Shown: one piece after another, positions 1-37,575 of the stretch
Layout of the letters: each line of letters begins with the position of its first letter
Position numbering within the stretch: position 1 is the stretch's first letter
Assembly (NCBI GenBank): GCA_945898185.1
Contig: CAMDHP010000009.1
Span: 1-37,575, forward strand
Length of the DNA stretch: 37,575 bases
Direction: 5' to 3'
Source of the DNA: Akkermansia muciniphila
GTDB lineage: Bacteria; Verrucomicrobiota; Verrucomicrobiia; Opitutales; Opitutaceae
The notes under the pieces: generated by a model
Database searches by the model: none
Told to the model about the DNA's origin: nothing
Seen by the model: only the letters and a program-made list of their open reading frames with translations
Made by a program: the position numbers and the translations under genes

Positions 1-1
1 A

Positions 2-1225
2 GCCGTTACCTTGCTCTTCCCCCTTTTCGGCTTGGGCATAATCTACAGTTCCTGGCGCTCACAAAGAACGCACAGTTCGCCCCTCGGTCGCGCCCTGCCC
101 ACCGGCACCCGCTCAGCCGTCAACCGCATCGGCATAACGCCCGTGCCCGACCCTGAGGTGCCGGGAGAGATCGTGCTCAAACCCGCCGCCGGGCGCGTCG
201 GCTCTTTCGTCGCGATCGCCTGTTTTGCCCTTTTTTGGAACGGCGGCATCGGCTTTATGTTGCTCAACGTGATCAAGGACTTTCGCGGCGGGTTCATGTG
301 GTTTCCCCTGCTCTTCATGATCCCTTTCGTGGGCGTGGGCCTGGCCACGATCGTAATTGCGTTGCACACCTTCTCCCGCCTTTTCGCTCCTTCAGTCGAA
401 GTGCGCCTCGATCCCTCGCTGCTACGGCTCGGCGCCAGCGTGCCGTTCACCTGGCGGCTAGGCACCCGAGGCGTGCGCAAGCTCACCATCCGCCTGATCG
501 GCCGCGAGGAAGCCTCCTACCAACAGGGCACGCGGACAACGACCGACAAATCCGACTTTCACCGTTCCGTGCTTTTCGATTCGAGCGACACCCTCAGCCT
601 CACCGAAGGCCGCGGAGAACTTATCCTGCCGACCGCCGACGTCGCGCCCGCTTTCACCGAACCGAAAAACCGTCTGATCTGGGACCTGGTCTTCGCTGGC
701 GAAATCCCGTGGCGAGCGGATGTGGACGACCGCTTCACCCTGCCCGTGCGCTGCCCTGCCCGCCCCCTCGGCCTTGCCGCCTCTCCTGAGCCCCGCGCCC
801 ACACCGGCGGCGGCCTTACGCTCTGGACCGTGGACCGCTTCGCCCCCGAAGAGACGCTCGTCTTCACCGTTTCACGCGAAGCCAGCGCGAAACCCGAGCC
901 GCTCAGCCTTCAACTCGGCTGGTTCACCGAAGGCAAAGGCACCCGCGACGCCGCCGTCGTCTGGCGCGAGGCCCTGCCCAACCTCGTCCCCGGCACTGAC
1001 CGCAGCTTTGAGGTGCGATTGCCCGACGCCCCCTGGAGCTTTGCCGGCCATCTCATCGCGGTGGAGTGGCGCCTTGAAGTGCTCGACTCGGACAGCAACC
1101 CGCTCGTGGGTATTCCGCTAATCGTGGCACCGGATGGCCAGTTGGTGAACCTGCCCGCGCTGCCTAAAGAGCCGTCATTTTTCGAGAAACGGAAAGCCCG
1201 CTTTAGGTCGCAGATCGCTCGATGA
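2..1225 (+). CDS. DUF3592-like membrane protein, 5' end outside window
   Basis: The frame is open from the first bases of the window, so the true start may lie upstream; the first possible start inside is a TTG at 11. Counting from that TTG, the product has hydrophobic segments at about residues 1-14, 63-88 and 93-121. A roughly 280-residue soluble part without cysteine clusters follows and looks beta-rich. The layout, short helices then a beta-rich domain, recalls DUF3592-type bacterial membrane proteins, but I cannot name a function. The stop overlaps the next gene's start as ATGA, so the two are probably co-translated and may work together. Coding is supported by strong GC bias at third positions and by the long open frame. 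Confidence 0.7.
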   Translation, partial: AVTLLFPLFGLGIIYSSWRSQRTHSSPLGRALPTGTRSAVNRIGITPVPDPEVPGEIVLKPAAGRVGSFVAIACFALFWNGGIGFMLLNVIKDFRGGFMWFPLLFMIPFVGVGLATIVIALHTFSRLFAPSVEVRLDPSLLRLGASVPFTWRLGTRGVRKLTIRLIGREEASYQQGTRTTTDKSDFHRSVLFDSSDTLSLTEGRGELILPTADVAPAFTEPKNRLIWDLVFAGEIPWRADVDDRFTLPVRCPARPLGLAASPEPRAHTGGGLTLWTVDRFAPEETLVFTVSREASAKPEPLSLQLGWFTEGKGTRDAAVVWREALPNLVPGTDRSFEVRLPDAPWSFAGHLIAVEWRLEVLDSDSNPLVGIPLIVAPDGQLVNLPALPKEPSFFEKRKARFRSQIAR

Positions 1226-1806
1226 GCTCCGCGCGCGAAAACCCCTTCCGCACCTCGCGCCTGCTCACCCTGCCCGTCCACTGGGCCGGCATTCCACCCG
1301 AGACCCTGCTCGCCCGCTGGCACGCCGGCCGCAGGCGCGGCGCGCTCGTAGGCACCCACGGCACCGGCAAAACAACCCGCCTTCGCGCCCTCGCAAACCT
1401 CCTCGCCGCCGAGGGCTGGGCCGTGGTTTGGATACAATGGCACGACGACGGCACCACCACCCCGGCTGACTGGCGCGCCGCCCTGCGTGCTGCCGGACCG
1501 CGCACCGTTCTCTGTCTAGACGGCTCCGAAAACCTCGGTCTGTTTGGCGCGTATCGCCTGCACCGATACACCCGCCCCGCCGGCGGCGTGCTGGCGACGC
1601 GGCACCGCCGCTCGCTCCTCTTGCCCACCCTGGCGATCTATGCGCCAGACGCAGCCCTCTTCGCCGCCCACGCCGGTATGCTGGATCAAGACGCGCGAGA
1701 GGCGGCGACGACCGCCTTCGCCGAAACCGGCGGCAACGCCCATGAATCCTTCCGCCGGCTCTACCACCTCGTTGCCCCCAGCCCGGCCCACCCCGGAACA
1801 AAGTAA
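1222..1806 (+). CDS. Small P-loop ATPase-like protein
   Basis: A 194-residue protein whose ATG overlaps the previous stop by four bases. A Walker A motif (GTHGTGKT, residues 44-51) and a Walker B-like strand ending in VLCLD (96-100) are plain, spaced as in AAA/ExeA-type ATPases. No sensor or arginine-finger region can be recognised, and the protein is short for an AAA+ module, ending near residue 194 in a Pro/Ala-rich tail. The stop codon lies inside the left arm of a perfect palindrome. It is probably a partner of the upstream membrane protein, with the ATPase in the cytoplasm and the partner in the membrane. The specific role is unknown; it could also be a nucleotide-binding regulator. Confidence 0.75.
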   Translation: MSSARENPFRTSRLLTLPVHWAGIPPETLLARWHAGRRRGALVGTHGTGKTTRLRALANLLAAEGWAVVWIQWHDDGTTTPADWRAALRAAGPRTVLCLDGSENLGLFGAYRLHRYTRPAGGVLATRHRRSLLLPTLAIYAPDAALFAAHAGMLDQDAREAATTAFAETGGNAHESFRRLYHLVAPSPAHPGTK

Positions 1807-1827
1807 CCTATTAGGTTACTTTGTTCC
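1795..1827. terminator. Perfect 15-bp hairpin between convergent genes
   Basis: Bases 1795-1809 are the exact reverse complement of 1813-1827, with the three-base loop ATT. The hairpin lies between the plus-strand ATPase gene, whose stop is inside the left arm, and the minus-strand gpsA. It reads the same on both strands, as expected for a shared terminator. No T-tract follows on either side, so it is not a textbook intrinsic terminator. Confidence 0.6.
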
Positions 1828-1832
1828 ACGGG

Positions 1833-2834
1833 TCACTCGCGCTTGAGTTCGCGTCCCATCAACGCGGCGAGCGCGTCGGCGGGCGGCTTGGCGGCGTAGA
1901 GAATCTTGTAAATCTCGCCCAAGATGGGCGCGTCTATGCCGCGCTCCGCGCATAGCCCCTGAAAACTCTCCGTCGTGCGGTAGCCTTCCACCACACTCTT
2001 ACTCGCGGAGATCAGCGTGGACGCTTTTTGCCCTTCGCCGAGGTGCTGGCCAAAGGTGCGATTGCGTGACCACGGTCCGTTACACGTCGCCACCAGATCG
2101 CCGAAGCCACCGAGGCCGTAAAAAGTCTCTGCCTTCGCTCCCAGCGCCACGCCCACGCGCACCATCTCGGCCAGCGCCCGGGTGAGGAGCGCGGCCTTGG
2201 CGTTGTCGCCGAGCCGGAGGCCGTCGCAACAACCGGCGGCGATGGCATAGACGTTTTTCAAGCAGCCGCCGAACTCCACGCCGGCAACGTCATCACCTCG
2301 ATAAACGCGCAAGCCTGGTCCGCTGAGCGCAGCCTGCACCGTGGCGAGATAGGCCTCATCCACGTCGGATGCGGCGAGAACCATCGCGCACGGCTTGCCG
2401 GCGGCTACCTCGGCGGCGTTGGTCGGGCCCGTGAGGCAACCGACCGCGCGACCTGGCAGCATCGCGGCCATAACCTCGGTCGGGCGCAGATGCGTGCCAA
2501 GCTCGAGGCCCTTGACGAGCGAGACGAAAAGTTTGAGCTGCGTGGCCTGCGCGAGCCCCGCCGCCATGCGCTGGCAGGTCTCGCGCAACACCTGTGAGGG
2601 ACACGCGATCACGACGAGTTCCGCCTCCATCAAGACTGGAGCCAGCTCATGCGCGATCTGCACGGATTGCGGGAGAAGGAAGCCCGGAAGGTAATCGGTA
2701 TTCTCGCGGGTCGAGGCGAGCGAGAGCGCCTGCTCAAAGCGACGCGGCGCCAGCGTGACGGTGTGGCCCAGCCGCGAAAGGTGCAGCGCAAATGCCGTTC
2801 CCCACGCCCCGGCTCCAATGACGACGATGTTCAT
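1833..2834 (-). CDS. gpsA: Glycerol-3-phosphate dehydrogenase [NAD(P)+]
   Basis: This cytoplasmic enzyme reduces dihydroxyacetone phosphate to sn-glycerol 3-phosphate, the backbone for phospholipids. The 333-residue length is typical. An N-terminal Rossmann fold carries GAGAWG at residues 7-12. The family lysines are seen at 108 (SLVKGLEL) and 193 (GGCLKNVYAIAAG), and the C-terminal domain has the GLGGFGDL stretch near 240-247. The usual GPSFA segment reads GPTNAAEV here. lysA lies 112 bases upstream on the same strand, so the two may share a transcript. No Shine-Dalgarno sequence precedes the ATG. plsC, about 18 kb away, acts in the same lipid pathway. The assignment is secure. Confidence 0.96.
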   Translation of the reverse strand: MNIVVIGAGAWGTAFALHLSRLGHTVTLAPRRFEQALSLASTRENTDYLPGFLLPQSVQIAHELAPVLMEAELVVIACPSQVLRETCQRMAAGLAQATQLKLFVSLVKGLELGTHLRPTEVMAAMLPGRAVGCLTGPTNAAEVAAGKPCAMVLAASDVDEAYLATVQAALSGPGLRVYRGDDVAGVEFGGCLKNVYAIAAGCCDGLRLGDNAKAALLTRALAEMVRVGVALGAKAETFYGLGGFGDLVATCNGPWSRNRTFGQHLGEGQKASTLISASKSVVEGYRTTESFQGLCAERGIDAPILGEIYKILYAAKPPADALAALMGRELKRE

Positions 2835-2850
2835 GAGAACTGCCTACCGG

Positions 2851-2906
2851 AATGCACCGAAGAACACACGGAAAACCACACGCCACGGAGGCTTCTGTTT
2901 CGTGGC
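2851..2906. repeat. Periodic ACACGG/CCACGG-type intergenic segment
   Basis: The gap between lysA and gpsA holds a run of related short words (ACACGG, CCACAC, CCACGG) and a 6-bp inverted repeat, GCCACG at 2882-2887 with CGTGGC at 2901-2906. Its texture resembles the dispersed low-complexity intergenic repeats found in many GC-rich environmental genomes. Family membership is inferred from one copy only. Confidence 0.35.
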
Positions 2907-2946
2907 ATTTGGCGGGTTTCCGGAGCGAGCCTTGGTCAGCACCCGC

Positions 2947-4254
2947 CTACTTGGTCAGAAACGCGGGCAGCTTCTCGTTCTGAATCTGCTGCTCAAAGGT
3001 TTCGCGAACGTTGATGAGGTCGCTGGCGGCACCTTGCACCAGAACCTCGGCAGTGAGGTTACGAGTGTTGTAGCGGCTCGACATCGTGAACCCGTAAGCC
3101 CCCGCGCTCATCAGCGCGACGAACTCGCCTTCGCCTACTTCCTGCAAGATGCGGTCCTTCGCAAAGCAGTCGCCGCTCTCGCACACCGGGCCGACCACGT
3201 CGGCGGTGAGCGCGGCGCGGGCGCTGTCGCGGCGCAATGGCACGATCTCGTGGTAGCTGTCATACATCGCGGGGCGCACGAGGTCGTTCATCGCGGCGTC
3301 CACGATAAGAAAATTCTTGCCTTGGCCGCGCTTCAGGAACTCGACGCGGGTGAGCAGCACGCCGGCGTTGCCCACGAGGTAGCGGCCGGGTTCCAAGAGG
3401 ATCTTGAGGCCGAGCGGAGCGAGCAACGGCTTCAACGCCTCGCCGTAGGCTTCGGGCGTGAGCGGGCGCGTCTCGGCGGGCTGGGCGCTCCACCAGGCAG
3501 GGTCGCCGCTGGCAAGAGCGTCCTTGTAGATGATGCCGATGCCGCCGCCGATGGACCAGTAGGTGATGCCATATTTGGCCTTCAACTCCACTACAAAGGG
3601 AGCAATTTTTTTCACCGCCTCGACGAAGGGCGCGAGGCTGGTGAGTTGCGAGCCGATGTGCATCTGCGCGCCTTTGATGAGGATGTTCGGATAACGCGCG
3701 GCAGCCTCGTAGGCGGAGGCGGCTTGGGTGAGCGGGATGCCAAACTTGTTATCTGACTTGCCGGTGGTGATCTTCGCGTGGGTGTGGGCGTCGACATCAG
3801 GGTTAATGCGGATGGCGATGGGGGCCTTCACGCCGAGCTTGCCGGCGACGTAGTTGATGCGGGCGATCTCGGGCTCGCTCTCCACGTGGAAGGCAAATAT
3901 CCCGTGTTCGAGCGCGAGCTTGATCTCGGCCTCGGTCTTGCCGACGCCGGCGAAGACGCTGCTCTTGATATTCGCCCCGGCGGCGAGCGCCCGGCGCACT
4001 TCGCCACCACTTACGAGATCGAAAGCTGCACCGAGATTGGCGAAATGACGCAGAATCGCGAGGGAGGAGTTGGCCTTCATCGCGTAGCAGATCTGGAGAT
4101 CAAGACCGGCAAGGCCGCTCGCGAGCCGGGTGTAGTTATCGGCCATCGTAGAGGCGCTGTAGACGTAAGTCGGTGTGCCGTAAAGGCGGGCGATTTCGGC
4201 GAGGTCGACAGACTCACATTGGAGATTCGGGCCAGTGTAGCGGAAGTGATGCAT
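2947..4254 (-). CDS. lysA: Diaminopimelate decarboxylase
   Basis: Catalyses the last step of lysine synthesis, a PLP-dependent decarboxylation of meso-diaminopimelate. The 435-residue protein is a fold-type III enzyme. The PLP lysine is K60 in YAMKAN. H199 lies in HIGSQ, a glycine-rich phosphate-binding loop is at 236-239, EPGR is at 288-291, and the cross-subunit active-site cysteine is C358 in CESGD. The C-terminal AGAYGFTMSSRYN stretch is also typical. The start matches the usual family N-terminus. It lies upstream of gpsA on the same strand. No arginine-decarboxylase-type extra domains are present, so the lysA assignment is firm. Confidence 0.96.
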   Translation of the reverse strand: MHHFRYTGPNLQCESVDLAEIARLYGTPTYVYSASTMADNYTRLASGLAGLDLQICYAMKANSSLAILRHFANLGAAFDLVSGGEVRRALAAGANIKSSVFAGVGKTEAEIKLALEHGIFAFHVESEPEIARINYVAGKLGVKAPIAIRINPDVDAHTHAKITTGKSDNKFGIPLTQAASAYEAAARYPNILIKGAQMHIGSQLTSLAPFVEAVKKIAPFVVELKAKYGITYWSIGGGIGIIYKDALASGDPAWWSAQPAETRPLTPEAYGEALKPLLAPLGLKILLEPGRYLVGNAGVLLTRVEFLKRGQGKNFLIVDAAMNDLVRPAMYDSYHEIVPLRRDSARAALTADVVGPVCESGDCFAKDRILQEVGEGEFVALMSAGAYGFTMSSRYNTRNLTAEVLVQGAASDLINVRETFEQQIQNEKLPAFLTK

Positions 4255-4362
4255 TATTAAAATACCTATGACCGTGAAAGTTCGTGGAAACTGTTAAAAT
4301 GTCCAATTTCCCCTTGCGAACACCACCTCAAACTTGCCCATAGTTGGATTAGAAATTCTTCG

Positions 4363-4629
4363 ATGCTGCGCACTCTTCTCAATCTCTTTCGCCGTCCTGC
4401 CGTCCGTATGGGGCGGGTGGACAATGCGCGCATCCATCGCACCCGCATCCGCAACGCACAGTTCGTGAGTTTTATTGACTCGAGCGCTTGCCACGGAGCT
4501 CGCCATGCCGACCGCCACGATCAGCGCCTGCGCCGCCAAAAACTGTTGCGCGGCCTGCTCGCTATGGTGGGCGCGGGTGGCCTGGGCTGGTTCGTGCTGG
4601 AGAGCGCGCGGGCCATCGCGATGTTTTGA
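4363..4629 (+). CDS. Small putative tail-anchored membrane protein
   Basis: An 88-residue frame with a very basic N-terminal two thirds (many Arg and His) and one C-terminal hydrophobic segment at about residues 64-85 (GLLAMVGAGGLGWFVL). That would fit a small single-pass protein. I recognise no family. It lies divergent from lysA and about 100 bases upstream of another small membrane protein on the same strand. A competing minus-strand frame covers the same bases but reads as an antisense shadow. Support comes only from the hydrophobic segment and orientation, so it may not be a real gene. Confidence 0.4.
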   Translation: MLRTLLNLFRRPAVRMGRVDNARIHRTRIRNAQFVSFIDSSACHGARHADRHDQRLRRQKLLRGLLAMVGAGGLGWFVLESARAIAMF

Positions 4630-4726
4630 GGCACCGCGTGTCTCGCCCATTCGGACGAAAAGGTTGAGGAAAAATACAGCCAAGAAGGATTGAATCCGCC
4701 GATTGAGCTGATTTCTCTAGAGCCTT

Positions 4727-5335
4727 ATGCAAGTCCACGCGAAGATTTCCAAGGAATGGCGCCGTCGCATGACGTTTATGTTCATCATGCTTTTCGCATC
4801 GGGCATTTGGTTTCTTTCAGATGGCTACCTCGTATGGCCGGCCGAAGAGAAACGCTACGTGGCTTTCAAGGAGCTCGCCGACGCAACGATTGCCGCGGGG
4901 GAGGCCAAGACCGAAAAAGATCCGGCCGTCATCATGGCTTGGGGGAAAAAAGCCGACGCCGAGGGCTGGAAGTCGAAAGTGCCCAAGCACCGCTCTGCCG
5001 GCGATCTCACTGGCCAGCGCGTTCCCGGCTTTGTGTTCATGGTCGCGGCGATCACTTTCGCACTCTGGGTAGTCTGGAATCACCGGCTCAGCATCCGGGC
5101 CGAGGACGATTGGATAACCGGTGCGTCGGGCCAACGTGTAAACCTCGATTGGATCACGGAGACGGATCGCCGCAAATGGGATACCAAGGGCATCGCTTAC
5201 GCTATCTACGAGGAGAATGGAAAACGCGGTCGGCTGACGCTCGACGACCACAAGTTCCTCGGATGCGAGGCCATCCTGCTCGAAGCCGAGCGCCGCATCA
5301 AAGCGCGCAGCGAGGCTGCAAGTCCGGCGGCCTGA
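4727..5335 (+). CDS. Two-helix membrane protein of unknown function
   Basis: A 202-residue protein with hydrophobic segments at about residues 14-33 and 98-118. A lysine- and glutamate-rich loop of some 60 residues separates them, and a C-terminal soluble domain of about 80 residues follows. That domain has alternating hydrophobic and charged stretches (LDWITETDRRKWDTKG) and could be a small beta-sheet domain, but I cannot name a family. The start is the first ATG, just before a basic stretch, which suggests the N-terminus stays inside. It is convergent with sdhB and separated from it by an inverted repeat. Confidence 0.75.
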   Translation: MQVHAKISKEWRRRMTFMFIMLFASGIWFLSDGYLVWPAEEKRYVAFKELADATIAAGEAKTEKDPAVIMAWGKKADAEGWKSKVPKHRSAGDLTGQRVPGFVFMVAAITFALWVVWNHRLSIRAEDDWITGASGQRVNLDWITETDRRKWDTKGIAYAIYEENGKRGRLTLDDHKFLGCEAILLEAERRIKARSEAASPAA

Positions 5336-5465
5336 GCCGCCCGAGACAGGGGCACTTTTTGGCGCAATCGCGAGCGAGACGATTTGATGCAAGCACGCGG
5401 CTGCCCCCGCCTAGACGCCCCGGTCTGGCGACCCATACCAATCTCCCCTATCTTTCAGACTTTAC

Positions 5466-5549
5466 CGCAAAGACGCAGAGGCGCGAAGACAGGCAGAGGA
5501 GCGCTTCAGTTCGAGTTCGTTGCCCCCCTTGCGCCTTCGCGACTTTGCG
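5466..5549. repeat. 8-base-periodic inverted repeat element
   Basis: The left arm at 5466-5488 is built from eight-base units of the CGCAAAGA type (CGCAAAGA, CGCAGAGG, CGCGAAG). The right arm at 5527-5549 is its imperfect reverse complement, also with eight-base periodicity. The 38-base spacer is not periodic. The element sits between convergent genes (the 4727-5335 gene and sdhB) and could fold into a long imperfect hairpin that ends both transcripts. Similar CGCAAAGACGC texts are known as dispersed repeats in other bacteria; whether this is one needs other copies in the genome. Confidence 0.6.
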
Positions 5550-5582
5550 TTAGTGAAATCTCTTTAATCGGGGACGTTGGTA

Positions 5583-6395
5583 TCACGCCCCGCCGCTGGA
5601 CGCGTTGCTCTTGGGCTTAAAAGCTTGGCGGAAGCTGGCGGCGATGTAGTCGCGATTCATACGGGCGATGAAATCCTGCGAGATGAGTTTCGGGCAGGCG
5701 GCGGAGCACTCGTATTGGTTGGTGCAGTTGCCGAAACCGAGTTCGTCCATTTTCGCGACCATGTTGAGCACCCGGCTATCGCGCTCGGCCTGGCCCTGAG
5801 GCAAGAGCCCGAGGTGGCCGACCTTGGCGGAAACAAAGAGCATGGCGGAGGCGTTTTTACAGGCGGCCACGCAGGCGCCGCAGCCGATACACTGAGCGGC
5901 GTCCATGGCGAGGTCGGCCCCATCCTTGGGCACGGGGATGGCATTGGCATCACACGCTGAACCCGCACGAACGGTAATAAAGCCGCCGGCCTGCTGGATG
6001 GCGTCGAAGGCGGAACGGTTACAGATCAAATCCTTGAGGATCGGAAAGGGTTTGGCGCGGAAAGGCTCGACCACGATGACGTCGCCATCGGCGAAGCTGC
6101 GCATGTAGGTCTGGCAGGTTGCGACGCCCTTATGCGGGCCGTGGGGTTTGCCGTTGATGACCAGCGAACAAGTGCCGCAAATGCCCTCGCGGCAGTCGTG
6201 CGCGAACGCGATCGGGTCTTCGCCCTTGGCCTCAAGTCCGTAATTTACGACGTCGAGCATCTCAAGGAAGGACATATTCGGATTGAGGTCCTTGGCGGCG
6301 TAGTCCACGAAACGGCCGGGCTCGTCGGTGGAGGGCTGACGCCAGACGCGCAGCGTGACGGATAAATTCTTGGCGGAAGTGAGGTGAGCGACCAT
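5583..6395 (-). CDS. sdhB: Succinate dehydrogenase/fumarate reductase iron-sulfur subunit
   Basis: Passes electrons from the flavoprotein to quinone through three iron-sulfur clusters. The 270-residue protein has the [2Fe-2S] cysteines C68, C73, C76 and C94 (CREGICGTC motif), the [4Fe-4S] set C169, C172, C175 and C179 ([11 protein letters not shown]), and the [3Fe-4S] cysteines C224, C230 and C234. It is the last gene of the minus-strand sdhC-sdhA-sdhB operon, 27 bases after sdhA. No Shine-Dalgarno sequence is seen before the ATG. The gene order and single cytochrome b subunit match the menaquinone-linked, Bacillus/Bacteroidetes-like type. Sequence alone does not say which direction it works in vivo. 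Confidence 0.96.
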
Positions 6396-6422
6396 CGGAT
6401 TAAAAGTAAGAGGTAGGTTGGG

Positions 6423-8408
<1,986 letters not shown>

Positions 8409-8448
8409 GACTTTGAAAGTTTAAGTTGGAAGATTAAGGTTAGGACGC

Positions 8449-9240
8449 TCAGCGGACGGCGGTCCTGGCGGCGAGAGCCGTAGCGGCGACGGTGCCCGAC
8501 GCGGGTTTCAACAGGCCGGTGGCGATCGCTCCGGGGATAGAGAGATTGCCGAGGAAATAGAGGAGGCAAAGCGCAGCCACGGCCTTGCGCAGGCAGCAGG
8601 ACCACTTGGCGTTGCGCAGACCGAGAGTCTGGAAAAGCGACTCCATGCCGTGCAGCAAGTGGACCGCGAGGAGACCCGTGGCGAGGATGTAGAAACCGGC
8701 GACCAGCGGGTGGCTGAAGCCGATGAAAATCATGCTGTAAACGTCGTGCACTGGGGTTCCCTTCGCGGCCAAGGGAAACCCGAACTCGCGCACGTCCGCG
8801 CTCAGGACGACTGCGTCGAGCGAGCCCTTGTAGTAATCGGTGCCCACCATGCCGATCGTGAAGTGCAGAATGTGATACACGATAAAGGCCAGCACCACGA
8901 GACCGCTCAGGCGCATGTAGCGGGAGGCCACGGCGGCTTCGAGCCAGCGGTGGACGCCGTAATCCTTCGGGCCGCGGGCGGATTTGCTTTCGAGGGTCAG
9001 AACCACCGCGGCCCAGATGTGAATCCCGGCAGCGGCGAGTAGGGCAAGACGCACCAACCAAAGCACCGGCCCGAGTGAATGAAGGAAGTGTGCGTAGCCG
9101 TTGATCCGATCGGGCTCGCCAAAAATCTGGAGATTACCGGCGAGGTGGCCGAAAGCAAAACCGGTCAGCAGGAGGCCGGTCAGTGCCATTAAGAACTTAC
9201 GCCCGATCGAGGAGGTGAACAAGTTGGCGAAAAGATTCAT
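8449..9240 (-). CDS. sdhC: Succinate dehydrogenase cytochrome b558 subunit
   Basis: The membrane anchor of the complex; it carries heme b and the quinone site. The 263-residue protein has about five hydrophobic helices (near residues 15-35, 58-82, 112-132, 170-195 and 208-230). Candidate heme-ligand histidines in or near the helices are H32, H74, H123, H126, H177, H194 and H197. One long subunit replaces the separate SdhC and SdhD of proteobacteria, as in the TIGR02046-type family. It is the first gene of the operon, so the promoter should lie in the 170 bases upstream. The C-terminal Ala-rich tail is poorly conserved. Confidence 0.93.
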   Translation of the reverse strand: MNLFANLFTSSIGRKFLMALTGLLLTGFAFGHLAGNLQIFGEPDRINGYAHFLHSLGPVLWLVRLALLAAAGIHIWAAVVLTLESKSARGPKDYGVHRWLEAAVASRYMRLSGLVVLAFIVYHILHFTIGMVGTDYYKGSLDAVVLSADVREFGFPLAAKGTPVHDVYSMIFIGFSHPLVAGFYILATGLLAVHLLHGMESLFQTLGLRNAKWSCCLRKAVAALCLLYFLGNLSIPGAIATGLLKPASGTVAATALAARTAVR

Positions 9241-9368
9241 CGCAATATGTAGTCGTTTGGTGGGACTTGGCCCGGAATGGACAGAACCTCCATCACCGTG
9301 CCCCGTTAAAAAACGAAGTAAAGGTCGGGCGGCGGAACGGTAAACAGCCGATGCCGCATATTAGCGGC

Positions 9369-9387
9369 GCTACGGCTCCGCCGTAGC
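9369..9387. terminator. 8-bp hairpin between the PaaK-like gene and sdhC
   Basis: GCTACGGC at 9369-9376 pairs exactly with 9380-9387 across the loop TCC. It lies about 25 bases downstream of the stop of the minus-strand adenylating-enzyme gene and 130 bases upstream of sdhC. No T-tract follows, so it is a weak terminator candidate and could instead act in the sdh leader. Confidence 0.35.
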
Positions 9388-9410
9388 TGAACGAATACCG
9401 CTGGACCCGT

Positions 9411-10670
9411 TCAATTCGCCAAAGGCTTCAACAGGGCGAATTTCCCGCTCGAAGCAGGCGCAATCATTCGCCGGCGGAATGCGCTCACGCGGGCACCATC
9501 ACCCAGCATCGCGGCCAGTGATTCCTCGAGTCCACTGGCAGCGGATTCATCGGCGACGTAGTGGAAATCCCAGCGCTGAGGGCCGGTTTGCACCAGGCTG
9601 TAGTGCCAGCAGGCAAAAGTCGCAGGCAATGCCGCGTCCACCTCGGTCGGGGAAACCACCGAGCCATCAGCGCGGAAATGCAGGCTGCCTTCACGGCCCA
9701 GCACACGGAATCCGGTGGACAGGCGTCGCACCACGTCACCGGCGTGATACCTCAAAAGGGGCATCGCTTCGCGGCCTCTCGTCGTCAGGTAAAGCTGGAA
9801 AATATCGGGCAAATCGCGGAACGGCATCAGCTCAACGAAGGCATTCTCATCAATGGACCGGGAGTCGTCTTTGAATGCCTCGCCGACAAAAATATAGCCG
9901 GCCTCGGTCGAGCCATAGAGATCAACCTGGGCGGCGGGGAAAGCCTCCGCAATACGGCGGCTGTGCTGCAAGCTGGCCTTGCCGTAAGTGAGGATTACTA
10001 CCCGCACGCTCGGGACTTCGATGCCTCGTCGCAACGCTGCACGAGCCAGCAGCGAGAGATAGATCGGCTCGCCTTCGATGATTTCGGGCTTCACTGCCTG
10101 CAGCTCGGCAAGGATGCGGTCCCACTCGGCCTCGGGAAACACGAAGGGATCGCTGGTCAGGTTGAGATAGACGACGCCGTCAAAATAACGGTGCGGAAAC
10201 GGATGGTCCTCGTAAGGGCAAAGGTTTGAGGAACACCCCACCGGTGCGAGCACGCACTTACGATGCGGCCGGTCGGCGTAGGATGCGAGTAAAGGGTGCG
10301 CACGATAGGCGCGGACGGTCTGCGCATTCCACCATCCCTGCTCCATGATCACGGTCATAGGACCGGCGGTCGTGCCCGAGGTAGATTCGTATTCGTAGCG
10401 ATTTTCCTGCAGACCGCGTTCTACGACGCAATAGTCGTCGAAGAAGGCCTCGTGGCCATGGGATACTATATCCTTTTTCGTCAGCGTAGGAATCTCGCGG
10501 TAACAGCTCCAGTGAAGCGGATCCGAATGAAGTGGAAACCGCTTGGAGTAGAGGGGGCTGCGCCCATAGATCCGGCGGATTTCGCCCTCCAGACTTTCGG
10601 GCAGACGCCCGGCGCTGTCGTTGATCAGGCTTGGGGCGTTGGCGAATAGCGAGGAAGCGGCGGCGGGCAT
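9411..10670 (-). CDS. PaaK/CapK-family adenylate-forming enzyme
   Basis: A 419-residue member of the phenylacetate-CoA ligase-like branch of the ANL superfamily, which activates a carboxylic acid as its adenylate. The motifs are in order: STSGTTAGP (96-104, phosphate-binding loop), YGSTEAG (252-258), and RYHAGDVV (307-314, with the ribose-binding aspartate). A short C-terminal domain ends in GKFALLKPL, which supplies the usual late lysine. The cysteine-rich stretch around residues 139-151 recalls the metal-binding site of some PaaK relatives. No phenylacetate pathway genes surround it, so the acid substrate is unknown. The Nudix gene lies 82 bases upstream on the same strand. Confidence 0.82.
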   Translation of the reverse strand: MPAAASSLFANAPSLINDSAGRLPESLEGEIRRIYGRSPLYSKRFPLHSDPLHWSCYREIPTLTKKDIVSHGHEAFFDDYCVVERGLQENRYEYESTSGTTAGPMTVIMEQGWWNAQTVRAYRAHPLLASYADRPHRKCVLAPVGCSSNLCPYEDHPFPHRYFDGVVYLNLTSDPFVFPEAEWDRILAELQAVKPEIIEGEPIYLSLLARAALRRGIEVPSVRVVILTYGKASLQHSRRIAEAFPAAQVDLYGSTEAGYIFVGEAFKDDSRSIDENAFVELMPFRDLPDIFQLYLTTRGREAMPLLRYHAGDVVRRLSTGFRVLGREGSLHFRADGSVVSPTEVDAALPATFACWHYSLVQTGPQRWDFHYVADESAASGLEESLAAMLGDGARVSAFRRRMIAPASSGKFALLKPLAN

Positions 10671-10752
10671 GCAATTTATTCATTTAGCTAAAGAACCCGC
10701 CCTGCCAAGTCAAACGACGTGAAACCACCGGATTTCTGTATCTGAAAAAATA

Positions 10753-11343
10753 CTACAAGCTGGCTTGCCGGGCACGCCAGACCGGCTCGAAAAAAAACAA
10801 GGCGTCCAGCACCAGACTGTGCGTGATACCTCCCGCACGGGCGCGGGAATAGACTTCGGCGACCGGAATGGACGCCACTTCGATCTCCTCATCACTATCC
10901 CAGGCGAGGGGCGAAGTGACCCGGCACTCCTCGACCAACACGAGATGGCAGCGGTTCGCCATGAATGCCGGATTGGGATGCACGCTGGCGAGCAATCGGG
11001 CGTTTTTTCCGGTGAAGCCAGTCTCTTCCGCGAGCTCCCGCACCCCAGCCGCGACCGGGTCTTCTCCGGCCTCAATGACGCCGCCTGGGATCTCCCATGA
11101 CGTCGCGTTAATCCCGAAGCGGAACTGGTTCACGAGCACGAGGCGATCATCGCAGGTGTGCGCGAGCACGTTGACCCAATCGGGTGCGGCCACAACGACG
11201 AACTCCTTTTTTGTGCCTCGGCGCGGGTGACGAAAGGGCACGCTTTGCAAAGAGAGAATTCGCGTTTGCGCCAAGAGGCTGGGCAAGCCGCGCTCCCAGG
11301 CGACCGGCTCGCCGCCAGAGTGAGGATTAGATTCGAGGGCCAT
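10753..11343 (-). CDS. Nudix hydrolase (ADP-ribose pyrophosphatase-like)
   Basis: A 196-residue hydrolase of nucleoside-diphosphate-linked compounds. The Nudix box is complete at about residues 88-110: GGVIEAGEDP, then REL and EETGF. An upstream VVAAPDWVNVLAHT strand and a downstream acidic VEECRV loop recall the ADP-ribose/NUDT5 type. I chose ATG 11343; the longer frame to 11445 would run back through a terminator and add a non-conserved extension. The start sits five bases after the T-tract of the LysM gene's terminator, and the hairpin's GGAGG is the only Shine-Dalgarno-like sequence near it. The natural substrate cannot be fixed from sequence. Confidence 0.88.
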   Translation of the reverse strand: MALESNPHSGGEPVAWERGLPSLLAQTRILSLQSVPFRHPRRGTKKEFVVVAAPDWVNVLAHTCDDRLVLVNQFRFGINATSWEIPGGVIEAGEDPVAAGVRELAEETGFTGKNARLLASVHPNPAFMANRCHLVLVEECRVTSPLAWDSDEEIEVASIPVAEVYSRARAGGITHSLVLDALFFFEPVWRARQASL

Positions 11344-11347
11344 GGGC

Positions 11348-11380
11348 AAAAAAAACCTCCCGCCGAAGAACGGCGGGAGG
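11348..11380 (-). terminator. Rho-independent terminator of the LysM gene
   Basis: Read on the minus strand, a perfect 10-bp GC-rich stem (11371-11380 with 11356-11365) closes a 5-base loop and is followed by eight T residues (11355-11348). It lies 33 bases after the LysM gene's stop. Its 3' arm ends in GGAGG, 12 bases before the Nudix ATG. Confidence 0.92.
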
Positions 11381-11413
11381 CGAAAAACTGAACAAGACTT
11401 AGGGTGAAGCCGA

Positions 11414-11935
11414 TTACTTCTTGGGGAGCTTGACCTTCTGGCCAACCTTAAGGGCGGTCCAATTCACGCCAGGATTCACGGCGATGAGGTCGGGGAGCGA
11501 AACACCCTTGGCGCGGGCGATCTTCGCACCAGTGTCACCACCGGCGATAAGGTATTCATCGGGACCAGCGACGGCGGGACCAGCGGCACCGGCCTTGGCG
11601 GCGGCCTTGGGCTTGGCGGCGGACTCTTGGATTTTCACGATCTCGCCATTGATGCGGGCGATCTCGCCGGCGACTTGGCCGAAGGCCTCCTGGGTGGAGC
11701 GCTGAAGACTGTTGATGCTGCGGGTGGCGCCATCGGCAGCGCTGGTGGCGGCGCTGGCACTGGCCTCGATGGCGGAGACCTTGGCGGTCTGTTCATCCTG
11801 AAATGCTTGGTTGGCAGACTTTAGCTTGGACACTTGCGCCAAGCCAACGATGGCCAGAATGAGGGCAATCACGCCCGCGATAAGACCCGCGAATGGCAGG
11901 TAGCTGATGTTATTTTCCCGTGAGATCGTGTCCAT
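11414..11935 (-). CDS. Membrane-anchored coiled-coil LysM protein
   Basis: A 173-residue protein with one N-terminal transmembrane helix (about residues 13-35). An Ala/Ser/Gln-rich predicted coiled coil spans about 36-105, an Ala/Pro linker about 105-125, and a LysM domain covers residues 128-172 (KGVSLPDLIAVNPGVNW, ending VGQKVKLPKK). LysM domains bind N-acetylglucosamine-containing glycans, so the protein probably reaches from the inner membrane to peptidoglycan. It is single-gene transcribed, with a strong terminator behind it and tRNA-Pro upstream. Its partners are unknown. Confidence 0.85.
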   Translation of the reverse strand: MDTISRENNISYLPFAGLIAGVIALILAIVGLAQVSKLKSANQAFQDEQTAKVSAIEASASAATSAADGATRSINSLQRSTQEAFGQVAGEIARINGEIVKIQESAAKPKAAAKAGAAGPAVAGPDEYLIAGGDTGAKIARAKGVSLPDLIAVNPGVNWTALKVGQKVKLPKK

Positions 11936-12033
11936 GTAGAAAGAAGTTAAGACTCTTCGTTACGGTTGTGTGCGGGGGGTTTCAAGCAGAGACTTTTACC
12001 AACCAATAAAAACTATTGAAACGGCTGCACAAG

Positions 12034-12110
12034 TGGTCGGGGCGATAGGATTCGAACCTACGACCTCCTGGTCCCAAACCAGGCGCTCTACCAGGCTAAG
12101 CTACACCCCG
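12034..12110 (-). tRNA. tRNA-Pro (anticodon TGG)
   Basis: On the minus strand the gene starts CGGGGTG at 12110. The acceptor stem closes with CGCCCCG, including one G-T pair. The anticodon stem CCTGG/CCAGG holds the loop TTTGGGA with anticodon TGG, and the T-arm has GGTTCGAATCC. Discriminator A and an encoded CCA (12036-12034) follow. All four arms can be drawn. Confidence 0.97.
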
Positions 12111-12134
12111 GACACTCCTGCAGGATGCGACAAG

Positions 12135-12152
12135 TGCGGCGGACTCGCCGCA
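12135..12152. promoter_or_regulatory. 7-bp inverted repeat upstream of tRNA-Pro
   Basis: TGCGGCG (12135-12141) and CGCCGCA (12146-12152) flank GACT, about 25 bases upstream of the tRNA. On the minus strand a TTGACT hexamer at 12158-12153 directly precedes it and could be a -35 element. No good -10 box follows at normal spacing, so the promoter call is tentative. Confidence 0.25.
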
Positions 12153-12256
12153 AGTCAATGATTGCATTTTTAATTTTCGCGAAATTTTTGATTCTTCGTG
12201 CCAGCGAGCATGCCGGACCCAGCAAAACTGGCCGCCACCCGCTCTACTCGACCCCT

Positions 12257-12294
12257 AAAAAAACGATACCCGCCGTTAAAAAGATAACGGCGGG
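12257..12294 (-). terminator. Rho-independent terminator of the membrane-anchored repeat protein gene
   Basis: On the minus strand, a perfect 10-bp stem (12285-12294 with 12269-12278) around a 6-base loop is followed, after TATCG, by seven T residues (12263-12257). It lies about 50 bases downstream of the stop at 12343. Confidence 0.88.
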
Positions 12295-12342
12295 CTCGTC
12301 GGGTGTCTCCCAGAACCAAGGGAGAAAGGGAAAGTGGATGAA

Positions 12343-13086
12343 CTATTTCGCTCCGGGGAAAGTGACCATGGGTGACTCGGCGGGAGCCGAGACGGAGGTC
12401 GCCGCGGCGGCCGGCGCTGCATCAGGCAGAGGCAGGCTGTCGCGGAGCTGCATGGCGCGCTGGCTCCAAAAGCCGCCCTTATCGTTAGAGATCACAAGAT
12501 CTGCCCAACGGGTGGCATCAGCGACCTGCCCCGCAGCGCGGGAACCGACGGCCAGATGGTAGGCGGACTCGGCGCGCACCGAACCGGGAAGCCTGGTGTC
12601 GTTTGCGATCGCCTGCAGCGAAGTCTGCGCAGCCGGGGAGCCAGCCCGTAAAAGCGAGATGGCGGCGCCGAGCGCGGCGCGGATGGCGAGCGGATCAGCG
12701 CCGAGGCGTTTTACCGCCGCCGTGTATTCAAGCTCGGCGGCCGCAAAGGAACCCGCCGCATAGGACTCATCCGCAAGACGGAGGTGTGCTACGCCAGAAA
12801 GGCGCGCGGTCGGATGCGCTTGGACGAAAGCCTGGAGCTGCGCAGTGCCTGAAGCGGCGGCATACTCGGAGACGATCTTGGACTCGCGCTGCTCAGCAAA
12901 GTAGTCGAATGAACCTTTGGCCATAATCGCCAGCAACCCTGCGGCCAAAACGACGAGAACCTTGCTCGAGTGTTTGCCCCAAAACATCTGCAACCGATCC
13001 TCAAAGGAGGGCGCCAGATAATTTTCATCCACGGTGATCAGATTACGATCATCGCCGGTTGGAGAGTTGGGAGGGAAAGCGGCCAT
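12343..13086 (-). CDS. Membrane-anchored TPR-like protein
   Basis: A 247-residue protein. It has a cytoplasmic N-terminus, one transmembrane helix at about residues 42-57 (VLVVLAAGLLAIMAKGS), and a helical-repeat region at about 70-215. That region has Ala-rich pairs of helices typical of TPR-like folds, with phrases such as HLRLADESYAAGSFAAAELEY. A Pro/Ala tail ends the protein. The layout recalls YfgM/TPR_21-type periplasmic proteins that assist outer-membrane or secreted protein folding; that link is an inference. I chose ATG 13086 because the longer frame to 13188 adds an AT-rich, unconserved-looking lead. It has its own terminator. Confidence 0.8.
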   Translation of the reverse strand: MAAFPPNSPTGDDRNLITVDENYLAPSFEDRLQMFWGKHSSKVLVVLAAGLLAIMAKGSFDYFAEQRESKIVSEYAAASGTAQLQAFVQAHPTARLSGVAHLRLADESYAAGSFAAAELEYTAAVKRLGADPLAIRAALGAAISLLRAGSPAAQTSLQAIANDTRLPGSVRAESAYHLAVGSRAAGQVADATRWADLVISNDKGGFWSQRAMQLRDSLPLPDAAPAAAATSVSAPAESPMVTFPGAK

Positions 13087-13157
13087 GCGGTTTTGAAGTG
13101 AAGGAGAAACAGGCAAACACTTCCCTCGCCTTCCGTAAAGCCGCGAATTAAAATTTC

Positions 13158-13184
13158 TTAACTCTCTGCTTTTTAGCGAGTTAA
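13158..13184. other. AT-rich inverted repeat upstream of the TPR-like gene
   Basis: TTAACTC (13158-13164) pairs with GAGTTAA (13178-13184), with a partial inner GC pairing. It lies in the 133-base gap between purU's stop and the TPR-like gene's start. As it is upstream of purU's 3' end only in plus-strand order, it could be part of the TPR-like gene's promoter or leader. Read on the minus strand it is followed by GAAATTTT. Confidence 0.25.
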
Positions 13185-13219
13185 TCACTAAACGCTAGGT
13201 ATCTAATCGCAAGTCCTTA

Positions 13220-14068
13220 TCAGTCAAAAACTACCGTCCTCTTTCCGTAAACCAGCACACGACTTTCCAAATGAACTCGCACTGCTTGGGCCAAAACCGT
13301 GCGCTCCAAATCTCGCCCGATCCGAACCAAATCGGCGACGTCGTGGCGGTGGGTTACCCGGGAAACATCCTGCTGGATGATCGGGCCGTCATCCAAAACG
13401 GCCGTGGCATAATGCGCGGTCGCACCGATCAATTTAACCCCGCGTTCGTAGGCCTGGTGGTAAGGTTTGCCACCGGCGAAAGCGGGCAAAAACGAGTGAT
13501 GGATGTTGATCACCGGTTTCGCCCAGCGCGCTAAAAACGCGGCGGACAACACCTGCATGTAGCGCGCGAGCACCATCAAATCCACCCCGAGCTCCGCGAG
13601 TAATGCGAGTTGGCGCAACTCCACTTCGCCCTTGGTTGCCGCAGTGACGGGCAGATGGTAGAACGGCAGGCCGTAGCCGCGCGCCGACACCTCCAAGTCC
13701 TTATGATTCGAGACCACCGCCACGATGTCGCAAGCGAAGTCACCCGTCTTCCATCGCAAGACGAGGTCGTGGAAGCAGTGGTCGAACTTTGACACAAACA
13801 AGGCCACTCGCGCACGACGCCCGCTCGGGGCGAAGGTAACATTCATGCCGAGCTCAGCTGCGAAGGCGGAAAAAGCGCTCGCCTCGCCCGCCGGATCGGC
13901 GCCCGCCGGCACCCATTCCACGCGTTGGAAGAACACACCGCTCTCCATGTCGCGGTGCTGGTCGGCGTGCAGGATGTTGCCCCCTCGTTCAAAAATCCAA
14001 CCCGCGACGCGGGCAACCAGGCCGGGTTGATCAGCACCGTGAAGAAGAGCGACGTGGGCGGAGTTCAT
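13220..14068 (-). CDS. purU: Formyltetrahydrofolate deformylase
   Basis: Hydrolyses 10-formyltetrahydrofolate to formate and tetrahydrofolate, balancing one-carbon pools and feeding formate to purine synthesis. The 282-residue protein has an N-terminal ACT domain (about 5-85), which in the family senses methionine and glycine. A formyltransferase-like domain follows with the catalytic set N188, H190 (INIHHSFLPAF) and D226 (LDDGPII). Length and motif order match PurU and not PurN, which lacks the ACT domain. It lies 74 bases downstream of carB on the same strand, so co-transcription is possible. The assignment is secure. Confidence 0.95.
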   Translation of the reverse strand: MNSAHVALLHGADQPGLVARVAGWIFERGGNILHADQHRDMESGVFFQRVEWVPAGADPAGEASAFSAFAAELGMNVTFAPSGRRARVALFVSKFDHCFHDLVLRWKTGDFACDIVAVVSNHKDLEVSARGYGLPFYHLPVTAATKGEVELRQLALLAELGVDLMVLARYMQVLSAAFLARWAKPVINIHHSFLPAFAGGKPYHQAYERGVKLIGATAHYATAVLDDGPIIQQDVSRVTHRHDVADLVRIGRDLERTVLAQAVRVHLESRVLVYGKRTVVFD

Positions 14069-14142
14069 GCAGTTAAAACCAATTCACCTGCGGCAACCGT
14101 CCGCAGGGGCGCAAGCTTCTTGTCGCCAAAGGAGTGAGGAGT

Positions 14143-17100
14143 TCAAACCACGCTGACATTGCCCTTGTAGGCTTGGATGGGTTTGACGCCGATCTTCTCG
14201 GACTTGAGCGCCTTGATACCCTGCAATGCGGCGCGGGCGCCAGTAAGGGTCGTCATGATGCATACGCTGTGAGCATAGGCGGCAGCGCGGATCTTGTTCT
14301 CGTCCTGCCGCGGAATCTGGCCGGCAGGGGTGTTAATCACGAGCTGGACCTGACCATTTTTGATCATGTCAACGGCCGTAGGACGGCCCTCGTCGATCTT
14401 GGCGAGGCGGGTGACAGGCACCGCGTTATCAGCCAGAACCTTGGCCGTGCCACCGGTGGAGAGGATGTTGAAACCAAGGGCGACAAGCTCGCGGGCGAGA
14501 TTCACGACGAGGGGTTTATCGGTATCCTTGACCGAGAGAAATACGTTACCGGCAATGGGCAGACCGGGCTTGGCGGCGGCCTGCGCCTTTGCGAAGGCGA
14601 CGCCGAGGTCGGCATCGAGGCCCATGACCTCGCCAGTAGAGCGCATCTCGGGCGAGAGCACGATGGTGGCGCCGGGGAAGCGGGCGAAAGGAAACACCGC
14701 CTCCTTCACACACCAGTGTTTGGGGGTCAGCTCGCGGGTGAACCCGAGGTCGGCGAGTTTCGCGCCGGTCATCACCTTAGCGGCGAGTTTCGCCAGCGGC
14801 ACGCCGATGGCTTTCGCGACAAAGGGCACGGTGCGCGAGGCGCGGGGGTTCACTTCGAGAACGTAGAGTTGATCACCCTTGATGGCGAACTGGACGTTCA
14901 TGAGACCAATGACCTTGAGCGCCTTGGCCAAGTCGTGGGTGGCACGGCGCACCTCGTCGAGCATCAGGGTGGACAGGGTGTGCGGGGGCATCACCATTGC
15001 GGCATCGCCAGAGTGCACGCCGGCAAACTCAATGTGCTCGAGCATACCGCCAATCACCGTCGTCGTGCCATCACTTATACAATCCACGTCGAGCTCGATC
15101 GCATCTTCGAGGAACTTGTCGATAAGCACAGGTTTGTCCGGCATCACATCAAAGGCTTGGCGGACGACTGCCTTGAACTCGTCCTCGCTGTAAACGATGA
15201 ACATGCCGCGGCCGCCAAGCACAAAGCTGGGGCGGAGCAGCACCGGGAAGCCGAGCGTATGCGCGGCGGCGAGCGCCTCCGCCTCGGACATCGCGGTGCG
15301 GTGGGAGGGGGACTTGAGTTTGGTCTCGTCGAGAATAGCGGAGAATAGTTTACGGTCCTCGGCGGCCTCGATAGATTCGGGATTGGTGCCGATGACATTT
15401 ACGCCCGCTTTCTTCAACGCGGTAGCGAGGTTGAGCGGAGTCTGACCGCCGAACTGCACGATCACCCCGGAGCACTGCTCCTGCTCATAGATTTCCAGCA
15501 CGTCCTCGAGCGTCAGCGGTTCGAAATAGAGACGGTCGGAGGTATCGTAATCGGTCGAGACAGTCTCGGGGTTGCTGTTGACCATCACGGTCTCAAAACC
15601 GCTCTCGCGGAGGGCGAAAGAGGCGTGAACGCAGCAATAGTCGAACTCGATGCCCTGCCCGATCCGGTTGGGGCCGCCGCCGAGAATCATGATTTTCTTT
15701 TTGCCCTTGCTGGGGAGAATCTCGTTTTCGTCGCCGTAACTGGAATAGTAATACGGCGTGAAAGCCTCGAACTCAGCCGCGCAGGTATCCACCAGGCGGT
15801 AAGTGGTGTCGACTCCGCGTTGTTTGCGGACCGTGCGCACAGCGAAGAGGTCGGGGGCCTTGAGGATACCCGAGAGCTGGGCGTCGGAGAAACCCGCCTG
15901 CTTGGCCTGGCGAAGCAAAGCGACCGGCACGGTGGCGAGGTCGTGGCCCTTGAGCTCAACTTCCATGGCGTAGATTTCCTGGAGCTGGGTAAGGAACCAC
16001 GGATCAATCTTCGAGAGATCGAAAATCTGCTCGACCGAGTAGCCCGCCATGAATGCATAACGCAGGTAAAACACGCGCTCGTTGTTAGGTGTCGCGAGCT
16101 TGGAGCGGATGGTCTTGTCGTCCGGCAGCACGTCGCCGCCAAGTTTGCCGCCGCCAAAACCGAGGGCGCCGACTTCGAGGGAGCGGAGCGCCTTCTGGAA
16201 GGACTCCTTGAAAGTGCGCCCGATGGCCATGGCCTCGCCAACCGACTTCATGGCGGAGGTCAGGGTGGTGTCGGCGCCGACGAACTTTTCGAAAGTGAAG
16301 CGCGGGATTTTAGTCACCACGTAGTCAATGGTCGGCTCGAAACTCGCAGGCGTGAGGCGCGTGATGTCGTTGCGCAGCTCGTCGAGCGTGTAGCCGACGG
16401 CGAGTTTGGCGGCGATCTTGGCGATGGGGAAACCGGTGGCCTTGGAGGCGAGCGCGGAGGAGCGCGAGACGCGCGGATTCATCTCGATCACGACCTGACG
16501 GCCGGTCTTCGGATCGATGGAAAACTGGATATTGGAGCCGCCGGTCTCGACCCCGATCTCGCGGATCACGGCAAACGAGGCGTCGCGCATGACCTGGTAT
16601 TCCTTATCCGTCAGCGTCATCGCCGGAGCTACTGTAATGGAGTCACCGGTGTGCACGCCCATCGGATCGAAGTTCTCGATCGAGCAGATGACGACGCATT
16701 GGTCCTTATGGTCACGCATGACCTCCATTTCGTATTCCTTCCAGCCGAGCAGACACTCCTCGACGAGCACTTCGTGAACGGGAGACAGGTCGAGACCGTT
16801 GGCGCAGATGCGCTCGAACTCTTCCTTGTTGTAAGCGATGCCACCACCCGAGCCGCCGAGGGTGAAGGAGGGCCGGATGATGAGCGGGAAATCACCGATA
16901 ATCTCAGCGGCAGCCCGAGCCTCTTCGAGGGTCTTGACCGTGCGCGAGCGGGCAACGTCGAGACCGATCTTAATCATGCACTGCTTAAAGAGTTCGCGGT
17001 CTTCGCCCTTGTTTATGGCGTCGGGTTTCGCGCCGATCATCTCAACGCCGTATTTGGCGAGGATGCCTTTCTCATGCAGCTGCATCGAGAGGTTAAGGGC

Positions 17101-17382
17101 GGTTTGGCCACCCAGGGTGGGAAGCAGCGCGGAGGGGCGCTCGAGGGCAATGATCTTTTCCACGAACTCGACGGTGAGCGGCTCGATATACGTGGCGTCG
17201 GCAAACTCCGGATCGGTCATGATCGTCGCCGGATTCGAGTTCACGAGAATGATGCGATAGCCTTCCTCGCGAAGGGCTTTGCAGGCTTGGGTGCCGGAGT
17301 AATCAAACTCGCAGGCCTGACCGATCACGATGGGACCGGCGCCGATAATAAGGATGGACTGGAGGTCGGTGCGCTTGGGCAT
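14143..17382 (-). CDS. carB: Carbamoyl-phosphate synthase large subunit
   Basis: Makes carbamoyl phosphate from ammonia, bicarbonate and two ATP for pyrimidine and arginine synthesis. The 1079-residue protein matches the usual length. The N-terminal carboxyphosphate half begins with [20 protein letters not shown]. The second ATP-grasp half begins near residue 560 with [22 protein letters not shown]-terminal MGS-like allosteric domain of about 130 residues starts near [10 protein letters not shown]. Both ATP-grasp halves carry the expected EMNPR/EVNPR metal-binding motifs. The glutaminase subunit gene carA is not adjacent. The gene is divergent from tyrA across 132 bases. Long open frames on the opposite strand here are antisense shadows. 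Confidence 0.98.
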
Positions 17383-17514
17383 GGGCGTAGAAGTCGCGCA
17401 GAGTTGGGTTTACCGCCCCTCGCGGGCAAGCGGAAAGGTCGGCGCATTTTGACTCGCCTCAAGAACTACTCCGAAGGCTCGACAAAAGCACGCCGCTACC
17501 GTTCCCCTGAGTTC

Positions 17515-18381
17515 GTGTCTGTTGACCATCTTGTCATCCTCGCCCCCGGCCTGCTCGGCGCCTCCGTGGCCCGCGCCGCCCGCGCCCATGCCTGCGCACA
17601 CCATATCACAGTCTGGGCCCGCCGCGCCGAAGTCCGCGCCGCCCTGCGCGATCAACCTTGGATCGACACCGTCGCCGATACTCCCGAGCACGCCGTTGCC
17701 CAAAAACCCGTCGGCCGCACCTTGGTCGTGCTCGCCGCCCCGGTTGAGCGCATCATCGAGCTCGACCGCCTGATCGGCACCTCCCTTCCCGCCGGGGCAA
17801 TTGTAACCGATGTCGGTAGCGTCAAGGGTCCGGTCTGCGCCGCCGCCGCCGTTCACCCGCGCACCACCAGCGCCGTTTTTATCGGATCCCACCCCATGGC
17901 CGGTAGCGAGAAAACGGGGTGGGAGCACGGCACCGACACCTTTTTCGAGGGCCGGATCTGCTTTGTCACCCCATCCGCTGGCACGCCCGCCGACGCCGTT
18001 CACACCGTCGAGGAGTTTTGGCGCGGACTTGGCAGCACGGTCGTCAACGTCGCCCCCGAAAAACACGACGAAATCGTCGCCCACATCAGCCACCTGCCGC
18101 AGGCCCTCGCCACCACCCTCGCATGCGCCCTTTCCCAAAAAGACGGCCAATGGCGAAACCTCTCCGGCAACGGCTTGCGCGACACCTCCCGCATCGCCGC
18201 CAGCGACCCCGCAATGTGGATTGAGATTTTCCAGCAAAACCGCGCCGCTGTGCTCATCGCCCTCGAACGCTACGAGAGCGAACTGGCCGGCTTCCGACAC
18301 GCCCTCGAGCAATCCGACTGGCCCGCCCTGCGCGAGCAGCTCGCCCGCGGCAAACAATGGCGCGACGGTTTTAACCGCTAA
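17515..18381 (+). CDS. tyrA: Prephenate/arogenate dehydrogenase
   Basis: Oxidative decarboxylation of prephenate (or arogenate) toward tyrosine. From GTG 17515 the product is 288 residues: an N-terminal NAD(P)-binding Rossmann domain, then a helical dimerisation domain. The catalytic-histidine motif is clear (GSHPMAGSEKTGWEHG), with the downstream HLPQALATTLA and NLSGNGLRDTSRIA segments typical of TyrA. The nucleotide loop reads APGLLGAS, so the first glycine of GxGxxG is alanine. No chorismate mutase or ACT domain is attached. The open frame continues far upstream against carB, but the similarity starts here. aroA follows after 9 bases, so both form one shikimate-pathway unit. Confidence 0.92.
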   Translation: MSVDHLVILAPGLLGASVARAARAHACAHHITVWARRAEVRAALRDQPWIDTVADTPEHAVAQKPVGRTLVVLAAPVERIIELDRLIGTSLPAGAIVTDVGSVKGPVCAAAAVHPRTTSAVFIGSHPMAGSEKTGWEHGTDTFFEGRICFVTPSAGTPADAVHTVEEFWRGLGSTVVNVAPEKHDEIVAHISHLPQALATTLACALSQKDGQWRNLSGNGLRDTSRIAASDPAMWIEIFQQNRAAVLIALERYESELAGFRHALEQSDWPALREQLARGKQWRDGFNR

Positions 18382-18390
18382 ACCCTCTCC

Positions 18391-19737
18391 ATGTCCGCCC
18401 CTTCGCCGCTGCCCGCACAGCTCCCTATCGTTCCGTTCACCAAACCCGTTTCAGGCTCGGTTCAGATTCCTGGCTCCAAGAGTCTGACCAACCGCGCCCT
18501 GTTGCTCGCCGCCTTGTGCGACCGGCCCGTCACCTTGACCGGCGCGCTTTTCAGCGACGACACCCGCCTCATGTCCGAGGCTCTGCGTAAACTCGGCATC
18601 ACCGTTCTCGCCGACGAATCCGCCCGCACCATCGAGGTCGCCAACCAGACCAACGCCTTTAGATCCCCCGCGCCCGTTGACCTCTTCGTCGGCCTCGCCG
18701 GCACCGCCGCGCGTTTCCTCACTGCCCTCTGCGCCGCCGCCCCGCGCGGCGTCTATCGCATCCAAGGCACCGAGCGCATGAACCAGCGCCCGATGAAGGG
18801 CCTCATCGACGCCCTCCGCGCCCTCGGTGCCGACATCCGCTGCACCGGCGTCGAAGGCTTTTTCCCCATTGAAATCCACGCGCGCGGCCTGCGCGGCGGC
18901 CTGGTCGAGATCGACGCCACCGAAAGCAGCCAGATGTTATCCGCCCTGCTCATGGTCGCACCGCTAGCAGCCGCCCCCGTCGACGTCACCGCCGTCGGCG
19001 GCGTGCGCTGGCCTTTCGTGCAAATGACCGCACTGATGATGCAGGCCTTCCAAGGCAGCCCGGGGCCGGCCGTCGCACGCAGCGGCAAACACAGCTTCCG
19101 CGTGCTCCAAAACCCTTACGCACGGTCCACGGCTAACTTCGCCATCGAGCCCGATGCCACCGCCGCCAGCTACTTCGCCGCCCTCCCGCTCGTCATTGGC
19201 GGCAACACCAACCTCGCCCACCTCCACCTCGGCCTTCAGGGCGACACCGCCTTTCTCGATGTCCTCCGCCGCATCGGAGCCAGCGTCACTTCCGCCGCCA
19301 GCGGCTTCGAGGTCTCTTTCAACTCCGGCTCCCACCGCATCGGCGTCACCGAAAACTTCAACGAATTCTCAGACACCTTCCTCACCCTCGCTGCCCTCGC
19401 TCCGTTGCTCTCCGGCTCCACCACCATCACCGGCGTCGCCCACTCGCGCAAACAGGAGACCGACCGCGTCGCCGGCATGGTCTGCGAGCTCCGCAAACTC
19501 GGCCAAGATGTCCATGAACACGCGGACGGCGACGGGCTCACCATCACGCCTCGCCCGCTCAAATCCGGCGTCGTCATCGAAACTTACCACGACCACCGTT
19601 TCGCCATGAGCTTTGCCATCCTCGGCTGCCATGATCTCAACCGCGACGGCCTTTCTTGGCTCACCATCAATAACCCCGCCTGCTGCGCGAAAACCTTCCC
19701 GAACTTCTTCGAGGTGCTCCGCTCCCTCCGCACCTAG
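18391..19737 (+). CDS. aroA: 3-phosphoshikimate 1-carboxyvinyltransferase (EPSP synthase)
   Basis: Joins shikimate 3-phosphate and phosphoenolpyruvate in the sixth shikimate-pathway step. The 448-residue protein shows PGSKSLTNRALLLAAL with K30, S31 and R35. GLAGTAARFLTAL forms the PEP-site loop, where many families have GNAGTA. EPDATAASY carries the catalytic aspartate, and KQETDRVAG and HDHRFAMS are near the C-terminus. It starts 9 bases after tyrA and is followed by cmk 45 bases on. The tyrA-aroA-cmk order is common in bacteria and supports an operon. No Shine-Dalgarno sequence is seen before the ATG. Confidence 0.97.
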   Translation: MSAPSPLPAQLPIVPFTKPVSGSVQIPGSKSLTNRALLLAALCDRPVTLTGALFSDDTRLMSEALRKLGITVLADESARTIEVANQTNAFRSPAPVDLFVGLAGTAARFLTALCAAAPRGVYRIQGTERMNQRPMKGLIDALRALGADIRCTGVEGFFPIEIHARGLRGGLVEIDATESSQMLSALLMVAPLAAAPVDVTAVGGVRWPFVQMTALMMQAFQGSPGPAVARSGKHSFRVLQNPYARSTANFAIEPDATAASYFAALPLVIGGNTNLAHLHLGLQGDTAFLDVLRRIGASVTSAASGFEVSFNSGSHRIGVTENFNEFSDTFLTLAALAPLLSGSTTITGVAHSRKQETDRVAGMVCELRKLGQDVHEHADGDGLTITPRPLKSGVVIETYHDHRFAMSFAILGCHDLNRDGLSWLTINNPACCAKTFPNFFEVLRSLRT

Positions 19738-19752
19738 GCATCCGCCTCCGTC

Positions 19753-19773
19753 CATTGGACATTGGTCATTCGT
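19753..19773. repeat. Heptamer tandem repeat between aroA and cmk
   Basis: Three head-to-tail seven-base units, CATTGGA, CATTGGT and CATTCGT, occupy most of the 45-base aroA-cmk spacer just before cmk's ATG. Related CATTGGTCATT texts occur as dispersed intergenic repeats in other bacteria. A role in translation coupling cannot be excluded. Confidence 0.45.
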
Positions 19774-19782
19774 CAAATTCTC

Positions 19783-20448
19783 ATGCCCCCCTTTCTCATC
19801 ATCGCTATAGACGGCGGCGCCGCCGCTGGTAAATCCACCACCGCCCGCGCCCTCAGCGAGCGCTTCCACTTCCTGCATGTGGACACCGGATCCTACTACC
19901 GCGCCCTCACCGCCGAGATGCTCCGTGCCGGACTCTCTCCCGCCGACCTCCCCGCAGTCGAGGCCGCCCTTGCAGCCCTCGCCCTTGGCACCCGCGTCGA
20001 AAGTCGTCGCGCCCTCATGGAGGTCGCCAACCGCGTCGTGCCAGACGCCGAGCTGCGCAGCCCCGCCGTGAACGCACACGTCTCCCACTTCGCCGCCCTG
20101 CCTTCCGTGCGCTCCGCCCTGCTTGCCTACCAGCGCGACCAGGCTGCCGTCGCCCGCCGCCACGGCTTCGCCGGTCTCGTCATGGAGGGCCGCGACATTG
20201 GCACCATCATTTTCCCCGACGCCGATTTCCGCTTCTTCCTTCACGCTGACCCCGCCGAGCGCGCACGCCGCCGCGCCGCCGAGGGCCAGCAAGACTCCAT
20301 CGCCGAGCGCGACCGACTCGACAGCTCGCGCAAGGCCGCCCCCCTCGCCTGCCCCATCGGCGCGATCGACATCGACTCAACCCTCCTTGACCTCGAAACC
20401 GTGGTGGAAACCGTCGCCGCCCCCATCGCCGCGAGGCTCGCCGCCTGA
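19783..20448 (+). CDS. cmk: Cytidylate kinase
   Basis: Phosphorylates CMP and dCMP to the diphosphates using ATP. From ATG 19783 the protein has 221 residues. The P-loop is at residues 11-18 (GGAAAGKS) and the nucleoside-binding start is HVDTGSYYRALT. MEGRDIGTIIFPDA and the RRAAEG lid stretch are typical of Cmk. I chose this ATG because the P-loop begins about ten residues later, as in the family; an upstream GTG at 19762 would fall within the heptamer repeat. It is paired with plsC 19 bases downstream, a combination seen in many genomes. Confidence 0.96.
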   Translation: MPPFLIIAIDGGAAAGKSTTARALSERFHFLHVDTGSYYRALTAEMLRAGLSPADLPAVEAALAALALGTRVESRRALMEVANRVVPDAELRSPAVNAHVSHFAALPSVRSALLAYQRDQAAVARRHGFAGLVMEGRDIGTIIFPDADFRFFLHADPAERARRRAAEGQQDSIAERDRLDSSRKAAPLACPIGAIDIDSTLLDLETVVETVAAPIAARLAA

Positions 20449-20467
20449 GCGTCTCCGAGGGACACCC

Positions 20468-21124
20468 ATGAGCCGGTTCAGACAAGTCGAGATGGATCTG
20501 CTGTATGGTATCAGCCACTACATCATTGGCGTCATCCATGGCATGTTTTTTCGCGGCGAGATCGCCGGCCTGGAGAACCTGCCCGCCTCAGGCGCCTATT
20601 TGGTGGCGGCCAACCACGCCAGCCACCTCGACCCCCCCTTAATCGGCGCAAACATCCCGCGCCAAATGGCGTTTTTCGCGCGCAAGACCCTCTGGAAACC
20701 CGGCCTACCCGCTCGCTGGCTTGATCGTGTCGGCGCAATCCCGGTGGACCGCGACGGCGGCTCTGACCTGAAGGCCATCAAACGCGTGCTCGCCACCCTC
20801 GCCGAGGGCAAGCCTCTCGTGCTCTTTCCCGAAGGCACGCGCTCCCCGGACGGCGAGTTGCAGGCCGCAAAGGCCGGCGTAGGCATGATCGCCTGCAAAA
20901 CCGGTGTGCCGGTCGTCCCCGTGCGGATCTTTGATTCCCACCTCGCCCTCGGACGCGGCGGGGCGATCACCTTCGGCACGCCGGTGCACATCGTTTACGG
21001 GACACCCATTCCGGCCTCGGTTTACGATGTGCCCTCCGACGGCAAAGACCGCTACCAACGCGCCAGCGAACGCATCATGGCTCGCATCGCCGCGCTGCCC
21101 CCGCCACCCGTCGTCATTGTCTAA
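20468..21124 (+). CDS. plsC: 1-acyl-sn-glycerol-3-phosphate acyltransferase
   Basis: Acylates lysophosphatidic acid to phosphatidic acid at the inner membrane. The 218-residue protein has the catalytic HX4D motif at H50-D55 (NHASHLDP) and FPEGTRSPDG starting at F120 for glycerol phosphate binding. A hydrophobic N-terminal segment lies near 12-28. I chose ATG 20468, 19 bases after cmk, with a weak GAGGG upstream; the longer frame would overlap cmk without conserved sequence. It supplies the step after gpsA in phospholipid synthesis. Substrate preference cannot be told. Confidence 0.92.
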   Translation: MSRFRQVEMDLLYGISHYIIGVIHGMFFRGEIAGLENLPASGAYLVAANHASHLDPPLIGANIPRQMAFFARKTLWKPGLPARWLDRVGAIPVDRDGGSDLKAIKRVLATLAEGKPLVLFPEGTRSPDGELQAAKAGVGMIACKTGVPVVPVRIFDSHLALGRGGAITFGTPVHIVYGTPIPASVYDVPSDGKDRYQRASERIMARIAALPPPPVVIV

Positions 21125-21131
21125 AAACCAA

Positions 21132-21157
21132 AAAGCCCCCGTTTTCACGGGGGCTTT
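21132..21157. terminator. Bidirectional terminator between plsC and tRNA-Thr
   Basis: An 11-bp perfect stem (21132-21142 with 21147-21157) closes the four-base loop TTTC. Read on the minus strand it is followed by TTTTTGGTTTTT, so it serves the tRNA well. Read on the plus strand it ends the cmk-plsC transcript, with a short TTTA tail. Confidence 0.9.
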
Positions 21158-21161
21158 AAAA

Positions 21162-21237
21162 TGGAGCCGAGCATCGGGCTCGAACCGACGACCTATGCTT
21201 TACGAAAGCATTGCTCTACCAACTGAGCTAGCTCGGC
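21162..21237 (-). tRNA. tRNA-Thr (anticodon CGT)
   Basis: On the minus strand the acceptor arms GCCGAGC and GCTCGGC pair fully. The D-arm reads GCTCAGTTGGTAGAGC. The anticodon stem ATGCT/AGCAT holds the loop TTCGTAA with anticodon CGT, and the T-arm has GGTTCGAGCCC. Discriminator T and an encoded CCA (21164-21162) follow. Confidence 0.97.
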
Positions 21238-21242
21238 AACTA

Positions 21243-21248
21243 ATTATA
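21243..21248 (-). promoter_or_regulatory. Possible -10 box for tRNA-Thr
   Basis: A consensus TATAAT reads on the minus strand just upstream of the tRNA's 5' end, within an AT-rich island unlike its surroundings. The spacing leaves almost no leader before the mature end at 21237, and no clear -35 is seen. An overlapping TATTAT slightly upstream may be the real box. Confidence 0.4.
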
Positions 21249-21715
21249 ATACATTAACTTAGGATTAAGCCTTTGTTTATTATTTCCCCGTCGTTTTCAC
21301 GAAATCGACAAAAAAGACGGCGTCGCGACGAACGAATTGAAATAAAAAACATAAGAAAGAACCACCTCCCAACGTCTGAGTTACGAGGAAGGGGCAACTA
21401 CGGGCGGTTTCCATTCGGCAGCAAGACGAAATTTTCCCGGAATCTATCCCGCGATCTTCCCTCATCACCCATTTTCCACGTGGAGTTCGGGCGCCTCGGA
21501 CTGCTAAGCCTCACCAAAGGACGATCCGCCTACCCCAAGCGCCGCCGGAAGGCTTGCCCCACTCTGCCGGCCAACAAGCCGCCTGCGAGGGCGCCTGACA
21601 AAGGGAAAACGCACCGCGACCGGCGCGCTAAAACCCGGCTTGCATGCCGCCAAACCAAGGCTCGCACGGGGTCCACAAAGAAGAGCGCGGGCTACGCCAT
21701 GGACGCCGGGTGTGA
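21249..21715. other. Gene-poor stretch beside tRNA-Thr
   Basis: About 470 bases with no convincing gene. The first 120 are AT-rich; the rest is GC-rich. Short frames on both strands lack the codon bias of neighbouring genes and match no family I know. I looked for tmRNA, SRP RNA and RNase P RNA hallmarks and found none. It contains the upstream region of tRNA-Thr and the downstream region of the ABC transporter gene. Confidence 0.5.
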
Positions 21716-23713
21716 TCACCAACCAGACATGGCATTATTGACCTCGACGAGATGGTGGGTGCCGTCGGCGCGCGTCTCCACCCGCATGTGGCGGGCGTGA
21801 ACTGCGCGCAACGTGCTTCGGTGAGCAATGGTGAGGATGGCCAAGTCGGGAAGTGCTTCGCGAAGAGCGACGTAAAAGGCGCGCTCGGCGGCTTCGTCCA
21901 TCGCGGACGTAGCCTCGTCGAGCATCAGCCATTCGGGGCGTTGCAAAAAGATGCGGGCGAGCGCCACGCGTTGTTGCTCACCGCCCGAGAGTTGTTGCGA
22001 CCAGTGCGCCTCATCATCAAGGCGAGGACCGAGCATGGAGCATTGCGCGAGGTCGAGCGCGGCCTCAACGACGGCATTGGAAAATGCATCGGGCGGCGAC
22101 GGATAGCAAAGCGCGGAGCGCAGCGTGCCGATGGGAAGGTAGGGCTTTTGCGGCATCACCATGCAACGAAACGGATCGGGCAGATGGACACGGCCCTGTT
22201 CGTAGGGCCAAAGGCCGGCGAGGGCGCGAAGGAGGGTGCTTTTGCCGCAGCCGGAGGGGCCGGTGATGAGCACGGAATCGCCGGGCGCGAGATGGAAGTT
22301 GACCGGGTCGAGCAGGGCGGTGCCGTCGGGCCGGAAGAGCGCGAGACCCTCGGCTTCGAGCCGGTCGCCGGTGAGGCCCACGTCGTAGAGCTCAAGCTGG
22401 GAGGCCCGGAGTTTTTGCGAATGCTCGATGCCGCGCACGAAGCCGTCGAGGCGCTGCACGATGGCCCACCAGTTGGCGATGACCTCGAAGCTGTTGACGA
22501 AAAAATTCAGGCTGCTTTGCACCCGGCCGAAGGCGCCGGTGAGCTGGGTCAACTGGCCTAGCGAAATGGCGCCGGCGAAGAATCGCGGTGCCGAAAGCAG
22601 AAGCGGCACGGTATCGGAAAGGCGAAAGTAAACCGCTTTAAACGCGTTGAGGTGGATCCGGCGAATGAGGGTGGCGTTGAAGTTACCGACGATGCGGGAA
22701 AAACTAAGGCCGAGGGTGCGTTGCTCGGCGGGCTCGCCCTCGATGAGCGCCGTGCTTTCGCTGTTCTCGCGCAGACGGATGAGACCGAAGCGGAAGTCAG
22801 CCTCGAGCTTTTGCTGCTCGTAGTTGAGCCCGATTATTGGTCGGCCGACGCGGCCGACCAGCCAGGTGCCGAGAAAGGAGTAGAGCACGCAGAACCACAC
22901 AAGATGGCCGGGGATGGCCGTAAGGAATCCGGTCGTGCCCTCGTAGGCGGTCCAGAGCGTGCTGACCAGCGGGGCGAGCATGGAGAACTGCTCAGGCACT
23001 TGGGGAAGAATGAGCGGAAGAGCGGTTGCCGTCACCGCCGGGGTTTCGGCTGAAAGTATCCAGAGGATTACCACAAACGAACCAAGACCGGCCATGGCTC
23101 CTAAAAAACCCAAGAAAAGATCCAGCGTAGTGAAGCAGAAAGAGCGAATGTCTTCGCTTATGCGTTGGTCGGGGTTGTCGCCTTGATGGCCGTTGAGCTG
23201 GCCAAGATAGTGGGCGCGGTCGCCGAGCCATTTATCAAGAAAGTGGGTGGTCATCCAGCGCCGCCAACGAATCTTGAGCGAGGAAAAGAGGTAGTCCTCG
23301 GCCAGCCAAAAAGTAATGGAACAGAAGATGAGCCCGAACATGGATACTCCGAGCTGCACGAAAAATCCGTAGTCTCCGCGCTGGATGGTATCGAAGAAGG
23401 CGCGGTTCCAATAAGAAAGTTTTATGCCGACCCAGTTTTGCGAAAGGGTAAGCAAGACGACGGTGCCGAGCAGCAGGCCGGCGATCCATTTTTCCTCAGA
23501 GTGCCAGAAGGGGCGGACCAAACCAAGGAGGAGGCGGGCCTTGGAACGGAATGTTGTGGGGCTGGGCACAGCACCCAGCGGAACGCTTTGTGAGGCGGAA
23601 AACAATCCGGGAGTGCGGGCGGCGGCAGGCGCGGAATAATACCCTCGTGCGCAAAGTGCCGGGTGGTTCAGCCCGTGCTGCCAAGTTGGCGGCACTGAGA
23701 CGATGCAGGACAC
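21716..23713 (-). CDS. SbmA/YddA-type ABC transporter (fused membrane and ATPase domains)
   Basis: A 665-residue half-transporter. A membrane domain (about residues 60-425) with roughly six helices resembles ABC_membrane_2/SbmA proteins: YWNRAFFDTIQRGD, then ALIEGEPAEQ in the cytoplasmic loop. The ATPase domain follows with Walker A GPSGCGKS (485-492), signature LSGGEQQR (from 575), Walker B WLMLDEATSAMD and an H-loop histidine in TIAHRS. Relatives import or export peptides, vitamin B12-like compounds or acyl-CoAs; the substrate here is unknown. The first 48 residues look unlike the family, so a GTG start at 23569 (617 residues) is a good alternative. It stands alone between gene-poor stretches. 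Confidence 0.88.
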   Translation of the reverse strand: MSCIVSVPPTWQHGLNHPALCARGYYSAPAAARTPGLFSASQSVPLGAVPSPTTFRSKARLLLGLVRPFWHSEEKWIAGLLLGTVVLLTLSQNWVGIKLSYWNRAFFDTIQRGDYGFFVQLGVSMFGLIFCSITFWLAEDYLFSSLKIRWRRWMTTHFLDKWLGDRAHYLGQLNGHQGDNPDQRISEDIRSFCFTTLDLFLGFLGAMAGLGSFVVILWILSAETPAVTATALPLILPQVPEQFSMLAPLVSTLWTAYEGTTGFLTAIPGHLVWFCVLYSFLGTWLVGRVGRPIIGLNYEQQKLEADFRFGLIRLRENSESTALIEGEPAEQRTLGLSFSRIVGNFNATLIRRIHLNAFKAVYFRLSDTVPLLLSAPRFFAGAISLGQLTQLTGAFGRVQSSLNFFVNSFEVIANWWAIVQRLDGFVRGIEHSQKLRASQLELYDVGLTGDRLEAEGLALFRPDGTALLDPVNFHLAPGDSVLITGPSGCGKSTLLRALAGLWPYEQGRVHLPDPFRCMVMPQKPYLPIGTLRSALCYPSPPDAFSNAVVEAALDLAQCSMLGPRLDDEAHWSQQLSGGEQQRVALARIFLQRPEWLMLDEATSAMDEAAERAFYVALREALPDLAILTIAHRSTLRAVHARHMRVETRADGTHHLVEVNNAMSGW

Positions 23714-24164
23714 TCAGCCCGATGTTCCTGATTGATCCCAGAGGTAAACCGACCGCGCATCTGGGTGAGTGAACAAACGAGCAGCTATCCAGCAGATCGC
23801 ATCGAAGCGCGTAATTAAACTTAAGAGTTCGGGTTAACGATACCCTCTTTTTCATGCTGGCGAAATCGCCTCGGTGCGCACCTCGCTCGTCACGTTCTGC
23901 AGCCGATCGCTCCTTGGTCAGGCGCGCACAAGGGAGGATGATTTCTACGGTATCCGCGCCGACACCGACGCCGAGGTCGATGCCGCTGCATGCTCCTCTG
24001 CCCGCGCGGCGAGGCCAGCCTCATTCGCAACCGCCGCACCGACACCCCGTCGTTCCCCTCGATGCCTTTTACCGGGCCGCAATTTTCGTTACCAATGGAC
24101 GCACGGTCCGCAGCGTGCCGGTTGATTCGGGTTACTGCGGTAGTGACGTCAGTTGGGGTTGCCG
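23714..24164. other. Gene-poor stretch between Cu-ATPase and ABC transporter genes
   Basis: About 450 bases with only short competing frames. The AT-rich part at about 23800-23855 may hold the transporter's promoter. The GC-rich part at 23870-24160 shows amino-acid-like bias in more than one plus-strand frame in turn (near 23874-23990, then 23990-24196). That could be a frameshifted remnant, but I recognise no protein family. Confidence 0.4.
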
Positions 24165-26234
24165 CTACAGAGGATTTTTTCCGTCCCTCTCCGCGCTGAG
24201 CAGCGCGCGCACCGCCACCGCCACGCTTGAGCCGACCATGAGCAGCGCCGCCGCCACTGGGTGCAAATGGCCCGAGGCCGCCAGCGCCATGCCGGCCAGA
24301 TTGTAGACCGATGCAAAAAGCAGATTCCCCCGCACCCCTCGCACCACTCGTCGCGCCACCCGCACCGCTTTCGGCAACATCCTAAGGTCGTCGCCCGCAC
24401 AGGTCGCCATCGCAGACGCTCGCGCCAAGTCGCTGCCGCCCAGGACAGCCAGCGCCGCCGCCGCCGCGCCCATCGCGCTCGCGTCGTTAAGCCCGTCACC
24501 GGCAAACAACACCGTCCGCCCCTCACGCCCCAGTTCGCGCACCCGCTCCGCCTTGCCCTCCGGCGTCAGCCCGCTGCGCACCCGAGCGCCGAGCTCCTCA
24601 GTTGGGTGCGGATCGCCGGTCAAAACTTCCACGGCGACGCCCGCCGCCCGCAGACCGTCTAAAGTGGCGCTCAAGCCGATGCGCCACCGCTCTCCCAGCG
24701 TGATCGTCGCCGCCAATACCCCGTCGACCGCCACGATCACCTGCTTGCCCCGCTCGCCACCCCTCATTCCCGTCGCCGGCTGTGTCGCAGATGTCTCCAA
24801 GCTTTTGTCGATCACAGATTGACAAGAGTTCTTTTGATTAGCCCACGACGGCTCTCCTATTCGCAACCGTCGGGTAAACTGCCCCGTGGTGGTGCCCGCA
24901 GTCGTGTGATCTTCCCGCCAACTCGCCTCTACTCCGCACCCCGCTTCCACCCGGACCTTTGGCGCCGTGCTAGGCAGGGCTACCGCCGCCGATTCTTCGC
25001 TCCCTGCCCCGCCCTCAGCCGCCAGCGCGCGGGCCACTGGATGCGGCAGCCCGACCTCCGCTCGCGCAACCGTCTCCTTCAACCACGCCTGCCGCGCCGG
25101 CTCACGCCAGCCCGCCGCGAATTCCCAACCCTTCACCGCCACCGCCGCCTCCGAGAGCGTGCCAGTCTTATCGAAACAAACCGTATCCACCCGTGCCAGC
25201 GCCTCCAAAAAATCCCCGCTGCGCGCCACGATGCCGAGCCGCGCCAGCCGTGCCAGCCCGCCCCACACCGCCAGCGGCGTCGCGAGCCCCATCGCGCAGG
25301 GACACGCCACTAAAAGCACCGACATCGCATTGAACAGCGCCCGATCCCAAGGGCCAACCCAGCACCAACCTGCGAAAGTGGCCGCGCTCACCGCTGTGAC
25401 AACCGGCAAAAACCAGCGCATCAATCGGTCCGCCTGAGCTTGTAGGCGTGACGGCGCAAGCCGCGCCGCCGTCACAGCCGCCAGCACTGCGTCCAACCGC
25501 CGCCCGCCACCGCCCGCGCGCACCGCGATCAAAAGCCTTCCATCCACCGCTTGCGTGCCCGCCCACACCAGCTCGCCCGGTCCGCGCGCCAATGGTCGCC
25601 ATTCGCCCGTCATCGCCGCCTCCTCTACATACGAGCGTCCTTCCAAAATCTCACCGTCGACGCAAATCGCCCCGCCAGGCGGCACCACCACGCGCTCGCC
25701 GCCGCGCAACGCTGCCACCGCCCGCGTCTCGATCCGTCCGTCGTCGCCGAGCACCTGGGCGCGGTCAAATCGCTCCGCCGTACCCGCCACCGCCCGCAAC
25801 GCCGCCACCCGGCTGCGCGCACCGAGCATTTTTCCAAGGGTGTGAACCACCACCAGCACCGCCACCACCTCGTAATAAATCGCCCCTGTGCCCGTGAGCG
25901 TGCTCACCATCGAGCCCGCCAGCGCCCCGGCCAGCGTGACCAGAAACAACAGGTCAATCGTTACCCGCCGCTCGCGCAGCGACGTCCAAGCCTGCCCAAC
26001 CAGATCGCGACCCAAAAACCCAAGCACCGCGAACGCGCTCGCCGCCAGACCGCCGTGCACAAGCCAATATGCCGCGCCCTGGGCTGGTGTGATATTCACT
26101 GCCAGACTAAACACCATCGCCTGCGCCGCCACCGCCACGCTGATGCCGATACGCAGCCAAGCGCCGTTTAACAGGCGCTGATCTGCCTGCAAACCCGGCT
26201 CGGCCGACGCCTCCGCTGGCCGCGCTTCGCTCAC
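24165..26234 (-). CDS. Cu+-type P1B ATPase (FixI/CcoI- or CopA2-like)
   Basis: Pumps a soft metal, most likely Cu+, out of the cytoplasm across the inner membrane. The 689-residue protein has the actuator TGE at 209-211, the transport motif CPC at 311-313, and the phosphorylated D355 in DKTGT. An HP dipeptide is at 398-399 and GDGLNDASAM begins at 579. No N-terminal CxxC metal-binding domain is present, and residues 1-25 are disordered-looking. Its ATG overlaps the previous gene by four bases, in an operon with a Sco protein, which points to oxidase copper loading instead of detoxification. Residues 460-495 form an extra, less GC-rich insertion in the nucleotide-binding domain. Confidence 0.92.
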   Translation of the reverse strand: MSEARPAEASAEPGLQADQRLLNGAWLRIGISVAVAAQAMVFSLAVNITPAQGAAYWLVHGGLAASAFAVLGFLGRDLVGQAWTSLRERRVTIDLLFLVTLAGALAGSMVSTLTGTGAIYYEVVAVLVVVHTLGKMLGARSRVAALRAVAGTAERFDRAQVLGDDGRIETRAVAALRGGERVVVPPGGAICVDGEILEGRSYVEEAAMTGEWRPLARGPGELVWAGTQAVDGRLLIAVRAGGGGRRLDAVLAAVTAARLAPSRLQAQADRLMRWFLPVVTAVSAATFAGWCWVGPWDRALFNAMSVLLVACPCAMGLATPLAVWGGLARLARLGIVARSGDFLEALARVDTVCFDKTGTLSEAAVAVKGWEFAAGWREPARQAWLKETVARAEVGLPHPVARALAAEGGAGSEESAAVALPSTAPKVRVEAGCGVEASWREDHTTAGTTTGQFTRRLRIGEPSWANQKNSCQSVIDKSLETSATQPATGMRGGERGKQVIVAVDGVLAATITLGERWRIGLSATLDGLRAAGVAVEVLTGDPHPTEELGARVRSGLTPEGKAERVRELGREGRTVLFAGDGLNDASAMGAAAAALAVLGGSDLARASAMATCAGDDLRMLPKAVRVARRVVRGVRGNLLFASVYNLAGMALAASGHLHPVAAALLMVGSSVAVAVRALLSAERDGKNPL

Positions 26235-27172
26235 GGCTTCACCTCAAACCAGAAAGGCACGAACACCGGCTCACCCGCGAGCTGCACTTGCGCCCAGATG
26301 ACGTATCGCCCGGGCTGCGGAATCATGAGATCAAAATTCAACTCGGGCCGCCTCGGATCCGGCACTTTGCCTTGGTCCTCCGAACGGGGATGCAAATGCG
26401 CGAACCCCGTCCGCCCGACATCAAACGCCACCAGATGGGCATAAGCATCCATCACCAGTTCGAGCGGCACCGGGTCGCCCCCTTTCATCGCCCGCACCGC
26501 AAAACCCAGAGTCGTCGGCTGGCCCGCGCGGATGCCGCCGCCGGCACCACCCGGCACTATCGTAAACTCCCAGTCTCCGCGCCGTGCCGTCAACACCGGC
26601 GTCGTTTCGATCTGGGCGGAGACTGGCCCGCTCGCCGCGCCGGGCGCGATGTAGTCGGAAAACGCATACAATCCGCGACCAGTCGCCGCCGGCGTGAAAT
26701 CCGCAAACACCCGATACACTCCGCCATGAGCCGGAAAGTGAGTGAAGCGCCACTCCCCCGCCCGTTCGCCTGGCTCGGGGTGCAGGTGTTGATAATCAGT
26801 GAGGGTTTCGTCCACCGCGAGCAGGTGCAGTTTGCGGGTATGGACCGCGAGAAGATCCTCCGGTCCGATCGGCTTCCCGCCGGCGGTGGAGAGCGTAAGG
26901 GTTAATGTATTCGCCTCCGGCTTCCCACTTCGCTCCAGCTTCACCAGCACGGGCGAGCGAGCGGCCACTACCGGGATGAACTGCGGTCGCGAGGGGTCGC
27001 ACATTTCCAACCCACCGTTGCCGTCCACGCGGAAATCCAGGTGGTGCAAGTTCGTCCCCGTCGGCAGAAACCGAAAAGCAACATAAAGCGCCATCGCTGC
27101 GCCGGTGATCCACCCCGCGCCACGCCAGTTTAACGGCGGCCTTTTCGCACTCGTTTCATCGCAGGCAGGCAT
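26231..27172 (-). CDS. Membrane-anchored protein with two HLHP repeats, putative copper protein
   Basis: A 313-residue protein with one N-terminal helix (about residues 20-37) and a large, probably periplasmic, part. Two internal copies of one pattern are visible: HLLAVD, then HLHP (H116, H129, H131), and HLVAFD, then HLHP (H246, H259, H261). Both have exactly 13 residues between the first two histidines. A beta-strand pattern (GGVYRVFADF and PGRYVIWAQV) follows each copy. This suggests two YtkA/FixH-like Ig-type domains with metal ligands. The gene starts 4 bases after the Sco gene's stop and overlaps the Cu-ATPase by ATGA. I infer copper transfer between them for oxidase assembly; no function is established. 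Confidence 0.8.
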   Translation of the reverse strand: MPACDETSAKRPPLNWRGAGWITGAAMALYVAFRFLPTGTNLHHLDFRVDGNGGLEMCDPSRPQFIPVVAARSPVLVKLERSGKPEANTLTLTLSTAGGKPIGPEDLLAVHTRKLHLLAVDETLTDYQHLHPEPGERAGEWRFTHFPAHGGVYRVFADFTPAATGRGLYAFSDYIAPGAASGPVSAQIETTPVLTARRGDWEFTIVPGGAGGGIRAGQPTTLGFAVRAMKGGDPVPLELVMDAYAHLVAFDVGRTGFAHLHPRSEDQGKVPDPRRPELNFDLMIPQPGRYVIWAQVQLAGEPVFVPFWFEVKP

Positions 27173-27176
27173 CGGA

Positions 27177-28100
27177 TTAACGCTTCATTTTCTCCACAAA
27201 CTCCGAAGGCAACCAGCCCGAGCCGTCCGCTCGCCAGATGATTTTTCCCTGCTCGTTAATCAGGAGAGTGGCGAGGGTGTGCTTCAAAATACTCTCATCC
27301 CTCGTCGCCTCGGTCAGCACACCGAACTGGGTGAGCAAATCCTTGATCGCACGCTCCGGGCCGGTGAGGAACGAAAAATTACCCGTATCAATGCCACGGT
27401 CCTGCGCATAGGACTTTAGCACGCCGGGCGTGTCGTAGTCGGGGTCGAGCGTGATCGAGATAAGTTCAAGGTTCGTCACCCCCGCCGCCTTCGCCTTGGC
27501 CTGCGTCTCCATCATTTTGAGTGTCGAAGCCGGACACATGGTCGCCACCGGGCAGCGGGAAAAGATGAAGTTCAACATGATCTGTTTGCCGCGAAACTTC
27601 GCTGCCGACACGACCGATCCCTCCTGGTTGAAGAGCGCGAAATCGGGCAGGTTTTCTCCTACCTCACGGTAGGCACTGCGTCCGCGGATGGCTGTATCCT
27701 GCCGGAGCGAACCTGCGGCTTCGGCCACCGCTGCCTGCGCGAGCGGATCCTCAAACCATACTTTTTCCAAACTGAAGCGGCCACCTTCCTCCTCCACCAA
27801 CTCGGCACGGAGCACCGCGCCCTCTGTGGCCAGCGCGAGGTCTCCGCTGTTAACGAAAAACTCCATCGTCATGCGCGCCATGTAGCCGGGAATTTCGTCG
27901 TGATCAACCAGCAGCGCGCCCCGCTCCTTCAGCACGGCGACAACCCGTCCGGTCAACGGGTGACGCTTCTCGTTGGAGCTGGCACCGGCTGTTTCGCCAG
28001 AAGAAGCGGAGTTTTTATCGTTTCGACTGCACCCGGACGAGCCGCCAGCCAGGGCGAGCACGACGACCCAAAAAAGTGGTTGAGGGAATAATCTGCACAT
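27177..28100 (-). CDS. CusF-like domain fused to a Sco1/SenC copper chaperone
   Basis: A 307-residue exported protein with an N-terminal hydrophobic signal. C24 in GGSSGC may be a lipoprotein site, though the lipobox is weak. Residues 47-105 resemble the CusF-type copper fold (VDHDEIPGYM, then MTMEFF, with H67, M77 and M79). Residues 145-305 form a thioredoxin-like Sco domain (FIFSRCPVATMCP) with the conserved late histidine H274. The cysteine pair is C183 and C189, so CX5C instead of the usual CX3C. Sco proteins load the CuA centre of cytochrome oxidase. It is the first gene of the copper operon and divergent from ctaA. Confidence 0.92.
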   Translation of the reverse strand: MCRLFPQPLFWVVVLALAGGSSGCSRNDKNSASSGETAGASSNEKRHPLTGRVVAVLKERGALLVDHDEIPGYMARMTMEFFVNSGDLALATEGAVLRAELVEEEGGRFSLEKVWFEDPLAQAAVAEAAGSLRQDTAIRGRSAYREVGENLPDFALFNQEGSVVSAAKFRGKQIMLNFIFSRCPVATMCPASTLKMMETQAKAKAAGVTNLELISITLDPDYDTPGVLKSYAQDRGIDTGNFSFLTGPERAIKDLLTQFGVLTEATRDESILKHTLATLLINEQGKIIWRADGSGWLPSEFVEKMKR

Positions 28101-28130
28101 CTATCCACCGTTCCGCCCGGTAGAATGATT

Positions 28131-28136
28131 TGTCAA
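28131..28136 (-). promoter_or_regulatory. Consensus -35-like TTGACA in the Sco/ctaA divergent gap
   Basis: On the minus strand a perfect TTGACA lies 31 bases upstream of the Sco gene's ATG. No good TATAAT-like hexamer follows at 16-18 bases, so this is a half-site only. Both oxidase-assembly transcripts must start in or near this gap of under 100 bases. Confidence 0.25.
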
Positions 28137-28188
28137 AGGCATTGCGGACTCCGGCTTCTTGCCTTGAGTGCGCGTTTCTTCCTCCGCA

Positions 28189-29178
28189 ATGCCATCGTCA
28201 TATTCATCCTCCCGCACCTCTGCTTACCGCCCCGGCTTAGCCTGGTTTTCCCTTTTGGGCGCGTCTTGGGTTTTCGGTGTGGTCACACTGGGGGCCTTCA
28301 CTACCAGCATTGGAGCTGGCATGGCCTTCGCCGACTGGCCGCTCTCGAACGGTTCACTCAACCCCGAGGGCTGGCTGTCAAACCTCGCGATGTTCGCCGA
28401 GCACTCGCACCGGCTCTTCGGCACGGTGATGGGGCTTATTTCGATCGCGCTGGCGGTTTGGCTTTGGAAAACCGAATCCCGCCGATGGGTGCGCAATCTC
28501 GGCTGGGCTGCTCTTAGCATCGTCGTAATCCAGGGAATCCTTGGCGGCAAACGCGTGCTCCTCGACTCCATCGAGGTGCCGGGTTTCGAGATGACCCTTG
28601 GTCAGATGCTTCGCATTCCGCACGGCATCCTTGCGCAGATGTTTGTCTGTATTCTCTTCGCGATTACCGCGAGTCTCTCCAGGCGCTGGAGTGAAGTGCC
28701 GAGCGACGCCGCATCCTTTTCGCCGGGGCTCCGCCGCTTGGCCGTCACCGCTACCGTTTTAGTGTGGGTGCAGCTCGTGATCGCCGCCGTAATGCGGCAC
28801 AATCAGGCCGGTCTGGCCATCCCCACCTTTCCACTCACGCCCGAAGGAGGTCTGCTGCCTTCGCGTTGGGATTTTGGTATAGGCATCCATTTTACTCATC
28901 GCATCATGGCACTGGTGTTATCATGTGCTTTGCCTTGGTTGATCTTCTCAATCTGGCGCTCACCGGCTGCGACAAGGGGCTACAAACAGGCCGCCGGGCT
29001 CCTGCTAACGTTGCTGGGTTTGCAGGTCTCGCTCGGCGTCGCCTCGGTTTGGTCGGCGCGCGATCCCTATTTCACCACAGCCCACGTTATCGTAGGCGCA
29101 TGTCTGCTCGCACTCACCTTCTCTCTCGCTTGGTGGACCCATCGCGACGTCTTGACCACTCGTGACGCAGCGCGATGA
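28189..29178 (+). CDS. ctaA: Heme A synthase (COX15/CtaA family)
   Basis: Oxidises the C8 methyl of heme O to give heme A for aa3-type oxidases. From ATG 28189 the protein has 329 residues and about eight membrane helices. The heme-ligand histidines lie in FAEHSHRLFG, RIPHGILAQ, GIHFTHRIMAL and FTTAHVIVGA, two in each half of the duplicated fold. The conserved EHxHR glutamate is present. A GTG at 28168 would add seven residues. Its stop overlaps ctaB's start as ATGA. It faces the Sco gene across a short gap, so copper and heme A supply probably share control. Confidence 0.94.
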   Translation: MPSSYSSSRTSAYRPGLAWFSLLGASWVFGVVTLGAFTTSIGAGMAFADWPLSNGSLNPEGWLSNLAMFAEHSHRLFGTVMGLISIALAVWLWKTESRRWVRNLGWAALSIVVIQGILGGKRVLLDSIEVPGFEMTLGQMLRIPHGILAQMFVCILFAITASLSRRWSEVPSDAASFSPGLRRLAVTATVLVWVQLVIAAVMRHNQAGLAIPTFPLTPEGGLLPSRWDFGIGIHFTHRIMALVLSCALPWLIFSIWRSPAATRGYKQAAGLLLTLLGLQVSLGVASVWSARDPYFTTAHVIVGACLLALTFSLAWWTHRDVLTTRDAAR

Positions 29179-30098
29179 GTAATGTCTCCGCCATGACCGA
29201 GATCGCCTCACCCACCACCCTGCCCGCCGCCCGCTTTGGCGATTACCTCGCGCTCACCAAACCACGGCTGAGCCTGCTGTCGGTTATCACCACGCTGGTC
29301 GGCTATGCAGCCGTGCGGCCGGGCTGGCACGGGGCAGAGTTCGCTTTTCTCTGCGCCGGCACCTGCGCCTGCGCCGCTGGGGTTGCCGCCGTGAATCAAT
29401 GGATGGAGAGCGACACCGATGCCCGCATGGCCCGCACCGCGGAACGCCCCATCCCGACTGGCAAGGTGGCGCCCGGCTCCGCGTTTATAATCGGCTGGGG
29501 ATTATGCGCGCTGGGCCTTGGCTTGCTGTTCGGCGGAGTCAACGGACTCGCCGCTACCTTCGCGCTTGCGACTATCGTTGCCTACCTTGCGTTTTACACG
29601 CCGGCCAAGCGGGTCTCCCGCTGGTCCACCGAGCTCGGCGCAGTGGCAGGTGCGCTCCCACCGCTTATTGGTTGGGCGGCCGGCGAGGGCGGGGTCGTGC
29701 GCGTGGGTGCGCTGGGCTGGATTTTATTCGGCATCATGCTGACCTGGCAAATCCCGCACTTCATGGCGGTGGCGTGGACCTATCGCCACGACTACGCAGC
29801 GGTGGATTTCCCCATGCTCCCGGTGCGCGATCCGGATGGAAGCAGCGTAGCGCGCTGGTCGCTCATCAACACGATCGCGCTGGTCGCCCTCTGTTTGCTG
29901 CCCTACGCGCTCGGTCTGGCGGGAGCCATTTATGCGGTGGTCACCGCTCTGCTGGGTCTATGGTTTCTGATGCGGGCGGTCGCCTTCACTCGCCCCGCCA
30001 CCCGCGACGCACAAGCCCGCAAATTGTTTTTCACTTCCATTACCTGGCTTCCGCTGCAACTCGGAATTCTGGTCGTTGACCGCCTGATGCTCAGTTGA
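29175..30098 (+). CDS. ctaB: Heme O synthase (protoheme IX farnesyltransferase)
   Basis: Attaches a farnesyl group to heme B, giving heme O, the substrate of CtaA. The 307-residue UbiA-family membrane protein has about nine helices. The prenyl-diphosphate-binding motif starts at N74 (NQWMESDTDARMART); E78 replaces the first aspartate of the usual NxxxD form. The second loop, YTPAKRVSRWSTELGA, followed by GALPPLIGW, is diagnostic for CtaB. It overlaps ctaA by four bases and is followed 42 bases later by a DUF420 gene. The start at 29175 is fixed by the ATGA overlap, though M7 is possible. Confidence 0.95.
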   Translation: MSNVSAMTEIASPTTLPAARFGDYLALTKPRLSLLSVITTLVGYAAVRPGWHGAEFAFLCAGTCACAAGVAAVNQWMESDTDARMARTAERPIPTGKVAPGSAFIIGWGLCALGLGLLFGGVNGLAATFALATIVAYLAFYTPAKRVSRWSTELGAVAGALPPLIGWAAGEGGVVRVGALGWILFGIMLTWQIPHFMAVAWTYRHDYAAVDFPMLPVRDPDGSSVARWSLINTIALVALCLLPYALGLAGAIYAVVTALLGLWFLMRAVAFTRPATRDAQARKLFFTSITWLPLQLGILVVDRLMLS

Positions 30099-30140
30099 AC
30101 ACGTATCACTTCTTCACCCGCTCCGCACCCTACCACAGCC

Positions 30141-30593
30141 ATGACGATTTCCGATATTCCCCCGCTTAACGCGGCGCTAAACGCTCTCGCTACTCTGCTC
30201 ATGAGTGCCGGATTCGTGTTTATCAAATCGGGCAACAAAATCGCCCATCGCGCCTGTATGTTTAGCGCCGGCTTAGTCTCCGCCGTGTTCCTTGTCGGCT
30301 ATCTCGCGCATAAATTCCTCAAGGGCGCGGCGCTCGGCCCCGGCGAGGCCGTCCACACCAAGTTCGGCGGCACCGGTGCGATCGCTGCCGTGTATTACAC
30401 GATGTTGATCAGCCATATTCTGCTCGCGATTAGCATCGCCTACCTCGTGCCACGCACTTTCGCCTTCGCCTTTAAGGGTGACTTCGAGAACCACAAGCGC
30501 TGGGCCCGTTTCACCTTCCCTATTTGGTATTACGTGAGCGTTACCGGTGTGCTGGTTTACTTTTTCCTCTACCAGTGGTGGCCGGCGAGCTGA
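30141..30593 (+). CDS. DUF420 (CtaM/YozB-like) membrane protein
   Basis: A 150-residue protein with four hydrophobic helices, matching the DUF420 family in length and layout. Conserved-looking histidines lie in NKIAHRACM, GYLAHKFLKG, LISHILLA and FENHKRWAR. The Staphylococcus aureus member, CtaM, is needed for maturation of a heme-copper oxidase. Here the gene follows ctaA-ctaB, which supports the same kind of role. It is probably the third gene of the operon. The assignment to the family is good; the biochemical step is unknown. Confidence 0.88.
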   Translation: MTISDIPPLNAALNALATLLMSAGFVFIKSGNKIAHRACMFSAGLVSAVFLVGYLAHKFLKGAALGPGEAVHTKFGGTGAIAAVYYTMLISHILLAISIAYLVPRTFAFAFKGDFENHKRWARFTFPIWYYVSVTGVLVYFFLYQWWPAS

Positions 30594-30626
30594 GGCCGCC
30601 GCACGGGTGGTTAACACCCCATACTT

Positions 30627-30646
30627 TTTATCCTGCATTTATCCTG
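30627..30646. repeat. Short direct repeat upstream of the hydroxylase gene
   Basis: TTTATCCTG occurs twice (30627-30635 and 30638-30646), followed by TCCATTCC, in the 87-base gap after the DUF420 gene. The text resembles other dispersed ATCCTGTCCATTCC-type intergenic repeats. It is a weak call from one copy. Confidence 0.3.
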
Positions 30647-30680
30647 TCCATTCCTAGCTAATCCCAGTCTTCTAAACCTT

Positions 30681-31571
30681 ATGTCCAGCGCCTCAAACCG
30701 ATCCTCCGTTCAGCAGTCGCCTTCAAAAGACCCGCCCTTTTCGCCGGCCCTCTTTATTTTCACAATTCTCGTAAGCCTTGCGGTGCTGATTGGCGCACTC
30801 ATCCTCCTTGCACCCGGTGTCTGGCAGGCCCAACTCTCAGCGTCCTTCCTGAGCTTCGCAGCAGTCTTCGCGCTCACCCACGCTTTCGGTGGCCTCATGG
30901 AATACTTTTTCCACCGTTACGTGCTGCACGCACCGCTGTTCAACGTGCTCTCTTACTTCTATAAACAGCACACCCTTCATCACGCGCTGACCCGCATCGT
31001 CTACCGCCCCTCGCCTACCCTGAACGAGTCGATGCCAACCCTCGTCGAGGTAGAAAACCGCTACCCTATCGTCGAGGAGAAACAGCACGAGGCGTCTTTC
31101 TTCCCTTGGTATACGCTGATCGTGTTTGGCCTGCTACTCACGCCCCTGCTTGCTCTCGGCCAATACTTTTGGCCCGCCGCCCCTTTCATGCTCGCCGGTT
31201 GGACTGGCCTCGCCTTCTCGATGGCCCTTTATGAGCTCGTCCATGCCGTCGAGCACTGGCCAGAGGGTCGGTGGCACGCCATGATCGCCCGCCCGCACAC
31301 CGGTCGTTTCTGGCGCAAGGCCTACGCCTTCCATCTCCGCCACCACGCCGATATCCGCTGCAACGAGGGAATCTCCGGAGTCTTCGGTTTGCCGATCTAT
31401 GACTTCCTTTTCGGCACCTACGTTGATCCCGAGACCCTTTATCTGCACGGCAAGGAGACCAGCTCCAAGCAATTCGTCAGCCCGCGCCCGAGCTTTTTCC
31501 TGATCCGGTGGCTCGATACCCAAGCCGACAAGGCCGTGAGGACGCGCCGCGAAAAACGCGCCCGAGCCTAG
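30681..31571 (+). CDS. Histidine-box membrane fatty acid hydroxylase-superfamily protein
   Basis: A 296-residue di-iron membrane oxygenase of the fatty acid hydroxylase/sterol desaturase superfamily. Hydrophobic segments lie at about 22-45, 53-72, 143-163 and 165-188. Histidine boxes are complete: HRYVLH (H78, H83), HTLHH (H97, H100, H101), HAVEH (H188, H192) and HLRHH (H218, H221, H222). These should bind two irons on the cytoplasmic face. The substrate cannot be told; relatives hydroxylate fatty acids, sterols or carotenoids. It follows the heme A genes on the same strand but after a larger gap, so it may be its own unit. Confidence 0.85.
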   Translation: MSSASNRSSVQQSPSKDPPFSPALFIFTILVSLAVLIGALILLAPGVWQAQLSASFLSFAAVFALTHAFGGLMEYFFHRYVLHAPLFNVLSYFYKQHTLHHALTRIVYRPSPTLNESMPTLVEVENRYPIVEEKQHEASFFPWYTLIVFGLLLTPLLALGQYFWPAAPFMLAGWTGLAFSMALYELVHAVEHWPEGRWHAMIARPHTGRFWRKAYAFHLRHHADIRCNEGISGVFGLPIYDFLFGTYVDPETLYLHGKETSSKQFVSPRPSFFLIRWLDTQADKAVRTRREKRARA

Positions 31572-31584
31572 TCCGCCTTCTTTC

Positions 31585-31636
31585 GCCTCCCCTTTCCAAC
31601 GGGAGGCAGAGCGGGGCGATGCGAGTCTTGCGCCCC
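31585..31636. other. Pair of hairpins after the hydroxylase gene
   Basis: GCCTCCC (31585-31591) pairs with 31601-31607, and GGGGCG (31613-31618) pairs with CGCCCC (31631-31636). They lie within the 117-base gap before the next gene. No T-tract follows either, so they may be a weak terminator or part of the next gene's leader. Confidence 0.35.
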
Positions 31637-31688
31637 TGGATGCACTGCGATTCGTTTCGCAATCCGGTTTTTCCATTACGTTGCCCGC

Positions 31689-32696
31689 ATGAAAAAGATC
31701 TTCTGGTTTCTCGTCAGCTTTGCTCTGCTTGCCGCCCTCGGGCTGCTGCTAAAAAACAGCCGGGATACCGTAAGGTATTTCCAAGACCAGGGACGCCAAG
31801 CCACCCTGAAGGTCGGAAAGAAATACAACGCGTCGCGCTGGACCGAGCCGCTTCCGCTCAAAAAGATTCATGCCTACACTGCCATGATGCTCCCCGATCA
31901 CGAGATTCTGATCGAATCCGACCAGGAGCTCGGTGAAGGCACCGAATACTTTATCCGTTTTCTGACCCGTGATATCGCCGATGCTGGACGCGCTCTGTCG
32001 AGGCTCCCCTTGGTGAATACGATACGCCTCAAATCCGAGGTGGACGGCACTCCGGTTAAACTCGCCGATGCCGACCTGATGGATCGCGCGATCGAAAAGG
32101 CAATGGGGCCACCCGCCAAAGGCGTGTATGTCCCTCAACGAGTCGTCGCGGAGGCGGGACCAGACCACGCCAAACCCAATGTGCCCTTCCTGTTTACCGG
32201 GAGTAAAGACCCCGTCCCCAAGGTGCTCTGGAACAACTCTACGATCGGCGAGCTTTTCGTAATCGCAGGGTGGGCATTCATGGTTCTGTTTTTATTTCTC
32301 CACGCCTGGTCCACTCCGCTTTTCCCGAGCCGTAAAGCAGGGTCCGAACGGAATGATTTCGTTCACCCATCACTACGCCGCATAAACCCCGACATGCCAG
32401 CGGATGCCTCAGTCCGGCTCCAGTATAAACCCAAACCCGCCGACTCGCACCTGCACGACACACCGCCAGCAGCCTCAGGACCATCGCCCGCCCCGCCGCC
32501 CCCGAAGCCGGCCTCCATTCCCATGCCATCGAGCATGAAAATCACCCCTCGTGCCACCAGGCCCGACGACGACTCACGTGCCACCACCGCGCCTTTTGTG
32601 CCGCCAGAAGGGCGCGTGGAAACGTCATTAAAACTCAAGCGTAGGCCCGCTGCGGACACCATGCCTCCATCGTTCGAGCCGCCCGCTGAGACCTGA
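31689..32696 (+). CDS. Two-helix membrane protein with Pro-rich tail, unknown function
   Basis: A 335-residue protein: a signal-like helix at residues 5-22, an extracytoplasmic domain of about 160 residues, a second helix at 187-206, and a long Pro/Ala-rich cytoplasmic tail (about 215-335). The middle domain has mixed charged and hydrophobic strands (DHEILIESDQELGEGTEYF) and no cysteine. The tail contains runs of prolines near 265-275, typical of flexible linkers or scaffolds. I recognise no family. A clear hairpin terminator follows. No neighbour gives a hint of its job. Confidence 0.72.
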   Translation: MKKIFWFLVSFALLAALGLLLKNSRDTVRYFQDQGRQATLKVGKKYNASRWTEPLPLKKIHAYTAMMLPDHEILIESDQELGEGTEYFIRFLTRDIADAGRALSRLPLVNTIRLKSEVDGTPVKLADADLMDRAIEKAMGPPAKGVYVPQRVVAEAGPDHAKPNVPFLFTGSKDPVPKVLWNNSTIGELFVIAGWAFMVLFLFLHAWSTPLFPSRKAGSERNDFVHPSLRRINPDMPADASVRLQYKPKPADSHLHDTPPAASGPSPAPPPPKPASIPMPSSMKITPRATRPDDDSRATTAPFVPPEGRVETSLKLKRRPAADTMPPSFEPPAET

Positions 32697-32747
32697 GCGA
32701 CCCGACCTGCACCGCCACGAGCACCGGTTCCCCGGAGACGTCTCACA

Positions 32748-32777
32748 AAAAGCCCCAGCCAAATGGCCGGGGCTTTT
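32748..32777. terminator. Bidirectional hairpin terminator
   Basis: AAAAGCCCC (32748-32756) pairs with GGGGCTTTT (32769-32777). The stem continues inward by three more pairs after one A-C mismatch and closes a four-base AAAT loop. It lies between the convergent 31689-32696 gene and the thymidine phosphorylase homologue, with T runs on both strands. Confidence 0.85.
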
Positions 32778-32831
32778 GCTATCCAAACGACTCCGGGAAG
32801 GGCTCGACGCAGCCGCCCGGCCCGCCGTCGC

Positions 32832-34175
32832 TCAGGCCACGCGCTCGACCACGAGGGGCGGAGGCGTGGGGCGTTTGGGCGCGAGGCGGTAGGCGTCTTT
32901 GAAATAATTCAAGGCCTGCTCGAGTTTCGCCTCATCGTTGTAGTGGATCATCATAAGTGGCTCCCCCTGTTTGACCTGAGTGCCGACTTTTCTGATCTCT
33001 GAAACGCCGACGGCGTAATCAATCTTATCGCTCGGCTTCTCTTTACCAGCGCCAAGCAAGTGCACGCCGCGAGCGATCATCGCCGCGTTGATAGTGTGAA
33101 CGTAACCGCGCTTGGGAGCAGGCAGCTTGCGAATGTATTTCGCTTTAGGGAACTTCTCGGGGTCATCAATGTAGGAGGGATCGCCGCCCTGAGCCTTGAC
33201 CAGTTCCTTCAATTTCTCGAGGGCGCTGCCATCGGTGAGATGACGCTCGACCGTCTGCTTCGCTGAGAGGGTGGAGCCCGCCACACCGGCGAGACGCACG
33301 ATCTCCATACCCAGCTTCAACACCAACTCCTTCATATCCTCGGGGCCTTCTCCTTTGAGAAGTTTGATGGCCTCTTTCAACTCAAGAGCCGTGCCGACGG
33401 TGTCGCCAAGTGGCTGATTCATATCCGTCACGAGCGCGACGCAACGGCGCTTCAGCGAGCGACCGACTCGGGTCATGGCCCGGGCGAGTTGCTTGGCCTG
33501 CTCCAGGTCCTTGATGAAGGAACCGTTGCCCCACTTTACATCAATCACGAGGCCTTCCGACCCCTCGGCGAGCTTCTTCGAAAGCACGCTTCCCGTGATC
33601 AGTGGGAGGCTAGGGATCGTGCCGGTTTCTTTGCGGATTTCGAGAAACTTGGCATCAGCCGGAGCCAAGTCAGGCGTCTGGGAGATGATTGCACCGTTGA
33701 TCTTGGCGAGCTGGTTGGTGAATTGATCAACTGTCAGATTCGTTTTTAGGCCTGGAACGGAGGAAAGTTTTTCCAGGGTGCCGATCACATAGTCGTGCTC
33801 CGGGCTGCACATCATAGGCACCACGACCCCGGCGGCCATCGCGAGGGGCACGAGCACGAGCGACGTTTTATCACCCACCCCACCGGTTGAATACTTATCA
33901 ATTTTCGGCTTCGCGATGTGCGATAAGTCAATAACCTCACCTGAAAGCATCATTTCCTCGGTCAGGATGGCGGTCTCTTGGGCCGACATTTGCTGGAAAT
34001 AGATCGCCATCAGCAGAGCCGACAACTGGTGGTGTGGCATCTCGCCGTCCAGTGTGCTGTCGATGATGTAGCGGATCTCCTCTTGGGTAAACTCCTGACC
34101 ATCACGTTTTTTCTCAATCAGAGCAGTGAAGGAGGGCTTGATGAATCGGCGTTGCGGGATATTACGTTTAGACAT
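32832..34175 (-). CDS. deoA: Thymidine/pyrimidine-nucleoside phosphorylase homologue, altered phosphate loop
   Basis: A 447-residue member of the family that splits thymidine or uridine with phosphate. The helical domain, TGGVGDKTSL and TDMNQPLG are all present, as are the later Arg (EIRKETGT) and Ser/Lys (GSVLSKK) of the pyrimidine site. The usual KHSTGG reads KYSTGG, and the usual SGRGLGHTGGT loop reads CSPEHDYVIGT, so residues that hold phosphate and base in E. coli DeoA differ. It may therefore use another substrate. I chose ATG 34175; the longer frame to 34556 overlaps argS and lacks family similarity. It lies alone, convergent with the membrane protein gene. Confidence 0.85.
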   Translation of the reverse strand: MSKRNIPQRRFIKPSFTALIEKKRDGQEFTQEEIRYIIDSTLDGEMPHHQLSALLMAIYFQQMSAQETAILTEEMMLSGEVIDLSHIAKPKIDKYSTGGVGDKTSLVLVPLAMAAGVVVPMMCSPEHDYVIGTLEKLSSVPGLKTNLTVDQFTNQLAKINGAIISQTPDLAPADAKFLEIRKETGTIPSLPLITGSVLSKKLAEGSEGLVIDVKWGNGSFIKDLEQAKQLARAMTRVGRSLKRRCVALVTDMNQPLGDTVGTALELKEAIKLLKGEGPEDMKELVLKLGMEIVRLAGVAGSTLSAKQTVERHLTDGSALEKLKELVKAQGGDPSYIDDPEKFPKAKYIRKLPAPKRGYVHTINAAMIARGVHLLGAGKEKPSDKIDYAVGVSEIRKVGTQVKQGEPLMMIHYNDEAKLEQALNYFKDAYRLAPKRPTPPPLVVERVA

Positions 34176-34194
34176 GTGAATGATAAGGTGCTGG

Positions 34195-34219
34195 CCCGTC
34201 GAACGGGTGGTGAGCCACC
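34195..34219. promoter_or_regulatory. Two interlocked small hairpins in the deoA-argS gap
   Basis: CCCGT pairs with ACGGG (34195-34199 and 34203-34207), and GGTGG pairs with CCACC (34206-34210 and 34215-34219). The two stems share GG at 34206-34207, so they are mutually exclusive at their edge. They lie in the probable 5' leader of the deoA homologue, 20 bases from its ATG. Confidence 0.3.
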
Positions 34220-34364
34220 TAGCAAGCCTATTTTCTTGGCAAAAGTCGAGCCATTTACTGGGCATTTCACGACTTGGCGGTAAAGTCCCGACTGCCAAGC
34301 CTCTCGGCAAATCCCGACAAATCCACGCTTGCGAGCGTCGCCCGCCGGCCCGTTGAGTCAGAGG

Positions 34365-36155
34365 ATGTCTGTCTGTTTCCACTTCGCCACCGCCCTCGAT
34401 CAGGGTCTCAAAACCGCCGCAACCGCCGCCGGCTTTGACCTCGCGCTTTTCGCTCCCGACGTTCGCGTTGCCGCCGCCCAACACGGTGATTTTCAGGCCA
34501 ACGGCATCCTGGCCTATGCCAAGCAGACCAAACAAAACCCCCGCGCCGCCGCCCAAGCCCTCGTCGCCGCCCTGCCGATTGAAACCCTCGCGTTTTCCAA
34601 GGTCGAGATTGCCGGCCCCGGTTTCCTCAACTTCACCCTACTGCCCTTCGCCCTCGAAACCTGGCTCGCCTCCTTCCCCTCCGAGTCCGACCTCCGCTCC
34701 GCCTCAGCCGCGACCCTCGCCGGCCAGACCTGGATCGTGGACTACAGCTCGCCCAACACCGCCAAACAAATGCACGTCGGCCATCTGCGTTCCGCCGTCA
34801 TAGGCGAGGCCGTTGCGCGCATCGTCGCCTTCGCCGGCGCGCGCGTCGTGCGCGATAACCATATCGGCGACTGGGGCACTTCGTTCGGTAAAATCATCTG
34901 GGCCTACAAACACGCCCTCGCCACCGACCGCCCCGCCCTCGAGGCCGCGCTCGCCTCCACCCCGCTCGAGGAGTTCGAGCGTCTTTACAAAGTGGGCAAC
35001 ACCACCGCTGACGCAGACCCCGCCGTCCTCGAAGCGTCCCGCGCCGAGCTCGTTAAACTCCAGTCCGGTGACCCCGAGAATATCGCCATCTGGCGCCACA
35101 TCGGCGAGGTCTCGGTCAATGCTTTCCAGAAGATCTACGACCTCCTCGGTATCCGTTTCGATGAAACCCTTGGCGAAAGCTTCTACAACGACAAGGTGCC
35201 CGCCGTTTACAGCGAGATGCTCGCCAGTAGTGTCGCCGAAGAGAGCCAAGGCGCCCTCGTCGTTTTTCACGACGAAAACCCCCGCTACTCCCGCCACGCC
35301 GAGCGCCCCAATCCCTTCATTATCCGCAAAGCCGACGGCGCCGCCAACTACGCCTCGACCGACCTCGCCACCATTCTTTACCGCCACACCCAGTTCAAGG
35401 CCGACGCCGCCCTCTACGTTGTGGACAAACGCCAAGGCGACCACTTCGAACAACTCTTCCTCACCGCGCAAAAATGGTTCGCAGCCACCGGCCGCAAACT
35501 CCCGCGCCTCGAACACCTCGGCTTCGGCACTGTCCTCGGCGAGGACGGCCGCCCGCTCAAGACCCGCAATGGCGAAAACATAAAGCTCAAAGATCTCCTC
35601 CAGGAGGCCACCGACCGAGCCCGCCGTCTCGTGGACGAGCGCAGCGCCGACATCCCCGAGGCCGAGCGCGCCTCCATCGCCGAGATCGTCGGCGTCGGCT
35701 CCGTCCAATACGCCGACCTCTCCCAAAATCGCTCCAGCGACTACACCTTCGCGTGGGAAAAAATGATCTCCCTCGATGGCAACACCGCCGCCTACCTCCT
35801 CTACGCCGTCGCGCGCCTCCACTCTCTTTTCCGCAAACTCGACGCCCGCCCCGGCGATCCCGCCGGAGAGGCCGGCGCGTCTCCCCTCGACACCGCCACC
35901 GAACTCGCCCTAGCCCGCAAGCTCGTCCAGTTTGCCGACGCCCAACAGCAGACCATCGCGACCCTGCGCCCTCACTTCCTCTGCCTCTACCTCTACGAAC
36001 TCGCCGGCACCTTCAGCGCCTTCTACACCGCCGACAAAGTCGCAGTCGAAGACCCCGCCATCCGCGCCCGCCGCCTTCGCCTCTGCGCCCGCACCCTCCT
36101 CGTCCTGGAAACCGGCCTGCACCTTCTCGGCCTCCGCACTCTCGCCCGCATGTAG
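34365..36155 (+). CDS. argS: Arginyl-tRNA synthetase
   Basis: Charges tRNA-Arg; a class I synthetase. From ATG 34365, right after a GAGG-like sequence, the protein has 596 residues. The N-terminal ArgS-specific domain is at about 5-115. The HIGH motif reads HVGH at 137-140 (SPNTAKQMHVGHLRSA). The catalytic domain includes YASTDLATILYR and FGTVLGEDGRPLKTRNG. The C-terminal anticodon-binding DALR domain ends in LHLLGLRTLARM. The 12-residue longer form from 34329 lacks family similarity. The assignment is firm. Confidence 0.97.
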   Translation: MSVCFHFATALDQGLKTAATAAGFDLALFAPDVRVAAAQHGDFQANGILAYAKQTKQNPRAAAQALVAALPIETLAFSKVEIAGPGFLNFTLLPFALETWLASFPSESDLRSASAATLAGQTWIVDYSSPNTAKQMHVGHLRSAVIGEAVARIVAFAGARVVRDNHIGDWGTSFGKIIWAYKHALATDRPALEAALASTPLEEFERLYKVGNTTADADPAVLEASRAELVKLQSGDPENIAIWRHIGEVSVNAFQKIYDLLGIRFDETLGESFYNDKVPAVYSEMLASSVAEESQGALVVFHDENPRYSRHAERPNPFIIRKADGAANYASTDLATILYRHTQFKADAALYVVDKRQGDHFEQLFLTAQKWFAATGRKLPRLEHLGFGTVLGEDGRPLKTRNGENIKLKDLLQEATDRARRLVDERSADIPEAERASIAEIVGVGSVQYADLSQNRSSDYTFAWEKMISLDGNTAAYLLYAVARLHSLFRKLDARPGDPAGEAGASPLDTATELALARKLVQFADAQQQTIATLRPHFLCLYLYELAGTFSAFYTADKVAVEDPAIRARRLRLCARTLLVLETGLHLLGLRTLARM

Positions 36156-36245
36156 TTTGTTTTCCCTTCGGCCGCCCGCGCCGCGCCGATTCACCCTTGC
36201 CCGCCTCCGCCGCCTTCCGCACTTTCCTAAAAGTCTTTGCGCCGC

Positions 36246-36989
36246 ATGCCCACCTTGGAATACTACATTCGCAAACCCGAAGAAACCGAAGCACGCGGCC
36301 CGTTTAGCATCGAGCAACTCACGTCTCTCGCCAAGGAGGGCCAAGTTGACGAAGCCACGCTTTACTACGACGCCGCCGAGGAGACTTGGGCGCTCATCGC
36401 CAACGACAAGGCTCTCCGCGATCTCCTCTTCCCAACCAAAAAGAGCCTCCGCGTAAAACCGAAGGTCATCGTTCACACCCTCAGCACCGCGAGCGTGGAC
36501 GACCGCCCGATCACCGTCAGCGACCTGCTCGCCGCCGCCGACGGGCGCACCAAAGACCACGCCGACCCCGCGATCGCCCTGACCCGCGCCGCCACCATCC
36601 GCCGCTACCCGGCCCTCATCTCCACTGTCATCTGCGCCGCCGCGTTCATCATGCCCCGCATTGATGTCGCACTCAGCATGGACCCGCTGGCCATGCTCGG
36701 CGCCCCCATCCTATTCCTCGGCATTTTGCATCTAATTCTCGGCATCATTCTCGCCCTCAGTGCCACCAAGGCATACCCCTTCGTGCGTTTCGCCGCCATG
36801 CTCGGATTCGGTTTCGTCAGCACCGTTCTCTATTTCGAGGGCCAGTATTTCCCCATCCTTTACGCCGCCGCCGCGTCCGTCGGTCTTTATCTCGCCGCGA
36901 GCTCGATCAAGATCACCGGTTCCATCACTTCCGCCGTCCTTTGCGTGCTCGGCAGCCTCGGTCTCGCCTTCCACTTCCTCAACGCCTGA
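36246..36989 (+). CDS. GYF_2 (DUF4339) domain membrane protein
   Basis: A 247-residue protein. Residues 4-63 form a GYF_2/DUF4339 domain (YYIRKPEETEARGPFS, then LTSLAKEGQV, then ETWALI), which in related proteins is a cytoplasmic peptide-binding or signalling module. A linker of about 55 residues is followed by four or five hydrophobic helices (about 119-245). I chose the ATG at 36246, which puts the domain at the N-terminus. It follows argS by 90 bases and is 20 bases before a YihY-family gene, so the last two may be one unit. The role is unknown. Confidence 0.82.
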   Translation: MPTLEYYIRKPEETEARGPFSIEQLTSLAKEGQVDEATLYYDAAEETWALIANDKALRDLLFPTKKSLRVKPKVIVHTLSTASVDDRPITVSDLLAAADGRTKDHADPAIALTRAATIRRYPALISTVICAAAFIMPRIDVALSMDPLAMLGAPILFLGILHLILGIILALSATKAYPFVRFAAMLGFGFVSTVLYFEGQYFPILYAAAASVGLYLAASSIKITGSITSAVLCVLGSLGLAFHFLNA

Positions 36990-37009
36990 GGGTCCCTCGC
37001 CTGCCGCCC

Positions 37010-37575
37010 ATGCCAGCCTCCGCACCCGCCCCTTCCGTCTGGCAGCGGGCGCACAATCTATACATCCGCGATATCTGGCGGAACCAATACTTGGATGACC
37101 GCTCCCTGCGCGGCCGCGGCTACGCCCTCCTCCGCATCGTCTCGATCACCATCACCGGCATCAACGAGACCAAGTCCGCCAGCCGCGCCGCCTCCCTCAG
37201 CTTCTCCACCTTGCTCGGCCTCGGCCCGCTCATGGCCATCGCTGTCCTCGTCGCCGGCTTCGTGCTCGACCGCCAGCATCCGGACCTCGCCGTCAATACC
37301 ATCAACCGCGTCATTAAGTTCGTCGCCCCCCAGGTCACCCAATACGAACAACTCGAAAACCAAAAAGCCGCCGCCAGCCAGCCCGTCCCCCCGAGCACCG
37401 ATATCGTCACTGCCGAAAAACTTGTCCACCAGCCCACGCTCAACCCCTCCGTCTCCACCAGCCCCTCCGTTTCCCCCTTCTCCAATCCTTCCCCACCTCC
37501 CGAATCGGTCAAACCCACTAGTCAATCATCGATTGACAACGCCGACGGCCTTTTCCTCGCCCCTCCCGGCACTGC
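37010..37575 (+). CDS. YihY/BrkB-family membrane protein, 3' end outside window
   Basis: The frame is open from ATG 37010 to the end of the window, giving at least 188 residues. The family's N-terminal signature is clear: INETKSASRAASLSFSTLLG followed by a hydrophobic helix (about residues 66-85). These proteins were once called RNase BN and form six-helix membrane proteins of uncertain role. A long Pro/Ser/Thr-rich stretch (about residues 120-175) interrupts the normally short first periplasmic loop. It starts 20 bases after the GYF_2 gene. Confidence 0.82.
   Translation, partial: MPASAPAPSVWQRAHNLYIRDIWRNQYLDDRSLRGRGYALLRIVSITITGINETKSASRAASLSFSTLLGLGPLMAIAVLVAGFVLDRQHPDLAVNTINRVIKFVAPQVTQYEQLENQKAAASQPVPPSTDIVTAEKLVHQPTLNPSVSTSPSVSPFSNPSPPPESVKPTSQSSIDNADGLFLAPPGT

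Follow-up and report, generated by a model that had tools for sequence, protein, structure and literature searches.

A predicted membrane-anchored HLHP-repeat protein encoded beside sco is a candidate copper chaperone for caa3-type cytochrome c oxidase in Opitutales

The HLHP gene in the window (the whole 37,575-nucleotide stretch of DNA that was analysed) probably encodes a membrane-anchored, extracytoplasmic copper chaperone for caa3-type cytochrome c oxidase. How CuA is loaded in bacteria without PCuAC is an open question outside Bacillus, and the HLHP protein is a conserved candidate that stands beside sco and is present or absent together with the caa3 oxidase across Opitutales, an order of Verrucomicrobiota. 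The function that we propose, that of a CuA copper donor, is of a known kind; the protein family that would carry it is unnamed and widespread.

Results

The HLHP protein is an internal duplication with two conserved ligand sets

The protein has the following features in the window.

26231..27172, minus strand: HLHP-repeat protein, membrane-anchored, with two Ig-like domains (open reading frame, 313 aa, ATG start)
27071..27127, minus strand: N-terminal transmembrane helix, residues 16-34 (AF2 helix and hydrophobic stretch in the sequence)
26999..27001, minus strand: Cys58 (alignments of 81 Opitutaceae and 38 Opitutales proteins)
26645..26950, minus strand: Ig-like domain 1, residues 75-176 (AF2 model, fold matches)
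26777..26842, minus strand: candidate ligand set 1, H111, H116, H129, H131, P132 (alignments)
26237..26590, minus strand: Ig-like domain 2, residues 195-312 (AF2 model, fold matches)
26387..26452, minus strand: candidate ligand set 2, M241, H246, H259, H261, P262 (alignments)

Repeat 1 reads H116-L-L-A-V-D and then H129-L-H131-P132, repeat 2 H246-L-V-A-F-D and then H259-L-H261-P262, and the step from H116 to H129 and from H246 to H259 is 13 residues in each. The initial annotation had described these two repeats (H-L-x-A-x-D, a 13-residue step, HLHP); the residues match, and shuffling and profile comparison confirm that the protein is a true internal duplication. Within the single sequence, the halves align with a Smith-Waterman score of 64, which none of 5000 shuffles reached (highest 57); profile-profile alignment of the halves with hhalign gave 99.1% probability and an E-value of 5.3e-19, with H116/H246, H129/H259 and H131/H261 in register. 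Two features had been missed by the initial annotation. H111 stands five residues before H116, and in the alignments the repeat-equivalent position before H246 is taken by M241; further, none of the aligned Opitutales proteins has lost C58.

An alignment of 81 Opitutaceae proteins keeps all six histidines and C58 without exception. Alignment A1 joins the window protein with others from Opitutales at 27-89% identity to it, 38 in all, and has C58, H116, H129, H131, M241, H246, H259 and H261 invariant; H111 is kept in 37/38 and M241 in 38/38. Cys58 is part of a conserved CDPxxPQF motif between the transmembrane helix and domain 1. The six histidines are likewise invariant in a 14-member wide alignment from Verrucomicrobiota, Pseudomonadota, Bacillota, Actinomycetota, Cyanobacteriota, Bacteroidota and haloarchaea, which took in eight distant relatives from plasmid tblastn matches. 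H111 is nearly invariant in this set (Q in the Streptomyces member), and C58 and M241 vary, most distant relatives lacking them.

The best fold matches of modelled domain 1 are copper proteins

The AF2 model, built with 81 sequences (pLDDT 87.9, pTM 0.82), consists of helix 16-34 and two Ig-like sandwiches. According to DSSP, H116 opens strand 115-121 in this model, H129 lies in strand 127-130 and H131 just past the strand; the histidines of the second repeat are placed likewise. This predicted placement fits, rather than proves, a hairpin site. The top fold matches of the full-length model are mainly generic Ig-like domains. Since domain 2 took up this match list, domain 1 was modelled (pLDDT 90.5) and searched alone. 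Copper proteins then lead the PDB fold ranking, with CrdA at Z 9.2, FetP at 9.0, FtrA at 8.3 and P19 at 8.1; the CopC-family protein PcoC ranks lower (Z 6.6). In Foldseek, too, CrdA ranks first (E 4e-4). Z values of about 9 are modestly over the tool's stated noise level and hence support a copper-protein fold class, not homology. Sequence and profile searches with the protein and its alignments found no covering Pfam, NCBIfam or PDB sequence family, and PDB searches found no solved structure of any family member.

The HLHP gene is linked to sco and the oxidase genes

The genes around the window copy are the following.

24165..26234, minus strand: heavy-metal P-type ATPase (P1B), 689 aa, CPC motif (TIGR01525)
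27177..28100, minus strand: Sco with N-terminal CusF-like domain, CPVATMC (PF02630 87.5 bits; PF11604 27.8 bits, cut-off 27)
28168..29178, plus strand: ctaA, heme A synthase (PF02628 112.2 bits)
29175..30098, plus strand: ctaB, heme O synthase of the UbiA family (PF01040 174.8 bits)
30141..30593, plus strand: DUF420 protein, CtaM family (PF04238 127.4 bits)

DUF420 corresponds to CtaM (PMC9145763). The CusF-Sco fusion and the tight spacing that had been reported for this locus both hold: the HLHP gene has a 4 nt gap to the CusF-Sco gene and a 4 nt overlap with the ATPase gene. The ATPase scores 372 bits with TIGR01525, over its cut-off of 346, and 311.5 bits with the copper model TIGR01511, under its cut-off of 397. 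The window Sco carries a Cx5C motif (CPVATMC, with internal Met) in place of the CxxxC of standard Sco; of the 111 Sco ORFs adjoining the HLHP gene, about 90 carry such a CPVATMC-like Cx5C motif and may represent a Sco subtype travelling with it. Farther along on the plus strand lie a 296-aa ORF (30681-31571) with HRYVLH, HTLHH and HLRHH boxes like those of fatty-acid hydroxylases/desaturases, for which Pfam gave no match at E 0.001, and an ORF of 335 aa (31689-32696), membrane-associated and proline-rich in its tail, also without a Pfam match.

Neighbours were counted by tblastn in 80 Opitutales loci from named genomes. In every locus that extends far enough (77/77), sco lies directly upstream of the HLHP gene and in its orientation. 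Divergent from the HLHP gene are ctaA (71/72), ctaB (63/64) and DUF420/ctaM (61/62), and farther out, past these three, COX2 (44/57) and COX1 (38/50). Subunit II in these loci has a cytochrome c domain. A P-type ATPase is directly downstream in 4/66 loci, so that the ATPase part of the operon is a local feature. The initial annotation had placed the protein between ATPase export and Sco and had suggested a search for co-occurrence with Sco, ctaA and copper ATPases; the link to Sco and to ctaA is borne out by these counts, the ATPase link and the place derived from it are not. Two clusters of the neighbourhood table, c11 and c15, proved to be ORFs antisense to ctaB and DUF420 and were discarded. 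A plastocyanin/azurin-like protein (PF00127; for example L106:3921-4478) is encoded in about 45 Opitutales loci; its gene lies between DUF420 and COX2, in the orientation of sco and the HLHP gene, and the protein may be one more carrier of copper or electrons for the oxidase.

Presence of the HLHP protein follows that of the caa3 oxidase

The close sample comprised 57 relatives including the window genome, 39 carriers and 18 non-carriers of the HLHP protein. sco adjoins the HLHP gene in 39/39 carriers. A caa3-type COX1 is present in 38/39 carriers compared to 0/18 non-carriers, and the exception, G052, is 50% complete; Caa3_CtaG is present in 37/39 carriers compared to 0/18 non-carriers, with exceptions that are 77-79% complete. 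Fisher values for these co-occurrences are 6e-14 and 6e-13, with kinship ignored. Caa3-type COX1 was defined as E <= 1e-149 to PF00115, a line that was set after the data had been seen, and no genome has its best PF00115 match between 1e-136 and 1e-150. Six genomes (G022, G026, G033, G040, G043 and G049) have Sco, CtaA and another COX1 type without the HLHP protein.

In a 289-genome sample of the phylum, the HLHP protein and CtaG mark the identical 35 Opitutales genomes, and the identical 8 Opitutales genomes have neither. These 8 span four families, and genus g42 is split. Among the other orders, 3 genomes have the HLHP protein without CtaG and 5 have CtaG without the HLHP protein, thus strict linkage is confined to Opitutales. 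The gene is single-copy in nearly all genomes searched. Profile searches with positive controls found PCuAC (PF04314) in 0/57 relatives and 0/289 genomes of the phylum, and Cox11 in 0/57 relatives; YtkA occurs in just 2/35 Opitutales carriers of the larger sample.

Distant relatives are widespread and mostly lie in copper-resistance islands

The window protein has the two Ig-like repeats, each with H-x12-H-x-H-P, that define the two-domain HLHP family. The initial annotation had regarded the protein as new, which does not stand: relatives with the identical ligand set are widespread, beyond the oxidase setting, and the family is thus already found across bacteria and archaea, though unnamed. 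A tblastn search of plasmids returned 108 records with <60% identity to the HLHP protein, from Actinomycetota, Bacillota, Cyanobacteriota, Bacteroidota, haloarchaea and Legionella. They are mostly labelled 'hypothetical', others 'heavy metal-binding domain-containing protein', and a literature search, which covered few subscription journals, found no paper naming the family.

Twelve annotated distant loci were picked by hand out of a single match list; 9/12 have a copper or heavy-metal gene at <=7 kb, a count from hand-picked loci that has no background rate. The Rhodococcus relative is flanked by an HMA protein and a P-type ATPase, a P-type ATPase adjoins the Tsukamurella relative, and HMA, ATPase and cupredoxin genes adjoin that of Gloeocapsa. 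A CusA/CzcA pump and its adaptor are encoded near the Legionella relative, RND pumps near those of Hymenobacter and Haliscomenobacter, CzcA and an ATPase near that of Leptolyngbya, and four-helix copper proteins near those of Haladaptatus and Halomarina. The remaining 3/12 loci (Priestia, Planococcus and Streptomyces) show no clear copper or heavy-metal link. The Tsukamurella relative is annotated 'heavy-metal-associated domain', but the profile search gave no HMA match, and therefore no fusion is claimed. As the distant relatives are mostly in resistance islands and not in oxidase loci, the ancestral role may have been tolerance. Relatives from other verrucomicrobial orders (L141:7467-8747, L142:7188-8612 and L143:7422-8723) have longer N-terminal parts ahead of the repeats, and a Sco-like ORF adjoins that of L141 divergently.

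Discussion

Opitutales carriers have Sco, CtaG, CtaM, CtaA and CtaB, whereas PCuAC is absent and CtaK is absent as a rule. The HLHP protein is the sole conserved, sco-linked and ligand-rich candidate for this slot, and hence we propose it as the copper donor to Sco and/or CuA. Most likely, it fills the position of PCuAC or CtaK as an extracytoplasmic donor that acts with Sco for the CuA site. The single N-terminal helix would keep both Ig-like domains outside the cytoplasmic membrane, and each domain would hold one copper site at an equivalent beta-hairpin, made of three invariant histidines together with H111 in domain 1 or M241 in domain 2. Copper would be picked up outside the membrane and handed to the adjacent CusF-Sco and/or directly to apo-subunit II, a job that would be similar to that of PCuAC in Proteobacteria and CtaK/YtkA in Bacillus subtilis. 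That the metal is copper, that each domain binds one ion, and that it is passed on to Sco or CuA, and in this direction, is what we infer. The copper-carrier role in oxidase assembly that the initial annotation had suggested is thus partly supported, by the constant position beside sco, the co-occurrence with the caa3 oxidase, the modelled resemblance to copper-protein folds and the islands of the relatives. The gene setting of the homologues agrees with it, being sco throughout the Opitutales loci and copper or heavy-metal genes at most of the hand-picked distant ones.

The position in resistance islands of distant relatives with identical ligands, and the nearest fold match, the copper resistance determinant CrdA, could also be explained by a periplasmic tolerance protein that sequesters and buffers copper at the oxidase assembly site, with no handover to Sco or CuA. 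We consider this unlikely, because the gene in Opitutales follows the caa3 oxidase genes and not resistance genes, including several independent co-losses, and sco is its sole invariant neighbour. It is less likely still that the protein is an assembly factor for CuB or heme A that works with CtaG, CtaM and CtaA rather than with Sco on CuA. The strict co-occurrence in Opitutales with Caa3_CtaG, a tentative CuB factor, and the divergent neighbours ctaA, ctaB and ctaM would be in line with such a function; however, the gene adjoins sco, whose product acts on CuA, more tightly than it does CtaG, and the six genomes that combine ctaA and Sco with another COX1 type have no HLHP protein, indicating that heme A by itself does not account for the association. 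Tri-histidine sites are also common as zinc sites, and generic Ig-like domains top the full-length fold matches. Yet it appears least probable that the protein handles zinc or another metal, or that it is an accessory Ig scaffold of the oxidase whose histidines have a structural role, given the linkage to Sco/CusF and to copper islands and the copper proteins that come first when domain 1 is searched alone.

If the HLHP protein is the copper donor, its twofold site raises the question whether both CuA coppers come from one chaperone molecule. Tentatively, and with distinctly less confidence than in the chaperone role itself, the protein might represent a third CuA-chaperone family, unrelated to PCuAC and at most distant kin of CtaK, in which two tri-histidine sites on one chain could supply both coppers of the binuclear CuA centre; in that case bacteria and archaea would share, in the wider family, a module for copper transfer that has been overlooked.

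Among the known systems, a close parallel is found in B. subtilis, whose caa3 oxidase requires Sco, CtaG, CtaM, CtaA and CtaB plus the lipoprotein CtaK/YtkA, which replaces PCuAC (PMC9145763; PMC13344008). CtaK (P40768; PF13115) is membrane-tethered and extracytoplasmic, has conserved metal ligands and serves caa3 with Sco in an organism without PCuAC (PMC9145763, PMC13344008). The HLHP protein differs in having two domains and a helix anchor rather than a lipid, and the upstream strand with H116/H246 is missing from the YtkA set in the alignment. Sub-threshold PF13115 matches occur in 9/12 distant relatives at E < 0.1 (best 24.7 bits) and in 7/81 Opitutaceae proteins at E < 1 (best E 0.0022); no member reaches the curated cut-off of 25.9 bits, and the window protein has no match. 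Against YtkA sequences hhalign gave 27% and 33% for the two domains and 21% with the close set (overall 20-33%), and in this low-probability alignment the domain 1 HxH falls close to the HGH motif of the YtkA-like sequences. On sequence, remote kinship is at most a possibility. PCuAC (PF04314) shares the role inferred here, that of a copper donor with Sco in CuA assembly. It has a cupredoxin-like fold and the motif H(M)X10MX21HXM (PMC9145763), in contrast to the H-x12-HxH that the HLHP protein has twice, in Ig-like domains. The Pfam search found no PF04314 match in the window protein. P19, FetP and FtrA are periplasmic Ig-like proteins with structures that have copper bound (Z 7.6-9.0 to domain 1), but they are 7-13% identical and give no match in sequence searches, and they belong to another system, iron uptake. 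CrdA from Helicobacter pylori (PDB 9ll2/9ll4), a copper-binding secreted beta-barrel, is the best match of domain 1 (rmsd 2.5 over 92 residues), but it is single-domain and 16% identical to domain 1. CrdA contains neither His nor Cys, and a Met-rich loop is presumed to bind its copper (PMC9182242). The unnamed relatives have the two-domain layout and the six histidines in common with the window protein at about 22-30% identity; they differ in that they lie mostly in copper-resistance islands and some are fused to HMBD (PF19335). Since the identical ligand set recurs unnamed in such islands of many phyla, establishing what the protein does here would extend annotation to a wide family.
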